Source: Chitinophagaceae bacterium (GTDB taxonomy: Bacteria; Bacteroidota; Bacteroidia; Chitinophagales; Chitinophagaceae). Taken from it: 64,000 bases of DNA. The number at the start of each line of letters is the position of its first letter. Within the stretch, counting starts at the first letter, position 1. The notes below the pieces were generated by a model. That model did no database searches. It was not told the DNA's origin and saw only the letters and a program-made list of their open reading frames with translations. This document shows positions 1-64,000 of this stretch, piece by piece. The translations under genes were made by a program, and so were the position numbers. The stretch lies in contig CANGBH010000006.1 of NCBI GenBank assembly GCA_947451935.1, positions 1 through 64,000 on the forward strand, read 5' to 3'.

Positions 1-410
1 GGAACACTCCAAAATTGAGAAGTACCCATATCTATAAAATTAGCATCGGCAGTCCAAGACGGACTTGGTAATGATGGAGCAACAGCTACCTTAAGATTAA
101 AAAAGAACAACCCTTCATCCCATTTTATATCTCCAAATAATGTTGCAGAGCCCGACAATTTAGTACCCTTACCAATGATAATGGTGAATACCCCTTCTGC
201 ATTAGTGGTTAATTCATTTTTTTCTTCCCAAACTACAGTTCCATTACTAGAACCAGAGAGTATTCGATCGATAACGGTTATCTGACGGAGTTTAGCAGCA
301 TTACCTGAAGGGTCACGTGCAACCGCTTGAAAAGTTATTCCCTGTGGAGATTGTGCAAATGATAAAATTGCTGAAAAGATCAAACAAAAAAATAAAAAAA
401 ACTTTTTCAT
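1..410 (-). CDS. Secreted protein with Bacteroidota QGITFQAVARD-type N-terminus, partial
   Basis: The first about 136 codons of a gene that leaves the window at base 1, read on the minus strand from ATG at 410. It begins with a signal peptide (MKKFFLFFCLIF, cleaved after ...SFAQ) followed by SPQGITFQAVARDPSGN. This opening is common at the N-terminus of large Bacteroidota surface proteins, often ones with tail-fibre-like or repeated C-terminal domains. The visible part then reads as beta-rich sequence (VVWEEKNELTTNAEGVFTI). Its ATG overlaps the TGA of the upstream gene in an ATGA, so it is the third gene of a translationally coupled set. The C-terminus and true function are not visible. Exported, probably outer-membrane or surface associated (inference). 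Confidence 0.8.
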   Translation of the reverse strand, partial: MKKFFLFFCLIFSAILSFAQSPQGITFQAVARDPSGNAAKLRQITVIDRILSGSSNGTVVWEEKNELTTNAEGVFTIIIGKGTKLSGSATLFGDIKWDEGLFFFNLKVAVAPSLPSPSWTADANFIDMGTSQFWSV

Positions 411-925
411 GGTAGGATTCCGGTTTTAATGATCTTGAATGACTGTGAATTATGGTTAGCCGATAGCTTTAATAAGTATAGACCACCAGCAAGATGACCT
501 GTATTAATTTTTAATCCTGATTTCAACATTGATCCTCGTGCAGTTCCATGATAGGTGATATTTCCTTTTACATCCATCATGATAATATCAACTAGATCAG
601 TTGCCGATGCAAATTGATTAGATTGTATTATTGTATATAATTGAGTGGGATTAGGATAAATAGTTACATGCATAGCATCATCAAGTACAGTAGACAAACA
701 GTTCATTTTGAAAATTCCATTCGCATGATCTGATTCCATCAACACACTAATTCCATTTTTAAGTGTTAAGCAATCAGTCTCGCCAATAAATGCTAAAGGA
801 CCTGAAAAAGATGTATTATAAATTCCTTCTTGAACTATGCCCCCAAATGTATATGCACCTGCAATCTGACCCTCAGCAACAGTAAGTGTAAATAAACAAA
901 CTAATATAAAAATTATCTTTCTCAT
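407..925 (-). CDS. Small secreted protein with T9SS type A sorting domain
   Basis: A 172-residue exported protein. An N-terminal signal peptide (MRKIIFILVCLFTLTVAEG) is followed by about 70 residues of unknown fold. From about residue 85 there is a typical type IX secretion C-terminal domain: YPNPT near residue 91, a DVKGN turn, GLYLLKL near residue 148, and an ending FKIIKTGIL. Proteins with this domain are exported by the Bacteroidota type IX system and anchored to the cell surface or released. The coding part before the sorting domain is very short, so this may be a surface adaptor or a reduced paralogue. It overlaps both neighbours by ATGA (4 nt), which argues for co-translation. Function unknown. 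Confidence 0.85.
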   Translation of the reverse strand: MRKIIFILVCLFTLTVAEGQIAGAYTFGGIVQEGIYNTSFSGPLAFIGETDCLTLKNGISVLMESDHANGIFKMNCLSTVLDDAMHVTIYPNPTQLYTIIQSNQFASATDLVDIIMMDVKGNITYHGTARGSMLKSGLKINTGHLAGGLYLLKLSANHNSQSFKIIKTGILP

Positions 926-1314
926 TGTTCGTAAACAAACCTGTATTTGTCTTGATTGAGGGTATATTCAATACTGAAATACGTTGTTTGAATATTAGTA
1001 ATAGAATAATCAATTGACGAAGGTCCACCTGTAGTGTTTTCAGTAGTCTCATGCAATGCAGATTTCCCGTCTACTGTAAATGTTCCATTATATCCGTCAG
1101 AATCTAGCCAAGTATAATCGGTCTTATAGGTCTTTGTATATATCCGTTGTGCAGGCGTAAGCGTTTGCCTTGATTCATTGATATAAAGCTCTTTTAGTTT
1201 CCAAGTCCTTGAGGATTTATTTGTAAGATATTCTGCTACCAATATCTCATCCTTAGTACAACCTAAGAAAGAGCAATAAATCGCTATCGATAGGAAAATG
1301 GTAAATAATCTCAT
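922..1314 (-). CDS. Lipocalin-like lipoprotein, hypothetical
   Basis: A 130-residue protein with a lipoprotein signal: hydrophobic stretch MRLFTIFLSIAIYCSF then the lipobox LGC, so it should be lipidated at Cys19. The mature part opens with LTNKSSRTWKLKELYIN and has alternating beta-strand sequence ending in YRFVYEQ. This resembles the small lipocalin-like (about 110-residue) lipoproteins frequent in Bacteroidota; that assignment rests on pattern and not on a search. It is the first gene of a three-gene set on the minus strand: its TGA overlaps the ATG of the sorting-domain protein at 922-925. Ligand and role unknown. Confidence 0.7.
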   Translation of the reverse strand: MRLFTIFLSIAIYCSFLGCTKDEILVAEYLTNKSSRTWKLKELYINESRQTLTPAQRIYTKTYKTDYTWLDSDGYNGTFTVDGKSALHETTENTTGGPSSIDYSITNIQTTYFSIEYTLNQDKYRFVYEQ

Positions 1315-1464
1315 CTCATTCAGTTTAAGCGAAAGTTAAAAAAAATCACACACGTAATCTAATTCTTATGGCCTACTTTAAGTAAACAGTTTGATAGGAA
1401 ATTGGAATTTAGCAGTACTATTCAAATAAAAAACTTCTCAAAACTAACATTATTTAAGTAAATC

Positions 1465-4400
1465 CTAACTAAATAGATATTCTACGTCCTCTCTACTTAA
1501 ACTCTTCACAAAGCCAGAATCATCTGTGACCAAATCCCGAGCAAGAATGCGTTTTCGGTCTTGAAGTTGAAGGATTTTATCCTCAATCGTATCCTTACAA
1601 ATCATTCTATAGGCAAATATGTTTTTCGTTTGCCCAATTCTATGTGTACGGTCAATGGCCTGTTGTTCTACAGCAGGGTTCCACCATGGATCTACAATAT
1701 ATACATAATCAGCAGCCGTCAGGTTTAGACCTACACCCCCTGCCTTAAGAGAAATCAAAAATACCCTTACTTCATCATTTTTTTGGAAGCTTTGAATTGC
1801 TTTCTCCCGATCTGTTGCTGAGGTACTACCATCAAAATATTCAAATTTCACACCAAGTTCAGTAAGCTTTTCTCTGATTAAAGCAAGCATCCCCAAAAAC
1901 TGAGAAAATACCAATGCCTTGTGATTTCCAATATTCTCCGAAATTTCCCTAGCCAACTCATCTAACTTAACAGAAACATTCGGGTATGGCTCAGGTTCAT
2001 TCATAATAGCTGGAGAATCACATATCTGACGCAATTTCATAAGGCCTTGTAAAATAGTAAGTTGCGACTTTTGGATTCCTTGCTCAGAAATAACCCCTAA
2101 TATCTTATTACGATAATCATTTCGATATGCATCGTAGATTGAACGTTGCTCGGTATCCATCTCACAGAAAAGGATTGTCTCCGTTTTATCTGGTAAATCT
2201 TTTGCTACCTGCTCTTTTGTCCTCCGTAATATAAAAGGGAACAAAAGCTTCTTAAGATGATCTTTTTGCTCAGGCTCACCAAATTTATCAATTGGTGTTG
2301 CAAATTCATTTCTAAAAAATTCTACACTTCCCAACATACCCGGATTAAGGAAATTCATCTGGGCATAAATATCAAAAGTGTTGTTTTGAAGTGGTGTACC
2401 ACTCATACAAAGCCTATTCTTTGCATTAATCAAACAGGCAGCTTTCGTTACTTTACTTTGTGGGTTTTTGATAGCCTGAGATTCATCTAGTACGATATAA
2501 TCAAACTCATTTTCTAACATGAATTTAATATCGCTACGCAATGTTCCATAGGTTGTTATTACAACATCATACTGCTGAAATATTTTTTTGTCTCGCTCTC
2601 GCTCACCACCATGATGAATTAGATAGGTCAATCCTGGCGTAAATTTTTTAATCTCATTTTCCCAGTTGAACATCAAGGTTGTAGGACAAACAACCATTGC
2701 ACTCATGGTAACTTTCTGATCTTTATACAATTGAAGACATGACAATGCTTGAATTGTTTTACCAAGACCCATGTCATCAGCGAGAATTCCACCCCAACCA
2801 ACTTCATTAAGATAGTTTAACCAATGATATCCAGCTACTTGGTAAGGCCTTAAAATATGAGCTAGTTCCTTTGGAGGATCTACCTCATTTATTCGATTGA
2901 AACTTCGAAGTCGTTCATATTTTTCCTCAAGCCTAATCATGACTTCTGTTTCATCAATACCACTATACAATTCATCGATTACACTCAAGTGAAATTTGGA
3001 CAACCTTAGTTTATCTAATTTTCCTTCCCCTACCCTAAACAACAGTGAATACTTTTTTAACCACTCTTCGGGCAAAATACCTAACGTGCCATCATTCAAT
3101 TGAACAAATTGTTGCTTGCTTGTTAAGGCACGCTTTATTTCTTCAATCGTAACTTGTTGATCACCAAAAACTACATTCACTTTAGCATCAAACCAATCAA
3201 CATCACTACTGATATATATTTTTGTTTGAGGTTTTGCAGTATTAAATCTAAAATTTTTTAATACATCAAACCCGATAACAGGAATATCAGATTCTCTCAT
3301 TGAATCTATGAACAAGAAAAACCAATTATTTTTTAATACATCTGCACCTTTCAAAACCAGATTAAAGCTATTATCTGTTCGAATAAAATTTGAATGTAAT
3401 GAAGTAAGCTTTTTAAGAAACTCTTGCTCTTTTGCAATATTGCGACGAATCATTTTAATTTTTGCACCATCGGCAAGAATGATGGTGTCTTTATCGTCAT
3501 ATTTCACATCATACCCCTGATATAAGAAGACTGGAACAAATACCAAATAATCATTCTTCTCTTCTAATAGCAATCTCATTTCTGGATTGCCTTCAAATAG
3601 ATTGCTAAGTAATGATTTATCAAAATCTACTTTATATTTTCTAACAAATGGAAGCACACTTGATTCAAGATATGCTGGCCAAGCAGCTTGAGATACCTTT
3701 TGATTTTTCTCAACAAGAAATGGTGATATAGATTGAAAATCTTCAATTGTATTCCAATTATACAATGTATTATTAAATAATGCTACAAGAGATGGACTCC
3801 ATTCATTATCATTAAACTCTATATCCCATTCCCTTACAATTACTTTTGGTAAAATCTCGACATGCTTTTTATCTGGAGAAATCTGCAATGCTGGAAGCAT
3901 CCCGTCAACCCCAATATTCACTTTCTGTAAATTAGACGTAGTAAATGTTTTTCCTGCAGCTAAGAAAAGGAATGGAGTTCCTTCGGCATTTTCAGAAAAT
4001 AATTTTACAAGTTTAGGATAAAGATATTCATCAATTAAACTTGTAGTCTCTACAGGAAATCCCTCATCTTCAGCATGTATGACATTTTCCCAAATACCAG
4101 AAAATGGAGAATTTCTATTTAGATATTTATCAATTTCTACTGGCTGTAATTTTCTTACCGAATTAAGTAGCGAAATTTCCTCGGTTTTCATCCCACTTGT
4201 AGGAACGTATTTAACAAGATCCAACTTTTGAACTTTCCCTACAAAAACTTCGTTTTCTTCATCAAATTCACCCGAAACAAGTTCAACACCAAAGCCTGGA
4301 TATTTCTTAGGCATCTCAACAAATACAACTCCAAGTCGTTGACTATTGGGTTCAGGTGCTTTCTCGATAACTACTTCGGGCTCCTTGATTTCCTGCCTCG

Positions 4401-5223
4401 CATAGGTTTTAGGTTCTTCTATTGGTGTAGATACCCGCTTTATTGTTGGATCTAATACACGTAAAAAAGGTTTACCATCTTTATAGGTAAATTCAAATTT
4501 TTTATCCCAATCTGGTTCAGACATGCTGTAACCATATATCCCTAAAAGCTTGTTTTTCTCTTTATCAAAATTTCGAATTGAATCGAAATAATGAGCACCA
4601 AATGAATTAATCAACTGCAAGAAAAGAGCAGTCTTATGTATACACAATGGGTGATTTACTTCCTCGCACTTACATGATGTATCAAAATTTCTTTCTTGGT
4701 TACGTTGGATGACCAGTGGGAATATCTCACCATCAATATCAAATTTTGCCTCAACACGCTCATCCTTTGCACTTATAATTGTAGCCTTACCTCTTCGTAG
4801 AATTGCATCAGCTTTCTCACCAGCATCCTGAGCAGATAAGAGTCTAATTGTTTTTAATTCTATGCTCTTCATTTTGATGACAGTATGCTTTTGATCATAT
4901 CGCATAATTCGATCACCAAGCATATTTTTATCAACAAGATCTTGAAGTTGAAGTAATGCTGCAGCTTCATGCCTGCAAATATCCCCTAAGTTATAAGGGC
5001 ATGAGCAACGCAATGACATAGCACGTGCATCTTTATATTTTTGTACATGCACTTTATAGGATGTACTGTAATTATCATCTTTTACTCGAAAAGTTACTGA
5101 ACCCATCAAGTCATCATGCTCAATGAATTCTACATATCCAATCGCATGAATTTTCTTTCCACGACGGATTACTTCGTCCGTTCCGTTATTGTATACAAAT
5201 TTCAGTAAATGCGAAAGGGACAT
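1465..5223 (-). CDS. SNF2-family DNA-dependent ATPase with SWIM zinc fingers
   Basis: A 1252-residue Swi2/Snf2 (RapA/HepA-like) ATPase, predicted to translocate on duplex DNA and remodel DNA-bound proteins; soluble. The C-terminal 470 residues carry the helicase core: Walker A DDMGLGKT near residue 817, a Walker B of the form LDESQ in place of DEAH, SGTPLQN as motif III, and motifs V-VI GGVGLNL and DRTHRIGQ. The N-terminus has two SWIM-type zinc fingers, C73-x-C75...C83-x-H85 and C184-x-C186...C194-x-H196, followed by a long middle region of the bacterial SNF2 type. SWIM fingers are known in this family for binding nucleic acid or protein, normally one copy. It stands alone, with about 150 bp to each neighbour, and no restriction or defence gene lies next to it, so a housekeeping role is as likely as a defence role. 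Confidence 0.93.
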   Translation of the reverse strand: MSLSHLLKFVYNNGTDEVIRRGKKIHAIGYVEFIEHDDLMGSVTFRVKDDNYSTSYKVHVQKYKDARAMSLRCSCPYNLGDICRHEAAALLQLQDLVDKNMLGDRIMRYDQKHTVIKMKSIELKTIRLLSAQDAGEKADAILRRGKATIISAKDERVEAKFDIDGEIFPLVIQRNQERNFDTSCKCEEVNHPLCIHKTALFLQLINSFGAHYFDSIRNFDKEKNKLLGIYGYSMSEPDWDKKFEFTYKDGKPFLRVLDPTIKRVSTPIEEPKTYARQEIKEPEVVIEKAPEPNSQRLGVVFVEMPKKYPGFGVELVSGEFDEENEVFVGKVQKLDLVKYVPTSGMKTEEISLLNSVRKLQPVEIDKYLNRNSPFSGIWENVIHAEDEGFPVETTSLIDEYLYPKLVKLFSENAEGTPFLFLAAGKTFTTSNLQKVNIGVDGMLPALQISPDKKHVEILPKVIVREWDIEFNDNEWSPSLVALFNNTLYNWNTIEDFQSISPFLVEKNQKVSQAAWPAYLESSVLPFVRKYKVDFDKSLLSNLFEGNPEMRLLLEEKNDYLVFVPVFLYQGYDVKYDDKDTIILADGAKIKMIRRNIAKEQEFLKKLTSLHSNFIRTDNSFNLVLKGADVLKNNWFFLFIDSMRESDIPVIGFDVLKNFRFNTAKPQTKIYISSDVDWFDAKVNVVFGDQQVTIEEIKRALTSKQQFVQLNDGTLGILPEEWLKKYSLLFRVGEGKLDKLRLSKFHLSVIDELYSGIDETEVMIRLEEKYERLRSFNRINEVDPPKELAHILRPYQVAGYHWLNYLNEVGWGGILADDMGLGKTIQALSCLQLYKDQKVTMSAMVVCPTTLMFNWENEIKKFTPGLTYLIHHGGERERDKKIFQQYDVVITTYGTLRSDIKFMLENEFDYIVLDESQAIKNPQSKVTKAACLINAKNRLCMSGTPLQNNTFDIYAQMNFLNPGMLGSVEFFRNEFATPIDKFGEPEQKDHLKKLLFPFILRRTKEQVAKDLPDKTETILFCEMDTEQRSIYDAYRNDYRNKILGVISEQGIQKSQLTILQGLMKLRQICDSPAIMNEPEPYPNVSVKLDELAREISENIGNHKALVFSQFLGMLALIREKLTELGVKFEYFDGSTSATDREKAIQSFQKNDEVRVFLISLKAGGVGLNLTAADYVYIVDPWWNPAVEQQAIDRTHRIGQTKNIFAYRMICKDTIEDKILQLQDRKRILARDLVTDDSGFVKSLSREDVEYLFS

Positions 5224-5374
5224 ATTTATTTCACGGTTAATCTGCGAAATTAACGGAAAAGAAGCGCTATAACATGAACAGGAAAGAATAAATATTCGAT
5301 ACGCTATGCATCAGGAAAAGTGTAAATAAAATAGTATATTCGTAGGCTTGCTTTAACTACTTCAGTAGCAATCG

Positions 5375-7090
5375 TTAATGCGAATCTCTTGTCACCTTGC
5401 TACCAGAACTCCCCTTCAAGAAATCCATATCTGCACCGAGATGAGCTTGTTCAACATGTTTTTGATATAAATGAACATAACCACGATCTGCTAATTGATA
5501 GCTAGGAGTCCAATTTGCCTTTCGCTTTTCAATTTCTTCATCTGATACCAATAACTGAAGACTTCTATTTTTAACATCCAATGAGATTAAATCACCATCT
5601 TGAACCACTGCAAGAAGTCCGCCCTTAGCTGCTTCTGGTGATACATGCAATACAACGGTACCAAATCCAGTTCCACTCATTCTTCCATCAGATATACGGA
5701 CCATATCCATCAATCCTTTTTCTAATAATTTTTTGGGTATTCCCATATTACCCACTTCAGGCATACCTGGATAGCCAACAGGACCAACATTTTTCAACAC
5801 CATCACAGATGTTTCATCAATATCTAATGAAGGATCATCAATGCGTTTATGGTAGTCTTCAATATTTTCAAAAACAACGGCACGCCCTGTATGGCACATC
5901 AGATGAGGGCTTGCCGCACTTGGTTTAATCACTGCTCCATTTTCACAGAGATTACCCTTTAAGATAGCCAAACCTGTTTCAGTTTTAAACGGATCAGTTA
6001 AATCAGAAATAACATCCTTATTATACGAAACAGCTTCTTTGTAATTTTCTTTTACCGTTTTGCCATTAGCCGTAATAAGATCAGTGTGCAAAATAGTTTC
6101 AAGTGCTTTCATCACAACAGGAAGTCCTCCAGCATAATAGAAATCCTCCATAAAATAACTTCCTGAAGGCTGAAGGTTGACTAGTAAAGGAATATCTTTT
6201 GAGAAAGTATGAAAATCTTCAAGTGTAAGATTCACTCCAATTCTATTAGCGATAGCAAGGAGGTGTATGACAAAATTGGTTGACCCGCCGATTGCGGCAT
6301 TTACCTTAATGGCATTTTCAAATGCCTCTCTAGTTAATAAATCAGAAAGTTTAAGGTCTTCTTTAACCATTTCAACAATGCGCATTCCAGAATATTGTGC
6401 AAACACTTTTCTACGGCTGTCTGCAGCAGGGATTGCAGCATTTGTTGGTAAGGTCAACCCAAGCGATTCGACCATACATGCCATGGTTGACGCAGTACCC
6501 ATCACTGCACAATGTCCTGCGCTTCGGCACATACAAGCTTCAGAAACCGTGAGTTGCTCTTGCGTCATTTCACCACTTCTAACAGCATCATTAAAACGCC
6601 AAATATCACTTGTTCCAATATTTTTTCCTTCATATCTACCCGTAAGCATTGGGCCTCCAGATACCACGAGGGTTGGAATATTTACACTGCACGCCCCCAT
6701 AACTAATGAAGGTGTTGTTTTATCACATCCACACAATAATATGACCCCATCTATCGGATTAGCTCGAATAGATTCTTCCACATCCATACTCGCCAAATTT
6801 CTATATAGCATGGCAGTTGGCTTAATGAGTGTTTCGCCAAGGGACATGACAGGAAACTCAACAGGGAAGCCCCCTGCAGCAATTACTCCTTTTTTAACTG
6901 ATTCAGCAAGTTCACGAAAATGTGCATTGCATGGTGTAAGCTCACTCCATGTATTACAGATGCCTATGACAGGTTTGCCACGAAATTCTTCATCTGGGAT
7001 ACCTTGATTTTTCATCCAAGCACGGTAAATGAACCCATCCTTTCCGGTTCTGCCAAACCATCCCTGGCTTCTCAGTGATGAACTGCTCAT
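5375..7090 (-). CDS. IlvD/Edd-family dehydratase, sugar-acid type (L-arabinonate dehydratase-like)
   Basis: A 571-residue iron-sulfur dehydratase. Many genomes would label it dihydroxy-acid dehydratase, but the details fit the sugar-acid branch (L-arabinonate, D-xylonate, galactonate). The N-terminus reads LRSQGWFG...GFIYRAWMKNQG, with CNTWSELTPCNAHF and CGCDKTTPS. Cys54, Cys122 and Cys194 are spaced like the [2Fe-2S] ligands of the L-arabinonate enzyme, and SDGRMSGTGFG near residue 470 provides the catalytic serine. These enzymes convert an aldonate to 2-keto-3-deoxy-aldonate in the cytoplasm. It lies 28 bp after comB and is probably the third gene of a gcvT-comB operon. No aldolase or aldonate transporter is adjacent, so the substrate is open. 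A role in branched-chain amino acid synthesis is less likely because no other ilv gene is nearby. Confidence 0.85.
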   Translation of the reverse strand: MSSSSLRSQGWFGRTGKDGFIYRAWMKNQGIPDEEFRGKPVIGICNTWSELTPCNAHFRELAESVKKGVIAAGGFPVEFPVMSLGETLIKPTAMLYRNLASMDVEESIRANPIDGVILLCGCDKTTPSLVMGACSVNIPTLVVSGGPMLTGRYEGKNIGTSDIWRFNDAVRSGEMTQEQLTVSEACMCRSAGHCAVMGTASTMACMVESLGLTLPTNAAIPAADSRRKVFAQYSGMRIVEMVKEDLKLSDLLTREAFENAIKVNAAIGGSTNFVIHLLAIANRIGVNLTLEDFHTFSKDIPLLVNLQPSGSYFMEDFYYAGGLPVVMKALETILHTDLITANGKTVKENYKEAVSYNKDVISDLTDPFKTETGLAILKGNLCENGAVIKPSAASPHLMCHTGRAVVFENIEDYHKRIDDPSLDIDETSVMVLKNVGPVGYPGMPEVGNMGIPKKLLEKGLMDMVRISDGRMSGTGFGTVVLHVSPEAAKGGLLAVVQDGDLISLDVKNRSLQLLVSDEEIEKRKANWTPSYQLADRGYVHLYQKHVEQAHLGADMDFLKGSSGSKVTRDSH

Positions 7091-7118
7091 AAAAAATTTA
7101 TTTGAATCAATTTACAAT

Positions 7119-7850
7119 TTATACCACAACTAAACGGTCGCCTTTGAAGATAGGCAAAACATTGGCATTATCTTCTGTAAGACAGTAACGAATATCCTTT
7201 TCAAGGTTATAATTCATTAGTCTATGGTAATGTGTTGCGCCATTTTTTTTCATGAATTCAAAACGATCTGCACCAGCATCATGATATAAATTTTCTGCCA
7301 TTTTGGAAGAGTCGCACTGCACATTAAAATGATCTTTAATCTTTGAAATAACTGCTCCAGCAAACAATGTATCTTCTATATTAACTCGATCTTTCCAAGC
7401 TGAACAACCGAGTAAAACATCTTTTCCTGAAAGAATAAGATGATCACATACAGCAGAAATATTTGGGAAAGACCCAGTTATGATTTCTGGTGCTCCTTGA
7501 TCCAATGCCATATGCAATAACTTGGTTCCATTAGTTGTGGTCAAAACAAGCACCTTGTTTTCTACAAACGACCTAGGGTATTCAAAAGGAGAATTACCAT
7601 AATGTAACCCTTCAGCAATACGACCATCTCGTTCACCTGCTGTAATGCCTCCAATTGCTGCGCCTAGTTCAATACAACGAGCTACTGATGAAACAGGTAT
7701 GACAGATTCTGCTCCATTATATAATGCTGTTGCAATCGTAGATGTAGCTCTCAAAACATCTATAATCACAACCACACTATTGCTAATATCATATAAATTA
7801 AGCAGGGCTGGAGAAAGACAAGTATATAAGTTTCTTTGTTCTAATGACAT
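7119..7850 (-). CDS. comB: 2-phosphosulfolactate phosphatase-family protein (ComB)
   Basis: A 243-residue protein of the ComB family, Mg-dependent phosphatases first described for removal of phosphate from 2-phosphosulfolactate in coenzyme M synthesis. The family signature is clear: VVIIDVLRATSTIATAL near residues 26-42, AGERDG, GNSPFEY and TTTNGTKLL. Many Bacteroidota carry comB without any coenzyme M pathway, so the physiological substrate here is unknown (sulfolactate metabolism or another phosphoester). It begins 8 bp after gcvT and ends 28 bp before the sugar-acid dehydratase, all on the same strand, so one transcript is likely. Soluble; no signal peptide. Confidence 0.88.
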   Translation of the reverse strand: MSLEQRNLYTCLSPALLNLYDISNSVVVIIDVLRATSTIATALYNGAESVIPVSSVARCIELGAAIGGITAGERDGRIAEGLHYGNSPFEYPRSFVENKVLVLTTTNGTKLLHMALDQGAPEIITGSFPNISAVCDHLILSGKDVLLGCSAWKDRVNIEDTLFAGAVISKIKDHFNVQCDSSKMAENLYHDAGADRFEFMKKNGATHYHRLMNYNLEKDIRYCLTEDNANVLPIFKGDRLVVV

Positions 7851-7858
7851 CAGTAGAC

Positions 7859-8947
7859 TTATTTTACAAATGGAAATTGCACAACTGAAGCTTTGATAAG
7901 CTTATCGCGGATGTCTATGTAAATAGTTGAGCCTATAGCTGAGTAAGATGACATAACATAGCCCATACCTATCCCAATATTAAGGGTAGGTGATTGGGTT
8001 CCAGATGTTACATGCCCTATTAAATTTCCTTCAGCATCCCGAATCTTATAATCATGCCTCGGGATACCTCTTTCAATCATTTCAAATCCTACTAGCTTTT
8101 TTTCAACTCCCGTTTCCTTTTGTCTCTTTAATAATTCAGAAGCTGTAAACTCTTTGCTGAATTTTGTAATCCACCCAAGTCCTGCTTCAATTGGTGTAGT
8201 AAAATCATTAATATCATTGCCATATAGACAATATCCCTTTTCCAATCTTAAGGTATCACGAGCTCCTAAGCCAACTGGTTTTATACCTGCTGCAGCACCC
8301 GCTTCAAAAATAGCATTCCAAATTTTGACTGCATTATCTCCTTCATCTTCAAAATATATTTCAACGCCACCTGCGCCAGTATAGCCTGTTGCACTCACCA
8401 AAACATTTTCAACCCCAGCAAATTTGCCCTTCGCAAAGGTGTAGTACTTCATATGAATAAGATCCATTTCAGTTAGTGGTTGAAGGACCTTAGTTGCATT
8501 TGGACCTTGAATAGCTAACAAGCATGTTCTATCTGAAATATTATGCATCTCCACCTGCTTGGTGTTGAAATGCGTAAACCATTGCCAGTCTTTTTCAATA
8601 TTAGAAGCATTTACCACTATCATGTAGACCTTATTTGCCTCTATACAATAAACAAGCATATCATCTACAATTCCTCCATTTTCGTTAACCAATGCGCTAT
8701 ACTGAGCTTGTCCATTTGTCAACTTTGATGAATCATTAGATCCTAAACGTTGAATTAAATCCAAGGCATGTTCCCCTTTAAGTATAAACTCACCCATATG
8801 ACTCACGTCAAAGACCCCCACATTATTTCTCACTGCATGATGTTCATCATTTATTCCAGTATAAGAGATGGGCATATTGTATCCGGCGAACTCTGCCATC
8901 TTTGCGCCTAGCGCTTGATGTAAGTGTGTAAAAGGAGTAGATTTCAT
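7859..8947 (-). CDS. gcvT: Aminomethyltransferase, glycine cleavage system T protein
   Basis: T protein of the glycine cleavage system: it transfers the aminomethyl carbon from lipoylated H protein to tetrahydrofolate and releases ammonia. About 362 residues, the usual length. Recognisable parts are [25 protein letters not shown], the folate-binding region around [30 protein letters not shown], and the C-terminal [20 protein letters not shown]. The start is set at ATG 8947 ([15 protein letters not shown]). A longer frame adds six residues, but those codons coincide with the -7 promoter box TATATTTG. The genes for H and P proteins are not in the window. Likely first gene of an operon with comB and the dehydratase. 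Confidence 0.95.
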
Positions 8948-8952
8948 GGATG

Positions 8953-8960
8953 CAAATATA
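8953..8960 (-). promoter_or_regulatory. gcvT promoter -7 box, near-leaderless
   Basis: On the minus strand the box reads TATATTTG, a full match to the Bacteroidota -7 consensus TAnnTTTG, with only CATCC between it and the gcvT ATG. Transcription should therefore begin at or within a few bases of the start codon. The sequence just upstream of the box shares the 15-mer TTCCCTATTGCCTAT with the repeat array at 19.9-20.2 kb. No convincing -33 TTG was seen. Confidence 0.5.
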
Positions 8961-9075
8961 GGCAATAGGGAAATAGGTTTTGTGCTTAAGCAGTTCTACA
9001 AAATATTGATTTAAATAATTATGCTACTTAAAATAGTAATAAACTTTCACCCTTTCAGATATACATATAAAATAA

Positions 9076-9109
9076 CAAAGCCCCACTCATTTTAACGAGT
9101 GGGGCTTTG
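9076..9109 (-). terminator. Intrinsic terminator after susD
   Basis: Perfect 13-bp stem CAAAGCCCCACTC / GAGTGGGGCTTTG with an 8-base loop, followed on the minus strand by a T-rich run. It lies 17 bp after the susD stop and closes the susCD transcript. Confidence 0.9.
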
Positions 9110-9125
9110 CTAACATTAAACTAAT

Positions 9126-10514
9126 CTAGTAGCCTTGATTTTGTGTAAGATTCTTATTTACATCCATTTCACGTTGTGGAATTGGCAATATCAACGTAGG
9201 AGAATTCCATGGAGTAACCCCTACAGTTCTTTGAAGCCTCTTCGCTTCAGGCAAGTAATTTCCTTCAAAAGCCAACTCAACCATTTTTTCATGCAATACA
9301 TCATCCAATGTAACTTCAGCAAGTGGTGCTAGTCCGGCTCTTGCTCTAATCGCATTTATATCATCTACTGGATCTGCCCCAACCATAGATGATTCTCTAA
9401 TATTTGCTTCTGCACGAATTAGGTAAAGCTCTGCTAATCGAATAACGGGTACATCACCATATTGATCTAAGTGCTTTTTAGTATACCTAGCGCCACCACT
9501 TTCTACAAAGAAGGTAGAACGTAAATCACCAACCTCATATATATCCATATGGGCATCTTTCACTTTGCAATCACTTCTACCTGCAGTTCCAGGTATATCA
9601 CTGATAGTTCTACCAAAATACGTATTCAATGAATTTGTTCCATCCTGTGTCGTAACCTTGATTGAAAAAATATACTCAGCAGGTGTCTGGCCTCCTCCAT
9701 ATATATAAGTAAACCAAAGATTCTCAAATGATTGGTTAAGTTCAATACCACTACCTTCAATTACTCTATCAGCTGCATCTCTTGCATCAGCATACATACC
9801 TAAAGTCAAATATACTTTTGCGGATTGTGCTGCAGCAGCCCATTTAGTTGCATACCTAGAATTTGATTCAGGCAATAACTGTTCTGCTCTAGACAAATCA
9901 GCAACTACTTGATCATATACTTGCTTAACAGAACTCCTACTTGGGTAATCCGCTTCTGTAATTGGATTTGATGTTGGCTTAAGAACAAGTGGTACGCCAG
10001 GATTAGAATTTGCATCCCCATCACCAATTGCTTTTGCATATAGCCTAACCAATTCAAAATAGATAGAAGCCCTCAAAAACAATGCTTCCCCTTCAACCCT
10101 ACTTTTATTCTCAGGAGAAGAAGTGACCTTCTCTAAGTTTGCAAGTACATGGTTACATCTATTGATGGTATTGTATGCACTGCCCCAAGTAGCTTCTGCA
10201 AAAGAGTTATTTGATGTCATCTCACCTCTATATGCTTGATCTAAACCAGCAAAAGTACCTGTGAACCTAATGTTAGTCGAATTACCAATAATTTCATTCA
10301 ACACCATGATATCACCTCCATATAAAGAGCTAGTTTGAATACCATCATAACAACCAATCAACGTTGAGGACACAGCATTTTCATCTGTCATCGCTTTTTC
10401 AGCTGCAATACTTTGTGTAGGGAAAATATCCAATTGCTTTTCACAGCTAGCAAAACCAATTGCAGCAATGAACAAGGGAAGGATATGATTTGATATAGAT
10501 TTATATATTTTCAT
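9126..10514 (-). CDS. SusD/RagB-family outer-membrane nutrient-binding lipoprotein
   Basis: A 462-residue SusD-like surface lipoprotein, the substrate-capturing lid of a SusCD transporter. Signal peptide with lipobox GFASC (Cys25), then the classic mature start EKQLDIFPTQSI. The helical TPR-like region includes FLRASIYFELVRLYA (near residue 150), AAAQSAKVYLTLGMYADA and LAELYLIRAEANIR. The C-terminus has FEGNYLPEAKRLQR and LPIPQREMDVNKNLTQNQGY, the normal family ending. It follows susC by 19 bp and is cotranscribed with it. No glycoside hydrolase or sulfatase is adjacent. The next gene upstream is a peptidase, so a peptide or protein-derived substrate is a fair alternative to a glycan (inference). 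Confidence 0.95.
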   Translation of the reverse strand: MKIYKSISNHILPLFIAAIGFASCEKQLDIFPTQSIAAEKAMTDENAVSSTLIGCYDGIQTSSLYGGDIMVLNEIIGNSTNIRFTGTFAGLDQAYRGEMTSNNSFAEATWGSAYNTINRCNHVLANLEKVTSSPENKSRVEGEALFLRASIYFELVRLYAKAIGDGDANSNPGVPLVLKPTSNPITEADYPSRSSVKQVYDQVVADLSRAEQLLPESNSRYATKWAAAAQSAKVYLTLGMYADARDAADRVIEGSGIELNQSFENLWFTYIYGGGQTPAEYIFSIKVTTQDGTNSLNTYFGRTISDIPGTAGRSDCKVKDAHMDIYEVGDLRSTFFVESGGARYTKKHLDQYGDVPVIRLAELYLIRAEANIRESSMVGADPVDDINAIRARAGLAPLAEVTLDDVLHEKMVELAFEGNYLPEAKRLQRTVGVTPWNSPTLILPIPQREMDVNKNLTQNQGY

Positions 10515-10533
10515 GTTATAGTCTTTGATTGTT

Positions 10534-13500
10534 TTAGAAACTTAAGTTTACACCAAACAAAATAGTACGAGGTTGAGGTGGGGTATAAAAATCATTTCCT
10601 TTTGAAATGTTCGAATCAAACCCATCTGAGTTCACTTCTGGATCCCAATATGGATATTTTGTAAAGGTTAATAAATTTTGTGCTGAAGCATAAACCCTCA
10701 TTTTTTCTATTTTCAAACGGGTTAGCAATTTTGGATTTATAGTATAACCAAGTGAAACTGTTCTCAACCTGATATATGAACCATTGACAATGTATCGGCT
10801 GCTATTTTGTGCTCCGTTTGTATAATACAATCTTACTTGAGGAATATTTGTAATATCCCCAGGTTTTCTCCATCTATTCAACTGATCATATGTTTGGTTG
10901 TCTTCATAGCGCATACTCGCAGAAGAATATCGACCCATACCATAAATATTCACTTGATTACCTAATACTCCATTAAAGAAAACAGATAGATCGAATCCTT
11001 TGTATGAAAAATTATTAGTGAACCCAAAAACATAGTCAGGGTTTGGATCACCAGAAACTATACGTGATGCTTCACTGTAGTTGCTAGTTTTTGTTTTTTC
11101 AAGAGATCCATCCGGTTTTTTTGTATTGGTATAAAACTGAGCATCGCCATTTTGTGGATCTACCCCAGCAAATTCAACAGTATAAAAAACTCCAACTGGA
11201 TATCCTTCTACAACCCTATTCATCTTGTCAACACCACCTTCAATAATTTGACCTTGAATATTTGTTACTTTACCCTTATTAAGTGCAATGTTCATATTGG
11301 TTGACCACTTAAATGCACCAACAAGGTTTTGAGAATTTAAAACAAGTTCAAACCCTTTATTTTCAAGGTTACCCACATTTCTAACTTGTGAATTGAAACC
11401 TGTTGTAGCAGGAATATTTACATTAAGCAATAGTCCATTGGTTTTTTTGTTGTAGTAATCAATTTCTCCAGTTATTCTATTATTTAATAACCCAAAGTCA
11501 AATCCAAAGTCCATTTGCGCAGTAGTTTCCCAATGCAAATCATCATTCCCTAACTGAGACGGTCTTTGTCCACCCACACCAGCATAGCCTGCATCTCCTG
11601 AAAATAAATCAAGCTGTGGGAAATTTCCAATCTCAGCATTACCAACAATACCATAACTACCCCTTAATTTAAGAAAGCTGATGTAGCGATTTTTTTCTAA
11701 GAAGTTTTCGTTGCTCAATATCCAACCTCCTGATACGGCAGGGAAAAATCCAGCTCTTGAATTTTTACCAAAACGAGAAGACTCATCAATACGACCACTT
11801 GCAGAAAATATATATTTCTTATTAAATGTATAATTTGATCGTAAAAAATAGGATAAGAATCTAAAATCAGTTTGTGAAGAACTTCCTGCAGATTTCGTTG
11901 CAGCACTTGCAATCTTCTGATATGAATCAGAAGGGAAATCAGTTCCTTCAATGTAATTATACTTTGCTTGAGATTGTTGATACTGCATACCCATCGTAGC
12001 AGTAACATTATGCTTACCAAAAAGCTTAGCGTAATTGAAATAACTATTGGTGTTATAATTTGTAATGAATGCTCCGTTATTTGATCCAACACCTCTTACT
12101 GCAGTAGATTGGTTTCTCACTGTTTGAGATTGGAAGTACGATTCTTCATTTTGACTCAAATAATCAATTCCATACTCGGTTTGGAATGTCAACCCCGGTA
12201 AAATCTTTGCTCTCAAATAACTGTTCCCCAGTGTACGATAAACATCTTGTGTGAACTTACCATATTTAACAGTGAGTACAGGATTATAATAAACTGGTAT
12301 TCCTACATCTCCCGGAGGTGCACCTGCATCCAAACCAGTGTTAGGATCTAAGAATGGAGTGAACGGACTCAAGGCAACAGCTTGCAATGGATTCGAAAAT
12401 GCATTATCATCAGGAAGTCTTACAGTAAATGTTCTAGAAAGACTTAATGAAACCCCAAGATCTAACCAATCGTTAGCCTTTTGATCAACATTTAAACGGC
12501 CAGTAGATCGTATTAAATTATTGCCAATGATTGTTCCTGTTTGATCAAGGTGTTGAAATGAAGAATAAAATTTAGTGTTCTCATTACCTCCTCGAATTTG
12601 GAGATCAGCTTGCTTATATGGCCCCTTTTGAAAAACCTTGTCTTGCCAATTGTATGTCTTTGTCGGATTATTAGCCCATTGACCATAACTATAGTATCCT
12701 AAAATTCCTTCTTTTGCATACGTGGTATAGCTGTATGGTTCATCAACTGGAATGCCTTCAATAGCATCTGAATTACCAGCAGCCTCTAATACAAGCTCGC
12801 CATATTCTTGTGAATTCAACATATGCAGCCTTTTTGTAGCTTCTGAATAACCTGACTGCATATTGAATGTAACACTTGTTTTGCCAGCCTTACCACGTTT
12901 AGTAGTAATTAGAATAACCCCATTCGCTGCACGAGATCCATAGATAGCCCCGGCAGAAGCATCTTTCAATACTTCCATTGACTCAATATCATTTGGATTT
13001 ATATCAGAAAGTGGATTCATAGCTCCACCGTAATTACTTTGACTATTTGTAGTGATTGGAACACCATCCAATACATAAAGTGGTTGGCTACTGGCACTGA
13101 TGGATGAATTACCGCGAATTCTAACCGTTACAGCCTGACCAAGTTTGCCAGACTGACTATTTACATACACCCCGGCTGCCTTTCCTTGCAATGCTGCATC
13201 AAGACTAGGGGTTGGCATATACTCAATATCTTTCCCCTTAACACGGGCAATATTTCCTGTTACATCTCTTTTTATTTGAGAACCTCCAAATCCAGTTACG
13301 AGGACTTCTGATAGCGCTTTTACATCAGCTTTGAGTACAATCGAGAAAGATGAAGAATTACTTGATATTTGTTTGGACTCAAAACCAACTGCAGTTACTT
13401 CAAGGAATTTATTCCCAGCTACCGAAATGGTAAATGTACCCTGAGCATCAGAGTTAACACCTGTTTTTGCCCCTTTTACAACGATAGTTGCTCCAACAAT

Positions 13501-13611
13501 TGGTGCTCCATTTTCATCAGTAACCTTTCCGGAAACTGATTTAGTTTGTCCAACCCCCATACTTACAAATAGTAATAAGGGTAGAATAGTTCCACATAAT
13601 TTTTTAAGCAT
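10534..13611 (-). CDS. SusC/RagA-family TonB-linked outer-membrane transporter
   Basis: A 1025-residue TonB-dependent transporter, partner of the SusD protein downstream. Order of parts: signal peptide, a carboxypeptidase-regulatory-like beta domain (SVSGKVTDENGAPIVGATI, residues about 26-100), the SusC plug beginning SEVLVTGFGG with YVLDGVPI near residue 180 and NGVILITTKRG near residue 230, then a 22-strand barrel ending in a terminal Phe (FGVNLSF). Length and motifs are normal for the family. Transport is energised from the inner membrane by TonB-ExbBD, not encoded here. A 21-bp inverted repeat ends 2 bp before the ATG (listed separately) and could influence translation. The S9 peptidase upstream is on the same strand, 71 bp away. 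Confidence 0.96.
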   Translation of the reverse strand: MLKKLCGTILPLLLFVSMGVGQTKSVSGKVTDENGAPIVGATIVVKGAKTGVNSDAQGTFTISVAGNKFLEVTAVGFESKQISSNSSSFSIVLKADVKALSEVLVTGFGGSQIKRDVTGNIARVKGKDIEYMPTPSLDAALQGKAAGVYVNSQSGKLGQAVTVRIRGNSSISASSQPLYVLDGVPITTNSQSNYGGAMNPLSDINPNDIESMEVLKDASAGAIYGSRAANGVILITTKRGKAGKTSVTFNMQSGYSEATKRLHMLNSQEYGELVLEAAGNSDAIEGIPVDEPYSYTTYAKEGILGYYSYGQWANNPTKTYNWQDKVFQKGPYKQADLQIRGGNENTKFYSSFQHLDQTGTIIGNNLIRSTGRLNVDQKANDWLDLGVSLSLSRTFTVRLPDDNAFSNPLQAVALSPFTPFLDPNTGLDAGAPPGDVGIPVYYNPVLTVKYGKFTQDVYRTLGNSYLRAKILPGLTFQTEYGIDYLSQNEESYFQSQTVRNQSTAVRGVGSNNGAFITNYNTNSYFNYAKLFGKHNVTATMGMQYQQSQAKYNYIEGTDFPSDSYQKIASAATKSAGSSSQTDFRFLSYFLRSNYTFNKKYIFSASGRIDESSRFGKNSRAGFFPAVSGGWILSNENFLEKNRYISFLKLRGSYGIVGNAEIGNFPQLDLFSGDAGYAGVGGQRPSQLGNDDLHWETTAQMDFGFDFGLLNNRITGEIDYYNKKTNGLLLNVNIPATTGFNSQVRNVGNLENKGFELVLNSQNLVGAFKWSTNMNIALNKGKVTNIQGQIIEGGVDKMNRVVEGYPVGVFYTVEFAGVDPQNGDAQFYTNTKKPDGSLEKTKTSNYSEASRIVSGDPNPDYVFGFTNNFSYKGFDLSVFFNGVLGNQVNIYGMGRYSSASMRYEDNQTYDQLNRWRKPGDITNIPQVRLYYTNGAQNSSRYIVNGSYIRLRTVSLGYTINPKLLTRLKIEKMRVYASAQNLLTFTKYPYWDPEVNSDGFDSNISKGNDFYTPPQPRTILFGVNLSF

Positions 13612-13613
13612 GA

Positions 13614-13674
13614 TTTTTGGAAATTTTATGTTAAGTTTTCAGTTATATTTTTTTTAACATAAAACTTCCAAAAA
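13614..13674 (-). repeat. Long inverted repeat in the susC leader
   Basis: Two 21-base arms (13614-13634 and 13654-13674) match at 20 of 21 positions in inverted orientation, separated by 19 bases. On the minus strand the RNA would run from just after the S9 peptidase stop into a hairpin whose 3' arm ends 2 bases before the susC ATG. The arms are AT-rich (about 4 GC pairs) with A/T runs at the outer ends. It may act as a weak terminator between the peptidase and susC, as a translational control element covering the ribosome site, or be the trace of a small mobile repeat. Function not shown by the sequence. Confidence 0.75.
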
Positions 13675-13682
13675 GGTTCTGT

Positions 13683-15665
13683 CTATTTTAAATATTTTTC
13701 AAACCAGTCAATATGTCGTTGGAATCGATAAACAAGGTAGCTTGGAATAGATAAGCCATGGTTTTGTCCCGGATAGATGACCAGTTCAGTTGGAATGCCT
13801 GAGTGCTTGAACGCTTGATACATTTGCTCTGCTCCTATAACCGGCACATTAAAGTCGTTTTGGCTTGCCATGAATAAAGTAGGGGTTTTGATCTGCTCAA
13901 CCTTAAAAAATGGATAGGATAAATCCATCCACTTTTTTACATTTTTCCAAGGAGCACCTAATTCTTCATCATATTGCAATACATACTGATCTGATCCATA
14001 CATAGCAAATTGAAAAGCACTACCTGCTCCACTTACGGCAGCCTTAAAGCGCTTATCAGTTGCAATAGTATAATCAGTTAGGATTCCGCCATAACTCCAT
14101 CCTGCAATGGCTAATTTCGATGAATCAGCTATGCCTTCTTTAATCAAATAATTTGCTGCGCCTATTATGTCTTTCACTTCTTTATTTCCCCAATCTGAAT
14201 AAATGGATTTCGTATAGGCAAACCCTCTACCTGAACTACCTCTATAATTTACGGCCGCAACAGCAAAACCAGCTCCAGCTAGGATTTGACGGGATTCATC
14301 AAACGAGTAATCATCCTGAGCAACTGGACCACCATGTATAAATAAAACAAGTGGCATATTTTTCGCAGCGGAGTCAGGAAGATATAAAATCCCTGATACG
14401 ATTGTTTTATCAGAAGATATTGATTTGAAACCTTTTACATATATGCTTTTCAAGCCAGATAAAAATTCATCATGTACTTTGGTTACTTTTCTTGGTGTCT
14501 CCCCATCAAGCGCATAAATCTCATTAGGCGTATGAGGATCACTATACAATGTAACCATCTGTCCACGATCATTTGCACTTAGTCCACTATACACTGCTTC
14601 CGCATTTGTAACCAAGGAATTTGTTTTAGCCTGAACATCAAACGAATATATATTTTGCTTACGATCGTCTTCAACCAACGCATAAATATGCTTATTATCC
14701 ACTGCCCAGGTAAATGTTGTAATCGGACGATCTAATGAAGAAGATATAATTTGAATATCACCTGTGTGCAAATTGGCAACACAAAGTTGTGGTTGATCAT
14801 AGGCATTGTATGCATCTCCAGAAATTGATTTGAAAAAAGCAATAGACTCGTCATCAGGACTAAACTTAGGAGAAAAATCTCCTCCTTTATTGAGAGTGAT
14901 TTGCTTTACACTTCGGTTATTTTTTAAGTCCAATACAAAAATATCTGTGTTTGAATTACGATCCGGATTCTCTGTAATGTTGCTAACGTATGCAATAGCA
15001 TTTCCATCATGACTGAACGAAGCAGACATTTCATCATGGGCTCCTCTTGTCAAGGTATCAAGCTTCTTTGTAACGAGGTCGAAAAGATACAAATGTGATT
15101 TCCTATTATCTAAATACCCTTCATAATCTTGCTTGAAATGATACCTATCAATTGCATATGGTTTTCTAACTTTCGATTTAGCAGTATCGGCAGTGTTTGG
15201 ATCCTTAACTACAAATACAATTTGTTTTCCGTCTTTCTTCCAACTGTACGACTGGATCTCCCCATGTATATCTGTTAACTGAACAGGCTCACCACCTCTT
15301 CTATCCATTAAAAACAGTTGATTGCCATAATCTTCCTTTGCTTCTTTAACAGAGGAAGCCATGAAAGAGATATACTTACCATCAGGGCTCCAGGCATAGC
15401 TTGAAGGATTTTTCGTTTGTTCAGTTAGGGAAACTGTTTCTAACCCATCCCAACTTACCATAAAAAGAGTGCTAGAAAAAGCATCCTTGATAGAATCAGC
15501 TTTTGACACTCCATAAAGAATCCACTTCCCATCAGGAGAAACCATAGGGTTCTGGACCTGCTTTAATGAATACACATCATTAGGTGAGATGAGATGAGGA
15601 CCTTGTTGAGCAAGAATTAGTGTGACTGAACACAAGAATGAAATAAGAAGAATTGACTTTTTCAT
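13683..15665 (-). CDS. S9-family prolyl oligopeptidase-type serine peptidase, secreted
   Basis: About 660 residues. A signal peptide (MKKSILLISFLCSVTLILA) is followed by a WD40/TolB-like beta-propeller (repeats such as MVSPDGKWILY, SWSPDGKYISF and FSPDDESIAFF, residues about 25-400) and a C-terminal alpha/beta hydrolase domain with GWSYGG (Ser near 523), Asp in ASQNDFNVP (near 605) and His in GQNHGLS (near 636). This is the acylaminoacyl-peptidase/dipeptidyl-peptidase branch of S9, periplasmic or surface, cutting small peptides. The start is put at ATG 15665, where the signal peptide begins; the frame extends 11 codons further but that overlaps the promoter. Its position directly before susCD suggests it prepares peptides for uptake (inference). 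Confidence 0.93.
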   Translation of the reverse strand: MKKSILLISFLCSVTLILAQQGPHLISPNDVYSLKQVQNPMVSPDGKWILYGVSKADSIKDAFSSTLFMVSWDGLETVSLTEQTKNPSSYAWSPDGKYISFMASSVKEAKEDYGNQLFLMDRRGGEPVQLTDIHGEIQSYSWKKDGKQIVFVVKDPNTADTAKSKVRKPYAIDRYHFKQDYEGYLDNRKSHLYLFDLVTKKLDTLTRGAHDEMSASFSHDGNAIAYVSNITENPDRNSNTDIFVLDLKNNRSVKQITLNKGGDFSPKFSPDDESIAFFKSISGDAYNAYDQPQLCVANLHTGDIQIISSSLDRPITTFTWAVDNKHIYALVEDDRKQNIYSFDVQAKTNSLVTNAEAVYSGLSANDRGQMVTLYSDPHTPNEIYALDGETPRKVTKVHDEFLSGLKSIYVKGFKSISSDKTIVSGILYLPDSAAKNMPLVLFIHGGPVAQDDYSFDESRQILAGAGFAVAAVNYRGSSGRGFAYTKSIYSDWGNKEVKDIIGAANYLIKEGIADSSKLAIAGWSYGGILTDYTIATDKRFKAAVSGAGSAFQFAMYGSDQYVLQYDEELGAPWKNVKKWMDLSYPFFKVEQIKTPTLFMASQNDFNVPVIGAEQMYQAFKHSGIPTELVIYPGQNHGLSIPSYLVYRFQRHIDWFEKYLK

Positions 15666-15679
15666 AAACAGTATTTGGA

Positions 15680-15711
15680 CAAAAATAACAAGCCTCATTG
15701 ATAAGATACAA
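15680..15711 (-). promoter_or_regulatory. Promoter of the S9 peptidase gene
   Basis: On the minus strand TTG (rc of 15709-15711) is followed after 21 bases by TATTTTTG (rc of 15680-15687), a good match to the Bacteroidota -33/-7 promoter. The ATG at 15665 lies 14 bases after the -7 box, so the leader would be under 10 bases. Confidence 0.6.
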
Positions 15712-15766
15712 TAATGTTTAACACAATTATATCCACCTACTGTCTATGCTAAGCTAATAAACTGAA

Positions 15767-17932
15767 CTACTTTCTTATCCTCAATAAATCCATCGCCGAA
15801 AAAAGAATCTTTCTACCCTTCCAGCTTTGTGGCTCTTCATCTTCAACATCTTCACTTGATTGCTCCTGGTCTATTTTAGCATGAGAATTTATACTAATAT
15901 TAATAGTAGTATCGCCTTCTTTAACCTTCATATTAATAGAATCAATAGCCCCTTTTTTAAACTCCTTTTCAACTTTTTCAATTACGCCATTTAGAGTCTC
16001 TTCAGCATCTTTATATTTTTTTTCAAGACCATGCTCTGTCATAATATACCATACACCAGACCTCCAAAAATAATTATCTCCATTATCATTATCCCAATCA
16101 ATGGTTAACCCATTGCCATTTGTAGTTACTGAATAGTATTGTAGATTATCTGCACGATCATTTATAAAGATCTCTTTCCCAACAGGCACCTCTATTTGAA
16201 CCCTTACTTGCTGATTTCTAAATTTTGTATTAGAAGTAATGGGAAAAGCAATAGGTAATGTAATAATGCTATCAGCTTGACTAAGTTGGAAAGGGATAGA
16301 TTCTGCAATTTGCTCTGCCAGAAGAGGGGTGGATGAACGAGCTCTTCTTATCGTTGTTACATGAAATTTGTCATCACTGCTTTTCTCAACTTGTATTTTT
16401 ATATTGCCCAACAACAAACTATCCTCACTAGCTGATAACCTCAAACTATTTTTTAAATCATCATCATTATCTCCAAAATTTAAATTAAGTGGATAGTACT
16501 TCCCTTCGACATCCTTAAATTCAACTTTCATTCTGCCGTTAGAAGGTTGTATAATCGCTACCTCATTGCTAACCTGACCTGAACGCTTAAACTCTTTTGA
16601 TATCGTAGCAACAAGTAATACAGCTGAAACCCACCCTGCTACCCAAAGTATTCCAAGTATGTATGCTATGTAATGATGTTTTTGCTTTATGCCAGCTATT
16701 TTTTTGATAAGCCATTGGACTAATGCAACCACAGGAACAATAAAGAATAGAATTAATGTCCCCCACGCATAAATTTGAACCCACTTTGTTTCGGCAATAA
16801 AATTTTTCAAAGGCATCAGTGCTGTTCCTGCAGTTATCAATCCAATCACAGCCATTACCAATGCAAATGCCACGATGCTAAGTATAAAAAAGAAAAATAC
16901 TTTAATCAATGTGAAAATAAAATGCCCAAATCGATTTGAATTTTTTCTTAATGCAGGACCAGCCTCACCTGCAAATCGCTTTGCACTTTCTTTTGCTTCG
17001 TCTTTTATATTTGAGGCCTTCTCTGTTATATCCTGCTTCCATTTTTCAGAATTCTCAGCAAAATTTTTCTTTACTCCATCTAGCTCATCCTTCACTTTAT
17101 TTTTTATAGATTCCAAATCTACCTTTTGACCCTGCATCTCCATTTTCTCAGAAGTTGTAATAGCCTTAGGTATTACAGCCCATAATATGAGATACGTAAA
17201 AAATAATGTCCCAGAAAAAGTAAAAATAACAGGGAAAAAGAAGAAATGAAAGTCCAATGAATTTCTAAATATGCTCAATATAATTGGAAGTGCAAAAATC
17301 AATCGAGGAATCCAGACTGCTATATTAAAATACTTGGATATCCCACTACACACACCACCTAACACTTTCTGATCTGCATCTCTATATAATCTTCTCGTAA
17401 ATTTATTTTCCTGAATTTTAGATGGAAGTATCGCCCATAAAATAATATACAATACAAGGCCTGTTCCGAAAGCGCCTAATGTAAACAACGCAAATAAGAT
17501 TCTTATAATAGTTGTATCAATACGTAAATATGCACCAATCCCACTACAAACTCCCCCTAGCATTTTATCATTTTCATTTCTAAAAAGCGATCCACGAGGT
17601 TCTACAGGGGTAGATGAATACGTTGAATTTTCTCTACTAGATGAAGTTGATCCAACTTCAACGTTATCTGTATCGAATTCCTCCGGACGTCCAATGCTTG
17701 AAATGATTCCTGCAACCGCTTCTTCGGTTATAAAATTGGATGGACCCGATTTTAATTTTTCAGTAAATAATTCTGCAATGCGATTTTCTATATCATTGAT
17801 GATTTCTTCTTTGCCTTCCTCGTTTACAAAATATTGACGAAGACTTTCAACATAATTTTTCAATTGTTCATAGGCATCTTCCTCAATTAGAATGATACGA
17901 CCTTGAAAATTTATATTTATTACTTTTTTCAT
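15767..17932 (-). CDS. PspC-domain envelope stress membrane protein
   Basis: A 721-residue inner-membrane protein. The N-terminal 95 residues are soluble (INFQGRIILIEEDAYEQL, NDIENRIAELF, SSIGRPEEF), a module regularly attached to PspC in Bacteroidota. Two PspC domains follow, each starting with a KMLGGVCSGIG or KVLGGVCSGIS motif (near residues 123 and 189) and continuing into membrane helices. A coiled-coil-like charged stretch comes next (about 260-310), then several more membrane helices (about 325-450). The C-terminal 270 residues form a beta-rich domain ending in a soluble tail. PspC proteins sense envelope damage in the phage-shock response. It sits 100 bp after a PadR regulator on the same strand, the usual pairing in this phylum. 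Confidence 0.9.
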   Translation of the reverse strand: MKKVININFQGRIILIEEDAYEQLKNYVESLRQYFVNEEGKEEIINDIENRIAELFTEKLKSGPSNFITEEAVAGIISSIGRPEEFDTDNVEVGSTSSSRENSTYSSTPVEPRGSLFRNENDKMLGGVCSGIGAYLRIDTTIIRILFALFTLGAFGTGLVLYIILWAILPSKIQENKFTRRLYRDADQKVLGGVCSGISKYFNIAVWIPRLIFALPIILSIFRNSLDFHFFFFPVIFTFSGTLFFTYLILWAVIPKAITTSEKMEMQGQKVDLESIKNKVKDELDGVKKNFAENSEKWKQDITEKASNIKDEAKESAKRFAGEAGPALRKNSNRFGHFIFTLIKVFFFFILSIVAFALVMAVIGLITAGTALMPLKNFIAETKWVQIYAWGTLILFFIVPVVALVQWLIKKIAGIKQKHHYIAYILGILWVAGWVSAVLLVATISKEFKRSGQVSNEVAIIQPSNGRMKVEFKDVEGKYYPLNLNFGDNDDDLKNSLRLSASEDSLLLGNIKIQVEKSSDDKFHVTTIRRARSSTPLLAEQIAESIPFQLSQADSIITLPIAFPITSNTKFRNQQVRVQIEVPVGKEIFINDRADNLQYYSVTTNGNGLTIDWDNDNGDNYFWRSGVWYIMTEHGLEKKYKDAEETLNGVIEKVEKEFKKGAIDSINMKVKEGDTTINISINSHAKIDQEQSSEDVEDEEPQSWKGRKILFSAMDLLRIRK

Positions 17933-18032
17933 GTTATCTTTTGTTTGGTGTGAGCGATTTTTAATGCCAACTTAAATTAGTGGCTAGGAATTGACTGTTA
18001 TATTAAAAAGTATACTTTAATGTTAAAAAGAA

Positions 18033-18413
18033 CTATTCTTCACTTTTAGTATTCAGTTCTTCAGGTTCGATAATTTCTTCCGGTGTTTCTGGTTGAATTA
18101 CCCTGCCCACTGCCTCACTCATTTCCTTCCATGTACTTTCTAATTCTCTATAAAAATCATCCCCCTTTTCTGTTAATGAAAAATATTTTCGTGGCGGACC
18201 TCCCGAACTCTCCACCCAACGGTATGAAAGGAGATCTGCATTTTTTAACCGAGTAAGCAGGGGGTATAATGTCCCTTCAAAAATGTGAAGACTTGCTCTT
18301 TTCATCTCTTCTATAATATCACTCGGATAAGCCTCACCTCTTTTGATAATCGAAAGAATACAAAACTCCAAAACCCCTTTTCGCATCTGACTTTGTGTAT
18401 TTTCTATATTCAT
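18033..18413 (-). CDS. PadR-family transcriptional regulator
   Basis: A 126-residue winged-helix repressor: RKGVLEFCILSIIKRGEAYPSDIIEEMKRA (helices 1-3), IFEGTLYPLLTRLKNADLLSYRW (recognition helix and wing), SGGPPRKYFSLTEKGDDFY. The family usually represses its own operon and a neighbouring membrane-protein gene and is released by small molecules or stress. Here the neighbour is the PspC protein, so control of envelope homeostasis is the reasonable role. The acidic tail of about 25 residues (PEEIIEPEELNTKSEE) is family-typical. A dyad ATACTA...TAGTAT upstream of its -7 box is a candidate self-operator. Confidence 0.93.
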   Translation of the reverse strand: MNIENTQSQMRKGVLEFCILSIIKRGEAYPSDIIEEMKRASLHIFEGTLYPLLTRLKNADLLSYRWVESSGGPPRKYFSLTEKGDDFYRELESTWKEMSEAVGRVIQPETPEEIIEPEELNTKSEE

Positions 18414-18450
18414 AATCTTATTTTTAAAGCCTCTTGATCTAATTACTAAA

Positions 18451-18494
18451 CAAAAATAGGGAAAATTATAATACTATGCATAACAAGGTAGTAT
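18451..18494 (-). promoter_or_regulatory. padR promoter with candidate operator dyad
   Basis: Minus strand -7 box TATTTTTG (rc of 18451-18458), about 38 bases before the padR ATG. Upstream, ATACTA (18471-18476) and TAGTAT (18489-18494) form a perfect 6-bp dyad with a 12-base spacer placed where the -33 element should be. Known PadR operators are AT-rich dyads of this kind, so autoregulation is plausible but untested. Confidence 0.5.
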
Positions 18495-18520
18495 TTTTTT
18501 TAAAGTACTCTCAAAAGGGC

Positions 18521-18555
18521 AAAAAAAAGCACAACATATATTCAATATGTTGTGC
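18521..18555 (-). terminator. Intrinsic terminator after the M24 peptidase gene
   Basis: Perfect 11-bp stem GCACAACATAT / ATATGTTGTGC (18529-18539 with 18545-18555), 5-base loop, followed on the minus strand by eight T residues (18521-18528). It is 25 bp after the peptidase stop. Confidence 0.9.
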
Positions 18556-18579
18556 ATCAGTTAGTTAAAAACTATTCGC

Positions 18580-19896
18580 CTAGTTACCAATTAAGTAGAG
18601 GGCTGTCTGCCTACCCTGAATAAACCTAAATCCATTCCCATCAAAAAATCCATCCTCTTCCAACATAATTCGAATAGACTTCTTCCATTCAGGGATATCT
18701 GTGGCTGCATTTAATTCTATTGAATAGGCTGTATTGGGAAATAATGGATAGTCACCACTCCCAGAAACACCTCCTTGCTGATCCCACAGCCCAATTGTGG
18801 GTCCTGCAGCATGTCCATGAAATCCGAGAGGATGGGTATAGATACTGGCAGTAATCCCTTCCGATTGTGCCTGTTTCAGGGATGATATTAAAATCTGATT
18901 ACCTGTTCTGCCCGTTTCGAAATGTGTTGTTAAGATATCTTGCAATCGATTAGTTTGTTTGAATGCCTTCTTAATCGATTCAGGAGCATCAGTCTCCCCT
19001 GGCTTAAGTATATATGCGTGTTGCTGAACATCAGTGTTCAATCTTAAATAGGTGATACCAAAGTCTACATGAATAAGATCTCCAGGTAAAATAATTTCAT
19101 TATCCGGCCGTTCTGAAAAACTTCTAAGATGATCAAAACTCAAGGAATCGCTTCGTTGAATATCTATTGAAGGATGAAACCATGTTGTCAATCCTAAAGC
19201 AGTCACTTTTTGCCTAAACCACCACACCAAATCTTCGCTACTAGTTATGCCAGGAGTAATTACTTTCTCTGAAAATCCCTCCTTAATGATATCATGAGAA
19301 ATACGAACTAGTTGAGTATAGAGTTGCATTTCTCGCTCAGTTCTAGTTTCAAGCCACCCTACGGCAAGTGGTTCAGCTGAAACCACTTTAGCCTGAAGCT
19401 CTTTAGAAAGTTTAGACATCAACATTAAATAATGAGTGTGTGCTAGCCCGTCGGCATGAGCAAAATTCACTGAAGTATTTATGCCAATTTTTCTGGGGTT
19501 CTTTGTTTTAATGATGTCCACCAATGCATCCCATTGGTCAGGAAATTTTTTCATATCCCATGCAGCCTTAACAGCATCCCCCACATTATAACGTGCTATA
19601 GCAAACTTTTCAATCTCCTTTTTCTTCTGATCATAATAAAATACAAGCATAGTAGTGCGTCTGGCAGAAAGCCATGTAGCAGGTAACATTGTTTTTAATA
19701 CCGGATCTTCATTGTATTCTCTTGCAATGATCACCCACATATCAATTCCTGTCCGTTCCATTAATGTTGGCAACAATATATTCATTCGATCTTGTAGAAT
19801 TTCATCTTCAACTTTTGCTTGATCGCGCTCAGAAATTATTTGCGACTGACCAACATTCAACAAGAAAAAACTAAGTAGTAGTAAGATATATTTCAT
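18580..19896 (-). CDS. M24-family metallopeptidase (Xaa-Pro aminopeptidase-like), secreted
   Basis: A 438-residue protein with an N-terminal signal peptide (MKYILLLLSFFLLNVGQS) and an N-terminal creatinase-like domain followed by the M24 pita-bread fold. Metal ligands are readable: the Asp pair in HVDFGITYLRLNTD, His in LGFHGHAAGP, Glu in YSIELN and Glu in MLEEDGFF. M24B enzymes release N-terminal residues before proline or cleave related amide bonds. The stretch after the second Asp is VQQHAYIL where classical prolidases have a T-R-T/S motif, so substrate range may differ. Its own terminator lies downstream, and a repeat array fills the 311 bp between it and the helicase gene. Confidence 0.9.
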   Translation of the reverse strand: MKYILLLLSFFLLNVGQSQIISERDQAKVEDEILQDRMNILLPTLMERTGIDMWVIIAREYNEDPVLKTMLPATWLSARRTTMLVFYYDQKKKEIEKFAIARYNVGDAVKAAWDMKKFPDQWDALVDIIKTKNPRKIGINTSVNFAHADGLAHTHYLMLMSKLSKELQAKVVSAEPLAVGWLETRTEREMQLYTQLVRISHDIIKEGFSEKVITPGITSSEDLVWWFRQKVTALGLTTWFHPSIDIQRSDSLSFDHLRSFSERPDNEIILPGDLIHVDFGITYLRLNTDVQQHAYILKPGETDAPESIKKAFKQTNRLQDILTTHFETGRTGNQILISSLKQAQSEGITASIYTHPLGFHGHAAGPTIGLWDQQGGVSGSGDYPLFPNTAYSIELNAATDIPEWKKSIRIMLEEDGFFDGNGFRFIQGRQTALYLIGN

Positions 19897-19918
19897 AATA
19901 ACCGATTTATCGTTTTAA

Positions 19919-20207
19919 GCTGGACGCTTAGCGCTTAACGCTGTTTTACTCTTGCCTATTGCCTATTCCCTCTTGCCTTCCTCTGTGCCTCTACCCCTTT
20001 TTTTCGCTGGACGCTTGACGCTGTTTTACTCTTGCCTCTTGCCTATTCCCTATTGCCTTCCTATGTGCCTCTACCCCTTTTTCTCGCTTTACGCTGGACG
20101 CTTAACGCTGTTTTACTATTGCCTCTTGCCTATTCCCTATTGTCTTCCTATGTGCCTCTGCCCCCTTTTCTATATTCACTATTGCCTCTTCCCTATTGCC
20201 TATTACC
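19919..20207. repeat. Degenerate about 80-bp tandem repeat array with nested short repeats
   Basis: This fills nearly all of the 311-bp gap (19897-20207) between two minus-strand genes. Three unequal copies start near 19919, 20006 and 20086 (87, 80 and about 95+ bp). Each contains GCTGGACGCTTAACGCTG, GTTTTACTCTTGCC, repeated units of the type TTGCCTATTGCCTATTCCC, and GTGCCTCTACCCC before a T run. Inside each copy there are shorter repeats of GCTTAACGCT and TTGCCTAT/TTGCCTCT. Frames open through it only because the unit lacks stops; they are not genes. The last unit touches the stop codon of the helicase gene. No promoter box was recognised in it. Confidence 0.9.
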
Positions 20208-22667
20208 TCATGATATTATCCTCAACTTAGCATAGTTCAACATAATTTTCTTCTCGCCATTCAACTCAAATTTAATGGTAGCAATGGGATTATGAGAAGC
20301 TCCTTCCATTTTAAGCACTTCACCAAACCCAAATTTTTGGTGCTCTACACGTTGCCCTGCTTTTAAATCTGTCGTGTCACTTGGTACAAAATCTGCTGAA
20401 GGTTGATGAACAATAGGTTTATTTGGAGATGGATTAATAGGCAAATATCCAGGTTTCTCAGGTTGCTTTTTTGTTTCAGTATAATATGTCTTCTGGCCAG
20501 TTGATGCAGCCCCTTGTCCACCCCATCCCCTCATTCGATCTGATGCAGATGGACCGGTCTGATTCCTAAATCCGCCACCAGCAAATGACTTATCAATTGC
20601 TTCCTCTGGCAATTCATTAATGAACCGACTTGGTTCGTTTTGAACAACCTGTCCAAATTTATACCTAGTATTGGCATACGTTATCCAAAGTCGTTGCTTT
20701 GCTCGCGTAATCACTACATAAAACAAACGTCTTTCCTCTTCAAGCTCTTCACGAGAGTTAATACTCATCGCATTGGGGAATAACATTTCTTCAAGACCAA
20801 CTGCAAATACGCAAGAAAATTCCAACCCCTTTGCAGCATGAATAGTCATCATTTTAATCGTATCAGCAGATTCATCTTTTTGATCAGAGTCAGTTAATAA
20901 TGAAATCTGTTGCAAATAAGCCGACAACAGAACATCCTCTCGTAGTGGACGATTCGGTATGGCTTCTTGAAGAGAATTTTCTGAAAAATCTATTTCATTT
21001 TGTTGTTGAATATTGTCTGCGTCGAAGCTAGCCTGATCCTCCTGCATAACAACCCCATCTTCATCAATCTGAGCACGATTTTGTTTATCATCCACCCACT
21101 CTTTGATTGAATTCAATAATTCTTGAACGTTTTCATAACGCTGAACACCTTCTGTACTTTTATCATTGAATAATTCCTTTACTAATCCAGTTTGTTTCCC
21201 CACATGAAAAGCCACGTCATATGCATTGTTGTTTTTCAACATGCTGGTGAAACTTTTAATCATGGTAACGAATAGCTCAATGGCTTCTAAGGTTCCTGCT
21301 CTGAAACCAAAGGAAGATGCTTTGGTTAATACTTCCCAAAGGCTAATATTTTGTTCATTTGCAACCAGAATCAATTTATCTAAGGATGTTTTGCCAATGC
21401 CTCTAATGGGATAATTGATAATGCGCTTAAGTGCTTCTTCATCTTGAGGATTGACAATAATTCTTAGATAAGCGATATAATCTTTGATCTCTTTTCGTTG
21501 ATAGAAACTGATACCGCCGAAAATGGTATAGGGCAAATTCATTCTTCGCAAAGCCTCTTCAAATGCACGACTTTGAGCATTTGTCCTATATAAAATAGCG
21601 AACTCTTTATTAAAGTAGTGGTTCCTTAATTTTTGTTCCTGAATAGAATCAGCGATGAACTTTCCTTCATCGTTATCTGTCATGGTTCGTACTAGCTTAA
21701 TCTTTTCCCCCTCGCCATTTTCAGTCCATAGTTGCTTCTCAATCTGTCCTTTATTATTCCCAATCACTTCATTGGCGACTTGTAAGATTTGTTTTGTGCT
21801 TCTGTAGTTCTGTTCAAGTTTTATCAACTTTACATCATCATAATCTTTTCTAAACAATAGTATATTTTCGATGGTGGCACCACGGAAACCGTAAATCGAT
21901 TGCGCATCATCACCAACAACACATATGTTCTCATGAGCAGCACCAAGTAATTTTATGATTTCATACTGAGCAGGATTTGTATCCTGATACTCATCTATCA
22001 TAATGTAATTAAACTTATGTTGATACTTATGTAGAGCGTCTGGATGATTCTTCAAGATTAAATAAAATTGGAGGAGGAGATCATCGAAATCCATCGCACC
22101 ATTTTTGAAACATCTTTTTGAGTACGCTGTATAGATTTGTGATATCGCTGGTCTATTTGCCCGAGCATCTTCTTGTTGCAGTGAATAATCATTTGCATAA
22201 TCTTCTGCTGTAACTAAGGCATTTTTAGCTGATGAAATACGGCCATATACCGTTGAAGGCTTATATATTTTATCGTCAAGATGAAGTTCATTAATCACTG
22301 TTTTCAAGACACTTTTGGCATCGTCGGTGTCATATATAGTGAATGATGTAGGATAACCGAATTTGCTGGCCTCCGCCCTTAGGATTCGGGCAAAAACAGA
22401 GTGAAAAGTGCCAATGTATAAATTTCGTGATTCATTGTTCCCAAGGATTTTTTCTACCCGCTCCTTCATTTCCTTTGCCGCTTTGTTGGTGAAGGTTAAG
22501 GCTAAAATGCGAAACGAATCTACCCCTGAAGCCATTAAATGAGCAATGCGCGTAGTTAACACCTTGGTTTTACCACTCCCGGCACCTGCAATTATCATAA
22601 GGGGGCCTTTAACATGTATCACTGCTTCCCTTTGCTGGGGGTTAAGCTCATTAAGGTAATCCGACAT
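20208..22667 (-). CDS. pcrA: ATP-dependent DNA helicase, UvrD/PcrA type
   Basis: An 819-residue superfamily 1A 3'-5' helicase acting in nucleotide excision and mismatch repair and in removing RecA or stalled RNA polymerase. It opens with LNPQQREAVIHVKGPLMIIAGAGSGKT (Q motif and Walker A), then FTNKAAKEMKER (Ia), IDEYQDTNPAQY (II), VGDDAQSIYGFRGA (III), LEQNYRST (IV), TIHAAKGLEFSCVFAVG (V) and YVVITRAKQRLW (VI). The C-terminal tail ends in a small Tudor-like segment (GQRVEHQKFGFGEVLKMEG), as in PcrA, known there to contact RNA polymerase. Length is normal to slightly long. Single-gene transcript; the promoter is weakly seen as TAAATTG five bases before the ATG. Confidence 0.95.
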   Translation of the reverse strand: MSDYLNELNPQQREAVIHVKGPLMIIAGAGSGKTKVLTTRIAHLMASGVDSFRILALTFTNKAAKEMKERVEKILGNNESRNLYIGTFHSVFARILRAEASKFGYPTSFTIYDTDDAKSVLKTVINELHLDDKIYKPSTVYGRISSAKNALVTAEDYANDYSLQQEDARANRPAISQIYTAYSKRCFKNGAMDFDDLLLQFYLILKNHPDALHKYQHKFNYIMIDEYQDTNPAQYEIIKLLGAAHENICVVGDDAQSIYGFRGATIENILLFRKDYDDVKLIKLEQNYRSTKQILQVANEVIGNNKGQIEKQLWTENGEGEKIKLVRTMTDNDEGKFIADSIQEQKLRNHYFNKEFAILYRTNAQSRAFEEALRRMNLPYTIFGGISFYQRKEIKDYIAYLRIIVNPQDEEALKRIINYPIRGIGKTSLDKLILVANEQNISLWEVLTKASSFGFRAGTLEAIELFVTMIKSFTSMLKNNNAYDVAFHVGKQTGLVKELFNDKSTEGVQRYENVQELLNSIKEWVDDKQNRAQIDEDGVVMQEDQASFDADNIQQQNEIDFSENSLQEAIPNRPLREDVLLSAYLQQISLLTDSDQKDESADTIKMMTIHAAKGLEFSCVFAVGLEEMLFPNAMSINSREELEEERRLFYVVITRAKQRLWITYANTRYKFGQVVQNEPSRFINELPEEAIDKSFAGGGFRNQTGPSASDRMRGWGGQGAASTGQKTYYTETKKQPEKPGYLPINPSPNKPIVHQPSADFVPSDTTDLKAGQRVEHQKFGFGEVLKMEGASHNPIATIKFELNGEKKIMLNYAKLRIIS

Positions 22668-22939
22668 GACTGCAATTTAATTATTAGTTCGGACAAAATG
22701 AGAATAAGAGATTAGATAGAGAATCACAGAAACCGGTGATAACTAAGCTTTTAAATTAAATTCCTTCTAAAAATTGCTACCTATAAAACAGTTATACTTT
22801 CATCTAACCACGTACATCTCACTACTATTTTGTTAAAATAATGTTTAAATGAAATGTTCATTAAACCCTATACGTTCAATGAGGTCTATGTACTGTCCGG
22901 CAACATTTGCCCTATATTCTTAAAAACTAAAAAACAGTT

Positions 22940-23806
22940 ATGAAACTAAAAAATCTTTTCTGGCCAATTGCTTCTGTAGCCCTCATTTTTTCTTTATTAT
23001 TCAGCTCTTGTCAAAAGAACGAAAGCGCAACTGCTGCTAAAAATTCATTAAGCGTATACCTAACAGATGCCCCTGGTGATTTTGACAGTGTTTTAATCGA
23101 CATTCAAAAAGTAGAAGTTAAGATTGATAATGATTCTACCCATGGAAGGGATGATCAATTTGGTGATCATGATGATGATAGAGACGATCATTTAAAAAGA
23201 AAGGATGATTTTGGTGAGTGGGTTGACCTCAACTTCACCGCAGGAAAAATAAATGTATTATCACTACGTAATGGTATTGATACAAACCTAGCTTCAGGTA
23301 ATATCCCAGCAGGAACAGTAAGAAAGATTAGAATTACCCTTGGAACAGATAATAGTGTTGTTAAAGATGGTCAATCATATCCATTAACACTTAGAAATGA
23401 AACCAATAATTTCTTATACATAAAGCTACATAATGAGCACAGAGAACGTGGAGTAGGAAATGATCAAAAAGTATGGGTTGATTTTGATATCTCTAGATCA
23501 ATCATAGAAGAAAATGGTGCGTATTACCTATTGCCAAGACTTCGTCCTTTCTGCGACAGAAATTTTGGGACAGTAACAGGTAAAGTATTACCAGAGGGAA
23601 TTGTTCCTTCAGTAACATTCAATGATGGAAATGGATTTACTGCGATTGCAGTTCCTGCACCAAATGGAGAATTCAAAATACGTGGATTACCAGAAGGTAC
23701 TTACTCTGTAACGTATGCTGCTGCGGGATATACCTCACAAACAGTTGATATAACTATTTCAAAAGGGCATGAAAACAAATTGGAAACTATAACATTAGTT
23801 CCATAA
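22940..23806 (+). CDS. DUF4382 lipoprotein with carboxypeptidase-regulatory-like domain
   Basis: A 288-residue lipoprotein: signal peptide and lipobox FSSC (Cys24), then the DUF4382 core starting NSLSVYLTDAPGDFDSVLIDIQKVEVKID and containing WVDLNFTAGKINVLSLRNG and IPAGTVRKIRITLG. A C-terminal beta domain (FGTVTGKVLPEGIVPSVTF ... AAGYTSQTVDITI, from about residue 210) belongs to the carboxypeptidase-regulatory-like fold. Between residues about 64 and 90 the chain is rich in Asp and His (GRDDQFGDHDDDRDDHLKRK), which looks like a metal-binding or disordered insert. The function of DUF4382 proteins is not known; the location is the cell envelope. Single gene with its own terminator. Confidence 0.88.
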   Translation: MKLKNLFWPIASVALIFSLLFSSCQKNESATAAKNSLSVYLTDAPGDFDSVLIDIQKVEVKIDNDSTHGRDDQFGDHDDDRDDHLKRKDDFGEWVDLNFTAGKINVLSLRNGIDTNLASGNIPAGTVRKIRITLGTDNSVVKDGQSYPLTLRNETNNFLYIKLHNEHRERGVGNDQKVWVDFDISRSIIEENGAYYLLPRLRPFCDRNFGTVTGKVLPEGIVPSVTFNDGNGFTAIAVPAPNGEFKIRGLPEGTYSVTYAAAGYTSQTVDITISKGHENKLETITLVP

Positions 23807-23827
23807 TCACAATACCTAAAAACTAAC

Positions 23828-23860
23828 AAAAGGGGCTGTCTAATCGACAGCCCCTTTTTT
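23828..23860 (+). terminator. Intrinsic terminator after the DUF4382 gene
   Basis: Stem GGGGCTGTC / GACAGCCCC (23832-23840 with 23846-23854), loop TAATC, then six T residues. 25 bp after the stop codon. Confidence 0.93.
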
Positions 23861-24018
23861 GTGTGTAACATTAAGATAAAGGATTGAGGAAATCCATCAG
23901 ATGAAGTATCAGATAGATTGTCTAATTTTCAAACTGTAAAAATTGACGACAAAATATAGTCAAAGCAAAATGACTTGCGAATTAGAAACACTTTTTTTTA
24001 AACCCCAATATTAAGATT

Positions 24019-24447
24019 ATGAAAAAAATCATGCTCTTTGCGCTTCTCTTTTCAATAACAAGTATTCATGGACAAACTCAAGAGAGCGAAAAAATTGAAG
24101 CAGCTGTTAATTACTTCCTGACAGCATTAAAAAGTGGAGACAGAGAATCTCTACAGAAAATTACCCATGAAAAATTAAGTTATGGTCATTCGAATGGCCG
24201 TATTGAGAACCAACAGGAATTTATCGAAAAACTAGCTACAGGTGTTTCAAAATTTCTTACCGTCAATACTACCAATCAAATAATGTATCATACAAAACAC
24301 ACGGCAATTATAAGACATCGATTAGATGCAAACGTAATCGATAATGGTAAAGAAAATGAAGTGCATTTAAATGTACTAATGGTTTTTGAAAAAGAAAAAG
24401 GGGATTGGAAACTACTTGCAAGGCAGGCAGTAAAAATTATAAATTAA
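24019..24447 (+). CDS. Secreted NTF2-like (SnoaL/DUF4440-type) protein
   Basis: A 142-residue protein with a signal peptide (MKKIMLFALLFSITSIHG) and a single cone-shaped NTF2-like domain: EAAVNYFLTALKSGDRESLQKITHEKLSYGHSNG, followed by strands YHTKHTAIIRHRL, EVHLNVLMVFEKEKGDWKLLARQAVKI. Members act as small-molecule binders, isomerases or have no known activity, and nothing visible fixes the ligand. Periplasmic by its signal peptide. Single gene, sharing a bidirectional terminator with the convergent OmpA gene. A weak dyad TTGAC-N11-GTCAA (23943-23963) lies upstream. Confidence 0.82.
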   Translation: MKKIMLFALLFSITSIHGQTQESEKIEAAVNYFLTALKSGDRESLQKITHEKLSYGHSNGRIENQQEFIEKLATGVSKFLTVNTTNQIMYHTKHTAIIRHRLDANVIDNGKENEVHLNVLMVFEKEKGDWKLLARQAVKIIN

Positions 24448-24465
24448 GTTAGTCAACAACATAAA

Positions 24466-24500
24466 TTAAGAAGGCCTCCAAATTGGAGGCCTTCTTAATT
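24466..24500. terminator. Bidirectional terminator between convergent genes
   Basis: Near-perfect hairpin centred on 24482 (TTAAGAAGGCCTCCAA paired with TTGGAGGCCTTCTTAA) with A/T flanks on both sides. It serves the NTF2-like gene on the plus strand and the OmpA-like gene on the minus strand. Confidence 0.88.
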
Positions 24501-24521
24501 ATATAAATTCCTTACGGAATA

Positions 24522-25403
24522 TTATTTCTTCTCAAGTAACTTGAAGAATTGATCCAATTGAGGAAGGATTACAATACGAGTTCTTCTGTTAGCAGAGCGA
24601 CCTTCAGCAGTTGAGTTATCAGCGATAGGGCGATACTCAGAACGACCTGCTGCAGTCATTTGCACTGGATTGATGCCATATTGTTTTTGCAACAAACGAA
24701 CAATTGTAGTTGCGCGCTTCACACTGAGATCCCAGTTGTCTGCAACTTCGCCATTACCAGCCAAGACTACATTATCTGTATGCCCTTCAACCATAAATTC
24801 AATATCAGGTTGATTTTTCAAAACCAATGCAACTTTTCCAAGAACTGATTTCGCTTTTTCGTTTACATCCCAGCTACCAGTTCTAAATAATAATTTATCA
24901 GAAATGTCTACATAAACAACTCCTTTATCAACTTTGATATTGATATCGTTATCGCTTAAGTTTCCAATTGCACCTTTAAGGTTCATTACCAAAGCCATAT
25001 TAAGCGAATCCTTACGAGCTGCTGCTGATTGAATTGCTTGAATATATGAATCTTTAGAACCTATGTTGTCAAGTGACTTCTTAATGCTTTCTGCTTGAGA
25101 AGAAGAGATCACAGAAAGATCTTCAAGTTGCTTCAAGGCAGAATTGTTGTTTTTCTTCAAAAACTCAACCTGCTCTTTCATTGCAGCAAGTTGTGACTCT
25201 AGTTGTGCTAATGCAATAGCTTTATTACGCTCTAAATCAGTCTTGTCAGTTTTACACGCAGCTAATTCTTGCTGAGCACCAACAAGTGTACTATTCAAGC
25301 CGTTGTACTTATCATTCAACGCTTGGAATTTTTTTGAACTTACACAAGAGAATAATGTGAAAGCCATAAGCAAAGGCAGGAGATAAAATTTACTTTTCAT
25401 CAT
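24522..25403 (-). CDS. OmpA-family peptidoglycan-associated lipoprotein
   Basis: About 293 residues. Start placed at the ATG-ATG pair 25403/25400 (MMKSKFYLLPLLMAFTLFSC), which gives a clean lipoprotein signal with Cys at the LFSC lipobox. The longer frame adds ten codons overlapping the promoter. A coiled-coil-like segment (residues about 25-120, with LAACKTDKTDLERNKAIALAQ and similar) is followed by an OmpA C-terminal domain: VYVDISDKLLFRTGSWDVN, VEGHTDN, NWDLSVKRATTIVRLL, GRSEYRPIADNSTAEGRSANRRTRI. Such proteins tie the outer membrane to peptidoglycan through diaminopimelate. Common in the phylum as a single gene. Confidence 0.92.
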   Translation of the reverse strand: MMKSKFYLLPLLMAFTLFSCVSSKKFQALNDKYNGLNSTLVGAQQELAACKTDKTDLERNKAIALAQLESQLAAMKEQVEFLKKNNNSALKQLEDLSVISSSQAESIKKSLDNIGSKDSYIQAIQSAAARKDSLNMALVMNLKGAIGNLSDNDINIKVDKGVVYVDISDKLLFRTGSWDVNEKAKSVLGKVALVLKNQPDIEFMVEGHTDNVVLAGNGEVADNWDLSVKRATTIVRLLQKQYGINPVQMTAAGRSEYRPIADNSTAEGRSANRRTRIVILPQLDQFFKLLEKK

Positions 25404-25430
25404 AATGTTTTTAATAAAATAATCGGTTAA

Positions 25431-25438
25431 CAAATATA
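25431..25438 (-). promoter_or_regulatory. -7 box of the OmpA-family gene
   Basis: On the minus strand TATATTTG, an exact TAnnTTTG match, 27 bases before the ATG. No clear -33 TTG was found. Confidence 0.5.
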
Positions 25439-25493
25439 ATCTTTAAAAATTAAATTTCGACTTTTAGAATTTATAAAATTAACCACTTTAAGC

Positions 25494-27914
25494 TTACTTT
25501 TCGTCATCCTCTCGGTCTGTAACATGAACAAATGCACTTCTTCTAGGAGCTGGCATAACACTATTTTCACCTTTAACCGCTTTCCAGATCACCTCACTGA
25601 ATTCATAATCATTAACACGATCCTCTTTTGAAAAATCGAAGGCCATACTCTTCTTAGCTGAAGCAGTCATCTTGGTATTTTTCTCATTCAGATCAATATT
25701 GGAAGGCAAAGCCCTAAAGGGGGTTAAGTTAGGAGTCTTACTAAAGCTTCTCCACATCGGTGTGGCGGCTGCATCAAATTGAGACATTGGTGGTAAACCT
25801 AAGATCAATTCGATGGTCCTTAACATTGATGAAGTGCTATAAGCTGTATGGTCAACATATTTACGTTTTACAAATCCACCTGCAACATAGGCCGTTGTAC
25901 GGTGTGCATCTATATGATCAGGACCATCTTGTGCATCATCTTCAACAATAAATATGGCAGTCTCTTTCCAAATGGGTGATTTTGAAAGGTATTCAACCAT
26001 CATGCCTACCGACAAATCGTTGTCGGCAACATGAGCAAAAGGCGTGGGCCTACCTATACTCAACCCTTCGGTATGATCATTAATAAGACGCATCGTATTC
26101 AATCTTGGCACCGCGTCATGAGCTAGTAAGGAATCAAATTCACGTTTCCACTGATTAACCCTAGTGGTATCCCGAACTTTTTGGTCCCAACTCGTGAAAT
26201 AAGGACAAAAATGCCCTTGAAGCACTGGGATATTGGCTTTGTAATTATCGGCAAACTCTCCATAAGTTCTATAGCTTATGCCATTTCGTTTGCATTGGCC
26301 CCAAATGAAATCACCTTTGTTATTTGCAATGGCTCTTGTTCCTTCGGCATTGTATTCACCACCTCTACCACCATAACTAGTTGGCCAATTTTTTTCTAAG
26401 AAGTCGGTTGCATAAGCGCCGAACGTCCAATTATGCCCATCTGCACTCACCTCTCCATCAACATAAAAATTATCAAGCAAGACAAATTCGTTTACCAGAG
26501 CATGTTGATTCGGCGTAATGTGTTCACCAAACAAAACAAGGCTAGTATCTCCATTGCCTGATTTCACATCACCCAATACTTGATCGTAGGTACGATTCTC
26601 CTTAACTATATAAAAAACATATTTAATGGGGGACTGGTCACCCACTTTCATGGGAATAGGATTACCAGGTTCACCTGCAGCGTTGATTTCCTTGTCTTTA
26701 GAATAGGGGGAATTATCATAAACCGCTTTTGAATATAAAGGCATAATTTCTTCCCCAGGCTCATCAACAATGGACATGGTTCCTTTAAATAGTCCGCCTA
26801 TATATTGAACTTCCTTTATTTGAGTTGCATCTGCTTTTTGAAAAGACACTTTCTGCTCTTTTTGAATGGGGTTGGGGCCAAACGGATTCGCCATAGAATT
26901 AAATCCCTTGCCATTGGCAACAAATATTTTCTTTCCAAGGACTTTAACATTAGTTGGATACCAACCCACAGGTATATAGCCAAGTGAATTACTTTGTCCG
27001 GGATGTTCAACATCAAATACAGCTAATGAATTATTATCAGCGTTCGCAACATAAAGTCGCTCTTCATTTGATGAAAGCGCTACTCCATTGGTGGTTGCAC
27101 CACTTGGTGCATCTGCAAATAATGCAGCATTCAATGTTTCAATTACTTTCATATCGCTGGTTCTAATCACAGAAACGGAATTATCATTGGCATTCGCAAC
27201 ATAGATATAGTCTCCCTTCTTTGTCATGCAAATCTCATTGGGATTATCACCCACCGCTACCCTAGCATTTTCCTGATAATCAGTTGTACTAAGACGAAGT
27301 ACATGATCTGCTCCCCAAACGGATATATATAATTGATCACGCTTTGGAGAAAGCACACAGGCATATCCTTCAGCAGCTAATTTCTTTTTAAAGACAACTT
27401 TCTTGGTCACCAAACTCATTACATATAAGCTACTATCCTCACTGGTTACCACATAAAGCTTATTTGACCTGTTGTCTACAGCAATACCTGTTGGTCCAAT
27501 TTTATTAGGCCATGCTTTGCCAAGTGAAAAACTTTCAGCTAAGACCAGCTTATTAGCCTCAATAGCATATCTATTAATACAGTTATCGTTACCGCCCGAC
27601 GCATAAAGCGATTTTTCATCATCTGAAAACGTTAAGCCATACCATGACTTAGGAATAACTGTTGTAAAAAGTACTTTTTCGGTTTTAGGATCAATGAGCT
27701 GAATAGATTGAACACTCTGACCATTATTCGTTACCGCCATCCGTTTCCCTGAATGGGAAACAGCAATATTCAGTGGTAAATCACCCAATGGAAAACTTCT
27801 TCCAGCTGGAGTTAGTGACCAACCATTAGGCAATAACACAGAAGTAGGAAGCTGTGCCACTGCTGAATACATTATTGATAAAGCAAATAACAGAATTGAA
27901 ATAGATTTTTTCAT
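25494..27914 (-). CDS. YncE-like beta-propeller fused to alkaline phosphatase-superfamily phosphoesterase
   Basis: About 806 residues, secreted (signal peptide from ATG 27914, MKKSISILLFALSIMYS). Residues about 35-360 are a seven-bladed YVTN/YncE propeller (repeats such as ANANDNSVSVIRTSDMKVIETL and VANADNNSLAVFDV). Residues about 420-800 are a phosphoesterase of the phospholipase C/acid phosphatase family: YIVKENRTYDQVLGD, DGEVSADGHNWTFGAYATDF, VEDDAQDGPDHIDAHRTTAYV. This fusion is a recognised Bacteroidota architecture. It probably releases phosphate from an external ester, with the propeller as binding module; the substrate is unknown. The upstream TTG codon reading (27923) is rejected in favour of the ATG with a clean signal peptide. 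Confidence 0.92.
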   Translation of the reverse strand: MKKSISILLFALSIMYSAVAQLPTSVLLPNGWSLTPAGRSFPLGDLPLNIAVSHSGKRMAVTNNGQSVQSIQLIDPKTEKVLFTTVIPKSWYGLTFSDDEKSLYASGGNDNCINRYAIEANKLVLAESFSLGKAWPNKIGPTGIAVDNRSNKLYVVTSEDSSLYVMSLVTKKVVFKKKLAAEGYACVLSPKRDQLYISVWGADHVLRLSTTDYQENARVAVGDNPNEICMTKKGDYIYVANANDNSVSVIRTSDMKVIETLNAALFADAPSGATTNGVALSSNEERLYVANADNNSLAVFDVEHPGQSNSLGYIPVGWYPTNVKVLGKKIFVANGKGFNSMANPFGPNPIQKEQKVSFQKADATQIKEVQYIGGLFKGTMSIVDEPGEEIMPLYSKAVYDNSPYSKDKEINAAGEPGNPIPMKVGDQSPIKYVFYIVKENRTYDQVLGDVKSGNGDTSLVLFGEHITPNQHALVNEFVLLDNFYVDGEVSADGHNWTFGAYATDFLEKNWPTSYGGRGGEYNAEGTRAIANNKGDFIWGQCKRNGISYRTYGEFADNYKANIPVLQGHFCPYFTSWDQKVRDTTRVNQWKREFDSLLAHDAVPRLNTMRLINDHTEGLSIGRPTPFAHVADNDLSVGMMVEYLSKSPIWKETAIFIVEDDAQDGPDHIDAHRTTAYVAGGFVKRKYVDHTAYSTSSMLRTIELILGLPPMSQFDAAATPMWRSFSKTPNLTPFRALPSNIDLNEKNTKMTASAKKSMAFDFSKEDRVNDYEFSEVIWKAVKGENSVMPAPRRSAFVHVTDREDDEK

Positions 27915-28057
27915 GATAGCCAAATGTTTATGATTTTATAAATGTAACAAAGTTGTTATGAATGAACATCTATCGAATAATAATTAAACGTTACCGTTCA
28001 TATAAAAAAGTAGAATTGAAACACGCTTAAATAGATATAATTATTAAATTTATAGTG

Positions 28058-28137
28058 ATTTTTTGTACCCGGTTGCTGCCGGAAGTCTTTGTTTTCTCAT
28101 GCTAACCCTGCTGTTTGTCTAAATAGCAGGGTTTTTT
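28058..28137 (+). ncRNA. Candidate small RNA ending in an intrinsic terminator
   Basis: A terminator, AACCCTGCT / AGCAGGGTT (28104-28112 with 28125-28133) followed by T residues, points on the plus strand. The only gene upstream runs the other way, so a short RNA must be the transcript that ends here if the hairpin is used. A possible -7 box TAAATTTA lies at 28045-28052, giving a start near 28058 and an RNA of about 80 bases with a small hairpin CCGG-N6-CCGG. No -33 at normal spacing was found. An alternative is that the hairpin insulates recA from readthrough. Confidence 0.4.
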
Positions 28138-28146
28138 GTGAAAAAC

Positions 28147-28185
28147 ACTAAATATTTTAGTGAAAAAAATACTAAAAATATTAGT
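28147..28185. promoter_or_regulatory. Two tandem palindromes ACTAA-N5-TTAGT in the recA promoter
   Basis: Site 1 (28147-28161) reads ACTAA ATATT TTAGT and extends one pair further to CACTAA...TTAGTG. Site 2 (28171-28185) reads ACTAA AAATA TTAGT. Their centres are 24 bp apart and site 2 overlaps the place of the -33 element for the -7 box at 28205. Two copies of the same 15-bp dyad next to recA are what a damage-response repressor site would look like. No LexA gene is in the window. Confidence 0.6.
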
Positions 28186-28204
28186 TTATTGATTTTTTAG
28201 CCCC

Positions 28205-28212
28205 TATCTTTA
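28205..28212 (+). promoter_or_regulatory. recA: recA promoter -7 box
   Basis: TATCTTTA, one base off TAnnTTTG, 19 bases before the recA ATG. It is the only such box between the palindromes and the gene. Confidence 0.5.
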
Positions 28213-28231
28213 TATTCTTAAAATAAATTAT

Positions 28232-29233
28232 ATGTCAAACAGTGAAAAACTAAAAGCGTTAAAACTAACACTGGATAAGATTGAGAAAGATTATGGTAAG
28301 GGTAGTGTTATGATGATGAATGAGAAAGGAGAAGCAGAAATTGAAGTGATCTCTACCGGTTCTATTGGCCTAGATTCAGCCTTAGGCATAGGAGGATTAC
28401 CTAAAGGAAGGGTAATTGAGATTTATGGTCCTGAAAGCTCTGGTAAAACAACAATAGCCATTCATGTAATTGCTGAAGCCCAGAAGAAAGGAGGAATGTG
28501 TGCAATAATTGATGCTGAACATGCCTTTGATAGCGGATACGCTAAGAAATTAGGAGTTGACGTAGACAATTTACTTATATCACAGCCAGATTATGGCGAA
28601 CAAGCACTAGAAATTGCTGACAGATTGATCCTTTCTGGTGCCCTTGACGTTGTTGTCATTGATTCTGTAGCTGCCTTGGTTCCTAAAAGTGAACTTGAAG
28701 GTGAAATGGGTGATAGCAAAATGGGACTTCATGCAAGGTTAATGAGTCAGGCGTTGAGAAAACTTACAGCAACCATCAGCAAGACGAATACGATTTGTAT
28801 TTTCATCAATCAGCTAAGGGAAAAAATTGGTATTGTTTTTGGTAACCCTGAAACAACAACAGGCGGAAATGCACTAAAATTCTACGCTTCTGTTCGATTG
28901 GATATTCGTAGAGCAGCTCAAATTAAAGATGGTGACGAAGCTATTGGAAATAGAGTAAAAGTGAAAGTGGTAAAAAATAAAGTAGCACCTCCATTCCGTT
29001 CTGCAGAATTTGATATCATTTTTGGAGAAGGAATTTCCAAAACAGGGGAAATTATTGATATGGGAGTTGAACTTGGAATAATTAATAAAAGCGGTAGCTG
29101 GTATAGTTATGGCACTGATAAACTTGGGCAAGGACGTGATGGCGTTAAACAATTAATGTTGGACAATCCAGAAATGGCCAATGAAATTGAAGGGAAAATC
29201 AGGGAAAAAATTAAAGAAATGCAGGCATCATAA
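28232..29233 (+). CDS. recA: Recombinase RecA
   Basis: A 333-residue RecA: strand exchange, recombinational repair and coprotease for self-cleaving repressors. Walker [10 protein letters not shown] at residues 66-74, the MAW-type [22 protein letters not shown], Walker [13 protein letters not shown] (near 140-151), loop L1 around [24 protein letters not shown] and L2 [36 protein letters not shown]. The C-terminus is short and lacks the long acidic tail of E. coli RecA, normal in this phylum. Transcribed from its own promoter, which carries two palindromes, and ended by a hairpin that overlaps the leader of mgsA. Confidence 0.98.
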
Positions 29234-29265
29234 TTTGCAGTTGGTGCTTTGTTTAGAGCCGCATT

Positions 29266-29293
29266 CCGCATTCAAGCTGGATGCGGTTTTTTT
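29266..29293 (+). terminator. recA terminator
   Basis: Stem CCGCATTC / GGATGCGG (29266-29273 with 29279-29286, one G-T pair), loop AAGCT, then seven T residues. It lies between recA and mgsA, so at least part of the transcription of mgsA-uvrB must come by readthrough or from a start inside this gap. Confidence 0.85.
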
Positions 29294-29322
29294 GTTTTAT
29301 TTTCACAACAGAACATCACATT

Positions 29323-29775
29323 ATGATTAATAAGAGAATTCTATCCGAAAGAAAAAGAATTGCTATTATAGCCCATGACAATAAAAAGAAAGATTTAATT
29401 GATTGGGCAGTATATAACATGAAATCATTATCAAGACATGAGCTCATTGCTACTGGAACCACAGGTAAACTATTGGAAGATGCACTAGATAGACCATTAA
29501 AAAAATTACTCAGTGGACCATTGGGAGGGGATCAACAAATAGGGGCAATGATTGCTGAAGGAAATATTGATGCACTTATCTTTTTTTGGGACCCTATGGA
29601 AGCACAACCCCATGATCCAGACATTAAAGCACTACTCCGTGTTGCTGTAACCTGGAATATTCCGTTTGCATGTGATAGAGCAACAGCTGATTTTCTTTTA
29701 ACCTCACCACTAATGCATGAAGAATATACCTGTATCATTCCAGATTATTCAGACTACGTGAAGCGGAAAATTTGA
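29323..29775 (+). CDS. mgsA: Methylglyoxal synthase
   Basis: About 150 residues from ATG 29323 (MINKRILSERKRIAIIAHD). Converts dihydroxyacetone phosphate to methylglyoxal and phosphate, a relief valve when sugar phosphates build up. Catalytic residues appear at the usual places: His18-Asp19, Asp70 in SGPLGGDQQIG, His97 and Asp100 in QPHDPDIKALLR. Also present are GTTGKLL (phosphate binding) and CDRATADFLLTSP. A longer reading from 29281 would place its start codon inside the recA terminator stem and add 14 unlikely residues, so it is rejected. uvrB starts 4 bp after its stop, implying a two-gene operon with no obvious metabolic link. Confidence 0.95.
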   Translation: MINKRILSERKRIAIIAHDNKKKDLIDWAVYNMKSLSRHELIATGTTGKLLEDALDRPLKKLLSGPLGGDQQIGAMIAEGNIDALIFFWDPMEAQPHDPDIKALLRVAVTWNIPFACDRATADFLLTSPLMHEEYTCIIPDYSDYVKRKI

Positions 29776-29779
29776 CATC

Positions 29780-31819
29780 ATGTCTTTTACGTTACATTCC
29801 CCTTATTTGCCTTCAGGTGATCAACCAAATGCGATTAAACAATTGGTTGAAGGAATACAAGATGGCGAACAATACCAAACTTTATTAGGTGTTACTGGCT
29901 CTGGAAAGACCTTTACGATAGCCAATGTAATCCAACAAGTGCAAAAACCAACATTGGTAATAACCCATAACAAAACATTAGTTGCTCAACTATACGGTGA
30001 GTTTAAACAATTCTTTCCTGAAAATGCAGTAGGTTATTTTGTATCATACTACGATTACTATCAGCCTGAAGCATACATGCCAGTTAGTAATACGTATATT
30101 GAAAAAGACTTAGCAGTCAATGAAGAACTTGATAAACTCAGACTTCATGCTACCTCTGAATTATTAAGTGGAAGAAGAGACATCATCGTGGTGGCTTCTG
30201 TAAGTTGCATCTATGGAATGGGTAATCCAACTGAATTTGAAAACGGGATTGTTAGAATTCACAAAGGACAAGTTATAAGTAGACAAGGATTCTTGCATGC
30301 ATTAGTAAATTCTCAATACAATAGAACACAAATAGATTTTAAACGTGGTACATTTCGGGTAAAAGGCGATACGGTTGACATCAATTTACCTTACATGGAT
30401 TTTGGCTATAGAATTACCTTCTTTGGTGATGAAATAGAATCTATAGATACCCTCGAAATAATATCAGGAAAAAGAATAGGATCTGTAGATAATGCAGCCA
30501 TCTTCCCAGCCAACTTATATCTAGCTCCAAAAGAAATAATCAATCAAGTGATTTCAGAAATTATAGATGAGATGAGTGCACAAGTAACTTATTTCAAAGC
30601 ATCAGGTAAACACATTGAAGCACAAAGATTGAGCGAACGTGTTCAGTATGATATTGAAATGATTAAAGAATTAGGGTATTGCAGTGGTATTGAAAATTAT
30701 TCGAGATTTTTTGATCGAAGAAATCCAGGGACTCGCCCCTTTTGTTTACTTGACTATTTTCCAAAAGATTTTTTGTGTGTAATTGATGAAAGTCACCAAA
30801 CTATACCGCAGGTAAGTGGCATGTACGGCGGTGATAGAAGTCGTAAATTAGTTTTAGTTGATTACGGATTTCGACTTCCAGCGGCTCTAGATAATAGACC
30901 ACTCAATTTTGGAGAATTTGAAAAATTATTAAATCAAGTCGTTTTTGTTTCCGCTACTCCTGGTGAATACGAACTTCAAAAAACAGAAGGTGTTGTCGTT
31001 GAACAAGTAGTTAGACCTACAGGACTACTTGACCCCCCTATAGAAGTTAGACCAAGCATCAATCAAGTAGATGACTTACTAGACGAGATTGATAAAACAG
31101 TAAAGAAAGGTGATCGTGTATTAGTAACAACACTAACCAAACGAATGGCAGAAGAAATGGATAAATACCTTCAACGCATTCATATCAAATCAAAATATAT
31201 TCATAGTGAAGTAGATACTCTCGAAAGAGTAGAAATTTTAAGGCAACTCAGGTTAGGAGAAATAGATGTACTGGTTGGAGTAAATCTGTTGAGAGAAGGG
31301 CTCGATTTACCAGAAGTTTCCTTAGTAGCCATTTTGGATGCCGATAAAGAAGGCTTCTTAAGAAATGAAAGATCACTTACTCAAACAGCAGGTAGGGCTG
31401 CTAGAAATAGTGATGGTCATGTTATTTTTTATGCAGACAAAATAACGGGGAGTATGCAAAAAACGATGGATGAAACAGTAAGAAGAAGAGAAAAACAAAT
31501 TGCCTACAATCTTGAACATAATATCACACCCACCACCGTTATAAAAAGCAAAGAACAAGTATTTGAGCAAACTGCAGTCCTCGAAATAAAAGGATATGAT
31601 GAACGAAGTGCATTGCAATCAATCGCCAACGATAATATGAGTACAATTGCTGCGGAAGAACAAGCAGAATATGTTACAATTCCATCAATGGAAAAAAATA
31701 TTTCAAAACTTAAAAGAAGTATGGATAAAGCAGCAAAAGACTTGGATTTCATGGAGGCCGCCAGACTAAGAGATCTTATGTTTGATGCTCAAAAGAAACT
31801 TGAAACGTTGAAAAAATAA
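29780..31819 (+). CDS. uvrB: Excinuclease ABC subunit UvrB
   Basis: A 679-residue UvrB, damage-verification helicase of nucleotide excision repair working with UvrA and UvrC. Walker A GVTGSGKT at 37-44, beta-hairpin YYDYYQPEAYMP near 95, DESHQTIPQ (motif II), SATPGEYEL (III), VNLLREGLDLPEVSLVAILDADKEGFLRNERSLTQTAGRAARN (V and VI), and the C-terminal UVR motif that binds UvrC (MEAARLRDLMFDAQKKLETL). Full length. The uvrA and uvrC genes are not in this window. The ATG lies 4 bp after mgsA; AAAATTTG just before it is only a partial promoter match. Confidence 0.98.
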   Translation: MSFTLHSPYLPSGDQPNAIKQLVEGIQDGEQYQTLLGVTGSGKTFTIANVIQQVQKPTLVITHNKTLVAQLYGEFKQFFPENAVGYFVSYYDYYQPEAYMPVSNTYIEKDLAVNEELDKLRLHATSELLSGRRDIIVVASVSCIYGMGNPTEFENGIVRIHKGQVISRQGFLHALVNSQYNRTQIDFKRGTFRVKGDTVDINLPYMDFGYRITFFGDEIESIDTLEIISGKRIGSVDNAAIFPANLYLAPKEIINQVISEIIDEMSAQVTYFKASGKHIEAQRLSERVQYDIEMIKELGYCSGIENYSRFFDRRNPGTRPFCLLDYFPKDFLCVIDESHQTIPQVSGMYGGDRSRKLVLVDYGFRLPAALDNRPLNFGEFEKLLNQVVFVSATPGEYELQKTEGVVVEQVVRPTGLLDPPIEVRPSINQVDDLLDEIDKTVKKGDRVLVTTLTKRMAEEMDKYLQRIHIKSKYIHSEVDTLERVEILRQLRLGEIDVLVGVNLLREGLDLPEVSLVAILDADKEGFLRNERSLTQTAGRAARNSDGHVIFYADKITGSMQKTMDETVRRREKQIAYNLEHNITPTTVIKSKEQVFEQTAVLEIKGYDERSALQSIANDNMSTIAAEEQAEYVTIPSMEKNISKLKRSMDKAAKDLDFMEAARLRDLMFDAQKKLETLKK

Positions 31820-31912
31820 TCCTTTCATCCAATACGATGTATTTCTTATCTACTTACTAATACTCTTTTCATTGGGTATTTTTAACTAAATTCATCTACT
31901 AAAATAAACTGC

Positions 31913-33730
31913 ATGCGCTCTACACTTTTTTCTATTTTCCTCTTTTCAATTTTATGTACAAGCAATATCAATGCACAAAAACTTGCATCAAAATTGAATG
32001 ATATTAACCTAGATAATCTTAAAGGATTCGATTCCCCTTCAGAAAATTGGGAAATAGTTGGCGATATCCAGGGGAAATATGAAAGTGAATCATTGAATTC
32101 CTCAAAAGGGACAGGGATTCTATACAACAACTTCAAAAAAGAGATTCAAAACAAAGATGGCCATAACCTCTTTACAAAAGTTAGTCATGGTGATATTTAT
32201 CTAGAATTAGACATTATGGTCCCAGAAGGATCCAACTCCGGAATCTACTTCCAATCCAGATATGAAGTGCAAATCCTTGATAGTTGGAATTCTAAAGTTC
32301 CAACCTCAAGTGATATGGGAGGCATTTATGAAAGATGGAAGGATGATAAAGGATTTGAAGGTAATGCTCCATTAAAATATGCAACTCTTGCACCTGGACT
32401 TTGGCAACATATGGAAATTTCTTTTCAAGCACCACGATTTGATGCAACGGGAAAAAAAATTATGAATGCGAAATTTAACTTCGTAAAACTTAACGGTACA
32501 ATACTACATGAAAATATTTTTGTAACTGGACCAACACGTTCATCAGCTGCAGAAGATGAGAAATCTTTCGCTCCAATTATGTTTCAAGGAGATCACGGAG
32601 TAGTAGCATTTAAAAACATTAAGTATGCATTATTGGAAGATTTTAATGTAACCACTTCAGGTATTACATACAAATATTTTGAAAATAATGTCGAAACACC
32701 AGAAGAAGCAAGGAAAATTAAAGCAACTTCTGAGGGAAAGACAAAAGCAATCGATTCTAGGCTTGCATCCGCAGAAGATAAATTTTTAATCGAATTTGAT
32801 GGCAAACTAAACGTTCCTTCGTCTGAAACATATTTATTTACATCATCTTTCTCAGGAAATGGAAGTCTTGAAATTGATGGCAAAAGTGTAATAAAACCTA
32901 CACGAACCTGGCTTGGTGGTGATTTGGTTTCAGGTTCTATCAATCTTGAAAAAGGAGAACATACATTCAAATTTTGGGTGCATAAAGACATTGGCTGGGC
33001 AACAAATGGAATAGCCTTATCCATTGAAAAAGCAAATAGTAAATCAATTGCATTACATAACCCCGCTTCAATGCCAGATATTGATGCTGATCCACTCATC
33101 ACCATTAAACCAAGTACTGAACCAGAAATTATTAGGTCATTCATGAATCACAAAAACAAAAAACTGACGCATGTAATATCTGTTGGCGATCCAAGCAAAG
33201 TACATTATTCATATAATCTACTTCAAGGAGCAATGTTACAGGCATGGAAGGGTGATTTTCTAAATGCTACTGATATGTGGCATGAAAGAGGAGAACCTCA
33301 AACTCCTTCTCCAATGGGAGCACCAATCATATTATTAGCCGGAAATTGCCCTATCTATGAAAAAACAAATTCAATAGATTCAATAAGTGGATATCAATAC
33401 AAAGGATATGCATTAAACGAACGCAGGTTACCTGTTTTTAAATATGCTTTCAAAGAAATGATCATTAAGGATTTGATTTCTCCATTTCAGCAGGGAAGAG
33501 GATTAAATAGAACGATTTCTGTTACTGGAAATGGAATAGATGAGTTAATGATTCGTATAGCACAAGCAAAAACAATCACGCCAGTGGGAAAAGGATTGTA
33601 TGCAATTGACAACCAATCCTACTATATTCAAGTTTCCCCAGCTGTATTCCCAGAAATTGAAACTTACAATAATCAACAAGTATTATTACTTCCTGCAAGT
33701 AATGAGGTTACGTACCAAATTATTTGGTAA
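31913..33730 (+). CDS. Secreted DUF1080 (3-keto-glycoside lyase/hydrolase fold) plus PA14 protein
   Basis: A 605-residue secreted protein (signal peptide ends near IQA/INAQ). Residues about 28-245 are a DUF1080 concanavalin-like domain: WEIVGDIQGKYES, GDIYLELDIMVPEGSNSGIYFQSRYEVQILDSW, WQHMEISFQAPRF, PIMFQGDHGVVAFKNIKYA. Residues about 255-385 form a PA14-type beta-barrel (TYKYFENNVETPEEA, ETYLFTSSFSGNGSLEIDGK, LEKGEHTFKFWVHKDIGWATNGIAL). The last 200 residues look like a further domain with the sequence HERGEPQTPSPMGAPI. DUF1080 proteins cleave 3-keto-glycosides by elimination or hydrolysis; PA14 binds sugars. Adjacent to the propeller-cupredoxin gene 55 bp downstream, so probably one operon. 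Substrate unknown. Confidence 0.85.
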   Translation: MRSTLFSIFLFSILCTSNINAQKLASKLNDINLDNLKGFDSPSENWEIVGDIQGKYESESLNSSKGTGILYNNFKKEIQNKDGHNLFTKVSHGDIYLELDIMVPEGSNSGIYFQSRYEVQILDSWNSKVPTSSDMGGIYERWKDDKGFEGNAPLKYATLAPGLWQHMEISFQAPRFDATGKKIMNAKFNFVKLNGTILHENIFVTGPTRSSAAEDEKSFAPIMFQGDHGVVAFKNIKYALLEDFNVTTSGITYKYFENNVETPEEARKIKATSEGKTKAIDSRLASAEDKFLIEFDGKLNVPSSETYLFTSSFSGNGSLEIDGKSVIKPTRTWLGGDLVSGSINLEKGEHTFKFWVHKDIGWATNGIALSIEKANSKSIALHNPASMPDIDADPLITIKPSTEPEIIRSFMNHKNKKLTHVISVGDPSKVHYSYNLLQGAMLQAWKGDFLNATDMWHERGEPQTPSPMGAPIILLAGNCPIYEKTNSIDSISGYQYKGYALNERRLPVFKYAFKEMIIKDLISPFQQGRGLNRTISVTGNGIDELMIRIAQAKTITPVGKGLYAIDNQSYYIQVSPAVFPEIETYNNQQVLLLPASNEVTYQIIW

Positions 33731-33785
33731 TCAAACCTAACAACTCGTCATGATTAATACTAAAACAAATTTTAACTCCACTCAG

Positions 33786-35762
33786 ATGTATACTAAATCA
33801 ATATTTCTTGTTTTCATTTTTTCAATAGTGCTTTCAACATCGTATGCTCAAAAAAGTAGTGTACAAACTGAAAAAGATTTTTATTCACTAAAAACAATTG
33901 CAATACCAGAAGATGTAATACTTGAAGTAGGTGGTATTGCTGTAATGCCTGATGGACGAATTGGGGTTTCAACACGAAGAGGTGAAATATGGATCATAGA
34001 AAATGCTTATGGAAACGGAGCTCCTCATTATACAAAATTTGCTTCAGGACTTCACGAAATACTCGGATTAGCCTATAAAGAAGGTGCATTCTATTGCACA
34101 CAACGTGGAGAATTAACTAAAATAGAAGATTTAAATAACGATGGAAAAGCAGACGTCTTTACACCAGTCGCACTTTTTGATCTTAGTGGAGGGTATCACG
34201 AATATGCATATGGTCCTGTGTTTAATAAGCAGGGAGATATGTACGTTACCCTAAATTTATCATTAGGAGATAATTTAGGTAAATGGCATGGGTGGTTATT
34301 AAAAATTACACCAGATGGTGTAATTAACCCCATAGCTACTGGATTTCGTTCACCAGCCGGATTCACTGTAAATAGTAAAGATGAAGTGTTCTATGCTGAC
34401 AACCAAGGTAACTGGGTTGGTAGTGGAAGAATAACTCATGTAGAAAAAGGAGACTTTACAGGAAATCCAGATGGACTTAAATTTACCAAAGACCCAGGTT
34501 CACCACTTTCACTAAGACCAGAAACGGTAAAAGCAATCGTTAATGGGCAACCCATGTACGAAACTGCAAAGAAAATCAAAGAGCTCAAACTACCAGCTGT
34601 GTGGTTTCCACATACCATTATGGGAATATCAACTTCAGATATTTTAGAAGATATAACTAACGGAGCATTTGGACCGTTTAGTGGTCAATATTTTGTGGCA
34701 GATCAAGGACATTCAAAAATTATGAGAATGTCTCTCGAAAAAGTAAATGGTAAGTACCAAGGTGCATGCTATCCATTCTTTGAAGGATTTTCTTCAGGAT
34801 TACTTAGACTAAGATGGGGATTAGATAATTCTATTTTTGCTGGTATGACTAGCAGAGGATGGGCAAGCACAGGTGGACACCTATATGGATTGCAACGCCT
34901 TGTTTGGAATGGAGAAACTCCATTTGAAATGAAAAATATTCACGCACTAACAGATGGCTTTGAAGTAGAATTTACAACACCTGCAGAATTAACAGATTTG
35001 AAAAATTCAATGAATTATACAGTAAATAGCTTTACCTATAAATATCATGAAGACTATGGAAGTCCAATTATCAATTTTCATGAAAGAAAAATAATTGGCA
35101 TTATTCCATCTGCTGATGGCTTGAAAGTAAAGCTAATTCTAGATAGTTTAATTGAAGGGAATATACATGAAATAAAACTCGCTAATATCCAGTCAATAGA
35201 AAAACGTTCTCTACTACATAATACCGGATATTATACGTTGAATAATATCCCAGAAGGAGATAAAACAGTAATCACTGAAGAATACAAAGTGATGATGCAA
35301 CATCATCAATCAATGAAAACAGCTCCTTCAAAAACATCAACTGTATCAACCCAAAAAAGGCAATTAAAAATGCCAACTGATTGGAAACAACCCGATATGG
35401 TATTAAAAATTAGTACTAAGCCTGGATTAAAATTTGATATACCCATGTTTGAAATTAAAGCAGGGGCAAAAATAAGATTGGTATTCAATAATAATGATGA
35501 TATGATGCATAATGTGGTGGTGGTTATGCCTGGCAAAGGAGATGAAGTAGCGGATCTTGCTATTAAACTTGGACTAAAAGGATCTCAAATGAGCTATGTA
35601 CCTAAATCATCTAGTGTATTGTTTAATACAGCATTACTTCAACCACATTCTTCAGAATCTATCTACTTTATTGCACCAACAACACCAGGTGAATATACCT
35701 TCATGTGCACCTATCCAGGACATGGATCTGTCATGAGAGGAATGTTGAAGGTGGTACAATAA
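33786..35762 (+). CDS. Sugar dehydrogenase-like beta-propeller fused to a cupredoxin
   Basis: About 658 residues from ATG 33786 (MYTKSIFLVFIFSIVLSTSYAQ signal; the longer frame adds 12 codons). Residues about 20-430 form a six-bladed PQQ-type glucose/sorbosone dehydrogenase-like propeller (GGIAVMPDGRIGVSTRRGEIWIIEN, GLAYKEGAFYCTQRGELTKIEDLNNDGKAD, WGLDNSIFAGMTSRGWASTGGHLYGLQRLVW). Residues about 550-658 are a plastocyanin/azurin-type domain with the copper ligands His in DDMMHNVVVVMPG and Cys-His-Met in FMCTYPGHGSVMRG. The fused copper site suggests electrons from a substrate bound at the propeller are passed to a blue-copper centre (inference). It follows the DUF1080-PA14 gene. Confidence 0.88.
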   Translation: MYTKSIFLVFIFSIVLSTSYAQKSSVQTEKDFYSLKTIAIPEDVILEVGGIAVMPDGRIGVSTRRGEIWIIENAYGNGAPHYTKFASGLHEILGLAYKEGAFYCTQRGELTKIEDLNNDGKADVFTPVALFDLSGGYHEYAYGPVFNKQGDMYVTLNLSLGDNLGKWHGWLLKITPDGVINPIATGFRSPAGFTVNSKDEVFYADNQGNWVGSGRITHVEKGDFTGNPDGLKFTKDPGSPLSLRPETVKAIVNGQPMYETAKKIKELKLPAVWFPHTIMGISTSDILEDITNGAFGPFSGQYFVADQGHSKIMRMSLEKVNGKYQGACYPFFEGFSSGLLRLRWGLDNSIFAGMTSRGWASTGGHLYGLQRLVWNGETPFEMKNIHALTDGFEVEFTTPAELTDLKNSMNYTVNSFTYKYHEDYGSPIINFHERKIIGIIPSADGLKVKLILDSLIEGNIHEIKLANIQSIEKRSLLHNTGYYTLNNIPEGDKTVITEEYKVMMQHHQSMKTAPSKTSTVSTQKRQLKMPTDWKQPDMVLKISTKPGLKFDIPMFEIKAGAKIRLVFNNNDDMMHNVVVVMPGKGDEVADLAIKLGLKGSQMSYVPKSSSVLFNTALLQPHSSESIYFIAPTTPGEYTFMCTYPGHGSVMRGMLKVVQ

Positions 35763-35773
35763 ATAATTAGTAA

Positions 35774-35929
35774 TTCATCGAAAAAGGCGAAGGCTCTAAC
35801 CCCGACCCTTTCTACATCAAAAATGAAAAGTGGAGGCCATTGACCAAGATGTTTTTCGACATGCAAAATTTGAGTAAACTCATTAAATTTTCTGACTCTA
35901 AAGTCTATCCACTATCCAATATTGTCTAA
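35774..35929 (+). other. Short open stretch that may be a gene remnant
   Basis: Between the propeller-cupredoxin gene and polA a frame without a start codon reads FIEKGEGSNPDPFYIKNEKW and continues to a stop near 35929. The residue mix looks protein-like and the region has no other content except the polA promoter. It could be the relic of a lost gene or chance. Confidence 0.2.
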
Positions 35930-35940
35930 CTTGAATAAAC

Positions 35941-35953
35941 TACCTTTGATACA
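35941..35953 (+). promoter_or_regulatory. polA: polA promoter, start codon at the transcription start
   Basis: TACCTTTG (35941-35948), an exact TAnnTTTG box, is followed by four bases and the ATG at 35953. A TTG at 35922-35924 gives a 16-base spacer, a little shorter than the usual 17-21. With a normal distance from box to start site, transcription would begin on or next to the A of ATG, a leaderless mRNA. Confidence 0.6.
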
Positions 35954-38778
35954 TGGATAAAAGGCTTTTTTTACTCGATGCATTTGCCCTGATTTTTCGT
36001 GCTTACTATGCGCTAATTAGAAGTCCACGTATTACGAGTAAAGGTAAAAACACCAATGCCCAATTTGGCTTTACCAACGCATTGATCGACTTGCTAAATA
36101 AGCAAAAACCTAGCCATATGGCAATTTGCTTTGATACAGCTGCACCAACCGAAAGGCATACAGATTTTGCAGATTATAAAGCTAACAGACAAGAAGCGCC
36201 AGAAGACCTTATCGCTTCACTTCCTGATATAAAAAAAATTATCCAAGGATTTAATATACCAATAATCGAGACAGATGGTTTTGAAGCAGATGATGTTATT
36301 GGAACACTCGCAAAACAAGCTGAAAAAGAAGGATACCAAGTGTTCATGGTAACACCTGATAAAGACTATGGTCAACTTGTCTCTGAAAATATCAAAATAT
36401 ATAAGCCCCCATATCAAGGAGGCGACTTTGAAATTATCGGTCCAAAAGAAGTATGTGAAAAATGGAATATTGAACATGTCTCACAAGTGATTGATATCCT
36501 TGCGATGATGGGCGATGCAGTAGATAATATTCCTGGTATTCCGGGTATTGGAGAAAAAACAGCTGCAAAACTTCTAGCAGAATATGGAACAGTTGAAAAC
36601 GTTCTAGAAAATGCCAATAATATCAAAGGTTCAATGGGTGAAAAGGTTAGGCAAGGAAAAGATCTTGCTATGATGAGTAAAAAACTCGCCACCATCATCA
36701 CATCAGTTCCAGTAAACTTCCATGAAGGTGAATTTCTAGTAAAAGAAGTAAATAAAGAAGCGCTTAAAGAAATATTCAGCGAACTTGAATTTAGAACAAT
36801 TGGTAAACGAATTCTAGGTGAAGATATACCAATAGCAGGACCGGTTGAGAAACAAGGAACAACAGTACAAGGAGATTTATTTGGAGGATCAACAACTGTT
36901 GCGTCATCAAATTCAGAAATTGTAACTGAAGAAGAAAATACTGGAGATATATCTGCTGATAAAAATATAAACAATACCCCACATCAGTATGAGCTTATTG
37001 ATTCTAATGAGAAGATAGATGAATTAATTTTATCACTTCAAAATCAAAAAGAAATTTGTTTTGATACAGAAACAACTGGTCTTGATGCTAATCAAGCATC
37101 AATTGTAGGTATGAGTTTTTCAGTGAAAGAAGGAACAGCTTGTTATGTTTCATGTCCTGAAGACAAAAATGAATTAAAAAAAATACTAGATAAATTCATT
37201 CCATTGTTTAACGATTCATCCATAACCTGGATTGGACAAAATTTGAAATATGATTTACTCATATTAAAAAATCTAGGAATTGAACTAGCTGGGAATATAT
37301 TTGATACGATGCTCGCTCACTATGTCATTGAACCAGAAGGAAAGCGGAGCATGGATATATTGAGTGCAAAATACCTTGGTTATGAAACTGTAAAAATCAC
37401 AGAACTTATTGGCAAAAAGGGAAAGAACCAAGGGAATATGCGCGATGTTGAAGTAGAAAAAATAAAAGAATATGCTGGAGAAGACGCTGACATAACATTA
37501 CAGCTAAAAAATATTTTCACTCCAGAATTAAAAAGAAAGCATGTAGAAAAAATATTTAACGAAGTAGAAAGTCCACTCGTTAAAGTACTTGCTAATATGG
37601 AATTTGAAGGGGTTAGAGTAGATACTGATTTCCTTAATGAATATTCAAAAGAATTAGATAAAGAAGCAAAACTTGCAGAAGAGTCTGTTTATAAAACAGC
37701 GGGAGTTCGATTTAATCTTGCCTCACCAAAACAACTTGGTGAAGTATTGTTTGAGAAATTAATGCTTGACCCTAAAGCAAAAAAAACAAAAACAGGTCAG
37801 TATGCAACTGGAGAAGATGTATTGCAAAAACTTGCACATCAGTTTCCTATCGTTTCAGATATTCTTGCCTTCCGAGAATTAACTAAATTAAAATCAACGT
37901 ATGTTGATGCTTTGCCCTTGTTGATTAACCCGAAAACTGGACGCGTACATACAACCTATGCGCAAGCTGTAGCCGTAACAGGTAGACTATCAAGTACTAA
38001 CCCAAATCTGCAAAATATACCAGTTAGAAGCGATCGTGGTAAAGAAATAAGAAAGGCATTTATCCCTAGGGATAATGATCATGTACTGATTTCAGCAGAT
38101 TATTCTCAGATAGAATTACGTATTGTAGCAGCTATTAGTGGAGATACGAATATGTGTGAAGCTTTTAAAATGGGAAAAGATATTCATACAGCAACTGCCG
38201 CTAAAGTATATGGTGTCAATGAAGAAGATGTGACCAAAGAGATGCGGTACAAAGCTAAGAGTGTGAATTTTGGTATAATATATGGACAAGGTGCATTTGG
38301 GTTAGCAGAAAATTTAGCCATCAGCAGAACAGAAGCCAAAACCATTATCGATAATTATAAAAAAGAATTCCCTGGTATAACTCAATATATGGAATCGACT
38401 ATTCAATTTGCAAAAGACAATGGATATGTAGAAACATTGATGGGAAGAAAAAGATGGTTAAGGGATATAAAATCATCGAATTTTACAGTGCGTGGATTTG
38501 CAGAAAGAAATGCAATTAATTCTCCGATACAAGGATCAGCAGCAGACATGGTTAAACTTGCGATGATTAAAGTGCATCAGGCAATCATAAACCAAAAGCT
38601 AAAAAGTAAAATGATTTTACAAGTACATGATGAATTAATCTTCGATACGTTGAAAAGTGAAGCAGAAGAAATGAAATCACTTATTATAGAAAATATGGAG
38701 AATGCGTTACAGCTTCCTAATCATGTTCCGGTAATTGCAGAAGCGGGTATTGGAGAAAATTGGTTAGTTGCCCACTAA
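35953..38778 (+). CDS. polA: DNA polymerase I
   Basis: A 941-residue PolA with all three domains. The 5' nuclease spans residues 1-290 (LFLLDAFALIFRAYYAL, ETDGFEADDVIGTLA, DAVDNIPGIPGIGEKTAAKLL). The proofreading 3'-5' exonuclease follows at about 350-530 with its acidic residues intact (FDTETTGLDANQ, NLKYDLLIL, YAGEDADITLQL). The polymerase domain, about 560-941, has motif A SADYSQIELR, motif B KSVNFGIIYGQG and motif C QVHDELIF. The protein repairs gaps and removes Okazaki primers. A linker of about 40 residues (residues 295-340) rich in Glu, Ser and Thr separates the nuclease from the exonuclease. Transcribed from a near-leaderless promoter. Confidence 0.98.
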   Translation: MDKRLFLLDAFALIFRAYYALIRSPRITSKGKNTNAQFGFTNALIDLLNKQKPSHMAICFDTAAPTERHTDFADYKANRQEAPEDLIASLPDIKKIIQGFNIPIIETDGFEADDVIGTLAKQAEKEGYQVFMVTPDKDYGQLVSENIKIYKPPYQGGDFEIIGPKEVCEKWNIEHVSQVIDILAMMGDAVDNIPGIPGIGEKTAAKLLAEYGTVENVLENANNIKGSMGEKVRQGKDLAMMSKKLATIITSVPVNFHEGEFLVKEVNKEALKEIFSELEFRTIGKRILGEDIPIAGPVEKQGTTVQGDLFGGSTTVASSNSEIVTEEENTGDISADKNINNTPHQYELIDSNEKIDELILSLQNQKEICFDTETTGLDANQASIVGMSFSVKEGTACYVSCPEDKNELKKILDKFIPLFNDSSITWIGQNLKYDLLILKNLGIELAGNIFDTMLAHYVIEPEGKRSMDILSAKYLGYETVKITELIGKKGKNQGNMRDVEVEKIKEYAGEDADITLQLKNIFTPELKRKHVEKIFNEVESPLVKVLANMEFEGVRVDTDFLNEYSKELDKEAKLAEESVYKTAGVRFNLASPKQLGEVLFEKLMLDPKAKKTKTGQYATGEDVLQKLAHQFPIVSDILAFRELTKLKSTYVDALPLLINPKTGRVHTTYAQAVAVTGRLSSTNPNLQNIPVRSDRGKEIRKAFIPRDNDHVLISADYSQIELRIVAAISGDTNMCEAFKMGKDIHTATAAKVYGVNEEDVTKEMRYKAKSVNFGIIYGQGAFGLAENLAISRTEAKTIIDNYKKEFPGITQYMESTIQFAKDNGYVETLMGRKRWLRDIKSSNFTVRGFAERNAINSPIQGSAADMVKLAMIKVHQAIINQKLKSKMILQVHDELIFDTLKSEAEEMKSLIIENMENALQLPNHVPVIAEAGIGENWLVAH

Positions 38779-38830
38779 CTCTACTTCTGATAAACATGCT
38801 TCTTATGAAGATGAATCATAAAGTTTACAT

Positions 38831-39394
38831 ATGATCACAAAATTATTTGTTTGGTGGTTCAAATTGAAAGGTTGGAAAATTTCAGGAATTGTTCCCCATG
38901 ATATCCAAAAAGCTGTTGTAATTGCAGCACCACATACGTCTAATTGGGATTTTATTTATGCACTAGCAGTATTTAAAATATTAGGACTAAACATAAAATA
39001 CCTTGCTAAGAAAGAATTGTTCAAATTTCCATTGAGCATTCTTTTGAAAAATACAGGCGGAATACCCGTTGAGCGGGAAAAAAGCCAAAGCTTAACTGAT
39101 GCAATTATCCATAAATTCAACCATAGTGAAAAACTTCTTGTTCTTATACCTGCAGAAGGAACTAGGAAAAAGGTAGAAAAATGGAAAAGCGGATTTTATT
39201 ATGTAGCAAAAGGAGCAAATGTGCCAATTTTACCTGGATTTTTAGATTATAAAAATAAAGAGGCGGGTTTTGGTGTTCCACTATACCTATCAGGTGATAA
39301 AACAGTAGACATGGAAAATTTGAAGTCATTTTATAAAACTAAATCTGCCAAATACCCAGAATTATTTAATATTGAATCCATAAAAATTGATTGA
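38831..39394 (+). CDS. PlsC-family lysophospholipid acyltransferase
   Basis: A 187-residue acyltransferase. The catalytic H-x4-D motif is clear in APHTSNWDF (near residue 37), followed by KYLAKKELFKFP, GGIPVERE (acceptor pocket), IPAEGTRKKVEKWKSGFYYVAKGANVPI (motif III region). It transfers acyl groups to lysophosphatidic acid or a related lysolipid at the inner membrane. Shorter than typical PlsC (about 240), like the small members near other lipid genes. Its TGA overlaps the next reading frame, and the following gene encodes a membrane hydroxylase, so a lipid-modifying operon is likely. Confidence 0.9.
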   Translation: MITKLFVWWFKLKGWKISGIVPHDIQKAVVIAAPHTSNWDFIYALAVFKILGLNIKYLAKKELFKFPLSILLKNTGGIPVEREKSQSLTDAIIHKFNHSEKLLVLIPAEGTRKKVEKWKSGFYYVAKGANVPILPGFLDYKNKEAGFGVPLYLSGDKTVDMENLKSFYKTKSAKYPELFNIESIKID

Positions 39395-39408
39395 TTATAA
39401 AACTTGAT

Positions 39409-40155
39409 ATGAATACATTTATTAAATTTTTTACACTCACAGGATCACGCTACTTTATTCTAGCAGGTATATTTTTCTACACCTTCTATGTTTTGCTGTA
39501 CAAAAAAATCAATCATAAAAAAATACAAAAAAACATCCCAAGTAACCGTGATTACGTAAGAGAAATAAGCTTCTCTATATCTTCACTTATTATTTACACC
39601 TTAATACCTACGATATTCATCGGTAATCCCGAAATATCATCACATACACTTCTATATAAAAATATTGAGGAAAGAGGCTGGCTCTATTTTATACTCGCAT
39701 TCCCAATCATGATAATCTTACACGATACTTATTTTTATTGGACACACCTATTGATGCACCATAAATCGATTTTTAACATATTTCATCTAGTACATCACAA
39801 ATCAACAAACCCATCTCCTTGGGCTGCCTATGCATTCCATCCGCTTGAAGCAATTGTAGAAGCAGGTATTTTTTTTATGTTTTTATACGTATTACCCTTA
39901 CATCAAATTCATTTTTTTGTTTTTTTCTTTTTTGCAATTCTCTATAATGTCTATGGCCATTTGGGGTGGGAACTTTTTCCTAAAAATTTTAACTTAACTC
40001 GAATAGGAAAATGGATCAATACATCAGTTTGTCATAACCAACATCATAAATATTTTAAAGGCAATTATGGGTTATATTTTCTTTTCTGGGATCGTATGAT
40101 GGGAACGCTTAGAGAAGATTATGATGAGACCTATAAAAGGGTACAAAACGCATGA
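39409..40155 (+). CDS. Sterol desaturase/fatty acid hydroxylase-family membrane protein
   Basis: About 248 residues with four to five membrane segments and the three His clusters that bind the di-iron centre: HDTYFYWTHLLMHH, FHLVHHKS and CHNQHHKYF. These enzymes hydroxylate or desaturate acyl chains or sterol-like lipids with oxygen. Bacteroidota members act on lipid acyl chains or sphingolipids. Start chosen at ATG 39409; a TTG at 39391 would overlap the upstream stop and add six residues. The stop overlaps the ATG of the DsbA-like gene (ATGA), so the three genes are translated together. Confidence 0.9.
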   Translation: MNTFIKFFTLTGSRYFILAGIFFYTFYVLLYKKINHKKIQKNIPSNRDYVREISFSISSLIIYTLIPTIFIGNPEISSHTLLYKNIEERGWLYFILAFPIMIILHDTYFYWTHLLMHHKSIFNIFHLVHHKSTNPSPWAAYAFHPLEAIVEAGIFFMFLYVLPLHQIHFFVFFFFAILYNVYGHLGWELFPKNFNLTRIGKWINTSVCHNQHHKYFKGNYGLYFLFWDRMMGTLREDYDETYKRVQNA

Positions 40156-40805
40156 AACCACTTATCATTTACTGCTATGATGCATATTGTGGTTGGTGCT
40201 ACGGATTTAGCCCAGTAATTAAAAGTCTATATAAAAAATACAACACCCAATTTGATTTTGAAACAATTTCAGGTGGAATGATTCCAATTGAGTCAACTCA
40301 ACACATTGGTAAAATTGCTCCATTTATTTTAGATGCATACAAAACCGTGGAAGAAACAACCGGTGTTAAATTTGGAGAAGATTATCTATGGCATATTAAA
40401 AATCCTGATTTAAGTGATTGGCAACCAAATTCAGAAATGCCAGCCATTGCAATGGCAATTTTCAAAGACATATATCCACACAACACCATAGAATTTGCAT
40501 CAGATTTACAATGTTCATTGTATGAAGAAGGACGTGATTTAACTGACCCAGAAGCCTATCGCCATTTATTGGTTAAGTACGACATTAATGAAGATGAATT
40601 TTATTCAAAACTTAAAGATCCAACGTATAAAGAGAAAGCATACTATGATTTTTCACTTATCAAACAATTAAAAGTAAACGGTTTCCCTACAGCGTTTATT
40701 CAACTAGATGAATCAAAATTATATATGATTACAAGAGGATATAGCTCACTCGAAACCATAGAAAAAAGAATTAAGGATATTCTAATCGAAAATAAATTTC
40801 AATAA
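40152..40805 (+). CDS. DsbA-family thioredoxin-fold protein
   Basis: A 217-residue protein of the DsbA/FrnE type without a signal peptide. Active-site CxxC in YDAYCGWCYGFSP (Cys13-Gly-Trp-Cys16) and the cis-proline loop GFPTAF near residue 177 fit the fold; the helical insert between them is the FrnE-like arrangement. Cytosolic disulfide or thiol oxidoreductase or isomerase. It overlaps the hydroxylase gene by 4 nt. Why a thiol enzyme is coupled to lipid genes is not evident from the sequence; it could act on an oxygen-sensitive partner. Confidence 0.88.
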   Translation: MKPLIIYCYDAYCGWCYGFSPVIKSLYKKYNTQFDFETISGGMIPIESTQHIGKIAPFILDAYKTVEETTGVKFGEDYLWHIKNPDLSDWQPNSEMPAIAMAIFKDIYPHNTIEFASDLQCSLYEEGRDLTDPEAYRHLLVKYDINEDEFYSKLKDPTYKEKAYYDFSLIKQLKVNGFPTAFIQLDESKLYMITRGYSSLETIEKRIKDILIENKFQ

Positions 40806-40845
40806 ATTGGTCGTACCTTGCGGTCTCTAAAACACATAATGTATT

Positions 40846-41268
40846 ATGGAATACAATAAACTCATTTCAGTAACCGGATTTTCAGGACTCTTCGAATTAG
40901 TTAGTAGTAAAACAGATGGAGCGATCATAAGATCCCTAGAAGATAATACAACTAAATTTGTTTCAAATAGGCTACATCAATTTTCACATCTAGAATCAAT
41001 AGAAGTATACACGGAAGATGATAATGTAAATCTTGCAGACATCTTCAATGCAATGAGTGAATTGAACATAGAACTTCCCTCAGAAAAAGACAATAAAGCA
41101 ATTCGTGCTTATTTTGAAAAAGTATATCCTAAAATGGATTTCGAAAAAGTATATAACAGTGACATGAAAAAAATGGTGCGTTGGTTTAGCTTGATAAAAA
41201 AACATGAAATTGAAATTAAGCTGACTGAATTTGAGGAAGAGGAAAATGATGAACAGGAAGAAAATTAA
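40846..41268 (+). CDS. DUF5606 protein
   Basis: A 140-residue soluble protein, MEYNKLISVTGFSGLFELVSSK, ending in an acidic tail (EFEEEENDEQEEN). DUF5606 is confined to Bacteroidota, and its N-terminal SH3-like domain has a SGLFELVSSKTDGAIIRSLED pattern. No function is established. It lies 41 bp after the DsbA-like gene and 28 bp before pepF. A partial -7 box TACCTTGC lies upstream at about 40815. Confidence 0.88.
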   Translation: MEYNKLISVTGFSGLFELVSSKTDGAIIRSLEDNTTKFVSNRLHQFSHLESIEVYTEDDNVNLADIFNAMSELNIELPSEKDNKAIRAYFEKVYPKMDFEKVYNSDMKKMVRWFSLIKKHEIEIKLTEFEEEENDEQEEN

Positions 41269-41296
41269 TTTCCATAAATAGATTAATGTTGAACTC

Positions 41297-43015
41297 ATGC
41301 CATACAGTGCGGATATTAAAAAATTAGAACACTTTTTTCTTCCAAAAGAATTCACACTATCCAATTGGGAAAGCTTAGAGCCCTATTTTATTCAACTTAA
41401 TGAAAGACCATTAAACTCAGTATCTGATCTTGAACAATGGTTGAAAGACATGAGTGAAGTTGAGGCATTCATTAGCGAAGATGCATGTTGGAGACAAGTT
41501 AGAATGACATGCGATACTGAAAATAAAAGTTTCGAAGAAGCCTTCAACTTTTTTTTCATGGAGATTCAACCAAAAATTCAACCTTACGCAGATCTCCTCA
41601 ATAAGAAACTCATAGATTGTCCCTTCACTAAAGAAATCAATCAACATAAATATTTCACGTATTTACGATCTGTACGAAAAAGCATTGAACTATTTAGAGA
41701 ATCTAATATCCCCCTTCAGTCTGAAGTAAGTGTATTGCAACAACAATATGGTGCAATCGCTGGAAAAATGATGATTGAACAGGATGGCAAAGAATTCACG
41801 TTGCAACAAGCTGCAAAATTTTTAGAAAGTGAGAATAGAGAAATACGCGAAACTGTATACAAAAAAATTGCTTCAAGAAGATTAGAAGATAAAGATCCAC
41901 TCAATGACTTATTTTCTAAGCTCATTGAAAAGAGGCATCAAATTGGACTAAATGCCGGATTTAAAAATTACCGTGACTATAAATTTGCAGAAATGGGGCG
42001 CTTCGACTATACCCCTGAAGCCTGCTACCAATTTCATGAAGCAGTAAAAAAAGAAGTAGTTCCTTTAGTTGATCAAATATATAATGATCAGAAAAATCGA
42101 CTAGGCTTAGAAAGCATGAAGCCATGGGATACTGAAGCAGAACCAGCTGGCATTAAACCTTTACGCCCTTTTACTGATGGCAACGATCTTCTTACAAAAT
42201 CAATTAAATGCCTTGATGAGTTAAATCCATTTTTTGGTGACTGCTTAAGAAAAATGAAAGAACTCAACCACCTTGATTTAGATAGTAGAAAAGGAAAATC
42301 ACCCGGTGGTTACAATATGCCATTGGCTGAAAGTGGTGCCCCCTTCATCTTTATGAATGCTGCAGCCCAAATGTCTGATTTAACTACCATGGTGCATGAA
42401 AGTGGCCATGCCATACATTCATTTCTTTCGCATCCGCTAGAATTGACAGGATTTAAAGAGTATCCAACTGAAATGGCTGAGGTGGCAAGCATGTCGATGG
42501 AATTATTTACGATGGACCATTGGGATGTTTTCTTCAATGATGAAGAAGAAATGAAAAGAGCGAAACGTCATCAACTTGAACGAGTGATTACGATTTTCCC
42601 ATGGATAGCAACAATTGATAAATTTCAACACTGGATATATGAACATCCAACTCATACTTTAGAAGAAAGAAGAGAAAATTGGCTTCGTATTCTAAATGAA
42701 TTTTCATCTACATCAATTGACTTTAGTGATTTGGAAAAATTCAGGTCATATAGCTGGCAAAAACAACTCCATTTATTTGAAGTTCCATTTTACTATATCG
42801 AATATGGTATTGCCCAACTTGGTGCAATTGGTATGTGGAAACAATACAGAGAAAATAAAGAAAAGGCCTTAGAAAATTATATTACTGGCCTAAGCCTTGG
42901 TGGTACAAAAACGTTACCTGAATTGTACCAAGCTTCGGGCATCGATTTTGATTTTTCTCCTGAGAAGATTAGTGAATTGATGCTTTTTGTCAAAAAAGAG
43001 CTAGAATCTCTCTGA
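41297..43015 (+). CDS. M3-family oligoendopeptidase (PepF-like)
   Basis: A 572-residue cytosolic zinc endopeptidase that degrades peptides of about 6-20 residues. The zinc motif HESGHAIHSF (H-E-x-x-H) lies near residue 372, with the third ligand Glu about 28 residues later in EYPTEMAEVASMSMEL. The N-terminal helices (WESLEPYFIQLNERPLNSVSDLEQWL) match the oligoendopeptidase F group, and the C-terminus (YYIEYGIAQLGAIGMWKQYREN ... SLGGTKTLPELYQASGI) is complete. A structured RNA element or terminator follows. Confidence 0.94.
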   Translation: MPYSADIKKLEHFFLPKEFTLSNWESLEPYFIQLNERPLNSVSDLEQWLKDMSEVEAFISEDACWRQVRMTCDTENKSFEEAFNFFFMEIQPKIQPYADLLNKKLIDCPFTKEINQHKYFTYLRSVRKSIELFRESNIPLQSEVSVLQQQYGAIAGKMMIEQDGKEFTLQQAAKFLESENREIRETVYKKIASRRLEDKDPLNDLFSKLIEKRHQIGLNAGFKNYRDYKFAEMGRFDYTPEACYQFHEAVKKEVVPLVDQIYNDQKNRLGLESMKPWDTEAEPAGIKPLRPFTDGNDLLTKSIKCLDELNPFFGDCLRKMKELNHLDLDSRKGKSPGGYNMPLAESGAPFIFMNAAAQMSDLTTMVHESGHAIHSFLSHPLELTGFKEYPTEMAEVASMSMELFTMDHWDVFFNDEEEMKRAKRHQLERVITIFPWIATIDKFQHWIYEHPTHTLEERRENWLRILNEFSSTSIDFSDLEKFRSYSWQKQLHLFEVPFYYIEYGIAQLGAIGMWKQYRENKEKALENYITGLSLGGTKTLPELYQASGIDFDFSPEKISELMLFVKKELESL

Positions 43016-43043
43016 GATACCACTTTTATGGTATGCCACAAAC

Positions 43044-43159
43044 TTGTCTGAATCTGATTAGCTAGATACCTTTATTCAAGAAAATTCAAACTCAGAATAA
43101 AGAAGCTACTAATCAGAGCCTTAACGAATGTCCCGGTGTTTTTACATTGGGACTTTTTT
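43044..43159 (+). ncRNA. Candidate small RNA or structured 3' UTR with terminator
   Basis: Between convergent pepF and the Fur-family gene. A promoter reads TTG (43044-43046), 20 bases, TACCTTTA (43067-43074), predicting a start near 43080 and an RNA of about 80 bases. It ends in a terminator GTCCC-GG-TGT-TTTT-ACA-TT-GGGAC (43130-43153) followed by six T. Nested inverted repeats CTGATTAG/CTAATCAG (43054-43061 with 43109-43116) and CTTTATTC/GAATAAAG (43070-43077 with 43095-43102) span the promoter. If the transcript comes from pepF they form one long hairpin. Either reading is possible: an independent small RNA or a pepF tail. Confidence 0.45.
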
Positions 43160-43577
43160 ATTCCATACATGTTTTGCAAATACCATTCACTACCATATTA
43201 ATTTCCTTCATAGAATACCCTTTAGGTAGTGTAATTGCAGGAATGCTAACATCATCTAAGCACAGGGTGCGTCCACATTGATCACATAAAAAATGAACAT
43301 GATTATCATGGTGATGACCTGATGTAATGCAGTCATCACTGCATAATGCATATTTAATGGTATTATCAGTTGTAGGAATCGTATGAATAATACCTCTATC
43401 TAAAAATGTCTGCAAGGTTCTATAAATAGTTACTCGATCATATTGTTCTGCCAATTTCTCTATGTCTTGATGAGCCAATGCAGTTGAAGCTGATAAAAAT
43501 ATTTCAAGAATTTTTTTTCTACTTGAGGTTATACTCAAGGAACTAGTCTTTAATATCAATTCCGTTTGAGCTCCCAT
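43158..43577 (-). CDS. Fur-family metalloregulator
   Basis: About 139 residues (start ATG 43577; a longer frame overlaps the SCO gene). A winged helix (LAHQDIEKLAEQYDRVTIYRTLQTFLDRGIIH) is followed by the metal domain: HHHDNHVHFLCDQCGRTLCL and C-terminal GICKTC, so the CxxC pairs of a structural zinc site are present. Fur-family members sense iron, zinc, manganese or peroxide. The SCO neighbour and a nearby palindrome suggest control of copper or zinc proteins, and Zur or a Fur-like copper-coupled sensor are the main alternatives. Its ATG is 1 bp after the SCO stop, so both lie on one transcript. Confidence 0.9.
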   Translation of the reverse strand: MGAQTELILKTSSLSITSSRKKILEIFLSASTALAHQDIEKLAEQYDRVTIYRTLQTFLDRGIIHTIPTTDNTIKYALCSDDCITSGHHHDNHVHFLCDQCGRTLCLDDVSIPAITLPKGYSMKEINMVVNGICKTCME

Positions 43578-43578
43578 C

Positions 43579-44184
43579 TTATTCTGCAATGAGTTCAGAA
43601 ATATCATGAGTGAGTTGTTCTACTTCATCCTTTTTAATCCCATCATACACACCTCTTACACGCCCTAACCGATCAACCAAGGTAAAAAACTGGGTATGCA
43701 AGAATTGCTCATCGATGTTTTTAGAACTGTTCTTGGGGTCATCTAGCATATAACTTTCTCTCGCGGCTTTATAAAGTGCTTCTTTACTACCCGTAACAAA
43801 CCACCAGTTTTTTGAATTAGCACCCATTGAATCGGCATAATGCCTCATCACTGGCAATGAGTCAACTTCAGGATTTACCGTATGTGAAATCACAAGAAAA
43901 TTTGAATCAGTCTTGAATTTCTCATAAATAGCTTTCATATTCTTATTCATTTTCGGACAAATGCCCTTACATGAAGTGAAAAAATATTCAGCAACATACA
44001 CTCTCCCTTGTGTTTCTTGCTGGGAAACCATGGAACTATCTTGCTTCAAAAATGAAAAAGGCTGAACAGTATTTAAAACAGGAAGTTTCACCTTTGCGAA
44101 GTCAGTGGTATACATCAACACTCCGTAAAACACTGCAAACAAAACAGCAAAAAAAATCAGATAAACGATTGCCTTTTTACTCAT
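43579..44184 (-). CDS. SCO1/SenC-family copper chaperone
   Basis: A 201-residue thioredoxin-fold protein anchored by one N-terminal membrane helix (AIVYLIFFAVLFAVFYGVLM). Copper ligands are Cys72 and Cys76 in FTSCKGICPKM and His163 in FLHTQFFTLVDR. SCO proteins load the Cu-A or Cu-B site of cytochrome c oxidase or handle thiols in the periplasm. No oxidase gene is in the window. First gene of a pair with the Fur-family regulator, divergent from MerC. Confidence 0.92.
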   Translation of the reverse strand: MSKKAIVYLIFFAVLFAVFYGVLMYTTDFAKVKLPVLNTVQPFSFLKQDSSMVSQQETQGRVYVAEYFFTSCKGICPKMNKNMKAIYEKFKTDSNFLVISHTVNPEVDSLPVMRHYADSMGANSKNWWFVTGSKEALYKAARESYMLDDPKNSSKNIDEQFLHTQFFTLVDRLGRVRGVYDGIKKDEVEQLTHDISELIAE

Positions 44185-44200
44185 ACCACGAATTATTCTG

Positions 44201-44208
44201 CAAAAATA
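44201..44208 (-). promoter_or_regulatory. -7 box of the SCO-Fur transcript
   Basis: Minus-strand TATTTTTG (rc of 44201-44208), exact TAnnTTTG match, 16 bases before the SCO ATG. Confidence 0.5.
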
Positions 44209-44242
44209 CAGTAGGTAAAGTTAATATACTTGACCTATAGAA

Positions 44243-44257
44243 TGCAACTTTGTTGCA
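44243..44257. promoter_or_regulatory. Perfect palindrome TGCAAC-TTT-GTTGCA in the divergent promoter
   Basis: A 15-bp inverted repeat with perfect 6-bp arms. It lies between the -7 boxes of the SCO-Fur transcript (44201-44208, minus) and of MerC (44265-44272, plus), about 35 and 8 bases away, at the place of the MerC -33 element. A Fur-family regulator is encoded in one of the two transcripts, so this is its likely operator. It is an operator-like dyad of the size Fur-family proteins bind. Confidence 0.6.
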
Positions 44258-44264
44258 AAATACT

Positions 44265-44272
44265 TAAATTTG
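44265..44272 (+). promoter_or_regulatory. -7 box of the MerC-like gene
   Basis: TAAATTTG, exact TAnnTTTG match, 11 bases before ATG 44284, so the leader is only a few bases. The palindrome just upstream would block this promoter when occupied. Confidence 0.55.
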
Positions 44273-44283
44273 CCATCCCACTT

Positions 44284-44673
44284 ATGTTAAAGATCAATTA
44301 CGATAGACTTGGAATAGCTGCAAGCATAATCTGTGCAATTCACTGTACACTGCTACCATTATTAATCTCTACTCTTCCAATACTTGGTCTAAATCTCGTG
44401 AATAACCTATTTTTTGAGGTTGGTATGATTCTAATTTCCTTATTAATTGGAATCTATTCGCTTAGGCATGGTTTCACAAAACATCATCATAAATTGAGGC
44501 CAATTTTACTTTTCACGTTAGGCATGTTTTTTTTGGTTCTGAAACAGGTATTTCATCCTCATCAAATTTGGTTTTTAGCGCCTGCGGTTCTATTAATCAT
44601 CTCAGCACATTATATCAACCTAAGGCTTTGTAGAAAAGCAGCCCACGAACATGGCGAACACTGTAGTCACTAA
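44284..44673 (+). CDS. MerC-domain membrane protein
   Basis: About 129 residues with four membrane helices. The start is placed at ATG 44284 (MLKINYDRLGIAAS), because earlier codons overlap the palindrome and the promoter. The Cys pair of MerC is visible in ASIICAIHCTLLPLL (Cys-Ala-Ile-His-Cys), and the C-terminus is His/Cys rich (CRKAAHEHGEHCSH). MerC proteins move mercury and in Bacteroidota are often linked to zinc-regulated genes. Here it is probably an inner-membrane metal transporter or scavenger, controlled with the SCO-Fur pair. Confidence 0.88.
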   Translation: MLKINYDRLGIAASIICAIHCTLLPLLISTLPILGLNLVNNLFFEVGMILISLLIGIYSLRHGFTKHHHKLRPILLFTLGMFFLVLKQVFHPHQIWFLAPAVLLIISAHYINLRLCRKAAHEHGEHCSH

Positions 44674-44746
44674 TATTCTTATCTAAAGAAATTAGTTGAA
44701 TCCATAGGAATATTTTAAATTGTTATCTAAAGCAAAACACTTCCAT

Positions 44747-45637
44747 ATGATTTCAAGAAGACATCTACTAAAACAACTTTCCTTAATTACAGCAGGAACA
44801 GCATTATTGGCTGATGCATCAGCGCTAACATTTAATAAGAAAAGAAAAATTGGGATCCAATTATATACCCTAAGAAATGAAATTGAGAAAGATCCAAAAG
44901 GAGTACTCAAAAAAGTGGCAGCTCTTGGATTTGAAGAAGTAGAAAACTTTGGATATAATGGAAAATTCTTTGGAATGGAACCCTCTGAATACAAAGCCCT
45001 TTTGTCGGAGCTAAACCTAACTGCGCCTTCAGGCCACTACCTATATGGTAACTTTGGGAATAAACAAATACCAGGAACGATATTACATGGTTGGGATAAA
45101 GCCATTGAAGATGCTGTCGCAATAGGTCAGCAATATATGGTAGTAGCATACCTTATGCCTGATGAAAGAACATCCATCAATGATTATAAAAAAATTGCAG
45201 CTGATTTAAATATTGCAGGAAAAAAATGTAAGGATGCAGGTATTCAACTTTGCTACCATAATCATGATTTTGAGTTTCAGGAAATCGACGGACAACTGCC
45301 ATTTGATATTCTAACCAAAGAAACAGATGCATCTTTGGTTAAATTTGAATTGGATCTTTATTGGGTAAGTAAAGCAGGAAAAGACCCCATTGCTTTATTC
45401 AATCAACTTAAAGGCAGAGTAGCACTTTGGCATGTGAAAGATATGGACAAGACAGCAAAGAAAAATTTCACAGAAGTAGGCAATGGTGTAATTGATTTTG
45501 CGACCATCTTCCAAAATGCAAAATTATCTGGCATGAAGCATTTTTTTGTTGAACAAGATGAATGTCCGGGTTCACCTTTTATTAGTGTAGAAAAAAGCAT
45601 TAGCTATATTAAAGCTTCATTATTAAAATATTTATAA
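44747..45637 (+). CDS. Secreted sugar phosphate isomerase/epimerase-like TIM barrel protein
   Basis: About 296 residues from ATG 44747. A twin-arginine-like signal (SRRHLLKQLSLITAGTALLADASAL) precedes an AP-endonuclease-family-2 TIM barrel: KRKIGIQLYTLRNEIEKDPKGVLKKVAALGFEEVENFGY, LCYHNHDFEF, VKFELDLYWVSKAG, VALWHVKDMD, FFVEQDECPG. Metal-binding Glu, Asp and His positions are present. These proteins include isomerases, epimerases and hydratases of 3-keto-sugar degradation. A Tat signal implies folding with metal before export. A 125-residue membrane protein follows by 4 bp. Confidence 0.88.
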   Translation: MISRRHLLKQLSLITAGTALLADASALTFNKKRKIGIQLYTLRNEIEKDPKGVLKKVAALGFEEVENFGYNGKFFGMEPSEYKALLSELNLTAPSGHYLYGNFGNKQIPGTILHGWDKAIEDAVAIGQQYMVVAYLMPDERTSINDYKKIAADLNIAGKKCKDAGIQLCYHNHDFEFQEIDGQLPFDILTKETDASLVKFELDLYWVSKAGKDPIALFNQLKGRVALWHVKDMDKTAKKNFTEVGNGVIDFATIFQNAKLSGMKHFFVEQDECPGSPFISVEKSISYIKASLLKYL

Positions 45638-45641
45638 TTGA

Positions 45642-46019
45642 ATGAAAATATTTAATATTTCATTTGCGGTTATATTCATCCTTTTTGCATTACTCCAATA
45701 TAATGATCCAGACCCTTATCTATGGATTCCTATATATGGATATGCAGCGATCGTTTGCATTCTAAATGCACGAAATAGGTACGATAGATTTGCTCATATC
45801 GCTGGGATAATTTTTTGCATTGGATTTGGCGTAAAACAACTATTTACAAGAGATGGTGTAATAGATTGGATAAGTAAGTACCAAACTGAAAATCTAGTTC
45901 AAAGCATGAAAGCAACAAAGCCTTGGATTGAAAATACCAGGGAATTTGGTGGATTGATGATTATTTTATTAGTTCTGCTGATAAATATTTTGATGCATAA
46001 AAAAGCCGGAGCTAAATAG
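45642..46019 (+). CDS. TMEM220-family small membrane protein
   Basis: A 125-residue protein with about four hydrophobic segments and the motif FALLQYNDPDPYLWIPIYGYAA, which defines the TMEM220 family; function unknown. A C-terminal region KPWIENTREFGGLMIILLVLLINI carries the family's second conserved block. It starts 4 bp after the TIM barrel gene, and its stop lies inside the terminator hairpin. Confidence 0.85.
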   Translation: MKIFNISFAVIFILFALLQYNDPDPYLWIPIYGYAAIVCILNARNRYDRFAHIAGIIFCIGFGVKQLFTRDGVIDWISKYQTENLVQSMKATKPWIENTREFGGLMIILLVLLINILMHKKAGAK

Positions 46020-46033
46020 CATCCGGCTTTTTA
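46001..46033. terminator. Bidirectional terminator between convergent genes
   Basis: Stem AAAAGCCGGA / TCCGGCTTTT (46001-46010 with 46022-46031), 11-base loop, T/A runs on both ends. The TMEM220 stop codon (46017-46019) is inside the loop region. It serves both that gene and the minus-strand ThuA fusion. Confidence 0.88.
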
Positions 46034-46047
46034 CGTTCAATATCATT

Positions 46048-49000
46048 TTATTTTCCTGTCATAAACTTCATTGAAACCAATGCAAACTTTTGGGTTTCAC
46101 TTGCATCGGCTTTTTCAATTTTCATGAATAAGCTTGTCGGTTTAGTCGGGAGATTTTTAAGTGGTACGATGATTTCTGATGTCTTTTTAGAAACATCATG
46201 TCCCATAAATACTTCACCAATTTTTGTACCATTAATATTATCAACATACCAACTTATTCTATAACCCTTGTCCGGAGAAGCATCAATATCATAAGCCAGT
46301 TCAAGGGCATTAACATCCTTTAAATTGAGGTGATCAAATTTAAGCCATCCTGATGCTGATTCATTATTCAAAATCGCAAAATGATCTCCATCATCTTCTT
46401 TAACATCAATACCATCTCCATCAGTTTTTGATTCCACACCAACAATTGGACTCTTCATTATCGCCACAGCCACACTGGTTAGCGGTTTAATTCCTTTAGC
46501 ACCTTTATCAGTATATGTTGCTGTAATCTGCATCATATTATTATTGCCCATTTCCTTAGATGTTGCTGTAACTTGTCCTTTAGAAGGAAGGGTTGCAGCT
46601 TCCTTCTTATTTAAACTCAAAATCCAGTTAACAATAAGATTAAGATCTTCCTTCTTAATATCAGGGTGAGCAGACATGGCATTTTCACTCCAAACACCAC
46701 TACCACCTTTGATGATTTTATTCGTTAGATAGGCATGTGCTTTAGGATCATTTTCATATCGCTCAGCAACCAACTTATATGCTGGTCCGACAGATCGCTC
46801 ATTTTCTTTATGACATACTTTACAATCAAGAATAGCAGCAAGGTTTCTTCCTTCCATTAGTGCTGTAACTTGTTGATGTCCTACTACCTGCGCATTATCT
46901 GGTCCACTCACATAATCTACTTTTACATAAATTGATTTAGGATCAATTCCACCTGTTGCAGTTGAACCATCTTCCTTGTCTTTTACATTCACTTTATATG
47001 ATACAGGTACACCAGGCAAATAAAAATTATTATCCGCTTCCATTTTTACATCAACAACGGGCAATTCATTTCCTGCAAATACTTTGATGACTTCACTTTT
47101 AGTTGATGCTCCTTTTGAATCCCTAGCTATGAAATAAACAGCGTATTCACCTGGAGTTGTAAATGTGAACGTAGCTTTATTTGATGCAGTTGGCTTCAAC
47201 CCTTGTTTCCCAAAATACCAAGTATACGTGAGTGGGTCGTTATCAGAATCCTTTGTTCCAGTTCCATCAGCTTTAATTGTAAACGGAACAGAACCTGAAA
47301 CTTTATTTACAGATAACTTCGTTTTTGGAGCACGATTACCTCCATTATAATCTATTCTAGAAAGTGCAGCGTCAGGATTTTTTGAAAACCACCCACTACC
47401 ATATTCTAACACATAAAAACGACCATCAGGACCAACTTCAATATCTATAGCACTATTGAATGTAGTGTGTTCCATAAAAGGTTCCATCTTCTGATAATTT
47501 CCTTCTTCATCCATTGTAACCATTTTCATCCACCCTCTAATCCATTCGTAGAATAATAATTTATCATTATAATAATCAGGATAACGAGTTTCTTTTGGAT
47601 AAAACTCTGAATGATATATTGGACCCGCCATAGCATTTCTGCCACCAGTTCCAACCTCAGGAAAATCAGGTGATGCAGCATACGGATACCATATGAATGG
47701 TGAACTAAGTGGAGGTAATTCAGTTAAACCAGTATTATTTTTAGAAGTATTAATTGGCCTTTTAGGATCGAAGAAATCTCCAATTTCGCCAGTCTCATAA
47801 TTGAAATTGCGGTAAGGGAAATTGTTCCCAATAAAAAATGGATATCCAAAATTGCCAGCTTTACGAGCCTGGTTCAATTCATCATATCCTCTTGAACCTT
47901 TAACATTTGGACTTTCTTGTCCGGCATCTGGACCTACATCACCCCAATATAAAAAGCCTGTTTTTTTATCTATAGAAATTCTATAAGGGTTACGTGTTCC
48001 CATAGCATAAATCTCTGGACGAGTTTTTGGTGTACCTGGTTTAAAAAGATTTCCATCAGGAATTGAATATGATCCATCAGGATTAACTTTTATACGGAGT
48101 ACTTTACCCCTTAAATCATTTGTATTTCCAGAACCCCTTCTTCCATCATATTGCTCAAATCCTGCACGGTTATCAATTGGTCCATATCCTTCTAATTCAT
48201 ATTTTGAGTTAGGTTGATTAAATGGTGTAGTGTTATCACCGGTAGATAAATAAAGTGACCCCTCAGGACCAAATGCGAGAGAACCTCCTGTATGGCAACA
48301 GATATTTCTCATAGACCCAACATCTAGTATTTTTTTCTCTGAAGCAAGATCAAGCTTACCATCCTTAAACGTGAAACGTGATAAACGATTTGCGGCAGTA
48401 TCTTTCGTTGCATAATACAAATAGATGTAATTATTATTAGCAAAGTCAGGATCTGCTGTTATACCCATTAATCCTTCTTCTGCATTGGCTCCACTATCAC
48501 CTGATTTATAATACAAATCAATCTTTGCAAGTTGAGTAACTTTTTTAGTTGTATTACTATATAATAGAATTTCACCTTTGCGTTCAACAATGATAATATC
48601 AAAATTTGGAAGGATTGCCATTTCAGTAGGTTCATCAAAAACGCCACCACCAGCAAGATTTGTTTTTGTAAAACGATCCTCATCAGGGATAAGCATTGAT
48701 TTTACTTTAGAATAATCCAACTTGACATTATTCCCTATGGCATACTTAATGCCACCTAAAATATGTTTCAAGTACAATGGTTCTGCGAACGATTCATCGG
48801 TATGTCCGAGCTCAGTATAAAAAGCCCGTCCACCATCAAATTCATGGTACCATGCCATAGGATGGCTGTCTCCATTACTTCCACCCTCATAAGATTTTTC
48901 ATCTATGCTAATAAGTACATTGACTTCAGCTCCTGGGGCTTTTTTAAAATTATACCATTCATCAAACCGTTCCCAGATGGCAGGTAAATGAGCAGTACTA

Positions 49001-49443
49001 ATATGAGATTTATCGTGAACAACTAACTTGGCCAGTTGCTGACTTGGATGACTTTTAAAATAAGCACCTGAAAGTTTACCATACCAAGGCCAATGGTATT
49101 CGCAATCTGTAGCAGCATGAATACCCATATACCCACCACCGGCTTGGATATAACGTTCAAAGGCAGCCTGTTGATAATCATTCAATACATCGCCAGTTGA
49201 ACTTAAAAAAACAACAGCACTATATTTTTTCAAATTAGTTTCTGTAAATGCTTTAGCATCTTCCGTTGTATCAACAGAAAACCCATTTTGACTTCCCAAC
49301 TTCTGAATGGCAGTTTTTGCAACCTCAATAGAACTATGCCTAAAACCAGCTGTTTTTGAAAAAACTAATACACGGTTTTGTGCAAGCGCTGACATTGAAA
49401 TGAATAAAATCAATGACAATAAACCAGATTTTACGTTTAACAT
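46048..49443 (-). CDS. Multidomain ThuA/PQQ-type sugar dehydrogenase/PKD/cytochrome c protein
   Basis: A 1131-residue secreted protein (signal peptide MLNVKSGLLSLILFISMSALA). Domains in order: ThuA trehalose-utilisation fold (residues about 22-240; VLVFSKTAGFRHSSIEVAK, GGYMGIHAATDCEYHWPWYGKL); glucose/sorbosone-dehydrogenase propeller (about 265-700; LLYSNTTKKV, MRNICCHTGGSLAFGPEG, YAMGTRNPYRISI); a PKD domain (about 710-790; DNDPLTYTWYFG); an Ig-like part; a cytochrome c with haem motif CKVCH near residue 873; and a C-terminal carbohydrate-binding-like domain (about 970-1131). Such fusions occur in Bacteroidota polysaccharide and sugar-oxidation loci. The haem domain gives a route for electrons from the dehydrogenase. 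First gene of the minus-strand cluster in order from the right end of the island is the oxidoreductase; this gene stands 165 bp further on with its own promoter-like box. Confidence 0.9.
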   Translation of the reverse strand: MLNVKSGLLSLILFISMSALAQNRVLVFSKTAGFRHSSIEVAKTAIQKLGSQNGFSVDTTEDAKAFTETNLKKYSAVVFLSSTGDVLNDYQQAAFERYIQAGGGYMGIHAATDCEYHWPWYGKLSGAYFKSHPSQQLAKLVVHDKSHISTAHLPAIWERFDEWYNFKKAPGAEVNVLISIDEKSYEGGSNGDSHPMAWYHEFDGGRAFYTELGHTDESFAEPLYLKHILGGIKYAIGNNVKLDYSKVKSMLIPDEDRFTKTNLAGGGVFDEPTEMAILPNFDIIIVERKGEILLYSNTTKKVTQLAKIDLYYKSGDSGANAEEGLMGITADPDFANNNYIYLYYATKDTAANRLSRFTFKDGKLDLASEKKILDVGSMRNICCHTGGSLAFGPEGSLYLSTGDNTTPFNQPNSKYELEGYGPIDNRAGFEQYDGRRGSGNTNDLRGKVLRIKVNPDGSYSIPDGNLFKPGTPKTRPEIYAMGTRNPYRISIDKKTGFLYWGDVGPDAGQESPNVKGSRGYDELNQARKAGNFGYPFFIGNNFPYRNFNYETGEIGDFFDPKRPINTSKNNTGLTELPPLSSPFIWYPYAASPDFPEVGTGGRNAMAGPIYHSEFYPKETRYPDYYNDKLLFYEWIRGWMKMVTMDEEGNYQKMEPFMEHTTFNSAIDIEVGPDGRFYVLEYGSGWFSKNPDAALSRIDYNGGNRAPKTKLSVNKVSGSVPFTIKADGTGTKDSDNDPLTYTWYFGKQGLKPTASNKATFTFTTPGEYAVYFIARDSKGASTKSEVIKVFAGNELPVVDVKMEADNNFYLPGVPVSYKVNVKDKEDGSTATGGIDPKSIYVKVDYVSGPDNAQVVGHQQVTALMEGRNLAAILDCKVCHKENERSVGPAYKLVAERYENDPKAHAYLTNKIIKGGSGVWSENAMSAHPDIKKEDLNLIVNWILSLNKKEAATLPSKGQVTATSKEMGNNNMMQITATYTDKGAKGIKPLTSVAVAIMKSPIVGVESKTDGDGIDVKEDDGDHFAILNNESASGWLKFDHLNLKDVNALELAYDIDASPDKGYRISWYVDNINGTKIGEVFMGHDVSKKTSEIIVPLKNLPTKPTSLFMKIEKADASETQKFALVSMKFMTGK

Positions 49444-49558
49444 GTTGTGAGACTTTATTTTTAAAAATATCGAAGAATGAATTTAATACTTTTTGACATT
49501 ATATGATTCAGCTATATAAAATAGACGATTAAAATTTCTTCTTCATTTAGTAAATAAA

Positions 49559-49585
49559 AAGCCACAAGGATTAACCTTGTGGCTT
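49559..49585 (-). terminator. Terminator after the DUF1080 gene
   Basis: Perfect stem AAGCCACAAGG / CCTTGTGGCTT with 5-base loop (49559-49569 with 49575-49585), followed on the minus strand by a T-rich run. It closes the oxidoreductase-isomerase-cytochrome-DUF1080 transcript. Confidence 0.9.
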
Positions 49586-49608
49586 CTAAAAAGTAAACTA
49601 AATATTAT

Positions 49609-50352
49609 CTAGAGTTCTTTTATCTTAATATTCTTATACCAAACTTGATTACCATGATCTTGAAGTGAGATGTGTCCTGACTTAAATGAGCCAAAACCAG
49701 GCATTTTAGCAAATTTACTTCCTGCAATCATCTTATTCCAATCATCATTCCATCTTGTTGTAGTAACTACAGTTTCACCATTTAGAATTAAAGTCAAAGC
49801 ATCATCTTTTATAATGATTTCTGCATGATTCCACTCTCCAACTGGCTTTACAGTTTCTCTCTTGCAAGAGATTAAATCATACAAATCGCCTGCACGGTGT
49901 TTTATGATTTGACCATCAGAATGCTTATCATTATCCAATACTTGCATTTCTAATCCTGTAAAATAGGATTGTGGATATTTTGCTTCTTCTTGAACTCCAA
50001 AAATGATACCACTGTTACCACCTTCTGAAATTTTCCAATCAAGCGCCAAATGATAGTTTGTATAAACAGCATCAGTAGTAATATCACCACCAGGTCTTAA
50101 TGCTGATGTTTTTGCTGTAGATGGAATTAACGTCAATGCACCGTCTTGTACTTGCCAAGCTGTTCCGTCCCCTTCATTACCATAGATATGCCACCCTTTT
50201 TTTGATTTTCCATCAAATAAAGATTGCCAACCTTTAAACTTATTTGCTTCATTAGAAGCTAATTGCTTTTTTGTTGACGTGTTGCCATGACTAACGGGCA
50301 AATTTGAATTGAACATAAGTGATGCAAGAGCAACTGTGATTAATAATTTCAT
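49609..50352 (-). CDS. DUF1080 protein (3-keto-disaccharide hydrolase/lyase)
   Basis: A 247-residue secreted protein with a signal peptide (MKLLITVALASLMFNSNLPVSHG) and one DUF1080 concanavalin-like domain: FKGWQSLFDGKSKKGWHIYGNEGDGTAWQVQDGALTL, YHLALDWKISEGGNSGIIFGVQEE, GLEMQVLDNDKHSDGQIIKHRAGDLYDLI, PVGEWNHAEIIIKDDALTLILNGE, HISLQDHGNQVWYKNIKIK. Characterised relatives break 3-keto-glycosides by beta-elimination or hydrolysis. It is last in a four-gene set with a cytochrome c, a TIM-barrel isomerase and a Gfo/Idh/MocA oxidoreductase, the family combination used for 3-keto-sugar metabolism. Confidence 0.9.
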   Translation of the reverse strand: MKLLITVALASLMFNSNLPVSHGNTSTKKQLASNEANKFKGWQSLFDGKSKKGWHIYGNEGDGTAWQVQDGALTLIPSTAKTSALRPGGDITTDAVYTNYHLALDWKISEGGNSGIIFGVQEEAKYPQSYFTGLEMQVLDNDKHSDGQIIKHRAGDLYDLISCKRETVKPVGEWNHAEIIIKDDALTLILNGETVVTTTRWNDDWNKMIAGSKFAKMPGFGSFKSGHISLQDHGNQVWYKNIKIKEL

Positions 50353-50360
50353 GTTTGTAT

Positions 50361-50765
50361 TTATTTGTTCATTGACAAGATATACGATACCATTGCTTCT
50401 GCATCTTCAGAGCTAAGAGTTGGATGCGGAGCCATTGGAATTTCGCCCCATACTCCTTGACCTCCTTTTAATACTTTCGCTGCCAATTTTTTTACATTTT
50501 CATCATTATTCTCATACTTCTTAGCCACATCTTTATATGCAGGTCCAATTAACTTTGTGTCATCTTTATGGCATGTTCTGCAATCTGATCCTTCAATCAA
50601 CGCCTTACCATCTTTTTTTGCAACTGGAGCAGCTTCAACTTTCGTTTCAATTTCCTCAGTAGATGCATTACTAATTGGTTTTGTTTCAGCGGTCTCTTTG
50701 TTTTCGCCACCACCACAAGCATAAAGACCTGCAGCTACAATCATCGTTAACAGTACTTTTTTCAT
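50361..50765 (-). CDS. Cytochrome c class I lipoprotein
   Basis: A 134-residue lipoprotein (lipobox LYAC, Cys17) with a linker rich in Glu, Thr and Ala and one haem domain: CRTCH at residues 62-66, a Met ligand in EIPMAPHP, and GPAYKDVAKKYENNDENVKKLAAKVLKGGQGVWG. The haem domain closely resembles the one inside the large ThuA fusion gene 0.9 kb away (both have GPAYK...V..KY and a GGxGVW box). It likely carries electrons from a periplasmic sugar oxidation step. It starts 24 bp after the TIM barrel gene and is followed by DUF1080 by 8 bp. Confidence 0.92.
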   Translation of the reverse strand: MKKVLLTMIVAAGLYACGGGENKETAETKPISNASTEEIETKVEAAPVAKKDGKALIEGSDCRTCHKDDTKLIGPAYKDVAKKYENNDENVKKLAAKVLKGGQGVWGEIPMAPHPTLSSEDAEAMVSYILSMNK

Positions 50766-50789
50766 TGTTTGTTTTTTTCGTTTTTATAA

Positions 50790-51842
50790 TCAGATACCTA
50801 AAATTGATCTATTGAATTTTTCATTACTTCCAGTCGAAGCAAAATCATCAAATGCTTTTTCTGTCACACGTATAATATGATCATGAATGAAGATAGCGCC
50901 TTCTTTTGCACCATCCTCAGGATGTTTAATAGCACATTCCCATTCTAACACTGCCCATCCCTTATAATCATATCCAGTTAGTTTACTGAAGATGGATTTA
51001 AAATCAACTTGACCATCTCCCAAAGAACGGAATCGGCCAGCACGATCTATCCAATTTTGATACCCACCATATACGCCTTGTTTTCCAGTCGGATTAAACT
51101 CAGCATCTTTAACATGAAACATTTTAATGCGTTCATGATAATAATCTATATAAGTAAGATAATCCATGCTCTGCAATACAAAATGGCTTGGATCATACAA
51201 CAAGCACGCTCTCTTATGATTTTTTGTCTTTTCTAAAAACATCTCATAAGATATACCATCATGTAAATCTTCACCTGGATGAATTTCATAACATAAGTCA
51301 ACCCCATTATCCTCAAATACATCAAGGATAGGCAACCACCTTTTTGCAAGTTCAGTAAAGCCAGTTTCTACAAGACCTGCAGGGCGCTGTGGCCAAGGAT
51401 AAACCGTGTGCCAGAGCAATGCTCCACTAAATGTAGCATGTGCCTTTAAGCCAAGATTAGCTGAAGCCTTCGCAGCATATTTCAATTGCTGAACAGCCCA
51501 TTTTGTTCTTGCTTTGGGATTACCCCTAACTTCGGCAGGAGCAAAACCATCAAACTGAGCATCGTATGCTGGATGAACTGCTACTAGCTGTCCTTGTAAA
51601 TGGGATGAAAGTTCTGTAATTTCTAATCCAGCTTCTTTTACTATCCCTTGAATTTCTTGGGCATAGGTTTTGCTTTTTGCTGCTTTTTCAAGATCAATGC
51701 ATCGAGCATCCCATGTTGGAATCTGAACTCCCTTGAAACCCAATGAAGCAGCCCATTTGCAGATTGATGACAAGTCATTGAAAGGAGCCTTATCACCCAT
51801 GAATTGAGCAAGAAATAGACCAGGACCTTTTATTGTTTTCAT
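50790..51842 (-). CDS. Cytosolic sugar phosphate isomerase/epimerase-family TIM barrel
   Basis: A 350-residue protein without a signal peptide. It opens MKTIKGPGLFLAQFMGDKAPFNDLSSICKWAASLGFKGVQIPTWDARCIDLEKA and has the family's metal-binding Glu/His/Asp positions in LSSHLQGQLVAVHPAYD, VDLCYEIHPGEDLHDGISYEMFL, LLYDPSHFVLQSMDYLTYIDYYHERIKMFHVKDAEF, WAVLEWECAIKHPEDGAKEGA. Such proteins in 3-keto-sugar gene sets act as hydratases or epimerases; here the position between an oxidoreductase and a DUF1080 enzyme supports that. It starts 16 bp after the oxidoreductase gene. Confidence 0.9.
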   Translation of the reverse strand: MKTIKGPGLFLAQFMGDKAPFNDLSSICKWAASLGFKGVQIPTWDARCIDLEKAAKSKTYAQEIQGIVKEAGLEITELSSHLQGQLVAVHPAYDAQFDGFAPAEVRGNPKARTKWAVQQLKYAAKASANLGLKAHATFSGALLWHTVYPWPQRPAGLVETGFTELAKRWLPILDVFEDNGVDLCYEIHPGEDLHDGISYEMFLEKTKNHKRACLLYDPSHFVLQSMDYLTYIDYYHERIKMFHVKDAEFNPTGKQGVYGGYQNWIDRAGRFRSLGDGQVDFKSIFSKLTGYDYKGWAVLEWECAIKHPEDGAKEGAIFIHDHIIRVTEKAFDDFASTGSNEKFNRSILGI

Positions 51843-51858
51843 GTAATACTTAATTTAT

Positions 51859-53025
51859 TTAAATAGTATGTGGAGTCCATTTTTGATCTGATTGTGAAGA
51901 AGCAACGACATTATCGATAAACGCCATACCTCTAATACCATCTTCAACACCCGGAAAATCAAGCATCTCAGGTGTTGGCTCAATGCCATCAATTTTCGCA
52001 CCTAAGGTTAAAGCAAAATTTCTATAGATGTTGGCAAATGCTTCGAGATATCCTTCGGGATGTCCACCTGGAGTTCGTGCATTATGGACTGCAAATGAAG
52101 AAAGTCTGTCTGCATAATTTCCTCCTGCTCTATAAATTTGAGTAGGTTGATCAAGCCATTTTACCAACATTGTGTTTGGTTCATGCTGTGCCCACTCAAG
52201 TCCACCCTTCTCACCATAAACCCTAATTTTAAGTGCATTCTCTTCACCAGCTGCTACTTGAGAAGCCATCAATACACCTGCTGCACCATTTTCAAGCTTT
52301 AATAACACATTACCATCGTCGTCCAATAATCTACCTTCCACCATCACATTCAAGTCGGCACAGAGGTGAGTAATTTTTAATCCGGTTACATATTCTGCAA
52401 GGTGAGCAGCGTGGGTTCCTATATCACCCATACATCCACTTTTACCACTGCGTTTAGGGTCGGTTCGCCAAGCTGCTTGGGCATTACCTTCTCGCTCAGA
52501 AAGTTTACTCAACCATCCTTGTGGGTATTCAACCCATACCTTCCTAATCTTACCCAATTTCCCTTCTTTAATCATTTGACGGGCTTGCTTTACCAATGGA
52601 TAACCTGAATACGTATGTGTCAAACAAAGAATTCTGCCGGTTTCTGCAGCCTTTTGTTTTAATTGTTGTGCTTCATCTAATGTAAAAGCAATAGGCTTTT
52701 CGATAACCACATGAAACCCATGATCCATCGCCATCATGGCAGGAGTAAAATGAGCAAAGTTGGGGGTTACAATAGTTACAAAATCGATTCGTTTATCAGC
52801 AGGAAGTTGGCTTTCCTTCGTAATCATTTCCTCATAGGTAAGATAGATTCTATCTTCTTCAAAAAACAAGGATTTACCTGAATCCTTTGCAATCTCTGGG
52901 TTAATACTAAGTGCCCCACAGACTAAATCAATGAGTCCATCCATTCCAACGGCATAGCGATGAATCGATCCAATGAAGGCGTCTTTACCTCCGCCTACCA
53001 TTCCCATTCTAAGTTTTCTGTTCAT
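51859..53025 (-). CDS. Gfo/Idh/MocA-family NAD(P)-dependent oxidoreductase
   Basis: A 388-residue cytosolic sugar dehydrogenase. N-terminal Rossmann fold GMVGGGKDAFIGSIHRYA, the catalytic lysine in VVIEKPIAFTLDEAQ, and the C-terminal alpha/beta domain (SGKSGCMGDIGTHAAHLAEYVTGLKI, GGHPEGYLEAFANIYRNF). Family members oxidise sugar hydroxyls, among them C3 of glucosides. It is the first gene of a four-gene transcript (oxidoreductase, TIM barrel, cytochrome c, DUF1080) and lies divergent to the MFS transporter. A TATTTTTTG sequence (one base too long for the -7 consensus) precedes it. Confidence 0.92.
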   Translation of the reverse strand: MNRKLRMGMVGGGKDAFIGSIHRYAVGMDGLIDLVCGALSINPEIAKDSGKSLFFEEDRIYLTYEEMITKESQLPADKRIDFVTIVTPNFAHFTPAMMAMDHGFHVVIEKPIAFTLDEAQQLKQKAAETGRILCLTHTYSGYPLVKQARQMIKEGKLGKIRKVWVEYPQGWLSKLSEREGNAQAAWRTDPKRSGKSGCMGDIGTHAAHLAEYVTGLKITHLCADLNVMVEGRLLDDDGNVLLKLENGAAGVLMASQVAAGEENALKIRVYGEKGGLEWAQHEPNTMLVKWLDQPTQIYRAGGNYADRLSSFAVHNARTPGGHPEGYLEAFANIYRNFALTLGAKIDGIEPTPEMLDFPGVEDGIRGMAFIDNVVASSQSDQKWTPHTI

Positions 53026-53164
53026 ATTCGTAGTTTGAAAAATTCAAAAAATAAAGAGGTTTTAAAAATAATGAATTTAGTTTTAAGAATTCTCTTTATA
53101 TTGAATTGCTTAAAAATAATTTTATTTGATTTTTAACCAAAACCATCATCAAAACAACCCAATT

Positions 53165-54388
53165 ATGAGCACAACGATTTCTAGCCAACCTGTTAATGCA
53201 AATCGCCTCTTTCTAGCGAGTTGCTTTGCCCTTATTACTACAGCATTTTCATTTAGTATCCGAGCAGGAATCTTAACACAGCTAGGTGCTGAATTAAGTT
53301 TAGACACGGTACAATTAGGCCACATTAACCAAATGTGGTTCTTAGGATTCCCTATTTCAATGATATTGGGTGGTATATTCTATGCCAAAATAGGTCCAAA
53401 ACTCATCATGCAAATTGCATTAGTCGCACATACTATTGGTATTATCACTACTATTTATGCAAGCAGTTATAATGTATTGCTCATTTCAACTTTACTCATT
53501 GGACTAGGAAATGGCTGTACAGAAGCTGCCTGTAACCCTATGATTGCCGATGCATACAGTGGAAATGAATTTCACAGCAAATTGAATCGCTTCCACATGT
53601 GGTTCCCTGGTGGCATCGTCTTAGGGTCATTAATTTCCAAATTCATGACAGATTCAAGCATGGCTTGGCAAGCACAAATTTGGGTTATTATGATCCCAAC
53701 AATTATCTATGCAATCCTTTTCTACGGACAAGCATTCCCTAAACCAAGGGTTGCAGGAGATAACACCCTCGCAAACTTCAAGGCCATGTTGAATCCACTC
53801 TATCTGTTCATGGCTGCTTGCATGGCCTTAACAGCTATTTCAGAGTTTGGTCCTCAGCAATGGGTAGGACCAATTCTTGCCAAGGCAGGTGCAAGTCCAA
53901 TGTTAATCTTAGCTCTTGTTACAGGCTTAATGGCAGTAGGAAGATTTTTTGCGGGTCCATTGGTTAAAAAACTTAACACAGTTGGTGTGTTATTGGGATC
54001 AGCCATTTTCGGGGTTATTGGAATTTATATGCTTAGTACAATGGGTGGATCAATGTTATATGTAGCAGCGGTATTCTATGCCTTAGGTATATGCTATTTC
54101 TGGCCAAACATGCTCGGCTTTGTTGGGGAAAATTTACCACAGACCGGTGCACTTGGATTATCTATCTTAGGGGGTATTGGAATGTTTTCTTCCTCAATGT
54201 TCCAACCAATCATAGGTGGATGGATAAAGGATAATAAAGTGGTTGCAGAAGCCAGTGGTTTAGTAGGTGATGCAGCAGACTTAGCAGCAGGACAATCAAC
54301 CTTATCAAATATGCTACTTTTCCCTGCAATTTTAATTGTGGCATTTATTGGATTATACTTCTATTCAAAAAAATTGAAAAAAGCATAA
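53165..54388 (+). CDS. MFS transporter, sugar/nucleoside-like
   Basis: About 407 residues, 12 predicted membrane helices, starting at ATG 53165 (MSTTISSQPVNANRLFLASC); an upstream ATG at 53126 adds 13 residues and is less likely. Conserved parts include ISMILGGIFYAKIGPKLIM, NGCTEAACNPMIADAYSG and HMWFPGGIVLGSLI. The sequence is of the type annotated as sugar or nucleoside permease in this phylum. Divergent from the oxidoreductase operon, with an inverted repeat in the shared region (ATAAAGAG at 53051-53058 and CTCTTTAT at 53092-53099). It probably imports the product of the periplasmic steps. Confidence 0.9.
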   Translation: MSTTISSQPVNANRLFLASCFALITTAFSFSIRAGILTQLGAELSLDTVQLGHINQMWFLGFPISMILGGIFYAKIGPKLIMQIALVAHTIGIITTIYASSYNVLLISTLLIGLGNGCTEAACNPMIADAYSGNEFHSKLNRFHMWFPGGIVLGSLISKFMTDSSMAWQAQIWVIMIPTIIYAILFYGQAFPKPRVAGDNTLANFKAMLNPLYLFMAACMALTAISEFGPQQWVGPILAKAGASPMLILALVTGLMAVGRFFAGPLVKKLNTVGVLLGSAIFGVIGIYMLSTMGGSMLYVAAVFYALGICYFWPNMLGFVGENLPQTGALGLSILGGIGMFSSSMFQPIIGGWIKDNKVVAEASGLVGDAADLAAGQSTLSNMLLFPAILIVAFIGLYFYSKKLKKA

Positions 54389-54411
54389 TTCAATTTAATA
54401 TGATTTAGCAA

Positions 54412-54436
54412 AAGGGGGCAATTGCCCCCTTTTTTA
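54412..54436 (+). terminator. Intrinsic terminator after the MFS gene
   Basis: Palindromic stem GGGGGCAATTGCCCCC (54414-54429) with A before and T run after; 26 bp after the stop codon. Confidence 0.92.
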
Positions 54437-54535
54437 TTTTCTTATCTGATGCACCTGTATCTATACCCTAAACATCAAAAAATACTTTCTAATGTAACAA
54501 CGTATTTATACATGTTTATTCTTCAACATAAAAAA

Positions 54536-54646
54536 TAACTTTATTGCATCTTCAACCTATGAAGTCTTGTTCAGTCGTTGCATCTGGTAAACCAGAACCT
54601 TTGAAAATCACCTGAAGTCGGGAGTCATAATTACTTCCGACTTTTT
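54536..54646 (+). ncRNA. Candidate small RNA ending in an intrinsic terminator
   Basis: A second plus-strand terminator lies about 200 bp after the MFS terminator: AAGTCGGGAGT / ACTTCCGACTT (54614-54624 with 54632-54642, one G-T pair) followed by five T. A -7-like TAACTTTA at 54536-54543 would start an RNA near 54549, about 97 bases long, with a small hairpin CTGGT-AA-ACCAG. The convergent response-regulator gene ends inside the T run. It contains GAAGTCTTGTT, similar to GAAGTCTTTGTT in the recA-side candidate. The promoter lacks a -33 TTG, so confidence is low. Confidence 0.4.
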
Positions 54647-55349
54647 AATTCCTACTCACCCCCCCCCCGCAATTTGAGTCACCATTGTTGTCGCGCTTTA
54701 CTAAATTATTAGTATAAGCATAGGCAACCAATCCTGCTACACTTTTTACATTCATTTTTTTCATGATTCGTTCGCGGTGGCCCTCAATTGTTCTTTTACT
54801 AATATCCAATTGCTCTCCAATTTCCCTATTCGTAAAATCTTCACAAACCAGTTGTATGATTTCCCTTTCTGTTTCACTAAACATGAGTTCAGGATTATGA
54901 AATGGATTTAACGATGTTTTTTGAAGCAACTGAAACATTCTCCTACTCGTGGACTCAGGAAAATACATACGTCGATCTATAACCACACTTTCAATGGCCT
55001 TATATATTTCGTGCCTAGAAATATTTTTTTCTAAATATCCCATGGCACCAGCCTGAAGCATTTTTATAATTATGAATTCTTCCACATGCATGGATAAGGC
55101 AATTACTTCCGTTGCTAACCCTAATTTTTTTATAGCCTCGGTTGCTTCAATACCATTTACTATGGGCATACCAATATCGATAATGGCTAAATCAGGATTT
55201 AATCTTTTTACCTTTTCGATTAACTCTTCTCCATTTTTGGCTTCACCAACTACCTGATATCGACTTTCAAGTTCTAGAGCAGCCACTAATCCATCACGAA
55301 AAAATGTGTGATCATCTGCAACAACTATGGTGATTTTTTCTCTATTCAT
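54645..55349 (-). CDS. NarL/LuxR-family response regulator
   Basis: A 234-residue two-component output protein: receiver domain (ITIVVADDHTFFRDGL, phosphoacceptor Asp in PDLAIIDIGMP near residue 57, Lys in GAMGYLEKNIS) and C-terminal LuxR-type helix-turn-helix (FSETEREIIQLVCEDFTNREIGEQLDISKRTIEGHRERIMKKM). The gene ends in a G10 run (minus strand), giving the C-terminus CGGGVSRN. It overlaps the histidine kinase gene by 8 nt and is the last gene of a four-gene set. Target genes unknown. Confidence 0.93.
   Translation of the reverse strand: MNREKITIVVADDHTFFRDGLVAALELESRYQVVGEAKNGEELIEKVKRLNPDLAIIDIGMPIVNGIEATEAIKKLGLATEVIALSMHVEEFIIIKMLQAGAMGYLEKNISRHEIYKAIESVVIDRRMYFPESTSRRMFQLLQKTSLNPFHNPELMFSETEREIIQLVCEDFTNREIGEQLDISKRTIEGHRERIMKKMNVKSVAGLVAYAYTNNLVKRDNNGDSNCGGGVSRN
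54659..54668 (-). repeat. G10 homopolymer in the C-terminus of the response regulator
   Basis: Ten G on the coding (minus) strand, unusual in AT-rich DNA. One base lost or gained moves the stop by a few codons: nine G stops right after CGGG, eleven G ends in GE. The DNA-binding domain is unaffected. It could be slippage-prone or a sequencing uncertainty. Confidence 0.6.
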
Positions 55350-56124
55350 TTTTCAGTATGGGAATTGTAATATTATACCGGGTTCCCTTATCTAGATCGG
55401 GTGACTGATAGATTGTTCCATTCATAATTTCAACCCTACTGATAATCCCCAACAATCCTAGACCGAATCTATTCAAATTTTTAATTCTTTCCATAACAAA
55501 ACCAATACCATCATCTGCCGTTTTTATACTCAACTCATTCCCCTCTTGAAAAATTTCAATTCGTAAAGTTTTTGCGTTGGCATGTTTTATCGTATTCAAA
55601 ATTATCTCTTGAAGAATACGATAGAGATGATTATTTTGATCGATGGCTAAACTCAGCTTGTTTCTAACTTGTAGATTGATTTTTAATTGATTATGTATAT
55701 TTGTTTTATATATGTATTGCCTCAAGTCATCTTCAAATGAACTTCCTAATGGATTGATTGGTGCAAGTGATTTTGAAATCGCTCTTATCTGCCCGATGCA
55801 CTGGTCTAACACTAACTTACATTCCTCGAGATGAGTATTATTTTCAGAACGTATTGAATCCAGTCTGATTTTTATACCAGATAAGTATGGGCCAATCTCA
55901 TTATGTAACTCGGTAGAAATCCTATTTCGCTCCTGCTCTGATGCCGTAAATTCAGCAATTAATTTATCCTTCTCTAATGCTATGTACTTTTTTTCTTTTT
56001 TAATAATGCTGACTATAAAAAAAATAATCAACATTAAAATAAATATCGAAAATAAAATGTAGAAAAATAATATCTCTTGTTTAATAGTGTGTATGCCATT
56101 ACCCAGAAAAAGTATAAATATCAT
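55342..56124 (-). CDS. Sensor histidine kinase, HisKA_3 type
   Basis: A 260-residue kinase with one N-terminal membrane helix (ILFFYILFSIFILMLIIFFIVSI) and almost no periplasmic part. The phosphoacceptor His lies in ERNRISTELHNEIGPYLSG near residue 77, followed by a HATPase_c domain with the N box LYRILQEIILNTIKHANA and G boxes TADDGIGFV and NRFGLGLLGI. It should phosphorylate the NarL regulator encoded by the overlapping gene. With no sensor domain of its own, it may take its signal from the membrane protein encoded just upstream (inference). Confidence 0.92.
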   Translation of the reverse strand: MIFILFLGNGIHTIKQEILFFYILFSIFILMLIIFFIVSIIKKEKKYIALEKDKLIAEFTASEQERNRISTELHNEIGPYLSGIKIRLDSIRSENNTHLEECKLVLDQCIGQIRAISKSLAPINPLGSSFEDDLRQYIYKTNIHNQLKINLQVRNKLSLAIDQNNHLYRILQEIILNTIKHANAKTLRIEIFQEGNELSIKTADDGIGFVMERIKNLNRFGLGLLGIISRVEIMNGTIYQSPDLDKGTRYNITIPILKNE

Positions 56125-56156
56125 AATAAACTGAATAAATAATAATTATCAATCAA

Positions 56157-56807
56157 TTATAAATAGACTTGTTTCGGTGGTTTCAATATAAAAGCAAGGG
56201 AATAACAAATGAAAGCTAAGGCATTTAAAACATGAGAAACATTATACAATTTTATAAAAAATTCTTGATTTGAGGGACTATAATAAAGAGCTAATGTTAT
56301 ATATAAAACAGTAGAAAAAGAATTAGTAACGATTAGTGGTATAACAAGCATAAACAAGCTTCGCCTTTCCATAACACTATATTTTTTTGAATAAATAACA
56401 AAGAAAGCATTTAATCCAAGAATAACACTGATAATATCCAATAAAGGGACTGAATATGGTAATCTAATTTTCTCAAGCCCATAGATTGAAAGTTCAATGC
56501 ATGCCAACATAATAATAATGATAGTTAACATAATTGTTTTCTTGTTTACATTTTTCATCATCGCCCAAGACATCAAACTGAAATAACTAAATGGTACAAT
56601 CGAACCCGTAAATAAATAATTTTCAAGATTGACATACTCTATATTTCTAGGTAAAATAGGCGATGAAACTTCCCAGAAAAAAGCTAACCCCAAATGATAT
56701 AAAAAACACCTGTAGATACTATCAAGCTTCTTATACTTGATAATTCCAACGATTACTGGCAATACTACTATATTGCTTAGTACATAAATATAAAGGGGCA
56801 CTCGCAT
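56157..56807 (-). CDS. Multi-pass membrane protein of unknown function
   Basis: A 216-residue protein with six to seven hydrophobic helices (for example YVLSNIVVLPVIVGII, TIMLTIIIIMLACIELSIYG, LLDIISVILGLNAFFVIY, LFMLVIPLIVTNSFSTVLYITLAL, VLNALAFICYSLAFIL). No catalytic motif was recognised. It starts 7 bp after a small unknown gene and ends 32 bp before the histidine kinase, so it is part of the two-component operon. A seven-helix sensor that hands its signal to the kinase is one possibility; a transporter or enzyme is not excluded. Confidence 0.75.
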   Translation of the reverse strand: MRVPLYIYVLSNIVVLPVIVGIIKYKKLDSIYRCFLYHLGLAFFWEVSSPILPRNIEYVNLENYLFTGSIVPFSYFSLMSWAMMKNVNKKTIMLTIIIIMLACIELSIYGLEKIRLPYSVPLLDIISVILGLNAFFVIYSKKYSVMERRSLFMLVIPLIVTNSFSTVLYITLALYYSPSNQEFFIKLYNVSHVLNALAFICYSLAFILKPPKQVYL

Positions 56808-56814
56808 AAATCAA

Positions 56815-57153
56815 CTATAAAAATGGTGAGTTGATTGTACATACAGGAGGACATACTCTACCATATTCAACAATAATGCCCTCCCCATATGGCTGATTTC
56901 CAACCATATCCTGATCTTGGGCATTAACACCTACAAAAACAAGGCAGACTGTTTTGTCTTCTTTCATCCCATAATATGCTCGAAAATGCATACATCCTGG
57001 CTGGTTCAGGATGGCCTGAATTGCGGATGCATCAAAGGTTTCTGCAATATGCATTGAATCGTTAAATTCAGTAGAAACCAATGCTTCCTTATTTTCCTTA
57101 TACCTCCTTGTCAACTCTAAGGCAGAAGGTAAATCGATATAATTTTCGCTCAT
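56815..57153 (-). CDS. Hypothetical small soluble protein
   Basis: A 112-residue protein, not recognised. Helical N-terminus (LPSALELTRRYKENKEALVSTEF), then alternating sequence with FDASAIQAILNQPGCMHFRAYYGMKEDKTVCLVFVGVNAQ and a C-terminal CPPVCTINS. Three Cys are visible, two of them a C-x-x-x-C pair near the end. Similar small unknown proteins of this shape (FDxxxI..L..GCxxxRxYYGM) are common in Bacteroidota. First gene of the two-component operon, with its own -7-like TACATTCG upstream. Function unknown. Confidence 0.7.
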   Translation of the reverse strand: MSENYIDLPSALELTRRYKENKEALVSTEFNDSMHIAETFDASAIQAILNQPGCMHFRAYYGMKEDKTVCLVFVGVNAQDQDMVGNQPYGEGIIVEYGRVCPPVCTINSPFL

Positions 57154-57202
57154 TACTCATAGATTTACGACGAATGTATATGGATTCCACGTATTCCAAT
57201 TA

Positions 57203-57214
57203 AGTATTAATACT
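57203..57214. promoter_or_regulatory. Palindrome AGTATTAATACT upstream of the two-component operon
   Basis: Perfect 12-bp palindrome, about 50 bp before the first gene of the two-component operon and just upstream of a TTG-N18-TACATTCG promoter on the minus strand. Possible operator or autoregulatory site, no further support. Confidence 0.3.
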
Positions 57215-57290
57215 GAACTTAAAAAAATAGACAGGATGATCATGGTAAAAACTTGTTAATAACAATACTTTCACAGCAAACACCAACACA

Positions 57291-57554
57291 ATGAAAACCT
57301 ACCGATTTGATTTGAATACCATTGAAGAGATGAACTCTTATGGAATGATAGATGCTGTAAGCGAAATATTTGACTTTATGTCGAATCAAATGAAAAAAGG
57401 CAATACAGTAATACTAGAAAGAAGGAATAAGCAGATGAATCCCTATACTGTTGAAATATTTCATGACAATAGTGATTTACAAGAGTTCTACGATGAATTT
57501 CAAGAAAACAAACATGTTTCGTTTAAGACAATGTTTGAAGCTGCCCACGGATAA
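57291..57554 (+). CDS. Hypothetical 87-residue protein
   Basis: Acidic, helical, no signal peptide (MKTYRFDLNTIEEMNSYGMIDAVSEIFDFMSNQMKKGN, ending NKHVSFKTMFEAAHG). Not recognised. It is divergent to the two-component operon and has no clear partner; a partial -7 box TACTTTCA lies upstream. Protein-like composition supports it being real. Confidence 0.6.
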   Translation: MKTYRFDLNTIEEMNSYGMIDAVSEIFDFMSNQMKKGNTVILERRNKQMNPYTVEIFHDNSDLQEFYDEFQENKHVSFKTMFEAAHG

Positions 57555-57661
57555 AAAGAAATTACACAGCCTAAAATACATCTAGGAAAGGTTGTGGGGT
57601 ATTTAGAAATTTTCAACTTGCTACCCTGCTGATTATTGCAATTATTTATTAACTTTCCTAC

Positions 57662-58555
57662 ATGACAAATCCTTCGCGCAGAAGCGCTATCAAAAACATC
57701 ATGTTGGGCTCAGTTGCAGCAGGTGGAATTACCACCAGCGGCATGGCTTCTATTTTACCTCAGCAACAAGATCAAAAAAATAATACTCCATTGAAAGGAA
57801 ATATAAACCATGCTGTGTGTAGGTGGTGTTACTCAGATATACCATTAGATCAATTATGTAAAAGTGCAAAAGAAATAGGCATTAAAGGAATTGATCTTGT
57901 AGGCCCTAAAGAATGGGATACCCTTAAAAAATATGACCTCTATTCTTCCATGTGCAATGGAGCTGAACTCAATCTAGTTGATGGTTTCAACGATCCTGCT
58001 TTTCATCAGAAACTAATAAAAAACTACACGGAAATGATTCCGTTAGTAGCTAAAGCAGGTTTTAAAAACCTTATCTGTTTTTCGGGAAGTCGTCGAGGCA
58101 AAGATGATGAAACAGGATTGAAAAATTGCACTGAGGGATTAAAAAAACTAGTTGGACTTGCCGAAAAAAATAATGTCACGCTAGTTATGGAGTTACTTAA
58201 TTCTAAAATTGATCATGAAGACTACCAGTGTGATAAATCAAACTGGGGTGTTGAGCTATGTAAACGCATTGGATCAGAAAACTTCAAATTGCTCTACGAT
58301 ATTTACCATATGCAAATTGATGAAGGGGATGTAATCAGGACCATCAATCAACATCATCAATATTTTGCTCACTATCATACTGGTGGGGTTCCAGGAAGAA
58401 ATGAAATCAATGAAACACAAGAACTTTATTACCCTGCTATTATGAAAGCCATCGTAAAGACTGGATTTAAAGGATTTGTTGCGCAGGAATTCATCCCAAC
58501 ATGGCCTGATGCAATCGCTGCACTCAAACAAGGCGTTGAAATTTGTGACGTTTAA
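57662..58555 (+). CDS. Tat-signal TIM barrel protein, hydroxypyruvate isomerase-like
   Basis: A 297-residue protein with a twin-arginine-like signal (NPSRRSAIKNIMLGSVAAGGITTSGMASILP) and an AP-endonuclease-2 TIM barrel: HAVCRWCYSDIPLDQLCKSAKEIGIKGIDLVGPKEW, LVAKAGFKNLICFSGSRRG, VTLVMELLNSKIDHEDYQCD, KLLYDIYHMQIDEGDVIRTI, QYFAHYHTGGVPGRNEINETQELYYP. These motifs are typical of hydroxypyruvate isomerase family members. The Tat signal implies a periplasmic enzyme with a metal. No neighbour explains its substrate. Confidence 0.88.
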   Translation: MTNPSRRSAIKNIMLGSVAAGGITTSGMASILPQQQDQKNNTPLKGNINHAVCRWCYSDIPLDQLCKSAKEIGIKGIDLVGPKEWDTLKKYDLYSSMCNGAELNLVDGFNDPAFHQKLIKNYTEMIPLVAKAGFKNLICFSGSRRGKDDETGLKNCTEGLKKLVGLAEKNNVTLVMELLNSKIDHEDYQCDKSNWGVELCKRIGSENFKLLYDIYHMQIDEGDVIRTINQHHQYFAHYHTGGVPGRNEINETQELYYPAIMKAIVKTGFKGFVAQEFIPTWPDAIAALKQGVEICDV

Positions 58556-58622
58556 TCAACTCAAGCCAGTTAAGAATCTCCTTAAGCATTTCTACCACTG
58601 AGTCATATTGGCTCTGTTTTAG

Positions 58623-58630
58623 TACCTTTG
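58623..58630 (+). promoter_or_regulatory. suhB promoter, near-leaderless
   Basis: TACCTTTG, identical to the polA box and with exactly the same 4-base gap to the ATG (58635). No good -33 TTG was found at normal spacing. Confidence 0.55.
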
Positions 58631-58634
58631 CGGC

Positions 58635-59411
58635 ATGCTAAAAAGCACACTCATAAAAGCCGCTGAAGCAGCTGGGAAGTTGATTCAAGAAAGAATTAAC
58701 GGGAAGTTTTCTATTGAATTTAAAGATGGCCCAAATAACCTCGTCACTGAAGTAGATAAGGCTTCAGAAGCCCTTATCATGGATATCATCAGAAAAGATT
58801 TCCCTGATCATTATATTCTAAGTGAAGAAATCGGGGAAGTTAAAATGGATTCCTCATACAAATGGATTATTGACCCAATAGATGGAACTATAAATTTCGC
58901 AAATGGTATTCCACTCTGTTGTGTAAGCATTGGCATTGAAAAAGATGGTGTGATGATTATGGGTGCAGTAAATAACCCCATGTTAAATGAATTTTTCTTG
59001 ACTGAAAAAAGTCAAGGAGCTTTTTTAAACGGACATCGAATTCAAGTTAGTGAACAAAAACAAGTAAAGCATTCCTGCTTAGTTACTGGATTCCCATATA
59101 CATACCTCGATGTCCCCAACGGACCACTAGACGTGTTTAGCCGCTTAATTAGAGAAGGTGTACCCGTGCGCAGACTAGGCTCTGCTGCAATTGATTTATG
59201 TTGGGTAGCCGCTGGACGATTTGATGGATTCTATGAACACAAACTCAATGCCTGGGATAGTGCAGCAGGATTTTTAATGGTTCAAGAAGCAGGAGGCATT
59301 GTTACAGATTTTAAAGGCCATGAATACTCCCCTTATCAACCTCATATTGTTGCAACAAACGGAAAAATCCACGATGAATTACTTCGTTGGATTTCAAATA
59401 CACATCAATAA
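58635..59411 (+). CDS. suhB: Inositol monophosphatase-family protein (SuhB-like)
   Basis: A 258-residue magnesium-dependent phosphatase with motif A WIIDPIDGTINFANGIP (Asp80, Asp83 and the GT loop), Glu64-Glu65 in ILSEEIG, the acidic residue in TEVDKASE, and motif B AWDSAAGFLMVQEAGG. It dephosphorylates inositol-1-phosphate or related sugar phosphates; the real substrate here is not fixed by sequence. thiL starts 6 bp after its stop, so both lie on one transcript, with the start at the promoter box. Confidence 0.92.
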   Translation: MLKSTLIKAAEAAGKLIQERINGKFSIEFKDGPNNLVTEVDKASEALIMDIIRKDFPDHYILSEEIGEVKMDSSYKWIIDPIDGTINFANGIPLCCVSIGIEKDGVMIMGAVNNPMLNEFFLTEKSQGAFLNGHRIQVSEQKQVKHSCLVTGFPYTYLDVPNGPLDVFSRLIREGVPVRRLGSAAIDLCWVAAGRFDGFYEHKLNAWDSAAGFLMVQEAGGIVTDFKGHEYSPYQPHIVATNGKIHDELLRWISNTHQ

Positions 59412-59417
59412 AATACC

Positions 59418-60449
59418 ATGTCAAGAACAGAAATAAAAGATTACGGTGAATTTGGTTTAATTCATCACCTAACAAAAAACATTGAATTACAAAATGCATC
59501 CTCTATTTTAGGCGTTGGAGATGATGCTGCAGTAATTGATCACTTTGGCAAACAAACTGTGATAACAACTGATATGCTCATTGAAGGTGTTCACTTCGAT
59601 CTGTCCTATACACCTTTAAAACATTTAGGGTATAAATCAGTAATTGTAAATTTAAGTGATATCTATGCAATGAATGCAACACCCACTCAGTTGTTGCTCA
59701 GCATAGGAATCAGTAGCCGATTTAGTGTTGAAGCAATTGAAGAATTTTATGAAGGTGTATATGCAGCATGTGAAGAACATGGTGTAGACCTAATTGGAGG
59801 TGATACCTCTTCATCTCAAAAAGGATTTATCATATCCATCACTGCCATAGGTGAAGCAACTCCAGAACAAATCGTGAAAAGATCAACAGCTCAAAAAGGT
59901 GACTTAATATGCTGTTCAGGAGATTTAGGTGCCGCTTATATCGGACTACTCTTCTTAGAAAGAGAAAAGAAAATTTATTTAGAAAGCCCTGGCGTTCAAC
60001 CTGACTTAGAAAATGAAGCCTATGTAATTGGTCGCTTATTAAAACCAAGTGCACGAAAAGATATTCATGAATTACTCGAAGAAAAGAAAGTAATCCCTAC
60101 GTCTATGATGGATATTAGTGATGGACTGAGTTCTGAACTATTACACATTTGCGAATCAAGTGGTGTTGGATGTGTTATCTATGAAGAAAAATTACCCATT
60201 TCGGAAGATTCTCGGAATGCTGCCTATAAGTTTGAAATTGATCCGACTGCCTGTGCATTAAGTGGTGGCGAGGATTATGAACTTTTATTTACGATCAAAC
60301 AAGATGACTACGAAAAACTCACCCTTATAGAAAAAATAAGTGTAATTGGATACATCACAGAAGCAGAAGAAGGGGCGAAAATTAAAACAAAAGGTGGCAA
60401 CACCTATAATATCACCGCACAAGGATGGAATGCTTTTAAAGAAGGATAG
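59418..60449 (+). CDS. thiL: Thiamine-monophosphate kinase
   Basis: A 343-residue ThiL, last step of thiamine diphosphate synthesis (thiamine phosphate plus ATP). The N-terminal GVGDDAAVID (Asp ligand loop), VNLSDIYAMNATP, LIGGDTSSSQKGF and the later GSG-free DLGAAYIGLLFLERE, DGLSSELLHIC and GGEDYELLF all match the PurM-like fold of ThiL. Complete. It follows suhB by 6 bp, and the convergent hydrolase gene ends 20 bp away with no terminator seen. Confidence 0.95.
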   Translation: MSRTEIKDYGEFGLIHHLTKNIELQNASSILGVGDDAAVIDHFGKQTVITTDMLIEGVHFDLSYTPLKHLGYKSVIVNLSDIYAMNATPTQLLLSIGISSRFSVEAIEEFYEGVYAACEEHGVDLIGGDTSSSQKGFIISITAIGEATPEQIVKRSTAQKGDLICCSGDLGAAYIGLLFLEREKKIYLESPGVQPDLENEAYVIGRLLKPSARKDIHELLEEKKVIPTSMMDISDGLSSELLHICESSGVGCVIYEEKLPISEDSRNAAYKFEIDPTACALSGGEDYELLFTIKQDDYEKLTLIEKISVIGYITEAEEGAKIKTKGGNTYNITAQGWNAFKEG

Positions 60450-60468
60450 TAAGAATAACTCTAGAAGT

Positions 60469-61689
60469 TTATTTTTTTACTGCACTTAGCAATTTTAAAA
60501 TAAATCCATCCATAGCGCTTCCATCAATCCAACGAACAACAGCAATCAATTCATTTTTTCGATCAACATAAATCATGTTTGTGCCATTGCCGAGATGAAC
60601 AAAAACATCCTCAGGTGCTGATGGCAATAATTTTTTTTCCGTGTTAAGGAAATAATTCATGAAACCATATTCATGATTAGCACTAGTAGGAGTAGTAGAA
60701 TACTGTAACCACTTTTCAGAAATTAATTGTTTGCCATTCCAGTTTCCTTTGTGAAATGTTAACAGACCAAATCTTGCCATGTCCAATGCATTGATGAACA
60801 TGCCTCCTCCATAATGACCCCCACCACTCACAGATTGTATTAGTTTTCCATCCAATACTATCCACGAATTTCTATATCCAGTCCAATGCCATGTACTGCT
60901 AGCTCCAATGGGCTGCATAATTTTCTCTCTCAAAATTTCTGGAAGCGATTTATGCCAAATCATTGTAGCGGCGAGAGAAAGAGCATTTACTCGTGTATCA
61001 TTGTACTTCCATACATTTCCAGGTGAATTCCGTTTTCTGGTTAACCATTCAGAAGTATTATCACCGGGTCTATCTGCCCAATCAGGCTTTCCCCATAACG
61101 TACCTTCAAAATCACTTGTTTGTCTTAGTAAATGCTCCCAAGTGATTTTTCGATTATGAGGAGTATTAAAAGGCTCAATGAAAAAATCCTTACCTAGATC
61201 ATCAGCTTTTCGGCTTATGTTATTATCATAAACCTCAATAGGAGGTAGATAAGTATATACAGGATCTTGAATACTCTTTATCAGTCCTTGATCATATGCT
61301 AAACCAATTGTAGTTGACAGAAAACTTTTCGTCACACTATGGGTTTGCTCTACCCTGTCAACATCACCCCACGTTGCAATAATATATCCCTTATAGATTA
61401 TAATACCCGTCTCATCTCCACGAGATGAAAATGGTCCAATCGCATCACTAAATGGCTCTTTACCAAAATTTAATACCTGGGCAGAGTCTTGATTTCTAGG
61501 CATTTTACTTTCACTCTTAATAGCAAAATTGATTGATTCTTGAAGCGCAGAAGAATCAATCCCAAAGTCAATAGGACGCTTTCGCTCCCATTTTTCTGGA
61601 CTAGGAAAATAAGGATTGACTTGTTTTTTTTGTGCAGCAGCAGTGAATAAAACAACACAAGAAGATATCGTAAGTATTAAATGTCTCAT
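60469..61689 (-). CDS. Secreted serine hydrolase, class C beta-lactamase-like
   Basis: A 406-residue exported protein (MRHLILTISSCVVLFTAAA). The catalytic motif S-x-x-K is in THSVTKSFLSTTIG (near residue 127), the Y-x-N-type motif in VWKYNDTRVNAL, and a GGHYGG/HLGNG stretch stands where class C enzymes have the KTG motif, so beta-lactam hydrolysis is uncertain. Such penicillin-binding-protein-like hydrolases often act on esters, D-peptides or unknown amides. Single gene; TATCTTTA -7-like box just upstream. Confidence 0.88.
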   Translation of the reverse strand: MRHLILTISSCVVLFTAAAQKKQVNPYFPSPEKWERKRPIDFGIDSSALQESINFAIKSESKMPRNQDSAQVLNFGKEPFSDAIGPFSSRGDETGIIIYKGYIIATWGDVDRVEQTHSVTKSFLSTTIGLAYDQGLIKSIQDPVYTYLPPIEVYDNNISRKADDLGKDFFIEPFNTPHNRKITWEHLLRQTSDFEGTLWGKPDWADRPGDNTSEWLTRKRNSPGNVWKYNDTRVNALSLAATMIWHKSLPEILREKIMQPIGASSTWHWTGYRNSWIVLDGKLIQSVSGGGHYGGGMFINALDMARFGLLTFHKGNWNGKQLISEKWLQYSTTPTSANHEYGFMNYFLNTEKKLLPSAPEDVFVHLGNGTNMIYVDRKNELIAVVRWIDGSAMDGFILKLLSAVKK

Positions 61690-61832
61690 CCCATTAATTA
61701 TAATTAAAGATACGTGCTAATTCATTAAGTAAATAGTTAGTAAACTAGACTCAATATGTAAAATACAATGATCAGAGTCATAAAATAAATATTAAAAAGA
61801 TTATAATTTAAGTTTTGTCCCCAATAAGAAAA

Positions 61833-64000
61833 ATGAAAAATTTCTCAGTATTCCAATTAGATTATTTTGCATCAAAATCAATTGAGGAATTATCCAAATC
61901 ATTAAATTCAAATATCAGCTTAGGTCTTTCAAACATTGAAGCGGAAAGAAGAATTAAAGAAAATGGACTAAATATTATACCATTTCACAAAAATTTTCCT
62001 TGGTGGAAAGATTTGCTAAATCACTTTAAAAGTCCGCTTATTGTTATTCTATTAATTGCATCCATTATTTCGCTAACAGTTGCTGAAACATTAAATGCTA
62101 CAATCATTTTTTTAATGATTTTGGTAAGCGTTACAATTGATTTCTTTCAAGAGAGAGATGCTAGAAATGCAGCTGAAAAACTACAATTTCTTATTAAAAC
62201 AAAAGTAAATGTATTAAGGGATGGCACTATACTTGAAATAGTACATCAAAACCTATGTGTTGGAGATATCATCATGTTAAATGCAGGAAAAATAGTTCCA
62301 GCAGATGCCAGAATAATTTCATCTAATGCTTTATATATTAACCAATCATCTTTAACTGGAGAATCATTCCCATGTGAAAAGAATGCTGAAGCTGTACTCA
62401 ATTCAACAAATGACCTTAATAAGTTGACTAACATTGCTTTCATGGGCACTAATGTAATTAGTGGGGTTGCACATGCACTTATCATTAAAACAGCTGGAGA
62501 TTCTGAATTTGGAAAAATAGCTGTAGAACTAACTGAAAAGGATGAAGAAACAGACTTTGGAAAAGGAGTCAAAGAGTTTGGCTTTATGGTTATGAAATTG
62601 ACCATTGGATTAGTCTTATTTATTTTTTTAATCAACTCTTTACACAAGCAAAATATTTTAGACTCATTCATGTTTGCCATAGCAGTTGCTGTTGGTTTGA
62701 CGCCAGAATTACTCCCAATGATCATGTCACTTACAATGTCTAAAGGCTCATTGAAAATGGCAAAAAAAGGAGTAATTGTAAAAAAACTTTCGGCAATCCC
62801 AAATTTCGGAAGTATGAATATTTTATGCACAGATAAAACAGGTACACTTACTGAAGATAAAATAAAGCTGATAAAATGCATAAACACAAATGGAGAGCTA
62901 TCTGAGTCCGTTTTTTTACTAGCCTATTTAAATAGCTTATTTCAGACAGGAATAAAAAATCCACTTGATGATGCAATTATCAATGATAGGACTATTGACG
63001 TGTCATCTTTTAAAAAAATTAACGAAATACCATTTGATTTTTATAGAAAAAGAATGAGTGTCATCATTGCTGAAAATGAAAAACATACACTTATTTGTAA
63101 AGGTGCACCTGAAGAAATGATTAAATCTTGTGTAAACAATGCAGAAACAATAGAACATGGAATGGAGCAATATAAATTACTGAGTGCTGAAGGATATCGT
63201 GTTCTGGCAATTGGAACTAAAATCATTAAACAAAAAAATAGTTTTGATAAAAATGATGAACAAGAGCTTAACCTAGCAGGATTTATAGCATTTTTAGATC
63301 CCCCTAAGCAAGATGCAGATGATGTAATTAGAGAACTTTACTCCATAGGTGTTGAAGTAAAAATAATAACAGGAGACAATCATCTAGTAACCCAGAAAAT
63401 ATGCAAAGACATTAACTTACCCATTAATGGGATGATGGAAGGCTATGAAATGGATACTCTAACAGATGAAGCACTTGCTAAAAGAGTATTGAATACTACC
63501 ATATTCACACGATTTTCACCAGAACAAAAAAATAGAGTTATTCATGCCTTAAAATCTGATAATAAAGCGGTTGGATTTATGGGCGATGGTATTAATGATG
63601 CACCATCACTTAAAGCAGCAGATATTGGAATTTCAGTTAGTAGTGCTACTGATATAGCAAAAGAATCAGCAGACATTATTCTTACAGAAAAAGATCTACT
63701 CGTATTGAAAGATGGTATCCTAGAGGGCAGAAAAACATTTGGGAATACTATGAAATATATAAAAATGGGTATGAGCTCCAATTTTGGAAACATGTTTTCA
63801 GTTGCTGCTGCAACCATTTTTTTACCATTTCTTCCTATGCTTCCAGTACAAATTTTAATAAATAATTTTTTATATGATATTTCTCAAATCACTATCCCAT
63901 CAGACAATGTTGATGAAGAATATGTAAAGCTTCCGCAACGATGGAATATGAAAATGATTTATAAATTCATGTTGATATTTGGCATCACAAGCTCTGTATT
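61833..64000 (+). CDS. mgtA: Magnesium-translocating P-type ATPase, MgtA/MgtB-like, C-terminally cut by the window edge
   Basis: A plus-strand gene starting at ATG 61833 and running out of the window; about 722 codons are visible. P-type ATPase motifs: TGE in SSLTGESFP, the phosphorylation site CTDKTGTLTED, KGAPEEMI, the P-domain TGDN and GDGINDAPSLKAADIGIS. The membrane segment VGLTPELLPMIMS and the NNFLYDISQITIPSDNVD motif near residue 686 are characteristic of MgtA/MgtB magnesium importers (plasma membrane). Expected full length is about 850-900 residues. No magnesium-sensing leader (M-box-like) was recognised upstream; the upstream region has only a weak hairpin and the box TAAGTTTTG. Confidence 0.93.
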   Translation, partial: MKNFSVFQLDYFASKSIEELSKSLNSNISLGLSNIEAERRIKENGLNIIPFHKNFPWWKDLLNHFKSPLIVILLIASIISLTVAETLNATIIFLMILVSVTIDFFQERDARNAAEKLQFLIKTKVNVLRDGTILEIVHQNLCVGDIIMLNAGKIVPADARIISSNALYINQSSLTGESFPCEKNAEAVLNSTNDLNKLTNIAFMGTNVISGVAHALIIKTAGDSEFGKIAVELTEKDEETDFGKGVKEFGFMVMKLTIGLVLFIFLINSLHKQNILDSFMFAIAVAVGLTPELLPMIMSLTMSKGSLKMAKKGVIVKKLSAIPNFGSMNILCTDKTGTLTEDKIKLIKCINTNGELSESVFLLAYLNSLFQTGIKNPLDDAIINDRTIDVSSFKKINEIPFDFYRKRMSVIIAENEKHTLICKGAPEEMIKSCVNNAETIEHGMEQYKLLSAEGYRVLAIGTKIIKQKNSFDKNDEQELNLAGFIAFLDPPKQDADDVIRELYSIGVEVKIITGDNHLVTQKICKDINLPINGMMEGYEMDTLTDEALAKRVLNTTIFTRFSPEQKNRVIHALKSDNKAVGFMGDGINDAPSLKAADIGISVSSATDIAKESADIILTEKDLLVLKDGILEGRKTFGNTMKYIKMGMSSNFGNMFSVAAATIFLPFLPMLPVQILINNFLYDISQITIPSDNVDEEYVKLPQRWNMKMIYKFMLIFGITSSV

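Follow-up and report, generated by a model that had tools for sequence, protein, structure and literature searches.

A probable paired operator of a non-canonical LexA at the recA promoter of an uncultured freshwater Chitinophagaceae bacterium

A non-canonical LexA that recognizes the motif CTAA-N5-TTAG was described in Bacteroidetes, Chitinophagaceae included, in 2021 (Sanchez-Osuna et al., PMC8565304). In Pontibacter actiniarum, this regulator binds its recA promoter specifically in EMSA, binding is abolished by altering one or the other dyad or the spacer length, and the SOS genes are induced by mitomycin C (PMC8565304). The same study describes large regulons in Chitinophagaceae, reports that non-canonical LexA regulates topoisomerase IV and has an N-terminal domain resembling that of CI, remarks on regulon contraction and mentions promoters with two or more sites; its main text contains no discussion of inter-site spacing or cooperativity. 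A further point of comparison is phage lambda, in which adjacent CI dimers interact pairwise and cooperativity is required for lysogeny (PMC5880393).

The DNA analyzed here (the window) is a whole stretch of 64,000 nucleotides from a MAG of an uncultured freshwater Chitinophagaceae lineage, AT-rich and 95.9% complete. Around its recA gene, the following features were delimited:

28052 to 28139, plus strand: candidate small RNA, with a hairpin (28069-28082), an unpaired TTTGTTTTCTCATG and a terminator (28104-28139); a neighbor of the recA operators
28147 to 28161, no strand assigned: operator O1, ACTAAATATTTTAGT, core CTAA-N5-TTAG at 28148-28160
28171 to 28185, no strand assigned: operator O2, ACTAAAAATATTAGT, core at 28172-28184, 24 bp from O1, right arm in the -33 slot
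28205 to 28212, plus strand: recA -7 box, TATCTTTA, of the Bacteroidota type TAnnTTTG; TAnnTTTA is invariant in 16 genus members
28232 to 29233, plus strand: recA, 333 aa
29266 to 29293, plus strand: intrinsic terminator 3' of recA, a perfect hairpin followed by a T run, read from the sequence

O1 and O2 are perfect 15-bp palindromes of the form ACTAA-N5-TTAGT, and the initial annotation had placed both copies correctly, with centers 24 bp apart. It had also proposed that the second dyad covers the -33 position. Bacteroidota promoters have the consensus -7 TAnnTTTG with a -33 TTTG. At recA, the -7 box was defined by aligning the sequences upstream of the recA start in the 16 genus members, and its position at 28205-28212 means that the -33 slot, about 18 bp 5' of the box, is occupied by the TTAGT that makes up the right arm of O2 (28181-28185), so that the -33 proposal stands. 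Another assignment, with TATATTCT (28211-28218) as the -7 box and TTG at 28189 as the -33 element, was dropped because the box conserved in the 16 relatives is the TAnnTTTA at 28205. Downstream, the terminator at 29266-29293 separates recA from a methylglyoxal-synthase-like gene and from uvrB.

The candidate small RNA adjoins the operators as a neighbor, and no membership in the operator is claimed for it. It lies about 95 bp upstream of recA, is conserved and has its own terminator, whose hairpin shows compensatory changes; the unpaired TTTGTTTTCTCATG is conserved, and the fold z is about -5. One copy is present in 25 of 41 genus genomes, at 93-143 bp upstream of recA in the 20 genomes measured, and no match to the element was found in Rfam. 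It may represent an sRNA in its own right or a second, attenuated leader of recA.

The absence of the dyads from close relatives had been named in advance as the outcome that would speak against an operator, and it did not occur. Among the 30 genus members for which the region 5' of recA is available, 28 have both sites of the recA pair in exact form at a distance of precisely 24 bp, with variable bases in between; in the two others, one site is exact and the other, at the same 24-bp distance, is degraded. The distance between O2 and the -7 box is also constant. Outside the family, recA with an exact site was found in only two of 22 order-level relatives.

A search for Peptidase_S24 across the genome (95.9% complete) returned a single gene, on contig C99, encoding a protein of 251 aa in which a Pfam scan recognized HTH_3 and Peptidase_S24 domains. 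The promoter of this repressor gene itself holds two exact sites, 22 bp apart, in the order -33 TTTG-like element, site, -7 box TATATTGC, site, ATG. The winged-helix DNA-binding domain of LexA was absent from this sole S24 protein in the Pfam scan, which sets it apart from canonical LexA. All of 45 homologs share the Ala101-Gly102 bond together with Ser138 and Lys177. In the structure prediction (mean pLDDT 71), five helices make up the N-terminal domain, the C-terminal domain is rich in beta structure, and an additional helix is present at the C-terminus; the nearest solved structures to the model are the lambda-186 hybrid repressor, the repressor of lambda itself and the C-terminal domain of LexA. 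Directly 3' of the repressor gene, on the same strand, lies the gene for topoisomerase IV subunit B, parE (both genes in L012, 536-3333, minus strand). This gene order is kept in the 11 closest homolog loci that hold it; in more distant family homologs parE was not found adjoining the repressor, and the order is conserved at the level of the genus.

Several features that mark the CTAA group were found here: a recA operator with a 5-bp spacer, an HTH_3 plus S24 repressor, an Ala-Gly bond with a Ser-Lys dyad, and autoregulatory sites. The likeness to the published regulon covers the operator core, its spacer, recA as a target, autoregulation and the link with topoisomerase IV, and the likeness of the protein extends to the S24 repressor architecture with an HTH_3 N-terminus and an extra C-terminal helix. 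All features testable here match the Bacteroidetes non-canonical LexA SOS system. With the E. coli LexA (operator CTGT-N8-ACAG), the system shares a LexA-like C-terminal domain fold and the proposed role of an SOS repressor subject to RecA-mediated cleavage, but the operator sequence is different and the winged-helix domain is lacking. What differs from the Bacteroidetes system as published is that the genome is new and the regulon here is very small, that parE is directly downstream of the repressor in the present genus, and that a fixed pair spacing of 22-24 bp is documented, a point of difference from the main text of that study (PMC8565304). The reading of the dyads as an SOS operator at recA is supported by the published and tested motif, by conservation in relatives and by the LexA-like gene with the same sites. 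The initial annotation had also called the operator plausibly new and had known of no described consensus of the form ACTAA-N5-TTAGT; neither statement is supported, since the core CTAA-N5-TTAG has been in the literature since 2021 for Bacteroidetes, Chitinophagaceae among them. The recA operator is already known in kind, and the observation itself is correct and well supported.

The regulon in this genome may comprise little more than recA and repressor-parE. umuDC was not found, the Peptidase_S24 search giving no second S24 hit, and the one IMS-family gene, a dinB behind rimM that was checked as a target, has no exact site at its locus. Such a small regulon fits the remark on regulon contraction in PMC8565304. 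Among related genomes, two small ones of the same genus (G016, 1.8 Mb in 10 contigs, 95% complete; G022, 1.4 Mb) keep the S24 SOS repressor, and G016 also has umuDC with paired operators. No RecA-family gene was detectable in G016 or G022, reflecting either an assembly gap or a loss of RecA with the RecA-dependent repressor kept. In another genome (G020; L146, 884-1501), a paired operator stands ahead of what may be an SOS operon, made up of a short gene, which on inspection by eye alone might be 2H phosphoesterase-like, and an SplB-like gene. Different contigs of G289 bear five near-identical paired-operator sequences (CTAATATATTTAGTATTTTAGTGCTAAATATATTAG), a distribution that would suit a repeated or mobile element controlled by the SOS response.

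Twin sites were searched for as two cores separated by a gap of 1-30 bp. Within the genus, the 60 pairs listed from 35 genomes, which are related genomes and not independent observations, so that P values are given no weight, fall at 24 bp (35 pairs), 23 bp (18) and 22 bp (four), with three elsewhere, so that 57 of the 60 listed lie within 20-24 bp; the 23-bp pairs lie in front of umuD-umuC or, in a single genome, of an operon that includes an SplB-like gene. At the family level, the listing comprises 59 pairs, of which 51 are spaced by 20-24 bp, with a mode of 23. Of the promoters of 80 repressor homologs, 79 have their best pair at 21-25 bp, 48 of them at 23 bp. Pairs are found in the family at the promoters of the repressor, umuDC, recA and the splB operon, almost only at 20-24 bp (mode 23-24), and those of other families are spaced differently, by 19-20 bp or 14 bp. 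For comparison, OR3, OR2 and OR1 are annotated in the lambda record at 37951, 37974 and 37998, which gives 23 bp between OR3 and OR2 and 24 bp between OR2 and OR1. The two systems have in common a CI-like HTH, an S24 domain of the self-cleaving kind, neighboring palindromes spaced by 23 and 24 bp and operators overlapping promoter elements. They differ in that the regulator is here a chromosomal SOS regulator with an unrelated operator sequence, and in that cooperativity is shown for lambda and predicted here. The 22-24 bp pairing of SOS sites is possibly new.

Altogether, the sites, their position in the promoter, their conservation, the repressor gene with its catalytic residues, the autoregulatory sites and the spacing distribution are observed, and they are very probably best explained as a whole by O1 and O2 forming the paired operator of a non-canonical LexA, a CI-like S24 repressor for which we infer binding, cleavage and cooperativity. 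With O2 overlapping the -33 element and O1 immediately 5' of it, repressor dimers on the two sites would obstruct RNA polymerase. Upon DNA damage, RecA filaments would trigger self-cleavage of the repressor at the Ala-Gly bond, and the cleaved repressor would leave the pair, allowing recA to be induced. Through the second pair, the repressor would repress its own gene and probably also the downstream parE. At the constant spacing of 22-24 bp, neighboring dimers would touch and bind cooperatively, like those of lambda CI on OR1 and OR2.

Palindromes arising by chance in AT-rich intergenic sequence are a negligible explanation for these sites. In this AT-rich genome, the motif shows no over-representation: the exact 15-mer occurs 10 times against 23 for a reversed control pattern, and the 13-bp core 73 times against 124 for the control. 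Genome-wide enrichment was accordingly rejected as evidence, and the weight is carried entirely by position, pairing and conservation. In the window, however, an exact ACTAA-N5-TTAGT is expected by chance 0.11 times on average (shuffled window) and none of 100 shuffles reached three, and two perfect copies at one promoter with a fixed spacing conserved across the genus already refute chance. The third exact match in the window, at 62448, was rejected as an operator; it falls in the reading frame of a P-type ATPase and appears fortuitous. Twelve cores in the genome have an all-A/T 5-bp spacer: the two at recA, the two at the repressor gene, and eight others that fall within reading frames or at their ends, with none of these eight in a clear promoter. 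That the dyads serve another regulator, such as an unrelated XRE repressor, rather than the SOS response is very improbable. The inventory of HTH regulators in the genome covered the S24 type only, which leaves some room for this idea, but the motif is identical to the published SOS operator, and it recurs in the promoter of the genome's sole S24 repressor gene; relatives also carry it at umuDC and at an operon with splB.

A stronger contender accepts the pairing as real and attributes the spacing to promoter geometry, with each dimer independently blocking a different promoter element and no contact between dimers; we regard it as possible, if somewhat doubtful. The two sites of repressor promoters tightly flank the -7 box, so that the promoter could set their spacing, and the invariable O2 to -7 distance at recA points the same way. 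Yet the 22-24 bp spacing recurs with the pair wholly upstream of the -7 box (recA) and with the pair flanking it (repressor), and no single geometry fits both. This like spacing at promoters of differing geometry favors dimer-dimer contact, and adjacent repressor dimers most likely bind the 22-24 bp pairs cooperatively in the manner of CI.

With these results, an uncultured freshwater lineage is placed within the recently described Bacteroidota SOS system. The paired-operator rule of 22-24 bp is sharp and testable, and bears on whether phage-type cooperativity persists in an SOS repressor whose presumed origin is the capture of a phage repressor. We lean slightly towards the view that the Bacteroidota SOS repressor retained the phage CI mode, with cooperative binding at lambda-like pairs. 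If so, the SOS response of this family would switch steeply, in contrast to responses with independently bound LexA boxes.
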